Source of the DNA: Streptococcus oralis
GTDB lineage: Bacteria; Bacillota; Bacilli; Lactobacillales; Streptococcaceae
Direction: 5' to 3'
NCBI RefSeq assembly: GCF_002386345.1
Contig: NZ_CP023507.1
Location: 248,001 to 312,000 of the forward strand
Length of the DNA: 64,000 nt
The notes beneath the pieces were generated by a model. It made no database searches. It worked only from the letters and a program-made list of their open reading frames with translations, and was not told the origin of the DNA. The position numbers were made by a program, and so were the translations under genes. Shown piece by piece: positions 1 through 64,000 of the stretch; within the stretch, counting starts at the first letter, position 1; every line of letters begins with the position of its first letter.

Positions 1-1
1 C

Positions 2-1447
2 CTTCTAGATACCCTTCGTAACTCTCGTGTTGCAACAGGAGAAGCAGGTGGTATCACTCAGCATATCGGTGCCTACCAAATCGTTGAAAATGGCAAGAAG
101 ATTACCTTCCTTGATACACCTGGACACGCGGCCTTTACATCGATGCGTGCGCGTGGTGCTTCTGTTACCGATATTACTATCTTGGTCGTAGCGGCAGATG
201 ACGGGGTTATGCCTCAGACTATCGAAGCCATCAACCACTCAAAAGCAGCCAACGTTCCAATCATCGTAGCCATCAACAAAATTGATAAACCAGGTGCCAA
301 CCCAGAACGCGTTATCGGTGAATTGGCAGAGCATGGTGTCATGTCAACAGCTTGGGGTGGAGATTCTGAGTTTGTCGAAATTTCAGCTAAGTTCAACCAA
401 AATATCGATGAACTCTTGGAAACGGTCCTTCTTGTGGCTGAAATCCAAGAACTCAAGGCAGATCCAACAGTGCGTGCTATCGGTACGGTTATCGAAGCTC
501 GTTTGGATAAAGGGAAAGGTGCGGTCGCAACCCTTCTTGTGCAACAAGGTACTCTGAATGTGCAAGACCCTATCGTTGTCGGAAATACCTTTGGTCGTGT
601 CCGTGCTATGACCAATGACCTTGGTCGTCGTGTTAAGGTTGCTGGACCATCAACGCCCGTTTCTATCACAGGTTTGAACGAAGCACCAATGGCGGGTGAC
701 CACTTTGCCGTTTACGAAGATGAAAAATCTGCGCGTGCGGCCGGTGAAGAACGTGCAAAACGTGCCCTTATGAAGCAACGTCAAGCTACTCAACGTGTCA
801 GCCTTGAAAACCTCTTTGATACGCTTAAAGCTGGTGAGCTTAAGTCAGTTAATGTTATCATCAAGGCCGACGTACAAGGTTCTGTTGAAGCCCTTTCTGC
901 CTCACTTCAAAAGATCGATGTAGAAGGTGTGAAAGTTACTATCGTTCACTCGGCAGTCGGTGCTATCAACGAATCTGACGTGACTCTTGCGGAAGCTTCA
1001 AATGCCTTTATCGTTGGTTTCAACGTACGTCCTACACCACAAGCTCGTCAACAAGCAGATGCTGACGATGTCGAAATCCGTCTCCACAGCATTATCTACA
1101 AGGTTATCGAAGAGATGGAAGAAGCTATGAAAGGGATGTTGGATCCTGAATTTGAAGAAAAAATCATCGGTGAAGCTCTTATCCGTGAAACCTTCAAGGT
1201 GTCTAAAGTGGGAACTATCGGTGGATTTATGGTTATCAACGGTAAGGTTACCCGTGATTCTAAAGTCCGTGTAATCCGTGACGGTGTTGTTATCTATGAC
1301 GGTGAACTCGCAAGCTTGAAACACTACAAAGACGACGTGAAAGAAGTTACGAACGGTCGTGAAGGTGGATTGATGATTGAGGGCTACAATGATATCAAGA
1401 TGGATGATGTGATTGAGGCTTATATCATGGAAGAGATTAAGAGATAA
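2..1447 (+). CDS. infB: Translation initiation factor IF-2 (5' end missing)
   Basis: IF-2 is the GTPase that brings initiator tRNA to the 30S subunit and promotes subunit joining. The frame is open from base 2 to a TAA at 1445; the N-terminal region and the P-loop lie upstream of the window. Visible parts are the G3 motif DTPGH (about 118-132), the G4 motif NKID (about 280-291), then the beta-barrel domains and the C-terminal initiator-tRNA-binding domain. The internal ATG at 143 is not a start, because the GTPase domain is clearly read through it. It is followed by rbfA, its usual partner, but across an unusually long gap. The identity is secure; only the start is missing. Confidence 0.97.
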
Positions 1448-1696
1448 GATTTTTGCTCCTTTCTAGGTGGTGAGGGATGCAAGCAAACCGATGGTTTCAT
1501 TGCTTATTTTTGAGCCTAGAGTCTCAAAAATCCCCTGTGATGGGACTGATAAATTAGTCCCATCACTTTCACCACAGCGAAAGAAGCGGATGAGTTCAAA
1601 TTGAACTTCGTTTCAATTTGAGCTGAAAATCAATAAATTTAAAAATAGCTAGGTCTGCTGGCCTAGCTTTTGGTTCAAAGTAGAGAAAGGAATATC
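1448..1696 (+). other. Hairpin-rich infB-rbfA intergenic region
   Basis: No gene is visible in these 249 bases. Four inverted repeats lie in series: TTTTTGAG/CTCAAAAA (1507-1530), GTGATGGGACT/AGTCCCATCAC (1537-1566), TCAAATTGAA/TTCAATTTGA (1596-1621) and AGCTAGG/CCTAGCT (1647-1668). The last is followed by four T and looks most like a terminator or attenuator in front of rbfA. Whether this is a decayed mobile repeat or a regulatory leader cannot be decided from the sequence. Confidence 0.6.
1647..1671 (+). terminator. Possible terminator/attenuator before rbfA
   Basis: A 7-bp stem AGCTAGG/CCTAGCT with an 8-base loop is followed by TTTTGG. It lies 26 bases upstream of the rbfA start, so it could attenuate transcription running on from infB. 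The T run is short. Confidence 0.4.
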
Positions 1697-2047
1697 ATGG
1701 CAAATCATTTCCGTACGGATCGTGTGGGCATGGAAATCAAGCGTGAAGTCAATGAGATTTTGCAAAAGAAAGTCCGTGATCCGCGTGTCCAAGGTGTGAC
1801 CATCACAGATGTTCAGATGCTAGGTGACTTGTCTGTTGCCAAGGTTTACTACACCATTTTGAGTAACCTTGCTTCGGATAATCAAAAAGCTCAAATCGGG
1901 CTTGAAAAAGCAACTGGTACCATCAAACGTGAACTTGGTCGCAATTTGAAATTGTACAAAATCCCAGATTTGACCTTCGTCAAAGACGAATCCATTGAAT
2001 ACGGAAACAAGATTGACGAGATGCTACGCAATCTGGATAAGAACTAA
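1697..2047 (+). CDS. rbfA: Ribosome-binding factor A
   Basis: RbfA is a KH-fold factor that binds the 30S subunit during late 16S rRNA maturation. The protein has 116 residues, normal for the family, and begins [12 protein letters not shown] with the typical RVG-I-RE-EI pattern. The ATG at 1697 is preceded by AGAAAGGA at a good distance. An in-frame upstream start at 1670 would add nine unsupported residues, so it was not used. The gene follows infB as in most Firmicutes and is closed by a strong terminator. Confidence 0.95.
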
Positions 2048-2050
2048 AAA

Positions 2051-2071
2051 AGAGGGGAAACCCTCTTTTTT
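2051..2071 (+). terminator. Rho-independent terminator of rbfA
   Basis: Stem AGAGGG/CCCTCT (2051-2056 with 2061-2066), GAAA loop, flanked by an A run and followed by six T. It overlaps the region just after the rbfA stop. Confidence 0.85.
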
Positions 2072-2136
2072 CTTGTCAGAGTAGTCCATCAGCTAATCAT
2101 CAATATGTTGCCTTTGTAAAAGGCAGTTTAAAAAAT

Positions 2137-2164
2137 TTGTAAATTTCAAATAGTATGATATGAT
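2137..2164 (+). promoter_or_regulatory. Sigma-A-type promoter for the EcsC-like gene
   Basis: TTGTAA (2137-2142) and TATGAT (2159-2164) are separated by 16 bases, about 30 bases upstream of the ATG at 2198. Confidence 0.5.
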
Positions 2165-2197
2165 AAAGCTTGATATGAATGAAAAACGGAGAAACAT

Positions 2198-2977
2198 ATG
2201 GCTAAACAAGATATAGCTATGCAAGTACTGCAACAAGTGGTGAAATTACCCGTGGTCAAAGTTGATCGAGAGAAATTTTTAGTAGAAAAGTTTTCAAAGG
2301 AATTAGACCGTAAGGATATTGCAACCTTATTAGAACAAGGGCCGACTTCTTTGTTACCTCAGGAAAGCTTGGACCGAGTGGCAAAGGCCTGTATTAAGGA
2401 CAATGTATTGCTGGCCAGCGGCACTTCGGTATTGGCAGGTCTACCTGGAGGTCTTGCCATGGCGATCACCATTCCAACAGATGTAGCCCAGTTTTACGCT
2501 TTCTCATTAAAACTAGCTCAGGAACTAGGGTATATTTACGGATTTGATGATCTTTGGGCATCGCGCAATGAGTTAAGCGAGGAAGCTAAAAACACACTCC
2601 TACTGTATCTCGGTGTGATGCTGGGAGTAAATGGTGCAGGTGCTCTGCTTCGATCAGGTGGTGTGACAGTAGCCAAGCAAGTCATAAAAGTAGTGAACAA
2701 GAAAGCTTTGACAAAGACGCTCTGGTATCCTATTTTAGAGAAAATTTTGAAAATTTTTGGTGTTAATCTGACAAAAGGAGGCCTAGCCAAAGGGATGGGG
2801 AAAGTGATCCCTATCCTAGGTGGAGTCATTTCTGGTGGCTTAACCTTTGCGACCATGAAACCGATGGGAGAAAGATTGCAACAGGAATTGTCCAAGCTAG
2901 TCAACTACAATGAAGTGCAATATCAAAGAGACGTTGATACTATTCGAAAAGAGGTCGAAATCATCGAAGGAGAGTAA
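2198..2977 (+). CDS. EcsC-like conserved protein
   Basis: The 259-residue protein resembles the EcsC family by its general pattern. A charged N-terminus (about 1-70) is followed by a hydrophobic Gly/Ala-rich segment (about 80-100, LASGTSVLAGLPGGLAMA), the IPTDVAQFYAF motif typical of the family, and a second hydrophobic glycine-rich stretch near 200-222. EcsC-type proteins are associated with membranes, but their biochemical role is not established. The start at 2198 follows GGAG at 2189-2192. The stop is immediately followed by the ATG of a small gene, so the two are probably cotranscribed. The family call is from memory; no function is proposed. Confidence 0.7.
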   Translation: MAKQDIAMQVLQQVVKLPVVKVDREKFLVEKFSKELDRKDIATLLEQGPTSLLPQESLDRVAKACIKDNVLLASGTSVLAGLPGGLAMAITIPTDVAQFYAFSLKLAQELGYIYGFDDLWASRNELSEEAKNTLLLYLGVMLGVNGAGALLRSGGVTVAKQVIKVVNKKALTKTLWYPILEKILKIFGVNLTKGGLAKGMGKVIPILGGVISGGLTFATMKPMGERLQQELSKLVNYNEVQYQRDVDTIRKEVEIIEGE

Positions 2978-2978
2978 T

Positions 2979-3161
2979 ATGGGATTCATTAAAATTCTAG
3001 CCAAGACTTACGGGAATTACTTTTTTACAATGCAAGGTTTAAAAGTGATGAAAACAATGAAAAAAGACGACAATGCTCTAGTAGGTTTCGGGAAAGTACT
3101 GCTTGCTGACAAGTTGATGGATGTAGCCCAGTGGCTCGCAAAACCAGATGATAAGGAATAA
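2979..3161 (+). CDS. Small conserved hypothetical protein
   Basis: This 60-residue, lysine-rich protein begins MGFIKILAKTYG. Its ATG lies two bases after the upstream stop, and the ribosome site GAAGGAGAG sits inside the end of the EcsC-like gene, so translational coupling is likely. A longer frame from 2910 runs inside the upstream gene and was not used. No domain is recognised. A strong terminator follows, so the pair forms a two-gene operon. Confidence 0.7.
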   Translation: MGFIKILAKTYGNYFFTMQGLKVMKTMKKDDNALVGFGKVLLADKLMDVAQWLAKPDDKE

Positions 3162-3175
3162 CTTGAAATGAAAGA

Positions 3176-3206
3176 AACTAGCAGGAACTCTTCTGCTAGT
3201 TTTTTA
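3176..3206 (+). terminator. Rho-independent terminator
   Basis: Stem AACTAGCAG/CTGCTAGTT (3176-3184 with 3193-3201) followed by a run of T. It closes the EcsC-like operon. Confidence 0.85.
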
Positions 3207-3248
3207 ATCTCTTCCCATATGGTATAATATAAGCAGTAAAATCATTTT

Positions 3249-3399
3249 ATACTCTTCGAAAATCTCTTCAAACCACGTCAGCTTCACCTTGCTGTAGGTA
3301 TGGTTACTGACTTCGTCAGTTCTATCCACAACCTCAAAACACTGTTTTGAGCAACCTGTGGCTAGCTTCCTAGTTTGCTCTTTGATTTTCATTGAGTAT
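3249..3399. repeat. RUP-type intergenic repeat, copy 1
   Basis: The element starts ATACTCTTCGAAAAT and ends ATTTTCATTGAGTAT, which are imperfect terminal inverted repeats. The interior (ACCACGTCAG, CTGACTTCGTCAG, CTCAAAACACTGTTTTGAG, GCTAGCTTCCTAGTTTGCTC) is shared with the copy at 23278. From memory this is the streptococcal RUP family, short non-autonomous elements thought to be mobilised by an IS630-like transposase. It sits directly upstream of the DUF1858 gene and may carry or displace that gene's promoter. Confidence 0.8.
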
Positions 3400-3421
3400 T
3401 AGAACATACATGGAGGTCGTC

Positions 3422-3655
3422 ATGGATAATATCATCGATGTGTCAATTCCCGTTGCAGAAGTGGTGGATAAGCATCCAGAAGTCTTGGAAATCCTAGTAG
3501 AGCTGGGTTTTAAACCACTTGCTAACCCCTTGATGCGCAACACAGTCGGTCGCAAAGTATCGCTCAAACAGGGTTCTAAACTTGAAGGAACTCCTATGGA
3601 CAAGATTGTCCGCACGCTAGAAGCGAACGGCTATGAAGTGATTGGATTAGACTAA
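3422..3655 (+). CDS. DUF1858 domain protein
   Basis: The 77-residue protein reads MDNIIDVSIPVAEVVDKHPE and continues with the LVELGFKPLANP pattern typical of DUF1858. These small domains accompany hemerythrin or redox proteins. The ATG at 3422 follows GGAGGT (3412-3417), a strong ribosome site; the frame also opens at 3392 inside the upstream repeat, which is unlikely to be used. The stop TAA shares one base with the ATG of the next gene, so the two are translationally coupled and probably act together. Function is unknown. Confidence 0.85.
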   Translation: MDNIIDVSIPVAEVVDKHPEVLEILVELGFKPLANPLMRNTVGRKVSLKQGSKLEGTPMDKIVRTLEANGYEVIGLD

Positions 3656-4989
3656 TGGCAGATGAACGGATTCATATCCTACGGGATATTTTGTTAGAAT
3701 TGCACAATGGTGCCTCTCCTGAGTCAGTTCAGGAGCGTTTTGATGCGACTTTTACAGGTGTGTCAGCCATCGAGATTTCCCTCATGGAGCACGAGCTGAT
3801 GAACTCAGACTCAGGTGTCACCTTTGAAGATGTCATGGAGCTCTGTGATGTCCATGCCAATCTTTTTAAAAATGCAGTAAAGGGCGTCGAAGTAGAGGAT
3901 ACCGAACACCCTGGACACCCAGTTCGCGTCTTCAAGGATGAAAATCTGGCTCTCCGTGCAGCCTTGATTCGCATTCGGAGATTGTTAGATACCTATGAGT
4001 CTATGGAAGATGAGGAAATGCTGGCAGAGATGCGTAAGGGTTTGGTTCGTCAAATGGGGCTGTTGGGCCAATTTGATCTCCACTACCAGCGCAAGGAAGA
4101 GCTCTTTTTCCCCATCATGGAGCGTTATGGACACGATTCACCTCCAAAAGTTATGTGGGGAGTGGATGATCAGATCAGAGAACTCTTTCAGACAGCTCTA
4201 GCGACGGCTAAGGCACTACCAGAAGTGGCGATTAACACTGTAAAGGAGGCCTTTGAAGCTTTTGCGACAGAGTTTGAAAGTATGATTTTCAAGGAAGAGT
4301 CCATCCTACTCATGATTCTCCTTGAGTCTTTCACCCAGGATGACTGGATTCAGATTGCGGAGGAGAGCGATGCCTACGGCTATGCCATCATCCGTCCGTC
4401 AGAGAAATGGGTGCCAGAACGTCAGAGTTTCGTTGAGGAAAAGAGCGCAGAGGAGCCCGTGCAGCTAGACACGGCTGAAGGTCAAGTTCAGCAAGTCATC
4501 AATACGCCTGAAGGCCAGTTTACCATTACCTTTACCCCTAAGGAAAAGGAAGCGGTGCTGGACCGCCATAGTCAACAGGCTTTTGGCAATGGCTATCTCT
4601 CAGTAGAGCAGGCCAACCTCATCCTCAATCACCTTCCTATGGAGATCACCTTTGTCAATAAAGACGATATTTTCCAGTATTACAATGACAATGCGCCAGC
4701 TGATGAGATGATTTTCAAACGGACGCCGTCCCAAGTCGGGCGCAATGTAGAACTCTGCCATCCGCCTAAGTACCTAGAAAAGGTGAAGGCCGTTATGCAA
4801 GGTCTTCGTGAAGGGGTCAAGGACAAGTATGAAATGTGGTTCAAGTCAGAGTCGCGAGGCAAGTTTGTCCACATCACCTATGCTGCGGTACACGATGAGA
4901 ACGGAGAATTTCAAGGCGTGCTAGAGTATGTTCAGGACATCCAGCCCTATCGTGAGATTGATACGGACTACTTCCGTGGATTAGAATAA
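3655..4989 (+). CDS. DUF438 / hemerythrin / PAS domain protein
   Basis: The 444-residue protein has three visible parts. DUF438 covers about 1-70. A hemerythrin-like four-helix domain covers about 80-225, with His and Glu ligand-type residues in DVHANLF, DLHYQRKEELFFPIMERYG and MIFKEESILLMILLE. A PAS-type sensor domain covers about 310-430 (MEITFVNKDDIFQYYND; EYVQDIQPY). Hemerythrin domains bind a di-iron centre and sense or store oxygen or nitric oxide, so a cytosolic redox or gas-sensing role is plausible but inferred. It follows the DUF1858 gene with a one-base overlap, a pairing common in Firmicutes. Confidence 0.85.
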   Translation: MADERIHILRDILLELHNGASPESVQERFDATFTGVSAIEISLMEHELMNSDSGVTFEDVMELCDVHANLFKNAVKGVEVEDTEHPGHPVRVFKDENLALRAALIRIRRLLDTYESMEDEEMLAEMRKGLVRQMGLLGQFDLHYQRKEELFFPIMERYGHDSPPKVMWGVDDQIRELFQTALATAKALPEVAINTVKEAFEAFATEFESMIFKEESILLMILLESFTQDDWIQIAEESDAYGYAIIRPSEKWVPERQSFVEEKSAEEPVQLDTAEGQVQQVINTPEGQFTITFTPKEKEAVLDRHSQQAFGNGYLSVEQANLILNHLPMEITFVNKDDIFQYYNDNAPADEMIFKRTPSQVGRNVELCHPPKYLEKVKAVMQGLREGVKDKYEMWFKSESRGKFVHITYAAVHDENGEFQGVLEYVQDIQPYREIDTDYFRGLE

Positions 4990-4998
4990 GGAGAATCA

Positions 4999-5253
4999 AT
5001 GAGTTACGAACAAGAATTTATGAAGGAATTTGAGGCCTGGGTTAATACCCAGATCATGATCAACGACATGGCGCACAAGGAAAGTCAAAAAGTCTACGAA
5101 GAAGACCAAGACGAACGTGCCAAAGATGCTATGATTCGCTACGAGAGCCGCTTGGATGCTTATCAGTTCTTGCTTGGTAAGTTTGAAAACTTCAAAGCAG
5201 GCAAGGGATTTCATGATCTGCCAGAAGGCTTATTTGGTGAGCGAAACTATTAA
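4999..5253 (+). CDS. DUF1912 family protein
   Basis: This 84-residue acidic, helix-rich soluble protein begins MSYEQEFMKEFEAWVNTQIM. I associate it with the DUF1912 family, found almost only in streptococci and their relatives. The start follows AAGGAGAATC and lies nine bases after the DUF438 stop, so it belongs to the same transcript. No catalytic motif is visible and no function is known to me. Confidence 0.75.
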   Translation: MSYEQEFMKEFEAWVNTQIMINDMAHKESQKVYEEDQDERAKDAMIRYESRLDAYQFLLGKFENFKAGKGFHDLPEGLFGERNY

Positions 5254-5268
5254 AATTCAGATACTTTC

Positions 5269-5297
5269 TTGATTTTTTGCCAAAATCTTGATAGAAT
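5269..5297 (+). promoter_or_regulatory. Promoter of the HhH-domain gene
   Basis: TTGATT (5269-5274) and TAGAAT (5292-5297) with a 17-base spacer, about 50 bases before the ATG at 5351. A short inverted repeat AATCC/GGATT followed by T lies between promoter and gene. Confidence 0.6.
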
Positions 5298-5350
5298 ATC
5301 TTTATTAAATCCTTGTCAGAGCAGGGATTTTTTATTGAAAGGATTTTATC

Positions 5351-5746
5351 ATGTCAAAGAAACTCCAACGTAAAAAACAATTGCGAAATAGCCTTCGTCG
5401 TTCAGGTGCATTTTCAAATGCTGTAAACAAGGTTGTCGAAGAAACAAAAAAAGTTGTGAAGCATGCTGAAAAAGCTGCAAATGAGGCAGGAAAAGCAGTC
5501 TCTAAGCAAGTAGAAAAAGCTGTAGAAGCAACTAAAGAGCAAGCCCACAAGCTTACAACTTCTGTTGAAGATTTCGCAGCTGACCTAGGTGGACTTCCAC
5601 TTAATCGTGCTAAAACTTTCTATGATGAAGGTATCAAGTCGGCTGCTGACTTTAAAAATTGGACTGAAAAAGAACTCCTTGCCTTGAAAGGAATCGGCCC
5701 AGCTACCATTAAGAAATTAAAAGAACATGGAATCAGCTTCAAGTAA
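5351..5746 (+). CDS. Lys/Ala-rich protein with C-terminal helix-hairpin-helix
   Basis: This 131-residue protein has a very basic N-terminus (KKLQRKKQLRNSLRRS), then a long Ala/Lys/Glu-rich helical stretch (about 25-75) with repeated VEKAVEATK-like units. The C-terminal domain (about 78-131) contains LLALKGIGPATIKKLKEHG, a helix-hairpin-helix signature that usually contacts the DNA backbone. The layout recalls a histone H1-like tail joined to a small DNA-binding module, so nucleoid association or a DNA-repair accessory role is possible but only inferred. It has its own promoter and precedes the valS T-box leader. Confidence 0.7.
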   Translation: MSKKLQRKKQLRNSLRRSGAFSNAVNKVVEETKKVVKHAEKAANEAGKAVSKQVEKAVEATKEQAHKLTTSVEDFAADLGGLPLNRAKTFYDEGIKSAADFKNWTEKELLALKGIGPATIKKLKEHGISFK

Positions 5747-5759
5747 TTTTTCTTGACCC

Positions 5760-5788
5760 TTGCATTTCCGAGAAAAACTTGCTACAAT
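5760..5788 (+). promoter_or_regulatory. Promoter of the T-box/valS operon
   Basis: TTGCAT (5760-5765) and TACAAT (5783-5788) with a 17-base spacer. The predicted start is near 5795, at the 5' edge of the T-box leader. Confidence 0.7.
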
Positions 5789-5794
5789 AGAGCC

Positions 5795-6008
5795 ATTAGA
5801 GGTGTTTTGAATCCCACATTTTACAGAAAGTGGCGGTGCTGAGAAGTCCACAAATGTGTCAAAACTGGTTGCTGATGATGAAAAATGAAATAAAAGTGTC
5901 TTTGTATATCCTTCAAAGACAAGAGTTGCGGGCATCTCTGCCCGAAATTGGGTGGTACCGCGGATAACATATTCGTCCCTGTCATGTAGATGGCAGGGGC
6001 ATTTTTTT
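5795..6008 (+). ncRNA. T-box leader (valyl-tRNA synthetase type)
   Basis: The conserved T-box sequence GGGTGGTACCGCG is at 5950-5962. It is followed by a terminator with stem CCCTGTCAT/ATGGCAGGG (5977-5985 with 5990-5998) and a T run. Stem I features include GTGCTGAGAA and a lower helix GTTTT/AAAAC. On the 3' strand just before AAAAC is GTC (5858-5860), a plausible valine specifier. Uncharged tRNA-Val would pair with the specifier and T-box and prevent termination. The identity as a T-box is firm; the specifier position is inferred and fits valS further down the transcript. Confidence 0.9.
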
Positions 6009-6028
6009 ATGGGAAGCGAGGTAGGAAG

Positions 6029-6595
6029 ATGGAGCAAGCACAATTACCAGAACGATTAAAAACCGATCGGCTCGTCTTACGAGTCCGTACAATAGCTGAT
6101 GCCGAGGATATTCATGCCTATGCTAGTCTGCCAGAAGTTTCCTACCCAGCAGGCTTTCCGCCCGTCAAGACCTTGGAAGATGAGATTTATTATCTGGAGC
6201 ATATTCTGCCCGAGCGTAATGAAAAAAACAATCTCCCAGCGGGCTATGGAATTGTCGTTAAAGGGACCGATACTATCATCGGCTCTGTTGATTTCCCTCG
6301 TCGTCACGAGGATGATGTCTTGGAGATTGGCTATATCTTACATCCAGACTATTGGGGTCTAGGTTATGTTCCAGAAGCAGCGCGTGCCTTGATTGACTTA
6401 GCTTTTAAAGAATTGAATCTGCATAAGATTGAACTGACTTGTTTTGGCTACAATGTCCAAAGTCAACGAGCTGCAGAGAAACTTGGCTTTACCTTAGAAT
6501 CTCGCATAAGAGACCGCAAAGATGCCCAAGGCAACCGCTGTGATGATTTGAGATATGGCTTGCTGAGGAGTGAGTGGGAGAGTGAAAACTGTTAG
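6029..6595 (+). CDS. GNAT family N-acetyltransferase (RimJ/RimL-like)
   Basis: The 188-residue protein opens with the RimJ/RimL-type pattern ERLKTDRLVLRVRTIADAED. The acetyl-CoA region DYWGLGYVPEAARALIDLAF is near residue 110, and NVQSQRAAEKLGF lies near the C-terminus. It probably acetylates a protein N-terminus or small molecule; the substrate is unknown. The ATG at 6029 follows GAGGTAGGAAG. An in-frame ATG at 5990 lies inside the T-box terminator and was rejected. It is the first gene of the T-box transcript, so it should respond to valine starvation together with valS. Confidence 0.85.
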   Translation: MEQAQLPERLKTDRLVLRVRTIADAEDIHAYASLPEVSYPAGFPPVKTLEDEIYYLEHILPERNEKNNLPAGYGIVVKGTDTIIGSVDFPRRHEDDVLEIGYILHPDYWGLGYVPEAARALIDLAFKELNLHKIELTCFGYNVQSQRAAEKLGFTLESRIRDRKDAQGNRCDDLRYGLLRSEWESENC

Positions 6596-6661
6596 TTGAA
6601 CTGTTCGAGAAAATCGAACAGTTGGGATGTATTGAAGAATTTCGAAAGCGAGGTGAGAGGA

Positions 6662-7660
6662 TTGGAAACAAGCCAGATTATTACTCTAATTAGTGGAGTA
6701 GGAATAGGGGCTATCTTGAGTGCGATTTTAGTGTTTGTTAATAATAGTAAAAGAAATCAACTTGATTATATTACTAAAGAACGCTCTGAATGGAGAAAAA
6801 ACATAAAGTTGATAATTGTTGATTTGCTAAATGGAGAAAATAGGGAATCTGCAGTAAATAGTCTTAGAACACAAATCAATCCATACGGCTATTGTAGAAA
6901 TATTAAATATACTAATGAGTATTACATGAAAGATGGACATATTTGGGACCTTTTAAATGATTTTGATTACTCAGAAGAAAAATCGCAAATACTCAGTCAG
7001 TATCTAAGGTTACTCTTTAAATATGATTGGGAACGTTCAAAAAATGAGGTTAGAATTAATAATAATTTCTTATGGAATTTTTTAAGATGGGGATTGATAA
7101 TTCTAAACTTAATAATGTTATTTTGGGCGGGAAATGTGAATAATGAAGTAAATATGTATTTATCATTATTTTCAGTTATTCTTTTATTTTTACAACCGCA
7201 CCTAATAGAATTTCTATCTAAACTCAATTTTGATTCGCCTAAAGAAAAGACTATTTTAATATTAACCTTTTTAGTAGGATTTGTATCACCTTATCTTTAT
7301 TCACTTTATTTAACATTTATTTTATTAAATTTTTATAATCTATTTAAATTGAATTTTCTGGTAAATATCTTCCCGTTAATTTTGATGTTAATTATAATTT
7401 CTTCCGAACTTTTGCTTATTTATCAAATTTTTAATATAAACTATAAATATATTTCTCAAATAAAAAAGATAGAAAAAAATAGGACTGATTTAGAGTTAAA
7501 ATATTACGAAATTTATAATTTAAACTCTAGATTGAAACAAAAATCATGGGATATAAAGTATAATATAACAAAAGAAGATGTTAATAAACTAAAAAAAGAA
7601 CAGATAAAATTACGCAAGAAAATAAATAAGAAACTAAACAAGAAATTAAAAAGAAACTAA
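6662..7660 (+). CDS. AT-rich multi-pass membrane protein of unknown function
   Basis: The protein is about 332 residues. A single N-terminal transmembrane segment (about 3-26) is followed by a cytosolic stretch with ITKERSEWRKNIK. Four further hydrophobic segments follow (about 137-157, 162-185, 196-226, 232-258), and the tail (about 260-332) is strongly Lys/Asn-rich and probably coiled coil. I chose TTG at 6662 because GAGGTGAGAGG sits just upstream; the frame also opens at TTG 6596 but without a ribosome site. Base and codon use are far more AT-rich than the flanking acetyltransferase and valS genes, suggesting acquisition. It lies between the T-box leader and valS. A defence or membrane-effector role is conceivable but not shown. 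Confidence 0.65.
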   Translation: METSQIITLISGVGIGAILSAILVFVNNSKRNQLDYITKERSEWRKNIKLIIVDLLNGENRESAVNSLRTQINPYGYCRNIKYTNEYYMKDGHIWDLLNDFDYSEEKSQILSQYLRLLFKYDWERSKNEVRINNNFLWNFLRWGLIILNLIMLFWAGNVNNEVNMYLSLFSVILLFLQPHLIEFLSKLNFDSPKEKTILILTFLVGFVSPYLYSLYLTFILLNFYNLFKLNFLVNIFPLILMLIIISSELLLIYQIFNINYKYISQIKKIEKNRTDLELKYYEIYNLNSRLKQKSWDIKYNITKEDVNKLKKEQIKLRKKINKKLNKKLKRN

Positions 7661-7678
7661 TTATTAAGGAGAACACAC

Positions 7679-10330
7679 ATGTCTAAAGAACTTTCACCTA
7701 AATACAATCCAGCCGAGGTTGAGGCTGGTCGTTACCAAAAATGGCTTGATGCCGATGTTTTCAAGCCTTCAGGAGATCAAAAGGCTAAGCCTTATTCAAT
7801 CGTCATTCCACCACCAAACGTAACTGGGAAACTCCACCTTGGTCACGCTTGGGATACGACGCTTCAGGATATCATCATCCGTCAAAAACGCATGCAAGGC
7901 TTCGATACACTTTGGCTTCCAGGTATGGACCACGCGGGGATTGCCACTCAGGCTAAGGTTGAGGAGCGCTTGCGTGGTGAGGGCATTAGCCGTTACGATC
8001 TTGGTCGTGAGAAATTCCTCGAGAAAGTCTGGGAATGGAAAGACGAATATGCTACTACTATCAAGGAACAATGGGGCAAGATGGGGCTCTCTGTAGACTA
8101 TTCTCGCGAGCGTTTCACGCTTGACGAAGGTTTGTCAAAAGCGGTTCGAAAGGTCTTTGTGGACCTTTACAAGAAAGGCTGGATCTACCGTGGTGAGTTT
8201 ATCATCAACTGGGACCCAGCGGCTCGCACAGCCCTTTCTGATATCGAGGTGATTCACAAGGATGTCGAAGGTGCCTTCTACCACATGAACTACATGCTAG
8301 AAGACGGTTCACGTGCCCTTGAAGTTGCGACAACTCGTCCGGAGACCATGTTTGGGGACGTTGCTGTTGCGGTTAATCCAGTAGACCCACGCTACAAGGA
8401 CTTGATTGGTAAACACGTCATCCTTCCAATCGCTAATAAATTGATTCCAATCGTTGGAGACGAGCATGCAGATCCTGAGTTTGGTACGGGTGTCGTGAAA
8501 ATCACGCCTGCCCATGATCCAAACGACTTCTTAGTTGGTCAACGCCACAACTTGCCACAAGTCAATGTCATGAACGATGACGGAACCATGAACGACTTGG
8601 CCTTCGAATTTGCAGGTATGGATCGTTTCGAAGCTCGTAAGGCAGTCGTTGCTAAGTTGGAAGAAATCGGTGCCCTTGTTAAAATCGAAAAACGTGTCCA
8701 CAGTGTTGGTCACTCAGAGCGTACAGGTGTGGTGGTTGAACCACGCTTGTCTACGCAATGGTTCGTCAAGATGGACCAATTGGCTAAAAATGCCATTGCC
8801 AACCAAGACACAGAGGACAAGGTAGAATTCTACCCACCCCGTTTTAACGATACCTTCCTCCAATGGATGGAAAATGTCCACGACTGGGTAATCTCACGTC
8901 AGCTCTGGTGGGGTCACCAAATCCCTGCTTGGTACAATGCTGAGGGTGAAATGTACGTCGGCGAAGAAGCACCTGAAGGTGACGGATGGACTCAGGACGA
9001 AGACGTCTTGGATACTTGGTTCAGTTCGGCCCTTTGGCCATTCTCAACCATGGGCTGGCCTGATGTCGACTCAGAAGACTTCAAACGTTACTTCCCAACT
9101 TCAACCTTGGTAACAGGTTACGACATCATCTTCTTCTGGGTGTCTCGTATGATCTTCCAATCCTTGGAATTCACTGGCCGTCAGCCATTCCAAAACGTTC
9201 TGATTCACGGTCTCATTCGTGACGAGCAAGGACGCAAGATGTCTAAATCTCTCGGCAATGGGATTGACCCGATGGATGTTATCGAGAAATACGGTGCCGA
9301 TGCCCTTCGTTGGTTCCTTTCAAACGGTTCTGCACCAGGGCAAGACGTGCGCTTCTCTTACGAGAAAATGGATGCTTCATGGAACTTCATTAACAAGATT
9401 TGGAACATCTCTCGCTACATCCTCATGAATAATGAAGGTTTGACCCTTGAGCAAGCAACTGCTAATGTCGAAAAAGTGGTTAACAAGGAAGCTGGAAATG
9501 TCACAGACCGCTGGATTCTCCACAACCTCAATGAAACGATCGGAAAAGTCACTGAAAACTTTGACAAGTTTGAGTTTGGTGTTGCTGGACACATCCTCTA
9601 CAACTTCATCTGGGATGAGTTTGCGGACTGGTATGTTGAGTTGACCAAGGAAGTCCTTTATAGCGATAACGAAGAAGAGAAAGTTATCACACGTTCTGTT
9701 CTCCTTTACACATTGGACAAGATCCTTCGTCTCCTTCACCCAATCATGCCATTCGTGACAGAGGAAATCTTTGGACAAATCTCAGAAGGCTCTATCGTGA
9801 CAGCAGAATACCCAACTGTCAACCCAGCCTTTGAAGACCTTGCTGCCCACACTGGTGTGGAAAGCCTTAAAGATTTGATCCGTGCTGTTCGCAATGCGCG
9901 TGCGGAAGTAAACGTTGCACCAAGCAAGCCAATCACCATCCTTGTGAAAACAAGCGATAGCGACTTAGAAGCCTTCTTTAACAGCAATGTCAACTACATC
10001 AAACGCTTCACAAATCCAGAACACTTGGAAATCGCATCAACCATCCCTGCACCTGAACTCGCTATGTCAAGCGTCATCACAGGAGCAGAAATCTACTTGC
10101 CACTGGCAGATCTCCTCAATGTCGAAGAAGAACTCGCTCGTCTCGACAAGGAACTGGCTAAATGGCAAAAAGAACTGGACATGGTAGGCAAGAAACTCTC
10201 TAACGAACGCTTCGTAGCCAATGCCAAACCAGAAGTCGTCCAAAAAGAACGCGACAAGCAAGCCGACTACCAAGCGAAATACGATGCGACTGTAGCACGT
10301 ATTGATGAGATGAAGAAGTTGGTGAAATAA
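7679..10330 (+). CDS. valS: Valyl-tRNA synthetase
   Basis: ValS charges tRNA-Val and edits threonine. The 883-residue class I synthetase shows the HIGH signature as HLGH in [13 protein letters not shown] (about 42-54), the CP1 editing domain (about 190-340), KMSKS (about 520-524) and a C-terminal coiled coil rich in Lys/Glu (about 815-883). The ATG follows TAAGGAGAACACAC. It is the third gene after a T-box leader, the expected control for this enzyme. A strong terminator closes the operon. Confidence 0.98.
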
Positions 10331-10336
10331 ACACAG

Positions 10337-10362
10337 AAACACGGTGATAAACCGTGTTTTTT
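10337..10362 (+). terminator. Rho-independent terminator of valS
   Basis: Stem AAACACGGT/ACCGTGTTT (10337-10345 with 10351-10359), loop GATAA, followed by T. It separates the valS operon from the restriction island. Confidence 0.9.
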
Positions 10363-10417
10363 ACTTTAATTTGTGATAAAATTGTAATAATAAATTTTAA
10401 TGACTGAAAGAGAATTC

Positions 10418-11602
10418 ATGAGATATATAGATTTATTTGCAGGTTCCGGTGGTTTATCCTTAGGGCTTTATAATGCTGGGTTGCATGGAATATTTGCAGT
10501 TGAAAAAAATAAAGATGCTTTTAGTACTTTAAAATACAATTTAATTGAAAGAAAAAATCATTTTTCATGGCCGAATTGGCTTGAAATGAAAAATTGGGAT
10601 ATAAACGAACTTATAGAAATTCATAGCGGGGAACTTGCTGAATTAAACGGTTCTGTTGATTTAGTTGTAGGTGGTCCACCATGTCAAGGATTTTCCATGG
10701 CTGGAAAGAGAAAAAATAATGATATCAGAAATCAATTAATGCATTCGTATATTGAGTTTATCAAATTAGTTCAACCTACTATGTTATTTTTTGAAAATGT
10801 TCAAGGATTTACTGTAGGTTTTAAGGATCATAAGGATAAACAAAAATATTCTGATATTCTTGTTTCGGAATTACATGAATTAGGATATAACTTAGACTAT
10901 AAAATTGTTACTATGTCAGAATACGGTGTTCCTCAAAATAGGAAACGGTTCATTCTATTTGCATCAAAAAATGGGGCCTATGAGATATTTTTTGACGAAT
11001 TATTGAAAAATAAAGCTTGTTTCTTGAGGGATAGAGGACTAAAAATACCAATTACAATTTCTCAAGCTATTAATGATTTGAAAAAAAGTCATGGAGAAGT
11101 TGATAGTAAAGACACTAAGGCATTTAAAAATGGGAAGTATGGTCGAGCAACTTCAGCATATCAAAAATTAATGAGAAATAACATTGAACGAGGCGCTTTC
11201 CCCGATAGTCATCGATTCGCGAAACATAAAAGTGAAACAATAGATTTATTTAAACGTTTAATGACTGCTTCCGAAAAAAGTATACGAATTACACCATCTA
11301 TGAATCTGGTTGAAGGTTTAAAGAAGCGTGGAGTCACTCCTTTAAAGAAAAATTCCATTTGTAATACGATTACTTCCATTCCAGATGATTATATACATTA
11401 TGATGAACCTAGGATAATGACAGTTAGAGAACACGCTAGAATCCAAAGTTTTCCGGACAATTATGAATTCAAAGGACCGTATACTACGGGGGGTGAACGA
11501 CGAAAAACGGATGTTCCTCGATATACTCAAGTCGCTAACGCAGTACCGCCTTTGTTTGCGGAACAAGTTGGACTTACTTTGCTGAAGATTATTAGGGAGT
11601 AA
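10418..11602 (+). CDS. DNA (cytosine-5) methyltransferase, island copy 1
   Basis: This is a C5-cytosine methylase of about 394 residues. Motif I is IDLFAGSGGLSLG (residues 4-16), motif IV is GGPPCQGFS with the catalytic Cys near residue 89, motif VI is ENV near 125, motif VIII is QNRKR, and motifs IX-X are TVREHARIQSFPD and NAVPP. The start at 10418 follows GAAAGAG; an in-frame ATG at 10400 has no ribosome site. The target-recognition region between motifs VIII and IX does not reveal the site. The gene is AT-rich and is followed after three bases by the GHKL kinase gene, so it belongs to that cassette rather than obviously to the endonuclease further on. Confidence 0.93.
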   Translation: MRYIDLFAGSGGLSLGLYNAGLHGIFAVEKNKDAFSTLKYNLIERKNHFSWPNWLEMKNWDINELIEIHSGELAELNGSVDLVVGGPPCQGFSMAGKRKNNDIRNQLMHSYIEFIKLVQPTMLFFENVQGFTVGFKDHKDKQKYSDILVSELHELGYNLDYKIVTMSEYGVPQNRKRFILFASKNGAYEIFFDELLKNKACFLRDRGLKIPITISQAINDLKKSHGEVDSKDTKAFKNGKYGRATSAYQKLMRNNIERGAFPDSHRFAKHKSETIDLFKRLMTASEKSIRITPSMNLVEGLKKRGVTPLKKNSICNTITSIPDDYIHYDEPRIMTVREHARIQSFPDNYEFKGPYTTGGERRKTDVPRYTQVANAVPPLFAEQVGLTLLKIIRE

Positions 11603-11605
11603 TTT

Positions 11606-13729
11606 ATGGCTGAATTTACTTTTAGAACAAATTCAAAGTTAAAAACACTAGTTGGACAAGAATTAATAACAAATAACAATATAGCGATATTTGAATTGAT
11701 AAAAAATTCATATGATGCTGGCGCAACAGAAGTAGATATTCAATTTCATGATTTTTTATTTGTAGACAAAGGGTGGAAATCTTCTGAAAATTCAAAGATT
11801 AAAATCATCGACAATGGAATTGGTATGACTGTTGAAGAAGTGGATAAGTATTGGATGGAACTTGGAAATTCCTCTAAAGAGAAAAATAAACTACTTCGTT
11901 TGGATTCTAAAAAGATGGGTGAATTAATCACTCGATTTGCAAACGGTGAAAAAGGCATTGGTAGATTTGGTGTTGATAAAATTGGTGAGGAATTAATTTT
12001 AGAATCTATTGGACAATCTAAACTAAATGAGAAGGTGATAGTATATTTTGATTGGAATAAATATGATGATAGGAGTAAACTATTACAAGAAATAAAAAAT
12101 GAGTATTATATTGAATTTCTTGAACAAAATATTTCCTCTGGTTTATCTCTAACAATAAAAAAATTACGAGATGAATGGGAGAATAACAATATTGAGAAAC
12201 TAAAAAAAGATATTTCAAAATTTTTATCTCCCATTGATGATGAATCAGATTTTAAAATTAAAATATCATTTTACGTTGAAGGAGAGGTAAAAGAGTCTAC
12301 TCACTTAAAAAATGATACTTTTGAGCATTTGAAATGTAAAATTGAAGCAGACCTGGGATCAGATGGTATAGCTGAAATATCAATCAAAATAGATGATGAA
12401 ATAGAATATGTTGAGCGTGTACAAATCTTCGAAAAACAATCTCCTTTTGGTAGAACATTTGTTGAGATTTATTATTTAGATAAAGGTGAGAAAATTTCTT
12501 TCACGAGACGGATGGGAATTCGTCCCTCTGATTATGGCAATATAAAAATTTTTAGAGATAAGTTTCGTATTGTACCTTATGGAGAACCTCATAACGATTG
12601 GCTAGAAATTGATAGACATCATGCTCAGGGAATGTTTAGAACTTTTGGTACGAGAGATTTAGTGGGCAATGTTTTTCTAGATGGTAAAGATTTATCACAA
12701 TTAGATGCGTTAAAAGAAGCAACTGATAGGGTTGGCTTTATTGAAGATCGACCAGAATTTGAATCATTAAAAGATTTTCTGTGGAACTTAATTTCAATGT
12801 TTGAAAACTTTATCTTCAATAGAATAAAAAAACAAGCTCAGGATGGTTATGATACTGTTAAAAAAGAAACTTCAGAACTTAAAGTAGATATTGATACGAA
12901 GGTTAAAGAACTTAAAGATACTATTGATGGTTTAGTAATTGCACCTGAAGATAAGAAAATATTCTTAGATAATATTGCCTCCACAGAAGTCTTACTGAAT
13001 GATAGAATTGATAAGATTGAGAAGGCTTCTGATAAAATAGAATCTAAGATCAAAATTTATTCTCAGTTAAGTAATCGTGAAGGTATTTTATTTGAGATGC
13101 TTCATTCTATAAAAAATAAACTAGTTGTTCTTCAGGGACAATTAATTTATTATCAAATGATTATTGAAGAGAAGAATTTAGATATTGATTTAAGTGTTTT
13201 ATATACTTTATATGAAGATATTGCAAAATTAGTTGAAGGTTCCTTAGATAGAGTTAATTCTACAAAACTTCATAAAAAAAATGAAATTCTAAATGATATA
13301 ATTGATAGAATTTCTGATCAGTATGAATCATATCTACATCAAAAGAATATCAGTCTTGAGATTGTTTGTCCAAAAGAAACTGACCATGTAAAAGTTTTTT
13401 GTGCTAGAGAGTCATTACTAACAGTATTTGATAACTTGTTAAACAATTCAGTCAAAGCGCTAGAAGGGATTGATAATGCAAAAATTAGAATAATGATTCA
13501 ATTGAATGATAAAGAAATTGCAATCTATTTTTCAGATAATGGTTGTGGTATTCCAAAAGACAAATATGCCACTGTTTTTTCCTTGTGGAGTTCAGAAACG
13601 AGTGGTACAGGCATTGGGTTAGCATCCGTTAAAGAGAATCTAACAGATATTAATGGAACAATCCATTTAGTTGATATTGAGGAAGATGATTTTTCTACAT
13701 CTTTCTTAATAAAATTGCCTAGGAGATAA
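11606..13729 (+). CDS. Double-GHKL ATPase / histidine-kinase-like protein
   Basis: The 707-residue protein has two ATP-binding GHKL modules. The N-terminal one is HSP90/MutL-like: ELIKNSYDAGAT (E30, N34, D37), IIDNGIGM (about 67-74) and GEKGIGRFGVDKIG (about 114-127). It is followed by a conserved middle region (GNIKIFRDKFRIVPYGEP; DWLEIDRHHAQG). A coiled coil spans about 410-490. The C-terminal part is kinase-like: a candidate phospho-acceptor His near residue 500 in EMLHSIKNKL, an N box DNLLNNSVKAL (about 608), DNGCGIP (about 643) and SGTGIGLASV (about 666). No transmembrane segment is seen, so it is a cytosolic sensor. The receiver gene follows after two bases, which supports a phosphorelay. 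Confidence 0.85.
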   Translation: MAEFTFRTNSKLKTLVGQELITNNNIAIFELIKNSYDAGATEVDIQFHDFLFVDKGWKSSENSKIKIIDNGIGMTVEEVDKYWMELGNSSKEKNKLLRLDSKKMGELITRFANGEKGIGRFGVDKIGEELILESIGQSKLNEKVIVYFDWNKYDDRSKLLQEIKNEYYIEFLEQNISSGLSLTIKKLRDEWENNNIEKLKKDISKFLSPIDDESDFKIKISFYVEGEVKESTHLKNDTFEHLKCKIEADLGSDGIAEISIKIDDEIEYVERVQIFEKQSPFGRTFVEIYYLDKGEKISFTRRMGIRPSDYGNIKIFRDKFRIVPYGEPHNDWLEIDRHHAQGMFRTFGTRDLVGNVFLDGKDLSQLDALKEATDRVGFIEDRPEFESLKDFLWNLISMFENFIFNRIKKQAQDGYDTVKKETSELKVDIDTKVKELKDTIDGLVIAPEDKKIFLDNIASTEVLLNDRIDKIEKASDKIESKIKIYSQLSNREGILFEMLHSIKNKLVVLQGQLIYYQMIIEEKNLDIDLSVLYTLYEDIAKLVEGSLDRVNSTKLHKKNEILNDIIDRISDQYESYLHQKNISLEIVCPKETDHVKVFCARESLLTVFDNLLNNSVKALEGIDNAKIRIMIQLNDKEIAIYFSDNGCGIPKDKYATVFSLWSSETSGTGIGLASVKENLTDINGTIHLVDIEEDDFSTSFLIKLPRR

Positions 13730-13731
13730 AT

Positions 13732-14382
13732 ATGGAAAATGTTTTTAAAATTTTAGTAATTGATGATGAGCGACAGATAGAAAGTAACTTTCCACTATAC
13801 GAAATGCTCATTAAAAGAAAAGGAATAAATTCAAAATTTTCCTTGGTTTCTAATGAAAATGAGTATGAAACTATCAAACACGAAACTTTTGATGTTTTAA
13901 TGGTTGATTATAATTTAAGAAATGGTTTTTTTCAGTCTGCAGATAAGACTGTCGGGACCGATTTTATTCGTGATTTTAGAGAAGTCAATATGGTAGATAA
14001 AATTGTTTTTTATTCGACAGATTTCAAATACCAAAATAGAGTCACAAATATTGAAGCAAAATTAAATATTACTGACGAAGAGTTCTTCAGATTGATTAAT
14101 GACTATAAAATTGATGGGATAGTTCCTAAAAATAATCCTCATTTAATTGCAGATATTATCGAAAAATGTGTGAAGGATATTGATCCAATTATTCGATTTT
14201 TAAAGGAAACTAAATTAAAATATGAGAAGAGTGGTGACTATTTGTATTTTGAGTCTGATGGAACAGAGTACACAATTTCAGAAATTTTAAAAGAATATCA
14301 ACTAAATTCAGAAGTTGGAAAAAAATTTGGAGTAGAATTGCTAGAAACAATGTCTACCGTATTGTTAAACTATAAATATTAA
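13732..14382 (+). CDS. Atypical response regulator
   Basis: The 216-residue protein carries a receiver domain. An acidic pair in VIDDERQ (D11, D12), a phospho-acceptor Asp in MVDYNLR (D59), a Ser/Thr pair in FYST (95-96) and Lys in IVPK (K133) match the receiver catalytic set. The spacing is unusual: about 35 residues separate D59 from FYST and about 38 separate FYST from the Lys, so there are insertions. The C-terminal ~70 residues are not a recognisable DNA-binding HTH, so the output may be protein contact rather than transcription. It lies two bases after the GHKL kinase and eleven before the protease-like gene. Confidence 0.82.
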   Translation: MENVFKILVIDDERQIESNFPLYEMLIKRKGINSKFSLVSNENEYETIKHETFDVLMVDYNLRNGFFQSADKTVGTDFIRDFREVNMVDKIVFYSTDFKYQNRVTNIEAKLNITDEEFFRLINDYKIDGIVPKNNPHLIADIIEKCVKDIDPIIRFLKETKLKYEKSGDYLYFESDGTEYTISEILKEYQLNSEVGKKFGVELLETMSTVLLNYKY

Positions 14383-14392
14383 GGATGATAGT

Positions 14393-15058
14393 ATGCCTAT
14401 TGTGTTATTTAAAAATAGATTAGATGATAACATGAAACGATTTGGTAGTTTTTTAAAAAAAATACAAGATAATTCTACTAAAAGAAATATTAGCTTGATA
14501 TCCAGTGACAGAAAAAGAGATTATATATCGAATATTGACAGCAATAACACCAATATCTTTGTATGTCATGGTTCTAAAGATTCTCTCTACCATCGGTTTC
14601 ATTGTTCTCCAAAACAAACTTTGCTTGATGCTAACACTGTATTATCGTTAGGAAAAGTAATTGCTATATCTTGTGGAACTGCGAGATACTTAGGTAAGGA
14701 ACTTGTTCAGAATGGAAATTGTACAGTATATTTGGGTTTTAATACTAAGATACACTTTAATAAAAAAAACTCTAAAGATTATATCTCTCCTTACTATTCA
14801 CAGTATATAAAAGATCTATATAAGGAGGTTTTTGAAAATGTGCTTACTAAAGCAATTGACCATAGTTGGACATTTGAAAAAACCAGAAGAGTACTTGAAT
14901 GGGAGTTGAGAAAAAAATCAATACTCAAAGCAGAAATCAAAAAAAGAAACTATCCACATTTTTATAAAGCAAAAGAAATAAATCAAACTGTTGTAGCAGT
15001 TACAAATGTTGCTAAAAATATAGTAATACATGGAAACGGTGCAGAGAAAGTCGAATAA
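14393..15058 (+). CDS. Caspase/CHAT-like putative cysteine protease
   Basis: This 221-residue protein shows the caspase-fold dyad pattern: a hydrophobic strand ending in His-Gly (NIFVCHGSKD, His59), then 35 residues on a strand ending in Ser-Cys (VIAISCGTARYLGKEL, Cys94), followed by GNCTVYLGF, typical of CHAT/caspase-like peptidases. The C-terminal half is Lys-rich and may bind a partner. It is translated from its own site (AAGGATG) at the end of the kinase-receiver cassette. By analogy with bacterial CHAT effectors it could be a regulated protease causing growth arrest, but that is inference from fold pattern and context only. Confidence 0.65.
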   Translation: MPIVLFKNRLDDNMKRFGSFLKKIQDNSTKRNISLISSDRKRDYISNIDSNNTNIFVCHGSKDSLYHRFHCSPKQTLLDANTVLSLGKVIAISCGTARYLGKELVQNGNCTVYLGFNTKIHFNKKNSKDYISPYYSQYIKDLYKEVFENVLTKAIDHSWTFEKTRRVLEWELRKKSILKAEIKKRNYPHFYKAKEINQTVVAVTNVAKNIVIHGNGAEKVE

Positions 15059-15078
15059 TTTAGAAAGCAGGTAACTAC

Positions 15079-16299
15079 ATGACAAATTCTGTAAGTTCGA
15101 ACCGCTCTGAGAAGTACAACATTGCAGCTTTCTTCTCAGGTGTTGGGGGAATTGAGTTGGGATTTGAACAGACCAACGAGTTCAGAGTGGTGTATGCCAA
15201 TGAATTTGATAAGTATGCGCGTCAGACTTATCAGTTAAACCATCCAAATACCTATTTGGATGGACGTGATATTCACGATGTTCAGCCAAAGGATATTCCA
15301 GCTGAGCGCGTGGATGTGATTATGGGAGGTTTCCCTTGCCAGGCCTTTAGTATTGCGGGTTATCGCAAGGGGTTTGATGATGATCGTGGTGATCTTTTCT
15401 TCGAATTACTTCGGATGATTGAGGGATGTAAACCTCGTGCTATTTTCATCGAAAATGTCAAAAACATGGTCGGTCATGACCATGGCAATACCTTCAAGGT
15501 CATTCGTGAAGCTTTGACCGAGAACAACTACTTCATCAAGTGGAAGGTTCTCAACGGGAAAGACTATGGAAATATCCCTCAAAACCGTGAGCGTATCTAC
15601 ATTGTTGGCTTTGATACTAAGGAAGCTTATGACTTGTTTGAATTCCCAGAGGAAATCAAGCTGACTACGAGTCTTCAGGATGTGATTAACTTTGGCGATA
15701 AGCTAGACGAGGTTTACTACTACCGTGAAGGCAAGCAGAATTTCTACGACCAGTTGAAATTTGAAGTCACCAGTCAAGATACAGTTTACCAATGGCGCCG
15801 TCAATATGTCCGTGAAAATAAAAATGGTGTTGTCCCTACCTTGACAGCCAATATGGGAACAGGTGGACACAACGTTCCATTGATTTTGACGGACAGTGGT
15901 GAGATTCGTAAGCTAACACCGAAAGAAACCTTTAACGTTCAAGGCTACCCTAAATCCTTTAAAATCCCAGAAGGGGTTTCTAACGGTCAGCTCTACAAGC
16001 AAGCTGGAAACAGTGTGGTCGTGCCCGTGATTAAACGAATCGCAGAGAAAGTTGCCAAGGCCTTAAATGAAAGCCAAGGTCAATCTCAACTTGACCGCTC
16101 AGGGAAATTCGCCATTATCTATACCAAGATGAACGGCCAGTTTGAAGGGCAGTCCTATGTCAAGGACTTTGTGGAAAGCTATGACCAGGCTATGGAAAGA
16201 ATCAAGTCTTATGATGATGGTTTAGCTGTTTTATCGGACGAAGAGTATTTGAGATTTGTCAAAAAACAAGGTAAACTTGAATTTTACAGTATTAATTAA
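15079..16299 (+). CDS. DNA (cytosine-5) methyltransferase, island copy 2
   Basis: This 406-residue methylase has motif I AAFFSGVGGIELGFE (16-30), motif IV GGFPCQAFSIAG with catalytic Cys87, motif VI IENVKN, motif VIII QNRERIY, a target-recognition segment (about 215-275, with VYQWRRQYVRENKNG) and motif X QLYKQAGNSVVVPV. The C-terminal ~60 residues extend beyond motif X. Its base composition is closer to the host genome than the four AT-rich genes before it, so it may have arrived separately. With the endonuclease-like gene that follows a terminator it probably makes a type II restriction-modification pair. Specificity cannot be read from the sequence. Confidence 0.93.
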   Translation: MTNSVSSNRSEKYNIAAFFSGVGGIELGFEQTNEFRVVYANEFDKYARQTYQLNHPNTYLDGRDIHDVQPKDIPAERVDVIMGGFPCQAFSIAGYRKGFDDDRGDLFFELLRMIEGCKPRAIFIENVKNMVGHDHGNTFKVIREALTENNYFIKWKVLNGKDYGNIPQNRERIYIVGFDTKEAYDLFEFPEEIKLTTSLQDVINFGDKLDEVYYYREGKQNFYDQLKFEVTSQDTVYQWRRQYVRENKNGVVPTLTANMGTGGHNVPLILTDSGEIRKLTPKETFNVQGYPKSFKIPEGVSNGQLYKQAGNSVVVPVIKRIAEKVAKALNESQGQSQLDRSGKFAIIYTKMNGQFEGQSYVKDFVESYDQAMERIKSYDDGLAVLSDEEYLRFVKKQGKLEFYSIN

Positions 16300-16308
16300 C
16301 GAATATAT

Positions 16309-16339
16309 AAGAGGATTAGTGAAAAACTAATCTTCTTTT
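16309..16339 (+). terminator. Terminator between methylase 2 and endonuclease
   Basis: Stem AAGAGGATTAGT/ACTAATCTTCTT (16309-16320 with 16326-16337), one G-U pair, loop GAAAA, followed by T. It would limit transcription from the methylase into the endonuclease gene, a sensible arrangement for protecting host DNA first. Confidence 0.75.
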
Positions 16340-16369
16340 GATATACTGAAAATAGAAAAGAGGGTGCTT

Positions 16370-17959
16370 ATGTGGGAACATCTAAAGTCTGAACAAAAAG
16401 ATAAATACAAAACCTTAATTACCAACTTCGCTAGTTTGAGCCAAGCTTTCTCTCAAAAGGCAGAATCCGAAGACGAGGGACAAACAGAGAATTTTGTAGC
16501 TCCGATTGTCAATTCCAAATTTCAGGAAACTGTTTTTCAAAAAGCCTTTAATGCCGTCGGGGAAGATATTGCTAATACTTCCTATGATGCTTCTGTCGTT
16601 GTGGATGAAAATCATAAATACCTAGTGGGTATCAAGTCTTTTGGAATTAATTCTGGAGACCAAAAAATCGCTCAGTTTAAGAAAGATTCTCAATCTTGGA
16701 CGGACCTGTTGGGTGATATCAAGTTTCATGCAGATATTTCAGCGGATAAAGAATCAGCAGATAAGGAAAACTATCAACGCTATGAAGAGTTGGCACGAAA
16801 GATTGCGACTTTGAGAAACCAGAGAATTGAGTCCTCTAAGGCCCAAATCAAGGGTTTCATCTCGGATTCGGTCAATGTTGAAGCTGTTTACCATGTTTTG
16901 ATGCCAACACCAAAGGGAGAAAATCCTAAGATTTTTGTCGGCGAAACGACTTATTTACCAGTCGATATTGATAATCTGGTCATTGAAGGATCAACCACCA
17001 AAAACAATCCAACCAATTTTCGATTTACGGATGGACAGCACCACTACAAGTATACAGCAGCTGACAGCCAGCTCCACATGACTTTTAACAATAAAGACAT
17101 TGTTGTAGATACTTGGGACGTCCATTATATCGAGGATCCTTTTTCTCTCTTTGAAAATCTTCATTTACTGACCACTGAAAAGGATAAAACCGATATCTTA
17201 GAAACAGTGTCTTGGGTTATCACAGACAAACACGGAAATGTGGAAGAAAACTCTGGCTTCAATGCCTTTAACGGCGGTTCAAAATTAGCCAAAAAAGATC
17301 GCCTGCCTCGAATTTTAAAGATTCAAGATAAATTTAAGGATAGTCTGGCTCCAGAGGAACTAGCTTTTGTGACCTTCTCTCTGGAAGAAATACTCTTGAA
17401 GAAATGGACCAGCAAGGAAGAAAAAGCTCAGATGAAAGCTATTCGTGAGGATTTGATTCACTTTGTTCACAATACTGGCAATAAAAAACTCATTAAAGAA
17501 ATTGAACAGCTGGTTTATCGTCCAGTTAGCGAGGTTTACATTCCTCTGCCTGACTCCAAAAATTTCCATGATGAAAGACCTGATTTCTTTGGTCCTGGAT
17601 TTGGGACTTTTGAACTCGGTACCAAAAAACTAGCTCTACCGAAAGAGGAAAGAACCTTTAAGCTACGCTTCTTACCTTCTGGAGATGTCATCAATGCCTA
17701 TATCAACCAAGAAGCTGGTAAGGCGATTCAGTCAACTGATAAGCAAGAAATTCTTGGAAATTGGATCTTGCGTGGTGTTTTCCAGTTGAAGGAACGAGAA
17801 GTATTGACATGCCAACGACTCAATGAACTAGAAATCAATGGTATTCGATTGACCAAATTTACAAATGGCGAAATCGGGATTGAATTCATCTGGATTGATA
17901 TCGAAAATCCACCAAGCGACACCATCGGCTGGGTAGCAAAGAAAGAAAAAGTCCTGTAA
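16370..17959 (+). CDS. Putative type II restriction endonuclease
   Basis: The 529-residue protein directly follows a cytosine methylase. The N-terminal half has a nuclease-like pattern: NTSYDASVVVDENHKYLVGIKSFG (about 65-88), where YDA could supply the metal-binding Asp and GIKS the Lys of a PD-(D/E)XK core. The usual acidic residue before that Lys is Gly here, so the assignment is uncertain. The C-terminal ~150 residues (LRFLPSGDVINAYIN; GNWILRGVFQL) look like a DNA-recognition domain. The ATG at 16370 follows GAGGG; GTG at 16364 is less likely. The endonuclease role rests mainly on position beside the methylase. Confidence 0.65.
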   Translation: MWEHLKSEQKDKYKTLITNFASLSQAFSQKAESEDEGQTENFVAPIVNSKFQETVFQKAFNAVGEDIANTSYDASVVVDENHKYLVGIKSFGINSGDQKIAQFKKDSQSWTDLLGDIKFHADISADKESADKENYQRYEELARKIATLRNQRIESSKAQIKGFISDSVNVEAVYHVLMPTPKGENPKIFVGETTYLPVDIDNLVIEGSTTKNNPTNFRFTDGQHHYKYTAADSQLHMTFNNKDIVVDTWDVHYIEDPFSLFENLHLLTTEKDKTDILETVSWVITDKHGNVEENSGFNAFNGGSKLAKKDRLPRILKIQDKFKDSLAPEELAFVTFSLEEILLKKWTSKEEKAQMKAIREDLIHFVHNTGNKKLIKEIEQLVYRPVSEVYIPLPDSKNFHDERPDFFGPGFGTFELGTKKLALPKEERTFKLRFLPSGDVINAYINQEAGKAIQSTDKQEILGNWILRGVFQLKEREVLTCQRLNELEINGIRLTKFTNGEIGIEFIWIDIENPPSDTIGWVAKKEKVL

Positions 17960-17977
17960 CTTTCTCCCATTTAACCT

Positions 17978-18006
17978 TTGACTATTCCGCAAAATTATCG
18001 TACAAT
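17978..18006 (+). promoter_or_regulatory. Promoter of rpoE
   Basis: TTGACT (17978-17983) and TACAAT (18001-18006) with a 17-base spacer, about 70 bases before the rpoE start. Confidence 0.75.
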
Positions 18007-18078
18007 AAAGAGTACATGATAAAATGAGGTCAGAGTCTGTTCGCTCTGGCGATAGTAGTAAAAATGAGGAGAAACGCT

Positions 18079-18669
18079 TTGGAATTAGAAGTATTTGCTG
18101 GGCAAGAAAAAAGTGAACTATCTATGATTGAGGTAGCGCGTGCTATCTTGGAACTTCGTGGTCGCGATCATGAGATGCATTTTAGCGATCTTGTAAACGA
18201 AATTCAAAACTACCTTGGAACATCAAACAGCGATATCCGCGAAGCTTTGCCTTTGTTCTACACAGAGTTGAACTTTGACGGTAGCTTCATCTCTCTTGGA
18301 GACAATAAATGGGGTCTTCGTTCATGGTATGGTGTGGACGAAATCGACGAAGAAATCATCGCTCTTGAAGAAAGTGACGACGATGAAGTAGCACCAAAAG
18401 CTAAGAAAAAACGTGTCAATGCCTTTATGGATGGTGATTCAGATGCCATTGACTACAATGCAGATGATCCAGAAGATGAAGATGCATACGAAGCAGACCC
18501 AGCTCTTTCATATGATGATGAAAATCCAGATGATGAGAAAAATGAAGTGGAAGCTTACGATGCAGAAATCAACGAAATCGCTCCTGATGACTTAGGTGAA
18601 GACGTGGATCTTAACGAAGAAGACGACGAGTTTTCTGACGATGATGCTGAAACGAGTGAAGAAGAGTAA
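18079..18669 (+). CDS. rpoE: DNA-directed RNA polymerase subunit delta
   Basis: Delta is a Gram-positive RNA polymerase subunit that increases transcript release and initiation selectivity. The 196-residue protein has the HARE-HTH-type N-terminal domain (about 1-90, [33 protein letters not shown]) and a long, very acidic disordered tail (about 95-196) of Asp/Glu repeats. The start is TTG at 18079 with GAGGAGA six bases upstream; translation from the in-frame ATG at 18064 would place that ribosome site inside the coding region. The gene has its own promoter and terminator and precedes pyrG as in many Firmicutes. Confidence 0.95.
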
Positions 18670-18681
18670 AAGACTTCACAG

Positions 18682-18706
18682 AGGAGATCGTAAGATCTCC
18701 TTTTTT
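18682..18706 (+). terminator. Rho-independent terminator of rpoE
   Basis: Stem AGGAGATC/GATCTCCT (18682-18689 with 18694-18701), loop GTAA, T run. Confidence 0.9.
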
Positions 18707-18794
18707 ATTCCTTGAGCAGGTCATCCGTTTGAATGCGGATCTTTAATTTGTTTTCTGAAAACAATCTTCTTTTTTCATGTTTTACCGATTCGGG

Positions 18795-18823
18795 TTGACA
18801 AATGATCTGCTTTGAGGTATTAT
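18795..18823 (+). promoter_or_regulatory. pyrG promoter
   Basis: Perfect TTGACA (18795-18800), 17-base spacer, TATTAT (18818-18823). The predicted transcript begins at the GGGC at 18831. Confidence 0.85.
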
Positions 18824-18830
18824 ATTGTTC

Positions 18831-18890
18831 GGGCACCTCTTTTAGAGGTCGGAGCTCCCTAGTTACTAGGGAGCTATTTTTGTTTTTTCA
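18831..18890 (+). promoter_or_regulatory. pyrG CTP-sensing attenuator (reiterative-transcription type)
   Basis: The presumed transcript start reads GGGCACC. It is followed by a small hairpin ACCTCT/AGAGGT (18835-18849) and a strong terminator AGCTCCCTAG/CTAGGGAGCT (18853-18862 with 18866-18875) with a T run. This matches the known Bacillus/Lactococcus pyrG design: at low CTP the polymerase adds extra G at the start, and the G-rich 5' end pairs with the CTCCC strand, blocking the terminator. The mechanism is inferred from this layout. Confidence 0.8.
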
Positions 18891-18973
18891 GGAAGTTTTC
18901 TTGAAATGTCGTTATTCATAAGGGTCTTGTTTTCGATCTCCCCTCGTAGTCAACAAGGCCTTGAGCATTTTAG

Positions 18974-20593
<1,620 letters not shown>

Positions 20594-20602
20594 CAAAATT
20601 CG

Positions 20603-20632
20603 AACCTTTGAGAATAATCTCAGAGGTTTTTT
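20603..20632 (+). terminator. Rho-independent terminator of pyrG
   Basis: 11-bp stem AACCTTTGAGA/TCTCAGAGGTT (20603-20613 with 20618-20628), loop ATAA, T run. Confidence 0.9.
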
Positions 20633-20719
20633 AATTCATTCAGGAACTCAGGCGCTTGGCAATAAGAATTAGACTCACTGAGGGAAGAGATTTTCCTTGC
20701 TCGTATACGGCTTCCCTAT

Positions 20720-20748
20720 TTGTCCTAGAGCCCTTTTTGTGTTACAAT
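20720..20748 (+). promoter_or_regulatory. Promoter implying a leaderless transcript
   Basis: TTGTCC (20720-20725) and TACAAT (20743-20748) with a 17-base spacer. The -10 box ends seven bases before the ATG at 20756, so transcription should start at or within a base of that ATG, leaving no room for a ribosome-binding site. Confidence 0.6.
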
Positions 20749-20755
20749 GAATGGT

Positions 20756-21046
20756 ATGAAAGCTAAGAAATTATGGATGACTGGCTTGACTGTGGCTGGT
20801 CTAAGTGCCCTCGCTTTGGGTGCCAAAAAAGCAGCAGATAACCACAAACTCATGAAGACGCAAGAAGAGTTGACCGCTATCGTGCGCGAACTTTTCTCAG
20901 ATATGGGTGAGATTGCGACTATCTATGTTCAAGTCTACGAAAGTAGCCTAGAGCGACTCGTCGGAGGAGTCGTTTTCGAGGATGGTCGTCACTATACCTT
21001 TGTCTATGAAAATGAAGACCTGGTCTATGAGGAGGAAGTCTTATGA
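20756..21046 (+). CDS. DUF4651 family protein
   Basis: This 96-residue protein has a short basic N-terminus and a hydrophobic segment (about 5-21, membrane anchor or signal), then a soluble domain ending GRHYTFVYENEDLVYEEEVL, which I associate with the streptococcal DUF4651 family. The ATG at 20756 was chosen; the in-frame ATG at 20747 overlaps the -10 box and could not be inside the transcript. No ribosome site precedes it, suggesting leaderless translation. The stop overlaps the thioredoxin-like gene by four bases. Function is unknown. Confidence 0.75.
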   Translation: MKAKKLWMTGLTVAGLSALALGAKKAADNHKLMKTQEELTAIVRELFSDMGEIATIYVQVYESSLERLVGGVVFEDGRHYTFVYENEDLVYEEEVL

Positions 21047-21360
21047 TTACTCCCGATAGTATAGAAGAACTAGCAGGTTTTGTCGAGCAAGATGGCAAGA
21101 AGGTCTTCCTTTTTGTGGCGGACTGGTGTGGCGATTGTCGTTATATCTATCCAGCCTTGCCAGAGATTGAGGAGACCAATCCAGAGTTCACCTTTATTCG
21201 AGTGGACCGAGACCAGTACATGGATCTGGCCAAACTCTGGGATGTTTACGGGATTCCTAGCCTTGTTGTACTAGAAAAGGACAAGGAAATCGATCGATTT
21301 GTCAATCGCGACCGTAAAAGTAAGGAACAGATTAACGACTTTTTAGCAGGACTGAAATAG
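21043..21360 (+). CDS. Thioredoxin-like protein (WCGDC)
   Basis: The 105-residue single-domain thioredoxin fold has a CXXC active site as WCGDC (28-32) and the cis-Pro region YGIPSLVVL (about 69-77). It has no signal peptide, so it acts in the cytoplasm. GD replaces the classical GP between the cysteines, so redox potential and partners may differ from the main thioredoxin. It overlaps the DUF4651 gene by four bases (ATGA) and is followed 15 bases later by ytpR, forming one operon. Confidence 0.9.
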   Translation: MITPDSIEELAGFVEQDGKKVFLFVADWCGDCRYIYPALPEIEETNPEFTFIRVDRDQYMDLAKLWDVYGIPSLVVLEKDKEIDRFVNRDRKSKEQINDFLAGLK

Positions 21361-21375
21361 GAGAAAAGGAAAGCA

Positions 21376-22002
21376 ATGATTTTTACATATAACAAAGAAC
21401 ATGTCGGTGATGTCCTTATGGTCATCGTGAAAAATAGCGGCGATGCCAAACTGGATGTGGAACGCAAAGGCAAGGTTGCCCGTGTTTTCCTCAAAGATAA
21501 TGGGGAAACAGTAGCTTGGAATATTTTCGAAGTTTCAAGTTTGTTTGAAATTACAGAGCGCGGCCAAGTTTTTTTGACAGATGAGCAAGTCGCTCGTTTG
21601 AACCAAGAATTGCAGGCGGAAGGCTTTGTGGAAGAAATTGTCAATGACAAAGAACCTAAGTTTGTTGTCGGTGAAATTGTCGAGATGGCAGCTCACCCAG
21701 ATAGTGACCACCTCAATATCTGCCAAGTTGCATTCGCAAGTGATAAGACAGTGCAAATCGTTGCAGGAGCTCCTAATGCACGTGTTGGGTTGAAAACCAT
21801 TGTAGCCCTTCCTGGAGCGATGATGCCAAAAGGCAATATTATTTTCCCAGGCGAGCTTCGTGGCGAAAAGAGTTTTGGCATGATGTGTAGCCCTCGTGAA
21901 TTGCATCTACCAAATGCTCCGCAAAAACGTGGGGTTATTGAATTATCAGAAGACCAAGTTGTCGGAACTCCATTTGACCCAGCCAAACATTGGATTGCCT
22001 AG
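21376..22002 (+). CDS. ytpR: YtpR-family tRNA-binding protein
   Basis: The 208-residue protein has an N-terminal DUF4479-like domain (about 1-90) and a C-terminal EMAP-II/OB-fold tRNA-binding domain (about 95-205: VGEIVEMAAHPDSDHLNICQV; VAGAPNARVG; GEKSFGMMCSPREL). The OB fold resembles the extra domain of PheT beta subunits. Its cellular role is unclear, perhaps tRNA handling. It follows the thioredoxin-like gene and its start has GGAGAAAAGGAAAGC upstream. Confidence 0.88.
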   Translation: MIFTYNKEHVGDVLMVIVKNSGDAKLDVERKGKVARVFLKDNGETVAWNIFEVSSLFEITERGQVFLTDEQVARLNQELQAEGFVEEIVNDKEPKFVVGEIVEMAAHPDSDHLNICQVAFASDKTVQIVAGAPNARVGLKTIVALPGAMMPKGNIIFPGELRGEKSFGMMCSPRELHLPNAPQKRGVIELSEDQVVGTPFDPAKHWIA

Positions 22003-22043
22003 GAAATTGTCAATATTTGATAGACCAGATAGAAGGAAATAAG

Positions 22044-22805
22044 ATGGCGAAAAATGTAGTGATTACAGGAGCGACCTCAGGAATCGGTGAAGCGATTGCG
22101 CGTGCTTATCTGGAGCAGGGGGAGAATGTCGTTCTAACAGGGCGAAGGATAGACAGACTAGAGACTCTCAAGTCAGAGTTTGCAGAAACTTTTCCAAATC
22201 AAACAGTTTGGACCTTTCCACTGGATGTGACGGATATGACTATGGTCAAGACTGTCTGCTCCGATATTTTGGAAACGATAAGGCAGATTGATATCTTGGT
22301 CAATAATGCGGGACTAGCTCTTGGCTTGGCTCCCTATCAGGACTATGAAGAGTTGGATATGCTGACCATGTTGGATACCAATGTCAAGGGTTTGATGGCG
22401 GTTACTCGCTGTTTCTTGCCTTCTATGGTAGCAGCCAATCAGGGTCATATTATCAATATGGGATCGACCGCAGGAATTTATGCCTATGCGGGTGCAGCAG
22501 TTTATTCAGCCACCAAGGCAGCAGTTAAAACCTTTTCAGATGGACTACGAATTGATACGATCGCAACGGACATCAAGGTGACCACCATTCAGCCAGGGAT
22601 TGTCGAAACTGATTTCTCTACAGTTCGTTTTCACGGTGATAAAGAGCGGGCTGCGACCGTCTATCAGGGGATCGAAGCCTTGCAGGCACAAGACATCGCA
22701 GACACTGTTGTCTATGTGACCAGTCAACCCCGTCGTGTGCAGATTACAGATATGACCATTATGGCCAATCAACAGGCGACAGGTTTCATGGTTCATAAAA
22801 AATAA
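22044..22805 (+). CDS. Short-chain dehydrogenase/reductase
   Basis: The 253-residue Rossmann-fold oxidoreductase has the cofactor motif TGATSGIGEA (about 8-17), NNAG (about 90-93), and the catalytic Ser, Tyr and Lys in INMGSTAG and YSATK. GRR after the second strand suggests NADP(H) preference. The substrate is unknown; the closest general type is the YdfG-like serine/3-hydroxy-acid dehydrogenases. The ATG at 22044 follows GAAGGAAATAAG; the longer frame from 21990 overlaps ytpR and was rejected. A terminator separates it from ssbB. Confidence 0.9.
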   Translation: MAKNVVITGATSGIGEAIARAYLEQGENVVLTGRRIDRLETLKSEFAETFPNQTVWTFPLDVTDMTMVKTVCSDILETIRQIDILVNNAGLALGLAPYQDYEELDMLTMLDTNVKGLMAVTRCFLPSMVAANQGHIINMGSTAGIYAYAGAAVYSATKAAVKTFSDGLRIDTIATDIKVTTIQPGIVETDFSTVRFHGDKERAATVYQGIEALQAQDIADTVVYVTSQPRRVQITDMTIMANQQATGFMVHKK

Positions 22806-22820
22806 AAAATTTTCTCGAAA

Positions 22821-22846
22821 AGTTACAAATTTTTGTAACTTTTTTT
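22821..22846 (+). terminator. Rho-independent terminator of the SDR operon
   Basis: Stem AGTTACAAA/TTTGTAACT (22821-22829 with 22832-22840) and a T run. Confidence 0.8.
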
Positions 22847-22853
22847 GATTCCT

Positions 22854-22861
22854 TACGAATA
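22854..22861 (+). promoter_or_regulatory. Competence box (ComX/SigX promoter element)
   Basis: TACGAATA matches the consensus combox used by the streptococcal competence sigma factor. It lies 21 bases upstream of the ssbB start and no sigma-A -35 is obvious, so the gene should be induced during competence. Confidence 0.9.
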
Positions 22862-22882
22862 GATAAGTAGGAGGAAGAAAAT

Positions 22883-23278
22883 ATGTATAATAAAGTTATT
22901 CTTATTGGACGTTTAACGTCTACACCAGAATTGCACAAAACCAACAATGACAAGTCAGTAGCGCGTGCAACTATTGCTGTGAACCGTCGTTACAAAGACC
23001 AAAACGGGGAACGTGAAGCTGACTTTGTCAATTTGGTTCTTTGGGGGAAATTGGCTGAAACCTTGGCAAGCTACGCAACTAAAGGTAGTCTTATCTCTGT
23101 GGATGGAGAACTTCGTACCCGTCGCTTTGAGAAAAATGGCCAGATGAACTATGTGACTGAAGTCCTTGCCACAGGATTCCAACTTTTGGAAAGCCGCGCC
23201 CAACGTGCTATGCGTGAAAATAACGCTGGACAGGATTTGGCAGACTTGGTCTTGGAAGAGGAAGAATTGCCATTTTAA
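22883..23278 (+). CDS. ssbB: Competence-associated single-stranded DNA-binding protein
   Basis: The 131-residue OB-fold SSB (MYNKVILIGRLTSTPELHKT) ends in the acidic tail EEEELPF, which recruits partner proteins. It is shorter than the housekeeping SSB, as expected for the competence-specific SsbB that coats incoming single strands during transformation. The upstream combox supports this. The start follows AGGAGGAAGAAAAT. The stop codon shares its last base with the start of a RUP-type repeat. Confidence 0.93.
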   Translation: MYNKVILIGRLTSTPELHKTNNDKSVARATIAVNRRYKDQNGEREADFVNLVLWGKLAETLASYATKGSLISVDGELRTRRFEKNGQMNYVTEVLATGFQLLESRAQRAMRENNAGQDLADLVLEEEELPF

Positions 23279-23412
23279 TACTCTTCGAAAATCTCTTCAA
23301 ACCACGTCAGCTGGTATAGGTAACTGACTTCGTCAGTCTTATCTACAACCTCAAAACACTGTTTTGAGCAACCTACGGCTAGCTTCTTAGTTTGATCTTG
23401 GTATAAACATTG
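23278..23412. repeat. RUP-type intergenic repeat, copy 2 (diverged)
   Basis: It shares ATACTCTTCGAAAATCTC and most of the interior with the copy at 3249 but lacks a short internal block, and its right end (ATAAACATTGAGAAG) is degraded. It begins in the ssbB stop codon, so the element inserted right at the gene end or supplies the stop. Confidence 0.75.
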
Positions 23413-23414
23413 AG

Positions 23415-23441
23415 AAGTCTGAGTTGGTCTCAGGCTTTTTT
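23415..23441 (+). terminator. Terminator downstream of ssbB
   Basis: Stem AAGTCTGAG/CTCAGGCTT (23415-23423 with 23429-23437) and T run. Confidence 0.75.
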
Positions 23442-23466
23442 ATATTGAGAAAGTCAGACTTTTTTC

Positions 23467-23494
23467 TTGACTATTTCTGACCAAGTGATACAAT
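23467..23494 (+). promoter_or_regulatory. groESL promoter
   Basis: TTGACT (23467-23472) and TACAAT (23489-23494) with a 16-base spacer, immediately upstream of the CIRCE element. Confidence 0.85.
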
Positions 23495-23505
23495 AGAACT
23501 ATAAT

Positions 23506-23532
23506 TTAGCACTCAGATATAAAGAGTGCTAA
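23506..23532 (+). promoter_or_regulatory. CIRCE operator (HrcA)
   Basis: A perfect TTAGCACTC-N9-GAGTGCTAA inverted repeat, the known HrcA binding site. It lies just after the predicted transcription start of groESL and marks heat-shock repression by HrcA. Confidence 0.97.
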
Positions 23533-23562
23533 TAATATGTATGTCATCATGGAGGAAAGCAA

Positions 23563-23847
23563 ATGTTGAAACCATTAGGAGACCGTGTGGTCTTGAAAAT
23601 CGAAGAAAAAGAACAAACTGTTGGAGGCTTTGTCCTTGCAGGCTCAGCCCAAGAACAAACAAAAACAGCCCAAGTTATAGCTACAGGACAAGGTGTTCGT
23701 ACCTTGAATGGTGACTTGGTTGCTCCAAGCGTTAAGGCTGGAGACCGTGTCTTAGTTGAAGCACATGCGGGTATTGATGTCAAAGATGGAGATGAAAAGT
23801 ATATCATCGTTGGTGAAGCTAACATCTTGGCAATCATTGAAGAATAG
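23563..23847 (+). CDS. groES: Co-chaperonin GroES
   Basis: GroES caps the GroEL chamber during protein folding. The 94-residue protein begins [18 protein letters not shown], has the mobile loop near 16-34 ([12 protein letters not shown]) and ends in [10 protein letters not shown]. The start follows GGAGGAAAGCAA. It is first in the CIRCE-controlled operon, 15 bases before groEL. Confidence 0.98.
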
Positions 23848-25485
<1,638 letters not shown>

Positions 25486-25505
25486 AAGCAACTTATAAAA
25501 AACAC

Positions 25506-25533
25506 AAAAGGAGGGAACATAATCCCTCCTTTT
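25506..25533 (+). terminator. Rho-independent terminator of groESL
   Basis: 11-bp stem AAAAGGAGGGA/TCCCTCCTTTT (25506-25516 with 25523-25533). Confidence 0.9.
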
Positions 25534-25609
25534 AAGGTTTTCTCTTCTAAAATTGATTTGAGCTCTCCTAACTTATATGATAAAATAAGACTAGAAGAAG
25601 GAGAAGAAC

Positions 25610-26377
25610 ATGATTGATGTAGAAGAAATTCTGAGCAAGATGAATCCCAATCAGAAGATTAATTATGACCGTGTTATGCAGAAAATGGTTCAGGTTTGGG
25701 AGAAAAATGAGCAACGTCCAACTATTCTCATGCATGTTTGCTGTGCTCCTTGTAGTACCTACACTCTAGAATACCTGACAAAATACGCGGATGTGACCAT
25801 CTATTTTGCCAATTCCAATATCCATCCAAAGGCAGAATACCACAAGCGGGCCTACGTCACCAAGAAATTTGTCAGTGACTTCAATGAGCGAACAGGCAAT
25901 ACGGTCCAGTATTTAGAAGCGCCCTACGAACCAAATGAATACCGGAAGTTAGTCAGAGGGCTGGAAGAAGAACCAGAAGGCGGCGATCGTTGCAAGGTTT
26001 GTTTTGACTACCGTCTGGATAAAACGGCGCAAGTAGCTATGGACTTGGGCTTTGACTACTTTGGTTCAGCTTTGACCATCAGTCCCCATAAGAATTCTCA
26101 AACCATCAACAGCATCGGAATTGATGTGCAAAAGATTTATACAACCCACTATCTCCCAAGTGATTTCAAGAAAAACCAAGGCTACAAGCGCTCGGTGGAG
26201 ATGTGCGAGGAGTATGATATTTATCGTCAATGTTATTGTGGATGCGTCTATGCAGCTCAAGCCCAGAATATTGATCTTGTTCAGGTTAAGAAGGATGCCA
26301 CGGCTTTCTTGTTGGATAAGGATGTTGAAAAAGACTATTCCCACATCAAGTTTACTGTTACTAAATTAGATATATAG
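25610..26377 (+). CDS. queH: Epoxyqueuosine reductase QueH
   Basis: QueH performs the last step of queuosine synthesis in tRNA, reducing epoxyqueuosine. The 255-residue protein has the signature HVCCAPCS (Cys44, 45, 48), a second pair DRCKVC (Cys128, 131), and a C-terminal cysteine cluster (Cys199, 208, 210, 212) likely to hold metal or Fe-S. It is the non-homologous alternative to QueG. The start follows AAGGAGAAGAAC. It stands alone between terminators. Confidence 0.93.
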   Translation: MIDVEEILSKMNPNQKINYDRVMQKMVQVWEKNEQRPTILMHVCCAPCSTYTLEYLTKYADVTIYFANSNIHPKAEYHKRAYVTKKFVSDFNERTGNTVQYLEAPYEPNEYRKLVRGLEEEPEGGDRCKVCFDYRLDKTAQVAMDLGFDYFGSALTISPHKNSQTINSIGIDVQKIYTTHYLPSDFKKNQGYKRSVEMCEEYDIYRQCYCGCVYAAQAQNIDLVQVKKDATAFLLDKDVEKDYSHIKFTVTKLDI

Positions 26378-26382
26378 AAATC

Positions 26383-26407
26383 AACCCAGCTGAAAAGCTG
26401 GGTTTTT
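26383..26407 (+). terminator. Rho-independent terminator of queH
   Basis: Stem AACCCAGCT/AGCTGGGTT (26383-26391 with 26396-26404), GAAA loop, T run. Confidence 0.9.
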
Positions 26408-26410
26408 CAA

Positions 26411-26438
26411 ATAAAAAAACCAGGGTTTTCACCCCAGT
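26411..26438 (-). terminator. Terminator of the DUF402 gene
   Basis: On the minus strand ACTGGGGT-GAAA-ACCCTGGT (26438-26419) is followed by a T run. It faces the queH terminator. Confidence 0.75.
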
Positions 26439-26447
26439 TTGACAACT

Positions 26448-26981
26448 TTACCGATTCTTTAGTTCTATGTAGCGTTTGTACCAAATGTTGACATAGGCCT
26501 CTGAGAAAGGACCGCGTCCCTTGTTGATCCAATCAACAAGGATTTTAACATGCTCTTTCAAAATATAGTCTAAATCATCAGAATACTTCATTTTGCGTTT
26601 ATGGCGCTCATACTCTTCAACGTCCAAGAGACGCTTTTCACCATCAGTGAAAACCTTGACATCCAAATCATAATCAATGTATTTCAGGGCTTCCTCATCT
26701 AGATAGTAAGGACTTGCCATATTGCAATAGTAGGAAATCCCATTATCACGAATCATGGCAATGATATTAAACCAATATTTTTTGTGAAAGTAAACAATAG
26801 CCGGTTCTCGAGTCACCCAACGACGACCGTCACTTTCGGTAACAAGTGTGTGGTCGTTGACGCCGATAATGGCGTTCTCTGTTGTTTTTAGTACCATGGT
26901 GTCCCGCCAAGTACGGTGAAGACTCCCATCATGCTTATAACTTTGAATTGTAATAAAGTCGCCTTCTTTTGGAAGTTTCAT
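26448..26981 (-). CDS. DUF402 / Ntdp-type nucleoside phosphatase family protein
   Basis: This 177-residue protein of the DUF402 fold begins [19 protein letters not shown]. Family members in Firmicutes (YgaC, S. aureus Ntdp) hydrolyse nucleoside tri- and diphosphates using divalent metals bound by Asp/Glu in motifs such as YYCNMASPY and DYDLDVKVF. Both are visible here, so the same activity is likely. It has an extended -10 promoter (TGATATAAT on the minus strand, TATAAT at 27023-27028) and its own terminator. Confidence 0.85.
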
Positions 26982-27022
26982 AACTAACCAACTTTCTACA
27001 ATTTATAAGTTTATCGTTTACT

Positions 27023-27028
27023 ATTATA
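27023..27028 (-). promoter_or_regulatory. Extended -10 promoter of the DUF402 gene
   Basis: On the minus strand TATAAT is preceded by TGA, forming TGnTATAAT. It lies 42 bases before the ATG, in the gap after recX. Confidence 0.6.
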
Positions 27029-27069
27029 TCATAAATCGGTCTAATTTTTTTGAATTTTACACGAAAATA

Positions 27070-27846
27070 TTAAAGATATTCTCTGAGAGCGCTAGCTATA
27101 TCCGAAAAATCATAGCCTTTTCGAGCTAAAACTTGAGTTAATCGTTGCTTTAGTTCGTAACCTTCATATTTGCGAGCATACTTAGCATATTGTTTGTCTA
27201 GCTCTTTAAAAATGAGTTCTTGAGTCGTTTCTTGGTCGACTTGGCTGTCCAAGTCATCAAAAGCACTTTTAGCATCAGAATAGGAGAAGCCTTTGTTCGT
27301 CAAGTTTTGAATGATCTTATCCTGCAAGGCACGAGCGGGAAGCTTTCCCGTGTATTTTTTTAGCAGTTTCTCCGCCACACGTTGAGCAACCTCTGAAAAA
27401 TCAAAATCCTTTAAAACATCTTCAATAGTTGATTTGACAATCCCTTTTTGAGACAGTTTTTGAGCTAGCACATAGGGTCCCTTATCTCCAGAAAGTTGAT
27501 TTGCATTGATGATAGAGTAGGCATACTGACGATCATTAATCCAGTTATCTTCTTTGAGATTAGCGATAACTTGACTAGTGATTTTTTCATCAAGATCATA
27601 CTTTTTCAGATACTCACGAACTTCCTTTTCGGTTCGAGCTTTAAATGATAGATGGTAGAGGGCGAGATTTTTACCATAAGAGAACTGGGCAAAGTCCTGA
27701 ATCTCGGTCAATTCTTCAGTGCTAACCACCTTATCTTTAGACAACATAAAACGGACAATGGTATCCTCCGTGATATAAGAGGTTTGCTGTCCATCTAACT
27801 CCATCAAGTAGAGACGTTTTTTCTTTTCAAGTTTTGTGATTTTCAT
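27070..27846 (-). CDS. recX: Regulatory protein RecX
   Basis: RecX limits RecA filament growth and activity. The 258-residue protein has three repeats of RecX-type three-helix modules: [50 protein letters not shown] and the C-terminal [19 protein letters not shown]. The start [13 protein letters not shown] at 27846 was chosen; the frame is open to 27939 but would overlap the divergent rlmD start. It is divergent from rlmD with only 37 bases between them. Confidence 0.92.
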
Positions 27847-27883
27847 AGTTCTATTATACCCTAAAATGTGATAAGATAGGGGT

Positions 27884-29254
27884 ATGAATCTGAAAGTCAA
27901 ACAAAAAATACCTTTAAAAATCAAGCGGATGGGCATCAATGGTGAGGGAATCGGTTTCTATCAGAAAACCCTCGTTTTTGTGCCAGGCGCCCTCAAAGGA
28001 GAAGATATCTATTGTCAGATTACTTCTATTAAACGTAACTTTGTTGAAGCCAAATTACTAAAGGTTAATAAGAAGTCTAAATTTCGAGTCGTACCAGCTT
28101 GTACGATTTATAATGAATGTGGTGGTTGCCAAATCATGCACCTCCACTATGATAAACAGTTAGAGTTCAAAACAGATTTGCTCCACCAAGCCCTGAAAAA
28201 ATTTGCCCCTGCGGGATATGAAAACTATGAAATCCGTCCAACTATCGGAATGCAGGAACCAAAGTACTACCGTGCTAAGCTTCAATTCCAGACTCGGAAA
28301 TTTAAAAATCAGGTCAAGGCAGGTTTGTATGCGCAAAACTCTCATTATCTCGTAGAGTTGAAAGACTGTTTGGTGCAAGATAAGGAAACCCAAGTGATTG
28401 CGAATCGCCTAGCTGAACTTCTTACTTACCACCAAATTCCAATTACAGATGAGAGAAAAACGCTCGGTGTTCGCACGATTATGGTACGAAGAGCAAGAAA
28501 AACGGGGCAAGTTCAAATAATCATTGTTACGAATCGTCAGCTTAATTTAACCCAGCTAGTAAAAGACTTAGTTAAAGATTTTCCAGAAGTCGTCACAGTT
28601 GCAGTCAATACAAATACAGCGAAAACAAGTGAAATCTATGGTGAAAAGACGGAAATTATCTGGGGCCAAGAGAGCATTCAAGAAGGAGTACTCGACTATG
28701 AGTTTTCTCTCTCGCCCCGAGCTTTTTATCAACTTAATCCGGAGCAGACAGAAATTCTCTATAGTGAAGCAATTAAGGCTCTGGATGTCAGCAAAGAAGA
28801 CCATCTAATCGATGCTTATTGTGGTGTTGGTACGATTGGATTTGCCTTCGCAAAGAAGGTCAAGAGTCTCAGAGGAATGGATATTATTCCGGAAGCCATA
28901 GAAGATGCCAAGAGAAATGCTCAAAAAATGGGGTTTGACAATACCCATTACGAAACGGGAACAGCTGAAGAGATTATTCCACGCTGGTATAAAGAAGGCT
29001 ACCGAGCAGATGCCTTGATAGTCGATCCTCCTCGTACAGGCTTAGATGATAAGTTACTGGATACCATTCTGACCTATGTCCCAGAAAAAATGGTCTATGT
29101 ATCCTGCAATGTTTCGACCTTGGCACGAGATTTGGTTAAACTGGTAAAAGTTTATGATCTCCAGTATATCCAGTCAGTCGATATGTTTCCCCACACTGCA
29201 CGAACAGAAGCAGTGGTTAAGTTAGTGAAGAAAAGAAAAAATCAACATCACTGA
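27884..29254 (+). CDS. rlmD: 23S rRNA (uracil-C5)-methyltransferase, RlmD/RumA type
   Basis: This 456-residue TrmA-family methylase makes 5-methyluridine in 23S rRNA, probably at U1939. It has an N-terminal TRAM-like RNA-binding domain (about 1-62), cysteines for a 4Fe-4S cluster (Cys73, 79, 82 in [15 protein letters not shown]), the SAM site [11 protein letters not shown] (about 309) and the catalytic Cys in [12 protein letters not shown] (about 405). Firmicutes have more than one RumA paralogue, so the exact target base is less certain. It lies just upstream of the rRNA operon promoters. Confidence 0.9.
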
Positions 29255-29263
29255 AAAAAGTCC

Positions 29264-29291
29264 TTGACAAAGGCGGAAAAGTAGGTATAAT
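29264..29291 (+). promoter_or_regulatory. rRNA operon promoter P1
   Basis: Perfect TTGACA (29264-29269) and TATAAT (29286-29291) with a 16-base spacer, upstream of tRNA-Glu. Confidence 0.9.
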
Positions 29292-29316
29292 AGAAAGAGT
29301 TGAAAATAACAACTCA

Positions 29317-29388
29317 GGTCCGTTGGTCAAGGGGTTAAGACACCGCCTTTTCACGGCGGTAACACGGGTTCGAATCCCGTACGGACTA
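29317..29388 (+). tRNA. tRNA-Glu (TTC)
   Basis: Cloverleaf with acceptor GGTCCGT/ACGGACT, anticodon TTC in CCTTTTCACGG, and T loop GGTTCGAATCC. It is transcribed from P1 and lies ahead of the second rRNA promoter. Confidence 0.95.
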
Positions 29389-29433
29389 TGGTGTATTGTG
29401 GTAAAAAAACTTGAAAAAAGTTTAAAAAATCTG

Positions 29434-29462
29434 TTGACAGAGGCAGGTAGCTGTGATATACT
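29434..29462 (+). promoter_or_regulatory. rRNA operon promoter P2
   Basis: TTGACA (29434-29439), 17-base spacer, TATACT (29457-29462), between tRNA-Glu and 16S rRNA. Tandem promoters are typical of rRNA operons. Confidence 0.9.
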
Positions 29463-29513
29463 AATATAGTTGTCGCTTGAGAGAGAATGAGTGACAAAGA
29501 CCTTTGAAAACTG

Positions 29514-29535
29514 AACAAGACGAACCAATGTGCAG
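29514..29535 (+). other. 16S rRNA processing stem, 5' arm
   Basis: AACAAGAC...CCAATGTGCAG pairs with CTGCACATTGGTCTTGTT at 31182-31199, enclosing 16S rRNA. Such stems are cut by RNase III. A small hairpin CTATAAC/GTTATAG follows at 29540-29557. Confidence 0.8.
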
Positions 29536-29619
29536 GGCACTATAACAGATGTTATAGTACTGAACAATGAAAAAAACAATAAATCTGTCAGTGACAGAAA
29601 TGAGTGAGAACTCAAACTT

Positions 29620-31173
<1,554 letters not shown>

Positions 31174-31181
31174 ATAAGGAA

Positions 31182-31199
31182 CTGCACATTGGTCTTGTT
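31182..31199 (+). other. 16S rRNA processing stem, 3' arm
   Basis: CTGCACATTGGTCTTGTT pairs with the upstream arm at 29514-29535. Confidence 0.8.
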
Positions 31200-31218
31200 T
31201 AGTCTTGAGAGGTCTTGT

Positions 31219-31291
31219 GGGGCCTTAGCTCAGCTGGGAGAGCGCCTGCTTTGCACGCAGGAGGTCAGCGGTTCGATCCCGCTAGGCTCCA
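31219..31291 (+). tRNA. tRNA-Ala (TGC), 16S-23S spacer
   Basis: Acceptor GGGGCCT/AGGCTCC, anticodon TGC in CTTTGCACG, T loop TTCGATC. It is the only tRNA in the spacer, as usual for streptococci; the 3' CCA is not encoded. Confidence 0.97.
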
Positions 31292-31322
31292 TTGGTGAGA
31301 GATCACCAAGTAATGCACATTG

Positions 31323-31346
31323 AAAATTGAATATCTATATCAAATA
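31323..31346 (+). other. 23S rRNA processing stem, 5' arm
   Basis: AAAATTGAATATCTATATCA and the following AAATA pair with the complementary sequence at 34345-34371, enclosing 23S rRNA. Confidence 0.75.
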
Positions 31347-31411
31347 GTAACAAGAAAATAAACCGAAACGCTGTAGTATTAAAAGAGTTTATGACTGAAA
31401 GGTCAAAAAAT

Positions 31412-34313
<2,902 letters not shown>

Positions 34314-34344
34314 AAGTAACTGAGAATACGAAGTGTGAGGTTTT

Positions 34345-34371
34345 CTTGGTATTTGATAGATATTCAATTTT
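34345..34371 (+). other. 23S rRNA processing stem, 3' arm
   Basis: CTTGGTATTTGATAGATATT and the following CAATTTT pair with the arm at 31323-31346. Confidence 0.75.
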
Positions 34372-34390
34372 GAGTAGGTATTACTCAGAG

Positions 34391-34506
34391 TTAAGTGACG
34401 ATAGCCTAGGAGATACACCTGTACCCATGCCGAACACAGCAGTTAAGCCCTAGAACGCCGGAAGTAGTTGGGGGTTGCCCCCTGTGAGATATGGAAGTCG
34501 CTTAGC
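34391..34506 (+). rRNA. 5S ribosomal RNA
   Basis: It runs from TTAAGTGACGATAGCC to GAAGTCGCTTAGC, with the conserved CCGAACACAGCAGTTAAG and terminal helix pairing AAGTGACG/CGCTT. It lies 78 bases after 23S. Confidence 0.95.
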
Positions 34507-34510
34507 TCGA

Positions 34511-34611
34511 GGGAGTTTAGCTCAGTTGTAATTGAGAGGAAATCGAAATTACAATCGGCGGATGAGAGAAACGAAGTTTCTTACCGTTGGCTGAGCTAGA
34601 CTCCGCCCTTT
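34511..34611 (+). repeat. 101-base palindromic insert with partial tRNA-Val copy
   Basis: The element begins with GGGAGTTTAGCTCAG, identical to the first 15 bases of the intact tRNA-Val at 34612. The rest is not tRNA. CTGAGCTAGACTCC near its end (34591-34604) is the reverse complement of the tRNA head except for one G-U pair, giving a 14-bp outer stem. Inside are two hairpins, TTGTAATT/AATTACAA and AGAAAC/GTTTCT, so the transcript would fold as a three-way junction. It looks like a small insertion with 15-base direct repeats, or a decayed tRNA duplication, cotranscribed with the rRNA operon. Confidence 0.7.
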
Positions 34612-34684
34612 GGGAGTTTAGCTCAGCTGGGAGAGCATCTGCCTTACAAGCAGAGGGTCAGCGGTTCGATCCCGTTAACTCCCA
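34612..34684 (+). tRNA. tRNA-Val (TAC)
   Basis: Intact cloverleaf: acceptor GGGAGTT/AACTCCC, anticodon TAC in CCTTACAAG. It is the likely regulatory tRNA class for the valS T-box. Confidence 0.97.
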
Positions 34685-34686
34685 TA

Positions 34687-34759
34687 GGTCCCGTAGTGTA
34701 GCGGTTATCACGTCGCCCTGTCACGGCGAAGATCGCGGGTTCGATTCCCGTCGGGACCG
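34687..34759 (+). tRNA. tRNA-Asp (GTC)
   Basis: Acceptor GGTCCCG/CGGGACC, anticodon GTC in CCTGTCACG. Confidence 0.97.
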
Positions 34760-34783
34760 TTTAAGATAACGGAAGTTATTTTA

Positions 34784-34856
34784 GACTCGTTAGCTCAGTT
34801 GGTAGAGCAATTGACTTTTAATCAATGGGTCACTGGTTCGAGCCCAGTACGGGTCA
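34784..34856 (+). tRNA. tRNA-Lys (TTT)
   Basis: Acceptor GACTCGT/ACGGGTC, anticodon loop CTTTTAA. Confidence 0.97.
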
Positions 34857-34861
34857 TATTT

Positions 34862-34943
34862 GCGGGTTTGGCGGAATTGGCAGACGCACCAGATTTAGGA
34901 TCTGGCGCTTAACGGCGTGGGGGTTCAAGTCCCTTAACCCGCA
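34862..34943 (+). tRNA. tRNA-Leu (TAG)
   Basis: Class II tRNA with a long variable arm (GCGCTTAACGGCGTG); acceptor GCGGGTT/AACCCGC, anticodon TAG. Confidence 0.97.
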
Positions 34944-34955
34944 TAATAGAAAGTA

Positions 34956-35028
34956 GCCGGCTTAGCTCAGTTGGTAGAGCATCTGATTTGTAATCAGAGG
35001 GTCGCGTGTTCAAGTCATGTAGCCGGCA
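34956..35028 (+). tRNA. tRNA-Thr (TGT)
   Basis: Acceptor GCCGGCT/AGCCGGC, anticodon loop TTTGTAA. Confidence 0.97.
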
Positions 35029-35055
35029 TTTTTTTATATAGAATAAGAGGTCGAT

Positions 35056-35127
35056 GCGAACGTAGTTCAGTGGTAGAACACCACCTTGCCAAGGTGGGGG
35101 TCGCGGGTTCGAATCCCGTCGTTCGCT
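35056..35127 (+). tRNA. tRNA-Gly (GCC)
   Basis: Acceptor GCGAACG/CGTTCGC, anticodon loop TTGCCAA. Confidence 0.97.
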
Positions 35128-35134
35128 TAGAGAG

Positions 35135-35220
35135 GCCGGGGTGGCGGAACTGGCAGACGCACAGGACTTAAAATCCTGCGATTGGTAACGATCGTACCGG
35201 TTCGATTCCGGTCCTCGGCA
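35135..35220 (+). tRNA. tRNA-Leu (TAA)
   Basis: Class II tRNA with variable arm CGATTGGTAACGATCG; anticodon loop CTTAAAA; acceptor GCCGGGG with CCTCGGC. Confidence 0.96.
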
Positions 35221-35231
35221 TATAATGATGA

Positions 35232-35305
35232 GCACCCTTAGCTCAACTGGATAGAGTACCTGACTACGAATCAGGCGGTTAGAGGTTCGACTCCTCTAGG
35301 GTGCA
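35232..35305 (+). tRNA. tRNA-Arg (ACG)
   Basis: Acceptor GCACCCT/AGGGTGC, anticodon loop CTACGAA. A34 is expected to become inosine to read CGN codons. Confidence 0.97.
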
Positions 35306-35320
35306 TTTTTTTATTTAACG

Positions 35321-35394
35321 CGGGAAGTAGCTCAGCTTGGTAGAGTACTTGGTTTGGGACCAAGGTGTCGCAGGTTCGAATCCTGTCTTCCCGA
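35321..35394 (+). tRNA. tRNA-Pro (TGG)
   Basis: Acceptor CGGGAAG/CTTCCCG, anticodon loop TTTGGGA. Confidence 0.97.
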
Positions 35395-35399
35395 TTCAT

Positions 35400-35473
35400 G
35401 GCGGTGTAGCTCAGCTGGCTAGAGCGTCCGGTTCATACCCGGGAGGTCGGGGGTTCGATCCCCTTCGCCGCTA
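35400..35473 (+). tRNA. tRNA-Met (CAT), elongator
   Basis: GGCGGTGTAGCTCAGCTGGC matches the Gram-positive elongator tRNA-Met as remembered from Bacillus. Anticodon loop TTCATAC. The acceptor closes with a G1-U72 wobble. Confidence 0.9.
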
Positions 35474-35486
35474 TATTGATCTTGTT

Positions 35487-35560
35487 GGACCTTTAGCTCA
35501 GCTGGTTAGAGCTCTCGGCTCATAACCGAGTGGTCGTAGGTTCAAGTCCTACAAGGTCCA
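35487..35560 (+). tRNA. tRNA with CAT anticodon, probably tRNA-Ile2
   Basis: Acceptor GGACCTT/AAGGTCC, anticodon loop CTCATAA. Body sequence and place between elongator Met and Ser match the Bacillus tRNA-Ile whose C34 is converted to lysidine by TilS to read AUA. Automated tools usually call it Met; the Ile2 identity is inferred. Confidence 0.8.
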
Positions 35561-35571
35561 TTGTAAATACT

Positions 35572-35661
35572 GGAGGATTACCCAAGTCCGGCTGAAGGGA
35601 ACGGTCTTGAAAACCGTCAGGCGTGTAAAAGCGTGCGTGGGTTCGAATCCCACATCCTCCT
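35572..35661 (+). tRNA. tRNA-Ser (TGA)
   Basis: Class II tRNA with a long variable arm; acceptor GGAGGAT/ATCCTCC, anticodon loop CTTGAAA. Confidence 0.96.
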
Positions 35662-35672
35662 TTTTATATTAA

Positions 35673-35746
<74 letters not shown>

Positions 35747-35749
35747 TTT

Positions 35750-35822
35750 GGCTCGGTAGCTCAGTTGGTAGAGCAATGGATTGAAGCTCCATGTGTCGGC
35801 GGTTCGATTCCGTCTCGCGCCA
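35750..35822 (+). tRNA. tRNA-Phe (GAA)
   Basis: Anticodon loop TTGAAGC, T loop TTCGATT. The acceptor GGCTCGG against TCGCGCC leaves one T-C mismatch at pair 4-69; the rest of the cloverleaf is normal. Confidence 0.94.
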
Positions 35823-35838
35823 TATTTTATTTTATTAA

Positions 35839-35909
35839 GCGGGTGTAGTTTAGTGGTAAAACTACAGCCTTCCAAGCTGTTGTCGCGAGTTCGATTCTCG
35901 TCACCCGCT
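35839..35909 (+). tRNA. tRNA-Gly (TCC)
   Basis: Acceptor GCGGGTG/CACCCGC, anticodon loop CTTCCAA. Confidence 0.97.
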
Positions 35910-35942
35910 TTGAACGAAAGTTCATACCAAGTTTTTGAACTT

Positions 35943-36016
<74 letters not shown>

Positions 36017-36022
36017 TTAATA

Positions 36023-36110
36023 GGAGAATTACTCAAGAGGCTGAAGAGGACGGTTTGCTAAATCGTTAGGTCGGGTAACCGGCGCGGGGGTTCGAATCCC
36101 CCATTCTCCG
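36023..36110 (+). tRNA. tRNA-Ser (GCT)
   Basis: Class II tRNA; acceptor GGAGAAT/ATTCTCC, anticodon loop TTGCTAA. It is the last tRNA of the cluster. Confidence 0.96.
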
Positions 36111-36119
36111 TACGTTAAG

Positions 36120-36141
36120 AGAGCTGTTAGGCTCTTTTTTT
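36120..36141 (+). terminator. Terminator of the rRNA/tRNA operon
   Basis: Stem AGAGC/GCTCT (36120-36124 with 36131-36135) followed by seven T, right after the last tRNA. Confidence 0.8.
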
Positions 36142-36147
36142 GTATGT

Positions 36148-36181
36148 AAATCCCCCTTCTAAATCATTAAAAGGGGGATTT
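36148..36181 (-). terminator. Inverted repeat, likely terminator of birA
   Basis: 11-bp perfect stem AAATCCCCCTT/AAGGGGGATTT (36148-36158 with 36171-36181) between the tRNA cluster and the convergent birA gene. The A/T flanks would let it work in either direction. Confidence 0.7.
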
Positions 36182-36186
36182 GTTTA

Positions 36187-37122
36187 TTACCAACCCGTTA
36201 GTGATATTTCTCCGCTATTTAGCCAGATAGTATGTTTATCTTCAAATTCGACTTGTAGTTGGCCGGATTCTGAGATTTCTTTTGCAAGACCTTTCTCAAA
36301 TTTTCCGTCTAGCTGGAAAGTAACTTCTTTTCCAAGAACGATTGATCTTTCTTTATAGATATAAAGTAGCTCATCTGAATCCGTATTGTAGAAACAATTC
36401 CATATTTCGCTGATGAGCTCATTACGACTAATTGGTGCAGGTGGCATAAATAGGCTGCCTGCTTTTTCTTTTAGGTCTTCTGGGAAGTCTGCTATAGAAA
36501 AATTTATACCAAGTCCGATAATGACGTCTGTAACCAAGCCTGTCTCAACTGATGTCATCGCTTCAGTGAGGATACCTGCTATCTTTTTATTTTTAAAGTA
36601 GATGTCATTTACCCATTTGATATCTACTTCTATCATAGTTAGGTTTTTAATGGCTTTGTAGACTGCAGCAGCTACAAGGAGAGTATAGGAAGGGAGTTTT
36701 TCATAAGGAAGATTGGGTTGAACATGCAGGGACATATAGATCCCCCCCTGAGATGGAGAATAGTAGCGGCGCTGAAAGCGGCCACGACCTGCTGTTTGAC
36801 AGGTTGAAAGATAGAGTGTATTTCCTTTGTTTCCAGCTTCAATCCCTTCTTTTGCATCTGTTTGGGTTGATTTGGTCTCAGGTTTGTAGCGAATGGTTAA
36901 GTTGGTGTTCTCCTGAATCAAATCAGGCAATATCAGATCGCCTTGAATAAGCTTATAGCCTCTATTTTTGATACTGTCAATTTCTAGGCCTTCTTGTTGA
37001 AGACGTTGGATCGCTTTCCATATGGATGTACGGCTTAAATTCAGTTCTTCTCCGATTTTTTCTCCGCTAACATAATCGTTTTCTCTAGCTAATATTTGGT
37101 AGACTAGTTGGTGTGATTTCAT
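36187..37122 (-). CDS. birA: Bifunctional biotin ligase/repressor-like protein (BirA family)
   Basis: The 311-residue protein has an N-terminal winged helix (about 1-60, YVSGEKIGEELNLSRTSIWKAI) and a biotin protein ligase domain with the biotinyl-AMP motif GRGRFQRRYYSP (about 112-123), KWVNDIYFKNKKIAGIL (about 170-186) and a C-terminal SH3-like domain. Ligase members attach biotin to carboxylases. It overlaps rafR by four bases and shares its transcript; in pneumococcus the gene at this place has been called rafS. Whether it regulates biotin genes or sugar genes is open. Confidence 0.88.
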   Translation of the reverse strand: MKSHQLVYQILARENDYVSGEKIGEELNLSRTSIWKAIQRLQQEGLEIDSIKNRGYKLIQGDLILPDLIQENTNLTIRYKPETKSTQTDAKEGIEAGNKGNTLYLSTCQTAGRGRFQRRYYSPSQGGIYMSLHVQPNLPYEKLPSYTLLVAAAVYKAIKNLTMIEVDIKWVNDIYFKNKKIAGILTEAMTSVETGLVTDVIIGLGINFSIADFPEDLKEKAGSLFMPPAPISRNELISEIWNCFYNTDSDELLYIYKERSIVLGKEVTFQLDGKFEKGLAKEISESGQLQVEFEDKHTIWLNSGEISLTGW

Positions 37123-37979
37123 TGATTTTCCTTTCTAGCTAAGAGGGAGTGAGAGTATTCTTTTCGAGTTTGACTAGGTGTTTTATGAAAAAACTGTTTG
37201 TAGGCTTTTGAGAAATGTAGTGGGTCTGAAAAACCTACAGAATATGCAATGACTTTGATCGTTTCATTTGTGTGTTCTAGTAACTGTTGAGCACGCTTCA
37301 TTCGAACGAAAAGTAAATACTCTTTTGGAGAGAGTTGGTGAAATTCTTTAAACACACTAGTTAAGTAACTTCTATGAACCGATAGCTCTTTTGCTAAATC
37401 TTGAATGGTGAGCGATCGTGGATAGTGACTATCAATTAATTGTTTGCAGTCAAGATAGAGCTGGTGAGTTGATGAAATATTCTCTTTTTTCTGATTGGGA
37501 GCAATCGTTCCTAGATGAAACATTAGTTCATGGAGTTGTCCCATGATGTGGAGTTGAGCCAATTCATTAGATTTTGTAATCTGAGCAAAGCAGACAATAT
37601 CTGAGATGAGTTTTGCAGTTGTTTGTGTATGACAGTTATTTGACTGGATGAGGTAGGATTGGTCAGAAATTTGAGATAGAGCAAAGTAGTCAGGTGCCCT
37701 CCCTCCAGTGATCCCCAACCAGTAGTAAGCCCAAGGATCCTGGCTATCTGCTTGATAGAATGTTAATTCATCTGGTTTTAGTAAAAAGAAATCTCCTGCC
37801 TTTAAATCAACAATTTTCCCCTTATAATGGAATTGACCTTTTCCTTTAGTAATGTAATGGAGTACATAGGTATCTCGAATAGCTGGACCAAAAGAGTAAT
37901 TAGGCGTGCATTCTTCATAACCGTAGAAGCTAAGAGAAAGATCAATTGTTCCAGTCTGGTATTCTGAAAAAACGAGCAT
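37119..37979 (-). CDS. rafR: AraC-family activator of the raffinose operon
   Basis: The 286-residue regulator has an N-terminal cupin-like sugar-sensing domain (about 1-150; YVLHYITKGKGQFHYKGK, LKAGDFFLLKPDE) and a C-terminal pair of HTH motifs (about 190-280; LTIQDLAKELSVHRSYLTSVFKEF; IAYSVGFSDPLHFSKAYKQFF). The ATG at 37979 was chosen because AGGAGGTGG lies just upstream; a longer frame begins at 38021. It is divergent from aga, the first gene of the operon it should activate with raffinose or a related alpha-galactoside. Confidence 0.9.
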   Translation of the reverse strand: MLVFSEYQTGTIDLSLSFYGYEECTPNYSFGPAIRDTYVLHYITKGKGQFHYKGKIVDLKAGDFFLLKPDELTFYQADSQDPWAYYWLGITGGRAPDYFALSQISDQSYLIQSNNCHTQTTAKLISDIVCFAQITKSNELAQLHIMGQLHELMFHLGTIAPNQKKENISSTHQLYLDCKQLIDSHYPRSLTIQDLAKELSVHRSYLTSVFKEFHQLSPKEYLLFVRMKRAQQLLEHTNETIKVIAYSVGFSDPLHFSKAYKQFFHKTPSQTRKEYSHSLLARKENQ

Positions 37980-38032
37980 GGGCCACCTCCTACCTAACAT
38001 TTTACCATACTTTGTAGACATTTCTCTATTTT

Positions 38033-38046
38033 AGAAAGCGCTTTTA
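38033..38046 (+). promoter_or_regulatory. cre-like catabolite repression site
   Basis: AGAAAGCGCTTTTA is a near-match to the CcpA cre consensus with the palindromic AAGCGCTT core. It lies between rafR and aga and probably mediates glucose repression of the operon. Confidence 0.65.
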
Positions 38047-38086
38047 TGTGCTAAAATTTTATCAAGAAATAGATGAGGTACAATTT

Positions 38087-40249
38087 ATGGGAGTTCGAAT
38101 AGAGAATAATCTATTTTACGTTGAGAGTAAAGGTTTAAGTTTGATTATTGAAAATAGGGATGGATTCTTATTATTAAAACATTTAGGAAAGACTATTAAG
38201 AACTATAGAGGGGCTAATAGTGTTTACGAACGCGATCATGCTTTTTCTGGTAATCCCATAGCTACTAATCGAACCTTTAGTTTGGATACGCAACGTCAGA
38301 TTTTTGGACAACATGGTTTGGGTGACTTTAGAAAACCAACTTTACAGGTTCAACATGATGCAACTGAAGTAACAGACTTTCGATTTGTAGAAGCAAAGAT
38401 TTTAAAAGGTCAGAATGGTCCACAGGGCTTACCTTCTCCTCACAGCATGGATGCTACAGAGACGCTTGCCTTGATTTTAAAAGATTCTAAGGCTCAACTT
38501 AGTCTGACTTTGTATTATACAGCTTTTGATAATGATGCGACAATTGCTAGTTACAGCAAATTGGAAAATAATAGCAATCAGGAAGTTGTCATTTATAAGG
38601 AATTTTCTTTTATGGCTGATTTTCCTGCTGCAGCTTACGAAATAGTAACTCTGCAGGGAGCTTATGCTCGTGAAAAGACTGTCCGACGTCAACAGGTAGA
38701 GCAAGGAATCTTTTCGATTAGTTCGAACCGTGGAGCTTCTGGGCATGCTCAAACACCTGCTCTTATATTATGTGATCAAGGAGTTACAGAGGATGCTGGG
38801 AATGTGTTTGCTATTCAACTGATGTATAGTGGAAACTTCGAAGCTTTTGTCCAAAAGAATCAACTGAATGAAGTTCGGGTGGCTATTGGCATTAATCCAG
38901 AAAACTTTTCTTGGAAGTTAGATCCTGAGGAAAATTTTGAAACACCGGTAGCTTTAGTGACCTATTCAGATAAGGGATTAACTGGTATTAGTCATGAAAG
39001 TCAGAATTTTGTACTTAAGCACATTATGCCAAGTAAATTTTCTAAAAAAGAGCGTCCAATTCTAATCAATAACTGGGAAGCTACCTACTTTGACTTTCAG
39101 AGAGAAAAACTGTTAGAACTAGCTGATGAAGCTAAGAAAGTTGGAATTGAACTTTTTGTATTAGATGATGGGTGGTTTGGTAATCGCTTTGATGATAATC
39201 GTGCTTTAGGTGATTGGGTTGTGAATGAGAAAAAACTGGGTGGAAGTCTAGAAAGTCTGATTTCAGCGATCCATGAAAGAGGTTTGCAGTTTGGGCTTTG
39301 GTTAGAACCGGAGATGATTTCTGTTGATAGCGACTTGTATCGCAAACATCCTGACTGGGCTATTCAGGTTCCAGGTTATGAGCATACCTATTCTCGAAAT
39401 CAATTAGTACTTAATCTTGCCAATCCTCAGGTAGTAGAATATTTGAAAAATGTTTTAGATGAACTCCTCTTTCATCATAAAATTGACTACATCAAATGGG
39501 ATATGAACCGCAATATCACTAATCTGGGGAATGGTTCAGTTTATCTGGAAACCCAGATGCAGTCTCATCAGTACATGATGGGGCTTTACGAACTCGTTTC
39601 TTATCTGACAGAGAAGCATAGCCATATTCTCTTTGAGTCCTGCTCAGGTGGTGGTGGACGAAATGATCTTGGTATGATGCGTTATTTCCCACAAGTCTGG
39701 GCTAGTGATAATACTGATGCTATTGCACGTTTACCAATCCAATATGGTTCATCCTATCTCTATCCAACCATTTCTATGGGGGCTCATGTGTCAGCAGTAC
39801 CGAATCACCAGATGGGACGAAAGACACCGTTAGAAACACGTGGCCATGTAGCCATGATGGGAAATCTGGGTTATGAGCTTGATTTGACAAGTTTATCAGA
39901 TGAGGAGAAAGCTGAGATCGCTAATCAGGTGAACTTGTATAAAGAATTGCGACCAGTAGTCCAGTTGGGAAATCAGTATAGGTTAATTAATCCCGATGCT
40001 GCATCCAATGAAGTAGCTGTACAATTTAACTATGGAAATCAAACGATTGTAACCTACGTCCGAGTCCTATCAGTTGTGGAAACAATGGAAACCACCTTGA
40101 AACTGAAAGACTTAGAGGTGGAAGGGCTTTATGAGCTGGAAGGGACAAACATTGTTTACTCGGGTGCAGAGCTCATGTATGCAGGTTTAACTGTTACCTT
40201 ATCGCCAGGAGATTTTTTGAGTAGACAGTATAAATTCAAAAGACTATAA
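38087..40249 (+). CDS. aga: Alpha-galactosidase (GH36)
   Basis: Aga cleaves terminal alpha-galactose from raffinose, stachyose and melibiose in the cytoplasm. The 720-residue protein has the GH36 layout: N-terminal beta-sandwich, then a catalytic barrel with the nucleophile Asp in IKWDMNRN (about 472) and the acid/base Asp in WASDNTDA (about 541), and CSGGGGRND just before. The ATG at 38087 follows GAGGT; the earlier in-frame ATG at 38048 lacks a site. It has no signal peptide. First gene of the raf operon. Confidence 0.95.
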
Positions 40250-40283
40250 TAAAAGCGTATAAATTTATCAAGGAGGCATTCCA

Positions 40284-41534
40284 ATGAAATGGTATAAGAA
40301 AGCAGGTTTTCTTTTAGTAGCTGTGGCAAGTTTACTAGGCCTAGTGGCTTGTGGTCAGAACAATCAATCAGCTGATGGTAAGGTAACGATTGAGTTTTTT
40401 AACCAGAAGACCGAGATGGCAGATACCTTGCAAAGGATAGTGGATGATTTTGAGAAGGAACACCCTAATATTGATGTAAAGCTGACTACAGTACCTTCAG
40501 CTGGAATTGTTCTAAAGACTCGGATTTTATCAGGAGATGTTCCAGATATTATTAATGTCTATCCTCAAAATATGGATTTTCAGGAGTGGGCGAAGGCAGG
40601 CTATTTTGCAGATATGACAGAAAAACCCTATCTTGAGAACATCAAGAATGACTATGCCGAAAAGTATGCAATCAATAACAAGATTTATAGTGTGCCATTA
40701 ACAGCCAACCTTTATGGAATCTATTACAATAAAACGAAGTTTAAAGAATTAGGACTTGAGGAACCGAAGACTTTTAAAGAATTTCAAGAGATTGTCAAAA
40801 AGATAAAAGATAGTGGAAATTCTCCGTTTGCGGTTGCAGGCAATGAAGGCTGGACATTAAATGGTTACCACCAACTTTCTCTCATTACCCTTACGGGTAG
40901 TGGAGACGCGGCTAATAACTATCTTCGCTTTTCAAAACCAAACGCAATCTCTGCAGATGATGCTATTTTAAAAGCAGATGCAGAACGACTCGATTTATTA
41001 GCAGATAATGCTCAAGATGGTTGGCGTGGTGCCTCTTATAATGATGCGGTGGTAGCATTTTCGAGTGAAAAAGCCTTGATGATGCCACAAGGATCATGGG
41101 CATTAGCCGCAATTAATCAACAGGATCCAAAATTTGAGGTGGGGATGTTCGCCTTCCCTGGAGAAGAAGTAGGAAAAGAAGTCACTGTTGGTGCAGGGGA
41201 CATGGCATTATCAACTTCAGCTACTACCAAACATCCGAAAGAAACCGAAGAATTTATCAGCTATATGACTAGTCCAAAAGCTATGCAGTCATACTATGAT
41301 GTAGATGGATCACCAGTTGCGGTGAAAGGCATACAGGAAAAAGAAGATTCAGCGCTTGCAGCTATTTCTAAACTGGCTTTTACGGACAAACATTATGTTT
41401 GGTTGGGCCAACGCTGGAACTCTGAAGAAGACTTTTTTAATCTAAGTGCAGGTTACCTGATGGATAAAAATCTGAAAAATATGGCAAACAATCTCAATGC
41501 TTTCTTTAATCCAATGAAGGCAGATTTGGACTAG
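40284..41534 (+). CDS. rafE: Raffinose ABC transporter, sugar-binding lipoprotein
   Basis: The 416-residue extracellular solute-binding protein (family 1) has a lipoprotein signal peptide with lipobox LVAC (Cys23) followed by GQNNQ. It would capture raffinose-type oligosaccharides at the cell surface and deliver them to RafF/RafG. The start follows AAGGAGGCATTCC. No ATP-binding subunit is encoded here; the shared MsmK ATPase elsewhere is known to energise this transporter in streptococci. Confidence 0.94.
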   Translation: MKWYKKAGFLLVAVASLLGLVACGQNNQSADGKVTIEFFNQKTEMADTLQRIVDDFEKEHPNIDVKLTTVPSAGIVLKTRILSGDVPDIINVYPQNMDFQEWAKAGYFADMTEKPYLENIKNDYAEKYAINNKIYSVPLTANLYGIYYNKTKFKELGLEEPKTFKEFQEIVKKIKDSGNSPFAVAGNEGWTLNGYHQLSLITLTGSGDAANNYLRFSKPNAISADDAILKADAERLDLLADNAQDGWRGASYNDAVVAFSSEKALMMPQGSWALAAINQQDPKFEVGMFAFPGEEVGKEVTVGAGDMALSTSATTKHPKETEEFISYMTSPKAMQSYYDVDGSPVAVKGIQEKEDSALAAISKLAFTDKHYVWLGQRWNSEEDFFNLSAGYLMDKNLKNMANNLNAFFNPMKADLD

Positions 41535-41552
41535 AATAGGAGTTAAGATGAT

Positions 41553-42425
41553 ATGGCTATTCGAAAATTTTTAAATAAATACTGGGGTTGGACATTTTTG
41601 CTCATCCCGCTTGCTTTACAAGCTATCTTCTTTTACTTTCCAATGGTACAAGGTGCTTTCTATAGTTTGACTAACTGGACTGGATTGACCTATAATTATA
41701 AATTTGTTGGTTTAAATAACTACAAATTGCTGATGATTGATGGGAAATTCTTCACAGCCATAGCCTTTACTTTGATTTTAACTCTGGCATTGATTATTGG
41801 AGAGATTACGATTGGGATGGTTGTGGCACGAGCCTTAAATTCTAAGATGAAGGGGCAGACCTTCTTTAGAGCTTGGTTCTTTTTCCCGGCTGTTTTGTCT
41901 GGTTTGACAGTTTCCTTGATTTTTAAACAATTCTTCAACTATGGTCTTCCAACGATTGGAAAAATTTTAGGAATTAGCTTTTTACAAGAGAGTCTATTGG
42001 GGACACCAGTTGGAGCGGTAGTGGCAACTATTTTTGTTCTTCTATGGCAAGGAGTAGCTATGCCAATCATTCTCTTTCTTGCTGGTCTTCAGAGTATTCC
42101 AAATGATATTTTAGAGGCAGCATCAATTGATGGTGCAACCAGTAAACAAACCTTTTGGAAGATTGAATTGCCCTATTTACTGCCAACGATCTCAATGGTT
42201 TTTATCTTGGCTCTTAAGTCTGGTTTGACAGCCTTTGACCAAATTTTTGCGTTGACGAGTGGTGGTCCAAATAATGCTACAACGTCTCTTGGACTTTTAG
42301 TCTACAACTATGCTTTCAAGAGTAATCAATATGGATATGCGAATGCAATTGCCTTGATTTTATTCTTAATTATTGGAATTGTTTCTCTGATCCAAATCAA
42401 GCTATCAAAGAAATTTGAAATCTAA
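41553..42425 (+). CDS. rafF: Raffinose ABC transporter permease
   Basis: This 290-residue membrane protein has six hydrophobic segments and the permease EAA loop EAASIDGATSKQTFWKIELPYL (about 188-209), which contacts the ATPase. It pairs with RafG to form the channel for RafE-delivered sugars. It is 18 bases after rafE, in the same operon. Confidence 0.94.
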   Translation: MAIRKFLNKYWGWTFLLIPLALQAIFFYFPMVQGAFYSLTNWTGLTYNYKFVGLNNYKLLMIDGKFFTAIAFTLILTLALIIGEITIGMVVARALNSKMKGQTFFRAWFFFPAVLSGLTVSLIFKQFFNYGLPTIGKILGISFLQESLLGTPVGAVVATIFVLLWQGVAMPIILFLAGLQSIPNDILEAASIDGATSKQTFWKIELPYLLPTISMVFILALKSGLTAFDQIFALTSGGPNNATTSLGLLVYNYAFKSNQYGYANAIALILFLIIGIVSLIQIKLSKKFEI

Positions 42426-42441
42426 TAGAGGAGTCCTACAC

Positions 42442-43275
42442 ATGAAAAAAGAAGAAAAATTGAATCAGTTTTGGAAATATGTCCTCTTGATAGTCGGTGG
42501 TATTTTTATACTTGTTCCTTTGTTGGTAACGGTATTTAGTTCTTTCAAAACAACTAAGGATATCATGAATCATTTCTTTAGTTTGCCCAATCCTTTTACG
42601 TTGAGTAATTATGAACGATTGATTTCGGATGGAATTGGAGGCTATTTCTGGAATTCAGCAGTTATTACGGTGTTATCATTGATTGTAGTAGCTTTCTTTA
42701 TACCAGCTGCAGCTTATTCCATTGCTCGAAATATGTCCAAGAAAAAAGCCTTTGCAATTATGTATTCGCTCCTGATCTTAGGGATATTTGTTCCATTTCA
42801 GGTGATTATGATTCCCATCACAGTTATGATGAGTAAACTCGGTCTAGCAAATATGTGGGGGCTAGTAATACTCTACCTAACTTATGCTATTCCACAGACT
42901 CTCTTCTTGTATGTTGGTTATATAAAAATCAGTGTACCAGATAGTTTGGATGAAGCTGCGGAAATTGATGGAGCTGATCGTTTTACAATTTATCGTCGAA
43001 TCATTTTTCCAATGTTGAAGCCCATGCATGCGACAACTTTGATTATCAATGCTCTCTGGTTCTGGAATGACTTTATGTTGCCACTCTTGATTCTGAATAA
43101 GGATTCCAAGATGTGGACTTTGCCTCTCTTCCAATACAACTACCAAGGTCAGTACTTCAATGACTATGGCCCAAGTTTTGCATCTTATATTGTGGGAATT
43201 GTAACGATAACAATTGTCTACCTCATCTTCCAAAAACATATCATTTCAGGAATGAGTAACGGGGCAGTGAAGTAA
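42442..43275 (+). CDS. rafG: Raffinose ABC transporter permease
   Basis: The 277-residue, six-segment permease of the MalG type has the EAA loop DEAAEIDGADRFTIYRRIIFP (about 172-192). The start at 42442 follows AGAGGAGTCCTACAC; the frame is open to 42415 inside rafF. It partners RafF. A 196-base gap with hairpins follows before gtfA. Confidence 0.94.
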   Translation: MKKEEKLNQFWKYVLLIVGGIFILVPLLVTVFSSFKTTKDIMNHFFSLPNPFTLSNYERLISDGIGGYFWNSAVITVLSLIVVAFFIPAAAYSIARNMSKKKAFAIMYSLLILGIFVPFQVIMIPITVMMSKLGLANMWGLVILYLTYAIPQTLFLYVGYIKISVPDSLDEAAEIDGADRFTIYRRIIFPMLKPMHATTLIINALWFWNDFMLPLLILNKDSKMWTLPLFQYNYQGQYFNDYGPSFASYIVGIVTITIVYLIFQKHIISGMSNGAVK

Positions 43276-43471
43276 GAAAGTGCTTATGGAATCTATAATT
43301 CCATACATAGAGGAACGGTTCAGCTTGTTGGCATTTCTATGTAGAAAACAAGAAAGTCGTATTTAGTTGATTGCAGTCTATATTAGTACTGAACAAAAAT
43401 CTAAAAATATCTTTCATTTACGAAGCCAGGTCATATAAGACTTGGCTTTCATCAGAAAAAGGAGAACATCT
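43276..43471 (+). other. rafG-gtfA intergenic region with two inverted repeats
   Basis: Two hairpins are visible: TATGGAAT/ATTCCATA (43285-43305) just after rafG and AAGCCAGGTC/GACTTGGCTT (43423-43448) just before gtfA. The second is followed by TTTC and could attenuate, or protect the gtfA mRNA after processing. No gene is seen. Confidence 0.55.
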
Positions 43472-44914
43472 ATGACCATTCAAAATAAAACTATGTTGAT
43501 TACTTACTCAGATAGTCTTGGAAATAACCTTAAAGACTTGTATGAGAATTTGGAAGAACATTTTGGCGATGCTATTGGGGGAGTTCACCTTCTACCATTT
43601 TTCCCGTCAACAGGTGATCGCGGATTTGCACCAGTGGACTATGATGAAGTGGATCCAGCGTTTGGTGATTGGGAGGATGTTAAGCGTTTAGGTGAGAAAT
43701 ATTATCTTATGTTTGACTTTATGATTAACCATATTTCTCGTCAATCTAAATATTATAAGGACTATCAAGAAAAACATGAAGCTAGTGAATTTAAAGATCT
43801 CTTTTTAAACTGGGACAAGTTTTGGCCGGAAAACCGTCCGACACAAGCTGATGTAGATTTAATTTACAAGCGTAAGGATCGTGCACCAAAGCAAGAGATC
43901 GTTTTTGCAGACGGTTCAGTAGAACATTTGTGGAATACCTTTGGTGAGGAGCAGATTGATCTTGATGTGACCAAAGAAGTAACGATGAGCTTCATCCGTA
44001 AGACGATTCAACATCTAGCAAGTAACGGGTGTGATTTGATTCGCCTAGATGCTTTTGCTTATGCGGTGAAGAAATTGGATACCAATGATTTCTTTGTGGA
44101 ACCAGATATTTGGGACTTATTGGATAAGGTCCGGGATATAGGAGCTGAATACGGTGCAGAGCTCTTACCTGAGATTCATGAACACTATTCGATTCAGTTT
44201 AAAATAGCGGATCATGATTACTATGTTTACGATTTTGCCCTTCCAATGGTGACCCTTTATACTCTTTACAGTTCCAGAACAGAGCGCTTAGCTAAGTGGT
44301 TAAAGATGAGCCCGATGAAGCAATTTACGACACTAGATACCCATGATGGGATTGGAGTGGTAGATGTCAAGGATATCCTGACCGATGAGGAAATTGACTA
44401 TGCTTCAAATGAGCTCTATAAGGTTGGAGCGAATGTCAAACGTAAGTACTCTAGTGCAGAGTATAACAATCTAGATATCTACCAAATCAATTCAACCTAC
44501 TATTCTGCGCTTGGAGATGATGATGTCAAGTACTTCCTCGCTCGTTTGATTCAAGCTTTTGCGCCAGGCATTCCTCAGGTTTACTATGTGGGTCTATTAG
44601 CAGGAAAAAATGACTTGAAATTATTAGAAGAAACCAAAGAAGGTCGAAATATTAATCGTCATTACTATAGCAATGAGGAAATAGCAGAAGAAGTTCAACG
44701 TCCTGTGGTGAAGTCCCTTCTCAATCTATTTTCTTTCCGTAATCGGTCAGAGGCCTTTGACCTAGAAGGGACTATTGACATTGAAACACCAACAGCTCAC
44801 AGCATTGTAATCAAACGTCAAAATAAAGACAAGTCCGTAACAGCAGTAGCAGAAATTGATTTGCAAAGTCAGACCTATCAAGTAGTGGAAAACGGTAGAA
44901 ACATTCAGTTCTAG
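43472..44914 (+). CDS. gtfA: Sucrose phosphorylase
   Basis: GtfA splits sucrose with phosphate into glucose-1-phosphate and fructose, here disposing of sucrose released from raffinose by Aga. The 480-residue GH13 protein shows the nucleophile Asp in IRLDAFAY (about 193), the acid/base Glu in LLPEIHEH (about 234) and Asp in DTHDGIG (about 292). The start at 43472 follows AAAGGAGAACATCT. It completes the raf pathway: uptake, degalactosylation, phosphorolysis. Confidence 0.95.
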
Positions 44915-45046
44915 TGCCATATTAATGAAAGATTTTTTTTGTGGCGAAAACGTGTTCATTGTTCCCAAATGACGGAAAAAATGGTAGAATATAAAGATAG
45001 TTTAGCATTTATCTTCTGGAGAAATTCAGAACAGAAAGGATCCGTT

Positions 45047-46240
45047 TTGAAATCAATTGGATTACTGGATAAGATAAGAGGGCTTTCGAAAAAAGATTTC
45101 TTTTTGTATTTGATGATCATAAGTATCTTTTTACCTTTTTATTTGTTCTTAGCCCTCTTTGCTTTATATTTGATAGGTTTACTTGTTACTGGGGAAATGA
45201 AGGGAATTATCAAAGGATTGGCCAAACATCCTGTACTTCTCTTTTTTATTGCCTACAGTAGTATCATCTCTATCGTCGCCAAGAACTGGCTTGGTCTAGC
45301 AGCATCTTTACTGATGTTTCTCTTCCTCATTTTCTTTAGCTTCTACCAGAAACGTCTGACACATGCTTTCTTTCGACTGATACTGCAGACAATCTTGTTT
45401 GGAAGTGTGCTCTCTGCGGCTTTTGCTACTTTGGAGCATTTCCAAATTGTAAAGAAATTTAACTACGCCTTTCTTTCGCCTAATATGCAGGTATGGCACC
45501 AAAACCGTGCAGAGGTGACCTTCTTTAATCCTAACTATTATGGGATTATCTGTTGCTTCTGTATCATGATTGCCTTTTATCTCTTTACAACGACCAAGTT
45601 GAATTGGTTGAAGGTATTCTGTGTGATTGCAGGCTTTGTTAATCTCTTTGGATTGAACTTTACTCAAAATCGAACTGCCTTTCCTGCTATTATCGCTGGA
45701 GCCATCATTTATCTCTTTACAACCATTAAAAACTGGAAGGCCTTTTGGCTTAGTATCGGGGTCTTTGCGATTGGCTTGAGTTTCCTTTTTTCTAGTGATT
45801 TGGGAGTTCGGATGGGGACTTTAGATTCCTCTATGGAAGAACGCATTTCTATCTGGGATGCTGGGATGGCCTTGTTTAAGCAAAATCCTTTTTGGGGGGA
45901 GGGGCCATTGACCTATATGCACTCTTATCCTCGGATAAATGCTCCTTATCATGAACATGCTCACAGCCTTTATATTGATACGATTCTGAGTTACGGAATT
46001 GTGGGAACCATTTTATTAGCTTTGTCTTCTGTTGCTCCTGTTCGTTTGATGATGGATATGAGTCAGGAGTCGGGGAAACGTCCAATTATCGGTCTTTATC
46101 TATCTTTCCTTACAGTGGTTGCTGTGCATGGAATCTTTGACTTGGCCCTTTTCTGGATTCAGTCAGGTTTCATTTTCTTGTTAGTTATGTGCAGTATTCC
46201 ATTGGAGCGTCGAACCTTGGTATCAGACATGACGGATTAA
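45047..46240 (+). CDS. O-antigen ligase/polymerase-like membrane protein (Wzy_C family)
   Basis: The 397-residue protein has about ten hydrophobic segments and a large extracytoplasmic loop with ERISIWDAGMALFKQNPFWGEGP followed by HEHAHSLYIDTILSYG, the usual pattern of the O-antigen ligase superfamily. These enzymes polymerise or transfer glycan chains outside the membrane. No glycan cluster is adjacent, so the substrate is unknown. TTG at 45047 was chosen after GAAAGGA; the frame is open to 44939. An extended -10 (TGGTAGAAT near 44985) could be its promoter. Confidence 0.78.
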   Translation: MKSIGLLDKIRGLSKKDFFLYLMIISIFLPFYLFLALFALYLIGLLVTGEMKGIIKGLAKHPVLLFFIAYSSIISIVAKNWLGLAASLLMFLFLIFFSFYQKRLTHAFFRLILQTILFGSVLSAAFATLEHFQIVKKFNYAFLSPNMQVWHQNRAEVTFFNPNYYGIICCFCIMIAFYLFTTTKLNWLKVFCVIAGFVNLFGLNFTQNRTAFPAIIAGAIIYLFTTIKNWKAFWLSIGVFAIGLSFLFSSDLGVRMGTLDSSMEERISIWDAGMALFKQNPFWGEGPLTYMHSYPRINAPYHEHAHSLYIDTILSYGIVGTILLALSSVAPVRLMMDMSQESGKRPIIGLYLSFLTVVAVHGIFDLALFWIQSGFIFLLVMCSIPLERRTLVSDMTD

Positions 46241-46253
46241 GTTTATAAGATTG

Positions 46254-46282
46254 AAATCTTCTACCTTGAGTAGGAGATTTTT
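46254..46282 (+). terminator. Rho-independent terminator
   Basis: 11-bp stem AAATCTTCTAC/GTAGGAGATTT (46254-46264 with 46270-46280) and T run. Confidence 0.85.
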
Positions 46283-46314
46283 TACTGAGAAAAATTAGTT
46301 CTAAATCGAAATAG

Positions 46315-46343
46315 TTGACAATTGGAATAATAAGTATTATAAT
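46315..46343 (+). promoter_or_regulatory. Promoter of the MarR-ABC operon
   Basis: Perfect TTGACA (46315-46320), 17-base spacer and perfect TATAAT (46338-46343), 42 bases before the MarR gene. Confidence 0.9.
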
Positions 46344-46384
46344 GTTTTTTATTCGTATCGATATAGAAATAAATTGGAGGTTTC

Positions 46385-46828
46385 ATGAAATATTGTCATT
46401 TGGTAGCCCATCATATTCGTTTGTTGAATGGGCGGCTTTTTCAAAAGTTACTGAGACAAGACCCTGACTCTCTTTATCGGAGTGAGCAGGGAAAGATTTT
46501 AGCGGTTTTATGGAATAGTAAGACGGGCTGTGCAACTGCGACAGATATTGCGCTTGCGACTGGGCTTGCTAATAATACGTTGACGACTATGATAAAAAAG
46601 TTAGAGGAGCAAAATCTTATAACTGTCAGTCCGTGTGGAGAAGATAAGCGTAAGAAGTATTTAGTTTTAACAGAGTTGGGCAAGTCCCAGAAAGAAGTTG
46701 GGCAACGTGTCAGTCAGAGATTGGATACTATCTGTTACAAAGGATTTTCAGAGGAAGAAATTCGTCAGTTTGAAGGTTTTCAAGAAAGAATTTTGGCTAA
46801 TCTGAAAGAGCAGGAAAATGAGGTTTAG
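46385..46828 (+). CDS. MarR-family transcriptional regulator
   Basis: This 147-residue winged-helix regulator has the recognition region ATATDIALATGLANNTLTTMIKKLEEQNLI and wing SPCGEDKRKKYLVLTELG. It precedes the quaternary-amine ABC transporter genes by 72 bases and probably controls them and itself. The ligand is unknown. Two cysteines (Cys4, Cys49) lie in the dimer/linker part and might sense redox, but this is speculative. Confidence 0.85.
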   Translation: MKYCHLVAHHIRLLNGRLFQKLLRQDPDSLYRSEQGKILAVLWNSKTGCATATDIALATGLANNTLTTMIKKLEEQNLITVSPCGEDKRKKYLVLTELGKSQKEVGQRVSQRLDTICYKGFSEEEIRQFEGFQERILANLKEQENEV

Positions 46829-46900
46829 AATGGGGTAAATTAGTTATTAAAAGTTTGGTAACTTGACAAACCGAGGAAAATTTTAAATTGAGGACAAAGA

Positions 46901-49142
<2,242 letters not shown>

Positions 49143-49188
49143 ATTGAAAATGTCAAACTCAACTTCTTTAAATGACATACAGAAGAAT

Positions 49189-49216
49189 GCTCAGACAATG
49201 TTGTCTGGGCTTTTTT
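49189..49216 (+). terminator. Rho-independent terminator of the ABC operon
   Basis: Stem GCTCAGACAA/TTGTCTGGGC (49189-49198 with 49201-49210) followed by six T. Confidence 0.85.
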
Positions 49217-49299
49217 AGTGTCAGAATTAATGATTTTCATTTTTAAATGGAAAATAAGAGGAAATTTTCAGGATTTTCAAAATTTTACTGTAAATACAC

Positions 49300-49327
49300 T
49301 TGACTATTCAGAAATTAGTTGTATAAT
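49300..49327 (+). promoter_or_regulatory. Promoter of pnuC
   Basis: TTGACT (49300-49305), 16-base spacer, TATAAT (49322-49327). Confidence 0.8.
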
Positions 49328-49333
49328 GAGTTG

Positions 49334-49477
49334 TGAACTACTTAACAAATAAGGATTTCCAGCTCATGTCGACTAAGGATGGAAATCTTGTGTATAGACA
49401 GTTCAGTAGATATATAATAGAGCGTTGCGTCCGAAAGTCTATCCAGACACAGCTCTTTAAAAACAAAAGGAGAAAAT
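49334..49477 (+). ncRNA. Structured pnuC leader, candidate NAD-sensing (pnuC-motif) riboswitch
   Basis: About 144 bases separate the promoter from the pnuC ribosome site. The leader contains a stem AAGGATTTCCA with TGGAAATCTT (about 49351-49397), a second stem AGAGC/GCTCT (about 49420-49456) enclosing GTCT/AGAC, and a possible long-range ATAGAC/GTCTAT contact. Streptococcal pnuC genes are known hosts of the NAD+-II (pnuC motif) riboswitch. I did not match the consensus base by base, so the class is tentative. Confidence 0.5.
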
Positions 49478-49531
49478 ATGACGACTTATTTGTAAACAAA
49501 ACTCAAGAATATCAAAATTACTCTTGGTGAA

Positions 49532-50269
49532 ATGTCTGGCGGTTACCGCCGTATGGTTGCTGCTATGGCTGATTTAGGATTTTCAGGAACTATGAAGGCT
49601 ATCTGGAATGACCTCTTTGCCAATCGTAGTTTTTCCCAGTGGCTTTACCTGCTAGTTTTAGGAAGTTTTCCAATCTGGCTTGAGTTGATTTATGAACACC
49701 GCATTGTTGACTGGGTTGGGATGATTTGTAGCCTGACTGGAATTATCTGTGTCATCTTTGTATCAGAAGGTCGAGCAAGTAATTACCTTTTTGGTTTGAT
49801 TAACTCTGTCATTTACCTTATCTTGGCTTTGCAGAAAGGCTTCTATGGTGAGGTTTTAACAACTCTCTATTTTACAATTATGCAGCCAATTGGTCTCTTG
49901 GTTTGGATTTATCAAGCCCAGTTTAAGAAAGAACAACAAGAGTTTGTCGCACGTAAACTAGACGGCAAGGGTTGGACAAAGTATCTTTCTATTAGTGTTC
50001 TTTGGTGGTTGGCCTTTGGGTTTATTTATCAGTCTATCGGAGCTAATCGTCCCTATCGTGATTCTATCACTGATGCGACCAATGGTGTAGGGCAAATCCT
50101 CATGACAGCTGTTTACCGTGAACAGTGGATATTCTGGGCTGCTACTACTGTCTTTTCAATCTATCTCTGGTGGGGAGAAAGCCTGCAAATCCAAGGAAAA
50201 TACCTGATTTACTTGATCAATAGTCTAGTTGGGTGGTATCAGTGGAGCAAGGCAGCAAAAAGCGCTTAA
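49532..50269 (+). CDS. pnuC: Nicotinamide riboside transporter PnuC, 5' end interrupted
   Basis: The intact frame encodes a 245-residue membrane protein with about seven hydrophobic segments and PnuC features (EGRASNYLFGLINSVIYLILALQKGFYGE; VWIYQAQ; WWGESLQIQGKYLIYLINS). It would import nicotinamide riboside for NAD synthesis. The only good ribosome site (AAAGGAG) serves an ATG at 49478 in the same frame, whose sixth codon is TAA (49493-49495). Past it the frame stays open and reads TKLKNIKITLGEMSGGY. So the gene is either inactivated by a nonsense change or reinitiates at ATG 49532, which has only a weak site. Confidence 0.8.
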   Translation: MSGGYRRMVAAMADLGFSGTMKAIWNDLFANRSFSQWLYLLVLGSFPIWLELIYEHRIVDWVGMICSLTGIICVIFVSEGRASNYLFGLINSVIYLILALQKGFYGEVLTTLYFTIMQPIGLLVWIYQAQFKKEQQEFVARKLDGKGWTKYLSISVLWWLAFGFIYQSIGANRPYRDSITDATNGVGQILMTAVYREQWIFWAATTVFSIYLWWGESLQIQGKYLIYLINSLVGWYQWSKAAKSA

Positions 50270-50275
50270 AAAGTA

Positions 50276-50299
50276 AAAAAGGATCATCTGATCCTTTTT
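50276..50299. terminator. Bidirectional terminator
   Basis: Perfect stem AAAAAGGATCA/TGATCCTTTTT (50276-50286 with 50289-50299) between convergent pnuC and the minus-strand membrane-protein gene. Confidence 0.85.
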
Positions 50300-50302
50300 G
50301 TG

Positions 50303-50635
50303 TTAGAGCAAAATGAATAATACCGTAATGATAATAGCGGTCGTTATACGAACGATGTGGTGCGAGATATGTTGCTTTTCTTTCTGTTGGCCGTTCCAGT
50401 AGGCTCCATAGCAGACGATACTCGAACCCACAATCCATAGAAGAATGGTTGCAACTGGAACGAAGTAAAAGATGGCTAGAGCCAGAGATGTGAGGCAACT
50501 GCCAACCAAGATGCACGTGTTTCCCAGACTGTAGTTCTTTTGTTTCATGGCTGAAAAAGCAGCAGCAAGGTGAAGCAATGAGAAGGCGAGAGCTAGTACA
50601 ATTGTTAGTATTCCTAGAATCATCGAAGTTAACAT
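50303..50635 (-). CDS. Small four-segment membrane protein, hypothetical
   Basis: The 110-residue protein has four hydrophobic segments (about 5-28, 41-58, 60-80, 93-110) separated by short loops (SAMKQKNYSLGN; NGQQKEKQHISHH). No family is recognised. The start follows GAAAGGAACC and lies 26 bases after the sczA stop on the same strand, so it is cotranscribed with the zinc-responsive regulator. A link to metal homeostasis is only suggested by position. Confidence 0.75.
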   Translation of the reverse strand: MLTSMILGILTIVLALAFSLLHLAAAFSAMKQKNYSLGNTCILVGSCLTSLALAIFYFVPVATILLWIVGSSIVCYGAYWNGQQKEKQHISHHIVRITTAIIITVLFILL

Positions 50636-50661
50636 AGTTGGTTCCTTTCTGAGTTTCAGGC

Positions 50662-51216
50662 TTAGTTATCAAGTGGAGTTGTAGAGGTCATCTCTATTAC
50701 ATCAAGGTAAAATTTCACCACTTGGTTTTCGGTATAAGATTTTCCTTTTTTTAGCCACCAAGTTAGGGTCTCGATAAAGTTCGTTACAACAAAATGCTGG
50801 AGGTAGGAGTCCGGAATGTTTGGATAGGCTTCTTGCAAGTCATCCGCCACCATGGGATAAACGTGGTGTTTGAGTTCCCTGTGTAGTTGGCGGAGGAAGT
50901 AGTCGTTTTTGGAAAAAAGGAGACTGGTGACATGGTCCTGGTTTTTCTGAAAATGTAAAAAGATATGTGCGAGGTAGTCCTCGGTAGTCAAGTGTCCTTC
51001 CCTTTCAAAGAGATGATGAAAGAGGTAGCGACAGAGCTCATCTAAAAGGAGTTCCTTACTCTCGTAGTGACAGTAAAAAGTGGAGCGCCCAACATCTGCT
51101 AGGTCAATGATATCCTGAACAGTAGTGGCATCATAGCCCTTGTCGTTCAAAAGTTGTAAAAAAGCTTGGTAGATGGCTTTTTTCGTCTTGCTGACTCGAC
51201 GGTCTCTTTTTGTCAT
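50662..51216 (-). CDS. sczA: TetR-family zinc-responsive regulator SczA
   Basis: The 184-residue regulator has an N-terminal HTH (TKKAIYQAFLQLLNDKGYDATTVQDIIDLADVGRSTFYCHYESKE, about 10-55) and a ligand-binding C-terminal half rich in His (HLFEREGHLTTEDYLAHIFLHFQKN). Its position divergent from czcD matches pneumococcal SczA, known to activate czcD with zinc. The start MTKRDRR at 51216 was chosen; the longer frame runs into the operator region. Confidence 0.85.
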   Translation of the reverse strand: MTKRDRRVSKTKKAIYQAFLQLLNDKGYDATTVQDIIDLADVGRSTFYCHYESKELLLDELCRYLFHHLFEREGHLTTEDYLAHIFLHFQKNQDHVTSLLFSKNDYFLRQLHRELKHHVYPMVADDLQEAYPNIPDSYLQHFVVTNFIETLTWWLKKGKSYTENQVVKFYLDVIEMTSTTPLDN

Positions 51217-51220
51217 ATAG

Positions 51221-51252
51221 ACACTAGTGACAAACTGTTCAGAACTGAACAG
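51221..51252. promoter_or_regulatory. Palindromic operator between sczA and czcD
   Basis: CTGTTCAG-AA-CTGAACAG (51235-51252) is a perfect two-arm palindrome, and the adjacent GACACTAGTGAC (51220-51231) is a near palindrome. They sit just upstream of the sczA start, in the divergent promoter region, and are likely SczA sites. Confidence 0.75.
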
Positions 51253-51348
51253 GACTGACAGTTTGCTTCTATCCTTTCTTTGGATTTTATTAGATAATAC
51301 AAATGAAAGAAGTATGTATATACCCATTATACCAAAGGAGGGAGAGAA

Positions 51349-52236
51349 ATGAGTTCTAAAACATCTATCTGGTTAGCTTTTTTCTTAAATTTAAGCTATG
51401 CGATTGTTGAGTTTATCGCAGGAGGAATCTTTGGTTCGAGTGCAGTTCTTGCTGATTCTGTTCATGACTTGGGAGATGCTATAGCCATTGGCATATCTGC
51501 CCTTTTAGAAACGATTTCCAATCGTGAAGAAGATAGACAGTACACCTTGGGTTACAAACGTTTTAGTCTTTTAGGGGCCATGCTAACGGCTGTGATTCTT
51601 ATGATAGGGTCTGTCCTAGTGATTTTGGAAAATGTCACAAAGATCGCTCACCCGCAACCCGTTAATGAGGAAGGGATTCTCTGGCTGGGAATCATTGCGG
51701 TAGCTATCAATGTGCTAGCTAGTCTGGTAGTTCGTAAGGGAAAAACAAAGAATGAATCTATTCTTAGCTTGCATTTTTTGGAAGATACTCTTGGTTGGTT
51801 GGCTGTCATTCTAATGGCGATTATTCTTCGATTTACGGACTGGTATATCCTCGATCCGCTTTTATCTCTGGTCATTTCCATCTTTATTCTGTCGAAAGCC
51901 ATTCCACGCTTTTGGAGTGCACTAAAAATTTTCCTAGATGCTGTGCCAGAAGGGGTCGAGACAAGTGATTTGGAGAAAGATTTAGAGGCTCTACCCAATG
52001 TCAAAAGTGTTAATCAACTTAGCATTTGGTCCATGGATGGTCTAGAGAATAATGCTATTGTTCACATTTGTATCAAGGACTGGGAACAGATGATGGAAAC
52101 CAAAGAAGTAGTGCGTCAATTTTTAGAAGAAAGAGGCGTGCAGAATATCACTATTGAAGTAGATAGCAGTCAAAGCAATCATGCGCAACATAGACGGAGA
52201 GTGAGAGAGTTAGAGCAGAAGCATGGGCATCATTAG
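51349..52236 (+). CDS. czcD: Cation diffusion facilitator (zinc efflux)
   Basis: This 295-residue CDF transporter exports Zn2+ (and perhaps Co2+) in exchange for protons. It has six hydrophobic segments; metal-site residues are visible in segment 2 (LADSVHDLGDA, Asp and His) and segment 5 region (HFLEDTLGW). The cytosolic C-terminal domain (about 205-295) ends in a His-rich tail (HAQHRRRVRELEQKHGHH). The ATG follows AAAGGAGGGAGAGAA. Divergent from its activator sczA. Confidence 0.93.
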   Translation: MSSKTSIWLAFFLNLSYAIVEFIAGGIFGSSAVLADSVHDLGDAIAIGISALLETISNREEDRQYTLGYKRFSLLGAMLTAVILMIGSVLVILENVTKIAHPQPVNEEGILWLGIIAVAINVLASLVVRKGKTKNESILSLHFLEDTLGWLAVILMAIILRFTDWYILDPLLSLVISIFILSKAIPRFWSALKIFLDAVPEGVETSDLEKDLEALPNVKSVNQLSIWSMDGLENNAIVHICIKDWEQMMETKEVVRQFLEERGVQNITIEVDSSQSNHAQHRRRVRELEQKHGHH

Positions 52237-52352
52237 TATAGAGTCAAGAATGATTGAACCCCTATGTTATTTGAAATAGAGTATTTTATTTCCAGTTTAA
52301 ATATTTTAAAAATTTGGTAATTAAAAGAATTTTTCTTTTAGATGCAAAATGT

Positions 52353-52383
52353 TTGACTTGGAGTCAACTCAAAGTTGTATAAT
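52353..52383 (+). promoter_or_regulatory. MerR-type promoter/operator of nmlR
   Basis: TTGACT (52353-52358) and TATAAT (52378-52383) are separated by 19 bases, the overlong spacer typical of MerR-controlled promoters. The spacer holds the dyad CTTGGAGT/ACTCAAAG. The regulator probably untwists this DNA to activate itself and the dehydrogenase. Confidence 0.88.
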
Positions 52384-52441
52384 AAGATAAGTGAGTTATC
52401 ATTGCTTAAATTCAATGAAGGATATGAAAGGAGGCTAGTAT

Positions 52442-52795
52442 ATGAATATTAAATCTGTCAGCGACTTATTGGGAATTTCAGCGGATACGATTCGGTATTA
52501 TGAGCGAGTTGGTCTTGTGCCACCGATTACTCGAACTGCAACTGGGATTCGTGACTTTCAAGATCAGGATATAGAAGCACTGGAATTTATTAAGTGTTTC
52601 CGTTCGGCGGGTGTCTCTGTAGACAGTTTAGTTGACTATATGTCGCTCTACCAAAAGGGGGATGAAACGCGAGAGGGAAGGCTTGGTATTTTAGAAGAGG
52701 AAAAGAAAAAATTAGAAGAGCGCTTTTCTCAGTTACAGACGGCTTTAAATCGCTTAAATCTCAAAATTAAACTTTACAAGGAAGGAAAATTTTAA
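52442..52795 (+). CDS. nmlR: MerR-family regulator NmlR
   Basis: The 117-residue regulator has the MerR HTH and wing (VSDLLGISADTIRYYERVGLVPPITRT) and a C-terminal coiled coil (about 80-117). It has one Cys, in FIKCFRSAG (residue 54), matching the thiol/carbonyl-stress NmlR subgroup known to control the adjacent dehydrogenase in pneumococcus. The start follows AAAGGAGG; the stop abuts the next ATG. Confidence 0.88.
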   Translation: MNIKSVSDLLGISADTIRYYERVGLVPPITRTATGIRDFQDQDIEALEFIKCFRSAGVSVDSLVDYMSLYQKGDETREGRLGILEEEKKKLEERFSQLQTALNRLNLKIKLYKEGKF

Positions 52796-53833
52796 ATGAA
52801 ATCAGCAGTATATACAAAGGCAGGCAAGGTTGGACTTGCTACAATTGAACGTCCGCAAATTATAGAAGCAGATGATGCTATTATCCGCATTGTCCGTACT
52901 TGCGTTTGTGGTTCGGACCTCTGGAGTTACCGTAATCCAGAAATCGAAGAAGGACATAGAAATAGCGGTCATGAGGCTATCGGAATTATCGAAGAAGTTG
53001 GTGAGAACGTTACTACAGTAAAATCAGGAGACTTTGTCATCGCACCTTTCACCCATGGCTGTGGGGAGTGTGATGCCTGTCGCGCTGGCTATGATGGGAC
53101 TTGTGACCGCCATATTGGCACCAACTGGTCTAACGGGGTCCAAGCAGAGTACATCCGTTTCCACTTTGCTAATTGGGCACTTGTGAAAATTCCAGGTCAA
53201 CCTTCAGATTATAGCGAAGGCATGCTCAAGTCACTTTTGACACTTGCTGATGTCATGCCGACAGGCTATCATGCGGCGCGTGTTGCTAATGTGCAAAAGG
53301 GCGACAAGGTGGTCGTTATCGGTGATGGGGCTGTTGGTCAATGCGCTGTCATTGCAGCTAAGATGCGTGGTGCATCACAAATTATCCTTATGAGCCGTCA
53401 TGAAGACCGCCAAAAGATGGCCTTGGAATCAGGGGCGACAGCTGTTGTGGCTGAACGTGGCGAAGAGGGAATTGCCAAGGTGCGTGAAATCCTCGGTGGT
53501 GGAGCAGATGCAGCCCTTGAATGTGTTGGGACTGAAGCAGCCGTTGAGCAGGCCCTTGGAGTCCTTCATAATGGAGGACGCATGGGATTTGTCGGTGTTC
53601 CACATTATAATAACCGTGCCCTTGGTTCAACCTTTGCCCAAAATATTTCAGTGGCAGGTGGAGCAGCCTCAGTTACCACTTATGACAAACAAGTTTTGTT
53701 AAAAGCGGTTCTTGATGGAGACATCAATCCAGGTCGCGTCTTTACTTCAAGTTATAAACTGGAAGATATCGACCAGGCTTATAAAGATATGGATGAACGC
53801 AAGACCATTAAGTCTATGATTGTGATGGATTAA
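52796..53833 (+). CDS. adhC: Zinc-dependent alcohol dehydrogenase (NmlR target)
   Basis: This 345-residue medium-chain dehydrogenase has catalytic zinc ligands in CVCGSDLW and GHEAIG, the structural zinc cysteines in CGECDACRAGYDGTC, and the NAD site VIGDGAVGQ (about 178). It probably reduces or oxidises reactive aldehydes during carbonyl or nitrosative stress. It begins directly after the nmlR stop, so the two are coupled. The symbol follows pneumococcal usage; the true substrate is not known. Confidence 0.85.
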   Translation: MKSAVYTKAGKVGLATIERPQIIEADDAIIRIVRTCVCGSDLWSYRNPEIEEGHRNSGHEAIGIIEEVGENVTTVKSGDFVIAPFTHGCGECDACRAGYDGTCDRHIGTNWSNGVQAEYIRFHFANWALVKIPGQPSDYSEGMLKSLLTLADVMPTGYHAARVANVQKGDKVVVIGDGAVGQCAVIAAKMRGASQIILMSRHEDRQKMALESGATAVVAERGEEGIAKVREILGGGADAALECVGTEAAVEQALGVLHNGGRMGFVGVPHYNNRALGSTFAQNISVAGGAASVTTYDKQVLLKAVLDGDINPGRVFTSSYKLEDIDQAYKDMDERKTIKSMIVMD

Positions 53834-53838
53834 CAATG

Positions 53839-53880
53839 AAAATCCTAATGGAGATTTGAGACTCTCTATTAGGATTTTTT
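53839..53880 (+). terminator. Rho-independent terminator of nmlR-adh
   Basis: Stem AAAATCCTAAT/ATTAGGATTTT (53839-53849 with 53868-53878), extended by GAGA/TCTC, and T run. Confidence 0.85.
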
Positions 53881-53900
53881 GCGTTGGTATATTTGTTGAG

Positions 53901-54929
<1,029 letters not shown>

Positions 54930-54944
54930 TCATATTTTTCTGAT

Positions 54945-54977
54945 TTTTACTGATAGTTTAGTAAAAGTTTAGTAAAA
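54945..54977. promoter_or_regulatory. Tandem and inverted repeats in the galR-galK region
   Basis: GTTTAGTAAAA occurs twice head to tail (54956-54966 and 54967-54977), and TTTTACT at 54945-54951 is the inverse of AGTAAAA. The cluster is just upstream of the galK -35 and is a candidate regulator site. Confidence 0.55.
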
Positions 54978-54981
54978 AGGA

Positions 54982-55010
54982 TTGACCTTGGTAAATCCCT
55001 TGGATACAAT
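54982..55010 (+). promoter_or_regulatory. galK promoter
   Basis: TTGACC (54982-54987), 17-base spacer, TACAAT (55005-55010). Confidence 0.8.
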
Positions 55011-55013
55011 AGA

Positions 55014-55028
55014 AGAAAACGATTACAC
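55014..55028 (+). promoter_or_regulatory. cre-like / LacI-family operator before galK
   Basis: AGAAAACGATTACAC matches the cre/LacI-family pattern around a central CG and overlaps the likely transcription start. It could bind CcpA or GalR. Confidence 0.6.
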
Positions 55029-55066
55029 GTTAAGATGACTTAACGGACAGTCAAAGGAGAATTTAT

Positions 55067-56245
55067 ATGACACAAGATCTTACTACTGAAGCCCTTCGCA
55101 AAGATTTTCTTGCCGTTTTTGGTCAAGAAGCAGACCAAACTTTCTTTTCACCAGGTCGTATCAATCTGATTGGTGAACACACGGACTACAACGGTGGTCA
55201 CGTTTTTCCAGCTGCTATTTCTTTGGGAACTTATGGTGCAGCTCGCAAGCGTGACGATCAAGTTTTGCGTTTCTACTCAGCCAACTTTGAGGACAAGGGT
55301 ATCATCGAAGTGCCTCTTGCTGACCTCAAATTTGAAAAAGAGCACAGCTGGACCAACTATCCAAAAGGGGTTCTTCATTTCTTGCAAGAAGCTGGGCATG
55401 TGATTGACAAAGGGTTTGATTTTTATGTTTATGGGAATATCCCAAATGGTGCAGGCTTGTCCTCTTCAGCATCCTTGGAACTCTTGACAGGGGTTGTGGC
55501 AGAGCATCTCTTTGGTTTAAAACTAGACCGTTTGGATTTGGTTAAAATCGGAAAACAAACAGAAAACAACTTTATCGGAGTAAACTCTGGTATCATGGAC
55601 CAGTTTGCCATCGGTATGGGTGCTGACCAACGTGCCATTTACCTGAATACCAACACTTTGGAGTACGACTTGGTGCCACTTGATTTGAAGGACAATGTCG
55701 TTGTTATCATGAACACCAACAAACGTCGTGAACTGGCGGACTCTAAGTACAATGAACGCCGTGCTGAGTGTGAAAAAGCTGTGGAAGAATTGCAAGTTGC
55801 CTTGGATATTCAGACCTTGGGTGAATTGGATGAGTGGGCCTTTGACCAATACAGCTATCTGATTAAAGATGAAAATCGCTTAAAACGTGCTCGCCATGCT
55901 GTGCTTGAAAACCAACGTACTCTTAAAGCTCAAGCAGCCCTTCAAGCAGGTGATTTGGAAACCTTTGGTCGCTTGATGAATGCATCTCACGTTTCTTTGG
56001 AGCATGACTATGAAGTAACTGGCTTGGAATTGGATACCCTTGTTCACACAGCTTGGGCTCAGGAAGGTGTTCTGGGTGCTCGTATGACAGGGGCAGGATT
56101 TGGTGGCTGTGCCATTGCCTTGGTGCGAAAAGATGCTGTTGAGGCCTTTAAAGCAGCTGTTGGCAAGCACTATGAGGAAGTCGTTGGATATGCTCCAAGC
56201 TTCTATATCGCTGAAGTTGCAGGTGGCACTCGCGTTTTAGACTAG
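55067..56245 (+). CDS. galK: Galactokinase
   Basis: GalK phosphorylates galactose to galactose-1-phosphate. The 392-residue GHMP kinase has the sugar motif [19 protein letters not shown] (about 29-47), ATP loop [16 protein letters not shown] (about 124-139) and [16 protein letters not shown] (about 341-356). The start follows AAAGGAGAATTTAT. It opens the Leloir cluster with galT downstream. Confidence 0.97.
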
Positions 56246-56256
56246 GAGAGAAGTAA

Positions 56257-56917
56257 ATGGACGCTGTAATATTTGATTTAGATGGCTTATTAGCTGATAC
56301 TGAGATCATTTCTCTAAAAGTTTATCAAGAATTGCTTAAAGATTTTGGAATTCCTTTCACAGAAGAAACATATTCTAGAGAATACAGTGGACATAGGGAA
56401 GAGGAGAATGTTCAACGATTTTTAGATAACTATGATTTACCTTGGAACTTTGACCAAACCTTGGAAAAAGTTTATGAACTGGAAGCTCGAATATTAGCCA
56501 AAGGTGTAAATTTAAAAAAAAGGTGCTAAAAATTTGCTTGCTTTTTTGCAAAGAGAAGGTATTCCAATCGCTCTAGCAACTTCAAGTGTTGAATCTAGAG
56601 CTAGAATGATTTTGGATAGTAATGGGATACTGTCCCTATTTGACCATCTAGTTTTTGCAAAAGATGTAAAGCGAAGTAAACCTTACCCTGATATATTTTT
56701 AAAGGCCTGTATTGATTTGAATGTTTTACCAGAGAATTGCTTAGTACTAGAGGATAGTGAAGCAGGGATTGAAGCAGCGTATAGAGCTGGGATACCAGTT
56801 ATTTGTATTCCAGACTTAAAAATGCCAGCACAGTCTTTCTTAAATAAAACAGAACAAGTTTTTCAGGATTTAGATGCTGTCAGAGATTATTTAGAAAGTA
56901 AGAAGGAGAATCAATGA
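56257..56917 (+). pseudogene. HAD phosphatase / beta-phosphoglucomutase-like gene, frameshifted
   Basis: Two frames together make one ~220-residue HAD protein: DAVIFDLDGLLADTE (catalytic Asp pair) in the first part; IALATSSVESRARMIL, KRSKPYPDIFLKA and LEDSEAGIEAA in the second. The first frame ends at TGCTAA after a run of eight A (56514-56521). With seven A it would read NLKKGAKNLLAFLQREG straight into the second. So it is broken by one extra A, unless RNA-polymerase slippage on the A run restores it. It lies between galK and galT, its end overlaps galT by four bases, and it may have acted on sugar phosphates. Confidence 0.85.
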
Positions 56918-58401
56918 GTCAAGGAGTTCTAGATGCATTTATCACGGAAGTCATTGCTGAAAGTTCATTTGAGGAAATGGATCGAATCTACCTAACCAAT
57001 CGTGTCTTAGCACGAGTGGGTGAAGGTGTTTTGGAAGTTGAGACTGATCTGGATGAGTTGATTGACCTTAAGGACCAGTTAGTCGAGGAAGCAGTTCGAT
57101 TAGAGACGATTGAGGACAGTCAGACTGCGCGTGAAATCCTCGGTTCTGAACTGATGGACTTGGTAACTCCTTGTCCAAGTCAGGTTAATCGTGACTTTTG
57201 GACAACCTATGCTCACTCTCCTGAGCAGGCGATAGGTGATTTTTACCAGCTCAGCCAGAAAAATGACTACATCAAGCTCAAGGCTATTTCTAAGAATATC
57301 GCTTATCGTGTACCATCAGACTACGGAGAACTGGAGATTACTATCAATCTGTCTAAACCTGAAAAGGATCCAAAAGAGATTGCGGCAGCTAAGTTGGTTC
57401 AAGCTAGCAATTACCCACAGTGTCAACTCTGTCTAGAGAACGAAGGCTACCATGGTCGGGTTAACCATCCAGCTCGAAGCAATCACCGCATTATCCGTTT
57501 TGAAATGGCGGGTCAGGAGTGGGGCTTCCAGTATTCGCCCTATGCTTATTTTAATGAGCACTGTATTTTCTTAGACGGCCAGCATCGCCCCATGGCTATC
57601 AGTCGTCAGAGCTTTGAGCGTCTGCTGGCTATTGTAGAGCAGTTTCCTGGCTATTTTGCAGGCTCTAATGCCGACCTGCCAATCGTGGGAGGCTCTATTC
57701 TCACCCATGACCACTATCAAGGAGGCCGTCACGTGTTTCCTATGGAATTGGCTCCTTTGCAAAAGGCTTTCCGATTTGCTGGTTTTGATCAGGTCAAGGC
57801 TGGGATTGTCAAGTGGCCTATGTCAGTGCTACGTTTGACCTCGGATTCAAAAGAAGATTTGATCAACTTGGCTGATAAGATATTGCAGGAATGGCGTCAG
57901 TATTCAGATCCTGCAGTGCAAATTTTGGCAGAGACAGACGGGATACCGCATCACACCATTACACCCATTGCGCGTAAGCGTGATGGACAGTTTGAATTGG
58001 ACTTGGTCTTGCGGGACAATCAGACTTCGGCAGAGCATCCGGATGGCATCTATCATCCCCACAAGGATGTCCAACATATCAAGAAGGAAAATATCGGCTT
58101 GATTGAGGTCATGGGCTTGGCTATTTTGCCACCACGCCTGAAAGCAGAAGTGGAGCAAGTCGCTAACTACCTAGTGGGAGAAGATGTCTCAGTTGCCGCT
58201 TATCATCAGGAATGGGCAGACCAACTCAAAGTCCAACATTCAGATCTGACGGATAAAGAAAAAGCCCTTGAAATCGTTAAGGACTCTGTGGGTGCTATCT
58301 TTGCTCGTGTACTTGAGGATGCAGGAGTCTACAAGCAAACGGAACAGGGACAAGCATCCTTTATGCGCTTTGTTAATCAGGTTGGAATTTTACCAGACTA
58401 G
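56914..58401 (+). CDS. galT: Galactose-1-phosphate uridylyltransferase (GalT class 2)
   Basis: GalT exchanges UMP between UDP-glucose and galactose-1-phosphate. The 495-residue protein is the long Firmicute form, with CQLCLENEGYHGRVNHPARSNHR, the His-rich active-site region VGGSILTHDHYQGGRH (about 252-267) and YHPHKDVQHIKKENIGLIEVMG. Its ATG overlaps the stop of the HAD frame (ATGA), implying coupling with a gene that is now frameshifted. Confidence 0.96.
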   Translation: MSQGVLDAFITEVIAESSFEEMDRIYLTNRVLARVGEGVLEVETDLDELIDLKDQLVEEAVRLETIEDSQTAREILGSELMDLVTPCPSQVNRDFWTTYAHSPEQAIGDFYQLSQKNDYIKLKAISKNIAYRVPSDYGELEITINLSKPEKDPKEIAAAKLVQASNYPQCQLCLENEGYHGRVNHPARSNHRIIRFEMAGQEWGFQYSPYAYFNEHCIFLDGQHRPMAISRQSFERLLAIVEQFPGYFAGSNADLPIVGGSILTHDHYQGGRHVFPMELAPLQKAFRFAGFDQVKAGIVKWPMSVLRLTSDSKEDLINLADKILQEWRQYSDPAVQILAETDGIPHHTITPIARKRDGQFELDLVLRDNQTSAEHPDGIYHPHKDVQHIKKENIGLIEVMGLAILPPRLKAEVEQVANYLVGEDVSVAAYHQEWADQLKVQHSDLTDKEKALEIVKDSVGAIFARVLEDAGVYKQTEQGQASFMRFVNQVGILPD

Positions 58402-58470
58402 TGAATAATTCTTGCCTAGTCTTGTAAAAAGTAGTAGTATGATATAGTGTTTGAAATTTAGGAGGAAAAT

Positions 58471-58875
58471 ATGAAAGATTTTCATTTTGACGCTATATCA
58501 GCTTTTGAAAATTATGAAATTAAAGAGATGAAAGATGGCCACGTTGAGGTGACGACCAAAGTAGTGGACTCGTCGCTCAACTACTATGGCAATGCCCATG
58601 GTGGCTATCTCTTCACCCTTTGTGACCAGATCAGTGGTTTGGTGCTCATCTCGCTAGGACTAGACGTAGTGACGCTCCAATCCTCCATCAACTACCTCAA
58701 GGCAGGGAAACGCGATGATGTGTTGACCATAAAAGGAGAATGTGTCCATCAAGGCCGTACAACCTGTGTCGTGGATGTAGATATCAGCAATCAAGAGGGT
58801 AAGAATGTCTGTAAGGCAACCTTTACCATGTTTGTCACAGGCCAGCGGTCAGATGAGAGACAGGTAAGAATATAG
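58471..58875 (+). CDS. PaaI-family hotdog thioesterase
   Basis: The 134-residue hotdog-fold protein has the PaaI/YbgC-like pattern NYYGNAHGGYLFTLCDQISG (about 36-55) carrying the helix-lining His and Asp, and LQSSINYLKAGK. It probably hydrolyses an acyl-CoA; the substrate is unknown. The start follows GGAGGAAAAT. A weak promoter (TTGCCT...TAGTAT) lies in the 69-base gap after galT. Confidence 0.85.
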   Translation: MKDFHFDAISAFENYEIKEMKDGHVEVTTKVVDSSLNYYGNAHGGYLFTLCDQISGLVLISLGLDVVTLQSSINYLKAGKRDDVLTIKGECVHQGRTTCVVDVDISNQEGKNVCKATFTMFVTGQRSDERQVRI

Positions 58876-59055
58876 AGATAGATGAGTAGGACAAATATAG
58901 CCTACTCATTTTTAATTTATGAAATAGGTTAGAAGGAAATATAAAAGAGAGTGGTGAAATACAGGGGTAATGGGTACGTATATGTGGTATACTAGTTATA
59001 GTATATTTTAATTGCTTATATCGAGTGAATTCTCATATTAGTGAGGAATTTTTGA

Positions 59056-59820
59056 ATGGAATTACAATTTAATTTAGAATTAGTAGAAAACTATAAAAGT
59101 AATAGCCAAAAGGCTCGTATTCTAACGGAAGATTGGGTTTATCGTCAGTCTTATTGTCCTAATTGTGGGAACAATCCCTTAAATCATTTTGAAAATAATA
59201 GGCCTGTAGCAGATTTTTTCTGTAATCATTGTAGCGAGGAGTTTGAACTAAAAAGTAAGAAAGGGAATTTTTCATCAACAATCAATGATGGTGCTTATGC
59301 AACGATGATGGAGCGTGTGCAGGCAGATAATAATCCTAATTTCTTTTTTTTAACTTACACAAAAAATTTTGAGGTAAATAACTTTCTTGTCCTTCCGAAG
59401 CAATTTGTCACACCGAAATCGATTATTCAAAGAAAACCACTTGCACCGACTTCTAGACGCGCCGGTTGGATTGGTTGTAACATAGATTTATCACAAGTAC
59501 CTTCCAAAGGAAGAATATTTCTCGTGCAAAATGGGCAAGTTAGGGATCCAGAAAAAGTTACAAAAGAATTTAAGCAAAGTTTATTTTTAAGGAAGAACTC
59601 TCTTTCAGTAAGAGGTTGGACAATAGAAATTCTAAATTGTATAGATAAGATAGAGGGTTCAGAATTTACCCTTGAAGATATGTATCGTTTTGAAAGTGAC
59701 CTAAAAAATATCTTTGTTAAGAACAACCATATCAAAGAAAAGATTAGGCAACAGCTTCAAATATTAAGAGACAAAGAAATAATAGAATTTAAAGGTAGAG
59801 GAAAGTATCGGAAATTATGA
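59056..59820 (+). CDS. dpnC: Type IIM restriction endonuclease DpnI
   Basis: DpnI cuts GATC only when the adenine is methylated. The 254-residue protein shows the zinc-ribbon cysteines (Cys34, 37, 56, 59), the PD-(D/E)XK residues Asp53, Glu64 and Lys66 in PVADFFCNHCSEEFELKSKK, and a C-terminal winged helix that reads methylated DNA (about 185-254). It is nearly identical to my memory of the pneumococcal enzyme. No Dam methylase is nearby, as expected for DpnI strains. An extended -10 TGGTATACT lies upstream near 58985. Confidence 0.97.
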   Translation: MELQFNLELVENYKSNSQKARILTEDWVYRQSYCPNCGNNPLNHFENNRPVADFFCNHCSEEFELKSKKGNFSSTINDGAYATMMERVQADNNPNFFFLTYTKNFEVNNFLVLPKQFVTPKSIIQRKPLAPTSRRAGWIGCNIDLSQVPSKGRIFLVQNGQVRDPEKVTKEFKQSLFLRKNSLSVRGWTIEILNCIDKIEGSEFTLEDMYRFESDLKNIFVKNNHIKEKIRQQLQILRDKEIIEFKGRGKYRKL

Positions 59821-60113
59821 AAACGAAACAACTTGTTGCATCAGAAGAGGTGTATGATTTCTTAAAAGTCATCTGGCCTGATTATGAAACAGAGAGTAAT
59901 TATGAAAACTTATGTGTAATGGTTTATACTTTATCAGACCCTGATTGTGTGAGGTGGTTATCTGAAAATATGGAGTTTGGTGATGAGAAACAACTTTCTT
60001 TATTGAATAAAAAATATAGCTGGGAATATGGAGATGAATTACCAGAGTGGTTGGAAAGCCCAAAACATAGATTATTGCTAATAAGTGAGTTATTGGAGAG
60101 AAACTTAAGATGA
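59817..60113 (+). CDS. DpnI cassette second protein (98 residues)
   Basis: This small acidic protein (MKTKQLVASEEVYDFLKVIW) overlaps dpnC by four bases (ATGA) and is in turn overlapped by the next short gene, so the three form a coupled cassette. The pneumococcal cassette carries an accessory gene dpnD of unknown role; by size and position this frame is that gene or its first part. No motif is recognised. Confidence 0.75.
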   Translation: MKTKQLVASEEVYDFLKVIWPDYETESNYENLCVMVYTLSDPDCVRWLSENMEFGDEKQLSLLNKKYSWEYGDELPEWLESPKHRLLLISELLERNLR

Positions 60114-60277
60114 AAAAGTATACTATAGAAATTACTGAAACTCTAACCCGTTTAGTGAGTATAGAAGCTGAAGATAAGTATGAAGCTGAACGTATTGTAA
60201 GAGAAAAGTATAAGAATGGTGAAATAGTTCTTGATGCAGATGATTTTCAGGACTATGAGACTAGCATATATGAGTAG
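60110..60277 (+). CDS. dpnD: DpnD/PcfM-like small protein (55 residues)
   Basis: This frame of 55 codons plus TAG begins MKKYTIEITETLTRLVSIEA and continues EDKYEAERIVREKYKNGEIV, the pattern I associate with the DpnD/PcfM domain. Its ATG overlaps the preceding stop (ATGA), with GGAGAG eight bases upstream. From memory DpnD is about 18 kDa, close to this product plus the 98-residue one, so the two may be a split form of a single ancestral gene. Function unknown. Confidence 0.75.
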   Translation: MKKYTIEITETLTRLVSIEAEDKYEAERIVREKYKNGEIVLDADDFQDYETSIYE

Positions 60278-60300
60278 ATGTTTTTATTTTGTCACACAAA

Positions 60301-60324
60301 AAAGAGGTCTACACCTCTTTTTTA
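60301..60324. terminator. Bidirectional terminator, dpn cassette / pbuX
   Basis: Stem AAAGAGGT/ACCTCTTT (60301-60308 with 60313-60320) flanked by A and T runs between convergent operons. Confidence 0.85.
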
Positions 60325-61584
60325 TTTCTTTTTCCGATTTAATACGGCATTGAGTACAATGGCCAGTAGGCTGGCTACGACGATTCCGTTTGAGAAGAAC
60401 ATTTGGAAGGCTGTCGGCATGCTGACAAAGAGATTACTGTTATTGAGTCCGACACCTGCAGCGATTGAAACAGCTGCGATAAGGAAATTATGTTCATTGT
60501 TAGCAAAGTCAACACGAGCAAGGATTTGCATCCCTTGAAGGGAAACAAAGCCAAACATCACTAGCATGGCCCCTCCAAGGACAGGGCTTGGAATGATTTG
60601 GGCGAGGGCACCAAACTTAGGAAGGAGTCCAAGGAGGACTAGGAAACCAGCCGCGTAGTAGATTGGCAGGCGAGTCTTGATACCTGACAATTTAACCAAC
60701 CCAACGTTTTGTGAAAATCCTGTATAAGGGAAGGTGTTAAAAATTCCTCCGAGAAGGACGGCTAAACCTTCTGCACGGTAACCGTTGCGCAGGCGCGTGC
60801 TGTCGATTGGGTCTTTCGTGATATCAGACAAGGCTAGGTAAACACCAGTCGATTCAACCATAGACACCGTTGCGATGATACACATCATGACAATAGAGGA
60901 GATTTCAAAGGTTGGCACCCCAAAGTAGAGGGGAGTTGGGACATGGACAAGCGGTGCTGCTGCAACAGGGGAGAAATCAACCAAGCCCATGGTAGCAGCA
61001 ATGGCAGTTCCAACAACCAACCCAATCAAAATGGAGATAGACTTGATAAATCCTTTGGTAAAGATGTTGATCAAGAGGATGATTAGAACAGTGATAGCTG
61101 CAAGCAAGAGACTTTGACCAGTTGGCTCTGGAACGTTATTTCCCATATTTCCAATAGCGACAGGAATCAAGGTTAAACCAATCGTGGTAATGACAGAGCC
61201 TGTTACGATAGATGGGAAGAGATTGGCAACTTTTGAGAAAATGCCTGAAATCAGAACCACATAAATCCCTGAAACGATAAGGGCACCAAACATAGCCCCG
61301 CTACCGTGGCTCTGCCCAATCATAATTAAAGGAGCGACGGATTGGAAGGCAACCCCGAGAACGACTGGTAGTCCAATCCCAAAGTATTTGTTGAGTTGGA
61401 GTTGGAGGAAGGTGGCCACCCCACACATGAAGATATCTGTGGAGATTAGGTAGGTCAACTGCTCAGCTGAATAGCCAAGAGCTGTCGCAATCATGATAGG
61501 AACCAGGATAGAACCTGAGTACATGGCTAGTAAGTGCTGCAAGCCAAGAACAGCTGCTTGCGAGTGTTTTTCTTGTTTTTGCAT
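60322..61584 (-). CDS. pbuX: Xanthine/uracil permease (NCS2 family)
   Basis: This 420-residue membrane transporter has about 12-14 hydrophobic segments and NCS2 motifs (GLQHLLAMYSGSILVPIM near the start; STGVYLALSDIT; GFSQNVGLVKLSGIKTRLPIYYAA). It imports xanthine by proton symport. Its ATG overlaps the xpt stop by one base, and the pair is controlled by the purine riboswitch upstream of xpt. Confidence 0.94.
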   Translation of the reverse strand: MQKQEKHSQAAVLGLQHLLAMYSGSILVPIMIATALGYSAEQLTYLISTDIFMCGVATFLQLQLNKYFGIGLPVVLGVAFQSVAPLIMIGQSHGSGAMFGALIVSGIYVVLISGIFSKVANLFPSIVTGSVITTIGLTLIPVAIGNMGNNVPEPTGQSLLLAAITVLIILLINIFTKGFIKSISILIGLVVGTAIAATMGLVDFSPVAAAPLVHVPTPLYFGVPTFEISSIVMMCIIATVSMVESTGVYLALSDITKDPIDSTRLRNGYRAEGLAVLLGGIFNTFPYTGFSQNVGLVKLSGIKTRLPIYYAAGFLVLLGLLPKFGALAQIIPSPVLGGAMLVMFGFVSLQGMQILARVDFANNEHNFLIAAVSIAAGVGLNNSNLFVSMPTAFQMFFSNGIVVASLLAIVLNAVLNRKKK

Positions 61585-62165
61585 TAGAGATCTGCCTCCT
61601 TAAATACGACCTGACCATTTTCGAAACGATCCAAACGGGCCAGTGATAGGACTGGATACCCTGCTTTTTCAAGCAAATCACGACCATCTTGGAAAGATTT
61701 TTCAATCACGATACCAATCGCTTCAACTTTTGCTCCGGCTTGTTCGATGATTTGGATCAAGCCTTTGGCAGCTTGTCCATTTGCTAGGAAATCATCGATA
61801 ATCAAGACCTTGTCCTCTGGTGAAAGGAATTTTCCAGCGATGGAAACGGTGCTGGTCACCTGCTTGGTAAAGGAGTAAACCTCAGCAGTTAAGATGCCTT
61901 CGTTCATGGTGATGTTTTTAGCTTTCTTGGCGAAAATCATGGGAACATTTAAAGCTTCGGCAGTAAAAACGGCTGGGGCAATACCTGACGCTTCAATGGT
62001 TACGACCTTGGTAATGCCAGCAGTTGCGAATTTTTCCGCAAAAACTTTACCAATCTCCCGCATCAAACGATAGTCAACTTGATGGGTTAAAAAGGAATCT
62101 ACCTTGAGGATGTTGTCACCCAAGATATGCCCATCCTCAAGGATGCGCTCTTCTAATAATTTCAT
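61584..62165 (-). CDS. xpt: Xanthine phosphoribosyltransferase
   Basis: Xpt converts xanthine and PRPP to XMP for salvage. The 193-residue protein has the PRPP-binding motif [17 protein letters not shown] (about 124-140), and [12 protein letters not shown] near residue 55. The start follows AGGAGGTCTT on the minus strand. First gene of the xpt-pbuX operon. Confidence 0.96.
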
Positions 62166-62231
62166 AAGACCTCCTAAAGTCTAAACTCTTTTGTGTTTTT
62201 CTATCGCCTTTATCGTCTCAAAAAGGGCTAG

Positions 62232-62369
62232 AAAAAAGGACCTACTTAATTCCCTAAGCAAGTCCCCAAAATAGGCATGGCCAAAACCATACCTTCAGCT
62301 GACATACTCATTGTTAGGTGTTCCAGCACCTTGTAGAAACGTCGTGCCAATTCACGACATAAACAAGTA
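62232..62369 (-). ncRNA. Purine riboswitch of xpt-pbuX
   Basis: The aptamer lies at 62369-62305 on the minus strand. P1 is TACTT/GAGTA, the P2 arm GTCGTG/CACGAC, the joining segment GTTTCTAC, the P3 arm AGGTG/CACCT, then AACAATGAG with C at the ligand-pairing position, indicating guanine/xanthine-type rather than adenine. The expression platform is a terminator GGACTTGCTTA/TAAGTAGGTCC (62265-62238) followed by six T. Ligand binding should turn off xpt-pbuX. Confidence 0.9.
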
Positions 62370-62410
62370 AAATGATATTCAATTTTAAATAGGCTACTGC
62401 CAATGTTTTT

Positions 62411-62439
62411 ATTTTACACCAATTAGCTTTATAAATCAA
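62411..62439 (-). promoter_or_regulatory. Promoter of the xpt-pbuX operon
   Basis: On the minus strand TTGATT (62439-62434), 17-base spacer, TAAAAT (62416-62411), about 40 bases before the aptamer. Confidence 0.75.
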
Positions 62440-62473
62440 ATATTTTGTTAGCAAATAGATCATAAAAGCGAAC

Positions 62474-62508
62474 GAAAAAGCCTACAAGGCTAGATAGTAT
62501 TGTAGACT
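62474..62508 (-). terminator. Terminator of the exoA-VOC operon
   Basis: On the minus strand AGTCTACAA/TTGTAGGCT (62508-62500 with 62487-62479) followed by five T. Confidence 0.8.
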
Positions 62509-62517
62509 TCGATTATT

Positions 62518-62904
62518 CTATTCGCTAAATCTTAGAAAATAACCATCTGGATCCAAAATCGCAAATTCATGAGGGTAAATAAAGCTATCTCCCACTCGAA
62601 ATTCTCTTTTTGTCAGGGGACGATGGATAGGATAGTCAGCTTCCAGCATTTTTTGGTGGAGCTGAGGAACATCTGCAATGCCAAAGGAAATATTGACACC
62701 GCGCCCGAAAGGATAGGTCAGTTGGGCTAATTCTTCTGCGCTGCCTTCTTCTAACATGAGCTGGCAGTCTTCAAGAGAGAGAAAGAGAAATTTCTCCTCG
62801 GGGCGCTCGTATTCGACAGAGAATCCCAACAAGTCGCAGTAGAAGTGGCGTGATTTTTCGATGTCAGATACTACAAATTCAGGAATGATAGCTTGATAGT
62901 CCAT
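62518..62904 (-). CDS. VOC/glyoxalase-superfamily protein
   Basis: The 128-residue protein has two beta-alpha-beta-beta-beta modules typical of the vicinal-oxygen-chelate fold (IPEFVVSDIEKSRHFYCDLLGF; EFAILDPDGYFLRF). Members include glyoxalase I, bleomycin-resistance and fosfomycin proteins; this one has the bleomycin-type pattern but no clear specific assignment. It starts 11 bases after the exoA stop with GGAGAAAGCTA upstream, so it shares that transcript. Confidence 0.82.
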   Translation of the reverse strand: MDYQAIIPEFVVSDIEKSRHFYCDLLGFSVEYERPEEKFLFLSLEDCQLMLEEGSAEELAQLTYPFGRGVNISFGIADVPQLHQKMLEADYPIHRPLTKREFRVGDSFIYPHEFAILDPDGYFLRFSE

Positions 62905-62915
62905 TAGCTTTCTCC

Positions 62916-63743
62916 TTAGAGCTCAATCTCCATGACAATGGGTGTGTGGTCTTGGCGCGCACCTGAGTCAATCATATCAGACTTGGTCACCTTGTCAGCC
63001 ACGCGGTTGCTTGTCAGCCAGTAGTCGATTCTCCAGCCTGTATTGTTGATTTTAGAAGTCTTGCTGCGTTGTGCCCACCAAGTGTAGCGTTCTGGAACAT
63101 CGCCGTGAATGTGGCGGAAGGTATCCGTAAATCCAGTTGCCAAGAGGTTGGTAAATCCAGCACGTTCCTCGTCGGTAAATCCAGGTGAACGGCGGTTGCT
63201 AGCAGGATTTGCAAGGTCGATTTCATTGTGGGCTACGTTGTAGTCACCGGTCGCAAGGACTGGTTTTTCTTTGTCTAGTTCAGCCAAATACTCCGCATAT
63301 TTGACATCCCAGACTTGACGTTCTTCCAAGCGTTTGAGACCGTCGCCAGCGTTTGGAGTGTAAACTTGGGTTACGAAAAATTCATCAAATTCTAGAGTGA
63401 TGATACGGCCTTCCAAGTCCATGGTAGAAGGGGCACCGATTTCTGGGAAGCTGATAGTAGGCGTAAGTTCTTTCTTATAGAGGAACATGGTTCCAGCATA
63501 GCCTTTACGGGCAGGTTCTTGGGAAGAGCGCCACGTGTTTTCGTAACCTGGGAAGAGTTCCTCTAAAATTTCCAAGTGTTTCTTTGTAGGACCCTTGGCA
63601 GAAAGCTTGGTTTCTTGGATAGCGATGATATCAGCATTTTCAGCGACCAAGGTTTGTAGGACTTCTTGGGACAATTTGGCACGAGCTGAGTCACTAGTTA
63701 GGGCAGCGTTTAGGGAATCAATATTCCATGAGATAAGTTTCAT
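62916..63743 (-). CDS. exoA: Exodeoxyribonuclease III / AP endonuclease
   Basis: ExoA nicks DNA at abasic sites and removes 3' blocks in base excision repair. The 275-residue protein shows the family signatures MKLISWNIDSLNAA (Asn metal ligand), IIAIQETKLS (Glu), TGDYNVAH (Asp/Asn) and the C-terminal DHTPIVMEIEL (Asp-His). No signal peptide. A minus-strand -10 TATAAT (63777-63782) precedes it. Confidence 0.96.
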   Translation of the reverse strand: MKLISWNIDSLNAALTSDSARAKLSQEVLQTLVAENADIIAIQETKLSAKGPTKKHLEILEELFPGYENTWRSSQEPARKGYAGTMFLYKKELTPTISFPEIGAPSTMDLEGRIITLEFDEFFVTQVYTPNAGDGLKRLEERQVWDVKYAEYLAELDKEKPVLATGDYNVAHNEIDLANPASNRRSPGFTDEERAGFTNLLATGFTDTFRHIHGDVPERYTWWAQRSKTSKINNTGWRIDYWLTSNRVADKVTKSDMIDSGARQDHTPIVMEIEL

Positions 63744-63776
63744 AAAGTTACCTTTTTCATTCAGATTATAGATTTT

Positions 63777-63782
63777 ATTATA
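63777..63782 (-). promoter_or_regulatory. -10 element of exoA promoter
   Basis: Minus-strand TATAAT with a weak TTGGGG 18 bases upstream, about 33 bases before the exoA ATG. Confidence 0.6.
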
Positions 63783-63814
63783 CCAAAAAAAGGTCTATTT
63801 CCCCAACGTATGGC

Positions 63815-63843
63815 TTGAAAAATCACTCTCTTTCGTTTATAAT
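63815..63843 (+). promoter_or_regulatory. Promoter of the last (partial) gene
   Basis: TTGAAA (63815-63820), 17-base spacer, perfect TATAAT (63838-63843), 33 bases before the ATG at 63877. Confidence 0.75.
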
Positions 63844-63876
63844 TAAGAATGATTTTATGAAAGGGAGTGAAAATAA

Positions 63877-64000
63877 ATGAAATTTTACTCATATGACTAT
63901 GTACTTAGCCAAATCAGTCAGCAAAATGGCATCATGATTGGCTTTGGAATTGTTCTCCTAGCTATCACAGGATTTTTTGCTTTTAAAGCCTATCGAGATA
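63877..64000 (+). CDS. Membrane protein, DUF3290-like (3' end missing)
   Basis: Only the first 41 residues are in the window: MKFYSYDYVLSQISQQNG, then a transmembrane segment IMIGFGIVLLAITGFFAF and KAYRD. The start follows AAAGGGAGTGAAAATAA. The N-terminus resembles DUF3290 membrane proteins from memory. Function unknown; the rest lies beyond the window. Confidence 0.7.
   Translation, partial: MKFYSYDYVLSQISQQNGIMIGFGIVLLAITGFFAFKAYRD

Follow-up and report, generated by a model that had tools for sequence, protein, structure and literature searches.

A gene cassette of a methylase, a double-GHKL kinase, a receiver and a putative caspase-like protease in Streptococcus oralis, a candidate restriction-like defence system

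The DNA analysed here, called the window, is a 64,000-nt stretch of Streptococcus oralis NZ_CP023507.1 (GCF_002386345.1), from 248,001 to 312,000 of the forward strand, and all coordinates below are counted within it. Four open genes follow each other on the (+) strand, at 10400-11602, 11606-13729, 13732-14382 and 14393-15058, separated by gaps of 3, 2 and 10 bp. Their GC contents are, in this order, 0.331, 0.289, 0.270 and 0.290, against 0.413 for the window. This confirmed the compact, AT-rich four-gene run described in a first-pass annotation, and the residues singled out there (kinase His500, receiver Asp59, protease His59 and Cys94) were all found at those positions. No transmembrane-like stretch was seen in the four proteins (highest 19-residue mean hydropathy, 1.3). 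A DNA methyltransferase is present, and no cognate endonuclease of a type II restriction-modification (R-M) system is encoded within the cassette; Pfam and PADLOC found no nuclease domain in the four genes. No evident protease substrate is encoded in the cassette either.

The first gene (10400..11602, +) encodes, as had been proposed, a C5-cytosine DNA methyltransferase of 400 aa, hereafter MT1 (PF00145, E 3.2e-57). Its translation possibly starts at 10418, where an internal ATG marks the onset of nucleotide similarity to S. cuniculi and to G1227. The Cys of the PPCQ motif is kept in 10 of the 10 aligned cassette methylases. MT1 was detected in 3 of 147 genomes of the genus (E<=1e-80), and a GHKL kinase gene adjoins it in all three.

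The second gene (11606..13729, +) encodes a soluble histidine kinase of 707 aa with two GHKL modules, HATPase_c_3 at residues 25-164 and HATPase_c at 602-706 (Pfam). The domain order is an N-terminal paraMORC/MutL-like ATPase, an H-box with His500, and the C-terminal HATPase_c. Invariant in 12 of the 12 aligned kinases are H500, the N-terminal GHKL residues N34, D69/G71/G73 and G117/G119, and the C-terminal ones N614, D644/G646/G648 and G667/G669/G671. Residues of about 300-380 form, in the alignment, a conserved block at the place where the S5 domain of a paraMORC protein would sit. The Pfam matches and invariant motifs, together with the lack of a transmembrane-like stretch, bear out the earlier description of two GHKL modules and a His box in one cytosolic protein.

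The third gene (13732..14382, +) encodes a receiver (response regulator) of 216 aa with Asp59. Its sequence match is weak (Pfam Response_reg, E 0.012, under threshold) and the receiver fold is supported. The Asp is invariant among the aligned cassette relatives. The full catalytic set attributed to this protein is found in the window copy; of 10 aligned relatives, 3 (L012, L027 and L028) lack the Lys-Asn motif. Pfam and fold comparison recognised no DNA-binding domain, as had been noted at first reading, the last 60 or so residues (about 153-216) being barely covered. A search for the receiver in 398 genomes of the phylum returned its own genome only.

The last gene (14393..15058, +) encodes a protein of 221 aa, the proposed effector, which on the basis of its model is a putative caspase/CHAT-like protease. 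The AF2 model had a pLDDT of 82.6 and a pTM of 0.85, with lower confidence in stretches near the putative dyad His59/Cys94, and caspase-like proteases made up 50 of the 50 VIA rows listed for it. In clan CD proteases of the caspase/CHAT-like type, the catalytic His follows strand 3 of the core and the Cys follows strand 4. In the model, H59 comes after the strand 53-57, and C94 after the strand 87-92. Searched with the same model, Foldseek by itself found nothing at E<=0.001, and a sugar isomerase headed its list (E 0.008). With the sequence profile of the protease, caspase-1 came up only at E 0.4-1.4 and ranked below two phosphodiesterase chains (E 0.12). Pfam returned no notable match for the protein, which matched no curated peptidase family, and among seven relatives scanned against these families the best match was Peptidase_C25 (E 0.12, below cut-off).

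The alignment of 12 protease sequences, down to 16% identity, contains six invariant columns: M1, H59, G60, C94, G115 and F116. The first-pass annotation had singled out His59 and Cys94 when no relative had yet been found, and both the pattern and the predicted caspase fold have held. It could be argued that the protein is catalytically dead or a non-proteolytic adaptor, since no activity is known and a shared fold proves no function, but two presumed catalytic residues that stay invariant in 12 of 12 sequences, among so few invariant columns, make this very improbable. Scans of genome contigs with the protease alone, of viral contigs with pair A1, and of phages by tblastn with the protease gave no useful result.

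As a set, the four genes recur at 12 loci. Kinase, receiver and protease are contiguous in all 12, receiver and protease always being separate genes, and the methylase is the next upstream gene in 10. Five of these loci (L003, L026, L027, L028 and L074) were first found with the protease as query, and in each of them kinase and receiver precede the protease. Active-site residues are conserved across relatives in all four proteins. A proteobacterial origin of the set, suggested by a Stenotrophomonas plasmid record, was rejected and the record was not counted as proteobacterial, because the stretch around the genes has 32% GC and the sporulation gene ytvI is annotated on it. Weak matches to the protease profile in G486, G685 and G1314 were short and partial, with no cassette gene around, and were dropped.

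The cassette occupies an exchangeable slot (10363..15060) bounded by valS and by the next R-M pair; in near relatives this stretch is replaced whole. In blastn comparisons, flanks of 92% identity stop at 10362 (L064) or 10370 (L065) and restart at 15060 or 15061, respectively. The slot of these near relatives holds either Hachiman (HamA, E 6e-131; HamB, E 0) or a triad of methylase, kinase and receiver with a HEPN-like tail, and in another relative a PD-Lambda-5_B-like gene adjoins the same R-M pair. The defence setting assumed at the outset is borne out by these neighbours. Genes of Tn7-like transposition adjoin three of the loci (L003, L009, which belongs to Paenibacillus shirakamiensis, and L010). 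The downstream flank is a second type II R-M pair (15079..17959, +), starting 20 bp after the cassette and made of a C5 methylase (PF00145, E 4e-85) and a probable restriction enzyme (PADLOC REase_II, E 1.2e-21). We considered this pair as part of the cassette and rejected it, because the restriction enzyme is far more widespread and because the pair flanks other slot contents. Of 147 genus genomes, 36 carry this enzyme at E<=1e-20, with most of its length covered in 26 and a fragment in 10, and two of the 36 also have MT1.

In other branches of the kinase family, the place of the protease is taken by a predicted HNH nuclease or by a HEPN-like tail that forms part of the receiver protein. On plasmids of Deinococcus, Salipiger and Bacteroides, the order is kinase, a small protein in the receiver position, and an HNH protein; Pfam identified the HNH domain in two of these plasmid loci, and of the small proteins the two that were tested matched Response_reg weakly. 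G1227 carries an MT1 of 72.6% identity; after it come a kinase from a different branch, a receiver whose tail is HEPN-like (Rx4H), and then the same second R-M pair. The receiver tails of L045, L046 and L065 share an invariant R-N-x-L-A-H motif and appear HEPN-like. This assignment leans on the motif and on passages of PMC3710099; no Pfam family supports it, and the PADLOC Csx1 match is weak for L045 (E 0.0015) and absent for L065.

These exchanges bear on the possibility that the cassette is an addiction module. The phosphorelay would then keep the protease inactive until the kinase, the receiver or methylation is lost, through plasmid loss or phage takeover, and the cassette would serve chiefly as a selfish element or for post-segregational killing; we regard this as unlikely. 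Exchange of an AT-rich cassette as a unit and the Tn7-like genes near three loci speak for addiction, and the Discussion of PMC8011034 describes R-M systems as selfish. However, an HNH protein in the protease's place fits an attack on incoming DNA, and a relative has Hachiman in the slot.

The cassette was then compared with known systems. Detocs is a three-protein system whose effector is part of the receiver protein, and it is not known to include a methylase. Caspase-like effectors of defence are known in SAVED-CHAT and in the TPR-CHAT of Craspase. Our cassette shares kinase-receiver signalling with Detocs, its own defence role being proposed, and differs by its separate protease gene and its methylase; no PADLOC match in it is named Detocs, in a 2023 library that may not include this system. 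It differs from the two CHAT systems by the absence of SAVED, TPR or CRISPR matches (Pfam) and by its input, a kinase and a receiver. The paraMORC GHKL ATPases of R-M operons, paired with helicases and nucleases (Iyer et al. 2008, PMC2292703), have in common with our kinase the N-terminal GHKL ATPase motifs and a position beside DNA methylases in an R-M neighbourhood, but the text of that paper contains neither "caspase" nor "two-component".

The closest precedent is the HEF_HK / Response_reg_2 pair, found with a C5 methylase beside R-M genes (Bellieny-Rabelo et al. 2021, PMC8011034). This paper describes the same upstream methylase, soluble kinase (HATPase_c_3, H-box, HATPase_c), adjacent small receiver and R-M neighbourhood, but the cassette proteins match neither PF19191 nor PF19192. 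For PF19191 (HEF_HK), there was no match in the kinase at E<=1 and a single place elsewhere in the genome, below cut-off; for PF19192 (Response_reg_2), there was none in the genome at E<=10. Control genomes were below cut-off with both profiles. Three of the four genes thus correspond to a published association, so that the signalling half is not new, and the statement that the exact combination was not known holds for the protease only. The association is no named defence system, and with the caspase fold, the recurrence and the defence setting standing, we grade the earlier interpretation as partly supported. Two of the three outcomes set out beforehand as refuting it did not arise, and the third, a match to a system already named, arose in part.

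The words caspase, peptidase, protease, CHAT and phage do not occur in the main text of PMC8011034, which in the sections covered assigns no output to the pair and speculates that it controls R-M. Transposed to the window, kinase and receiver would control how the methylase and the neighbouring R-M genes are expressed or how active they are, the protease trimming one of the two signalling proteins with no killing. The proximity of the second R-M pair agrees with such a role. We nevertheless find it quite improbable, in view of a receiver with no DNA-binding domain recognised ahead of its last 60 or so residues, a neighbouring restriction enzyme that mostly occurs without MT1, and the nuclease-type domains in the protease's place elsewhere.

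We favour the reading that the four genes probably form a mobile defence cassette of a restriction-like kind, with a protease where the nuclease would be. Judging from its family, the methylase would mark host DNA. The N-terminal GHKL ATPase of the kinase may engage DNA and detect missing marks or phage DNA, which would drive autophosphorylation at His500 followed by transfer to Asp59 of the receiver; we infer this phosphotransfer because the residues are invariant and the genes adjacent. The receiver, lacking a recognised DNA-binding output, would act on the caspase-like protease by protein contact, and the protease may cleave host or phage proteins and stop the infected cell. If true, two-component signalling is linked to a bacterial caspase, the R-M-linked pair of 2021 gains a concrete output, and a caspase-like protease joins the kinase-receiver repertoire. 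The long-standing question of the role of GHKL ATPases in R-M operons could also be put to the test in a cassette of just four genes, with defined residues.

More tentatively, and with a little less than even confidence, we suggest a wider class of "phosphorelay restriction", in which a methylase provides the self mark, a paraMORC-type kinase senses its absence, and His-Asp phosphotransfer serves interchangeable effectors. That these effectors are a caspase-like protease, an HNH nuclease and a HEPN-like RNase, the window version cutting protein instead of DNA, is put forward just as tentatively. Methylation-based discrimination between self and non-self DNA could, if so, be wired to a phosphorelay rather than to a nuclease, and exchanging one gene would set the output. 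Kinase-like loci also include L006, L007, L014, L031-L036, L047, L048 and L077, and L044 and L078 were listed as well.

The methylase (MT1, 10400-11602), kinase (11606-13729), receiver (13732-14382) and protease (14393-15058) genes lie on the same strand with spacings of just 3, 2 and 10 bp, so that the near-gapless arrangement reported in the first-pass annotation is real, as is the AT-richness of the four genes (GC 0.27-0.33, versus 0.413 for the window). Next downstream come a second C5 methylase and a probable restriction enzyme (REase; 15079-17959), with GC contents of 0.42 and 0.39. Ahead of valS, an AT-rich 354-aa ORF with long hydrophobic stretches (6596-7660) gave a weak SLATT-domain match, under the cut-off (NCBIfam E 4e-4).

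The supposition that the genes form a recurrent set was borne out: kinase, receiver and protease are contiguous at 12 loci, counting the window. A search of genome contigs with the kinase N-terminus gave 7 loci, 5 of which had receiver and protease contiguous: L008 in Streptococcus cuniculi, L009, L010 and L011 in paenibacilli, and L012 in a Candidatus Symbiothrix MAG. No protease was found by tblastn in L013 and L014. L003, one of two near-identical records, came from a protease tblastn; L026 from an order-level search around the genome of L009 (matches in 3 of 344 genomes, one new); L027 and L028 from a class-level search around that of L012 (5 of 345 matched, 3 real, two new); L074 from a phylum-level search (4 of 247 matched, 3 real, one new); and L076, a viral contig, was among three viral loci matching the kinase. 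Every one of the 12 loci has a C5 methylase upstream, and in 10 it is the immediate neighbour, the exceptions being L011 (insertion) and L076, where a 360-aa gene and Vsr intervene. Spacing, measured at 10 loci, ranged from -4 to 37 bp between kinase and receiver and from -8 to 44 bp between receiver and protease. His59, Gly60 and Cys94 are kept in all 12 proteases, among six invariant columns in total. The protease is rare: a single-sequence search of 59 relatives and a profile search of 147 genus genomes each returned one genome, the window's own; the S. cuniculi cassette was reached by another route.

The cassette occupies an exchangeable slot. In genomes G1239 (L064) and G1184 (L065), identity to the window is about 92% up to positions 10362/10370 and resumes at 15060/15061, and the sequence between differs. 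G1239 carries Hachiman HamA and HamB there (PADLOC E 6e-131 and 0); G1184 carries another C5 methylase and a double-GHKL kinase, together with a receiver-like protein whose C-terminal R-N-x-L-A-H motif appears, from its sequence, HEPN-like. Motifs of this type occur in HEPN proteins in the part of PMC3710099 consulted. G026 (L067) has a 416-aa gene of no recognised kind, and in S. cuniculi the cassette of the window follows valS, with the second methylase as remnants only. In G1250 (L066), a PD-Lambda-5_B-like methylase and an AAA gene precede the same R-M pair, the left flank lying outside the sequence compared. In G1227 (L045), a 72.6% identical MT1 is followed by a kinase of another branch, a receiver/HEPN-like protein and the second R-M pair (84% and 73% identity); no valS adjoins this set within the stretch examined. 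Across 147 genus genomes, REase was found in 36 (E<=1e-20; the match covers most of the enzyme in 26), the kinase N-terminus in 6 at the same cut-off, and MT1 in 3 (E<=1e-80, a cut-off picked so that other C5 methylases drop out). All 3 MT1 genomes have a kinase of the cassette class adjoining it, and 2 have REase. Given these distributions and the swapped contents between conserved flanks, the four genes behave as a single unit of exchange, with the R-M pair as its neighbour. In this streptococcal genus, the stretch from valS to the R-M pair (10363-15060; L064, L065, L067, L008) is a hotspot for defence genes, where Hachiman, a methylase-kinase-receiver/HEPN-like triad, the 416-aa gene or the caspase-like cassette can be found.

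What is shown of the mechanism is which domains the genes encode, that the active sites are conserved, and that the genes are linked and exchanged. In the proposed signalling route, the GHKL-S5-like kinase N-terminus would sense unmethylated or phage DNA, His500 would pass its phosphate to Asp59, and the receiver would then activate the protease, presumably leading to cell arrest. The kinase N-terminus is weakly similar to restriction enzymes of the GHKL type (47 bits with the BbrUII/HgiDII model, whose cut-off is 550), and related kinases have a weak N-terminal match to PADLOC REase_II. This likeness in sequence agrees with a DNA-engaging module, and is no proof of one.

In PMC8011034, kinase and receiver are linked in 91.6% of cases over 644 regions in 628 strains, often with C5 methylases upstream, and both features are common to the window's pair. 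Its domains PF19191 and PF19192 gave no match here, in a comparison without a positive control, and its main text mentions neither protease nor phage. Since these domains are not matched, the window's kinase-receiver represents either a divergent branch of that pair or a form parallel to it. No title or abstract start was found describing the protease combination or the slot, subscription papers and most preprints being outside the search. HATPase and REC are among the abbreviations in a DefensePredictor legend (PMC13092281) for predicted, unvalidated systems, which could overlap with the cassette; the legend cannot decide.

Related kinases are found with other candidate outputs. On plasmids of Deinococcus gobiensis, Salipiger and Bacteroides finegoldii, the kinase is followed by a small receiver-position protein and an HNH protein (by Pfam for the first two, by annotation for B. 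finegoldii); a weak Response_reg was seen in the receiver-position proteins of D. gobiensis and B. finegoldii, the two scanned. Out of 89 plasmid records with a kinase match, 13 were examined, or 12 without a near-identical second Stenotrophomonas record; the gene after the receiver position could be assigned as the protease in 1 of these and as HNH in 3, a sample that gives no frequencies. In L013, Vsr follows a longer receiver protein. Receiver-like proteins with a tail bearing the invariant R-N-x-L-A-H (HEPN-like) motif (L045:3129-3959, L046:5397-6245, L065:6678-7544) are apparently receiver-effector fusions next to related kinases. Longer receiver-position proteins (L013:4366-5481, L048:5423-6622) have in common a C-terminal region that bears a 'TPSCD' motif and matches no named Pfam family; it may be a further fused output.

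The cassettes of L003, L009 and L010 adjoin Tn7-like transposition genes (TnsA, TniB/TnsC-like, TniQ, TnsD), and Tn7-like transposition is a likely route of spread. The viral contig has methylase, 360-aa gene, Vsr, kinase, receiver and protease in a single row (L076:2289-8550), so the cassette may also travel on phage or prophage. A short, convergent SIR2-family gene (PF02146) directly follows the protease at three loci (L003:12682-13332, L009:9474-10142, L026:7138-7779), and may be accessory or separate cargo. Finally, plasmid records CP065518.1 and CP031730.1 are labelled Stenotrophomonas rhizophila, a label that looks doubtful because GC is low near the cassette in the former and the latter is annotated with a sporulation gene, ytvI.
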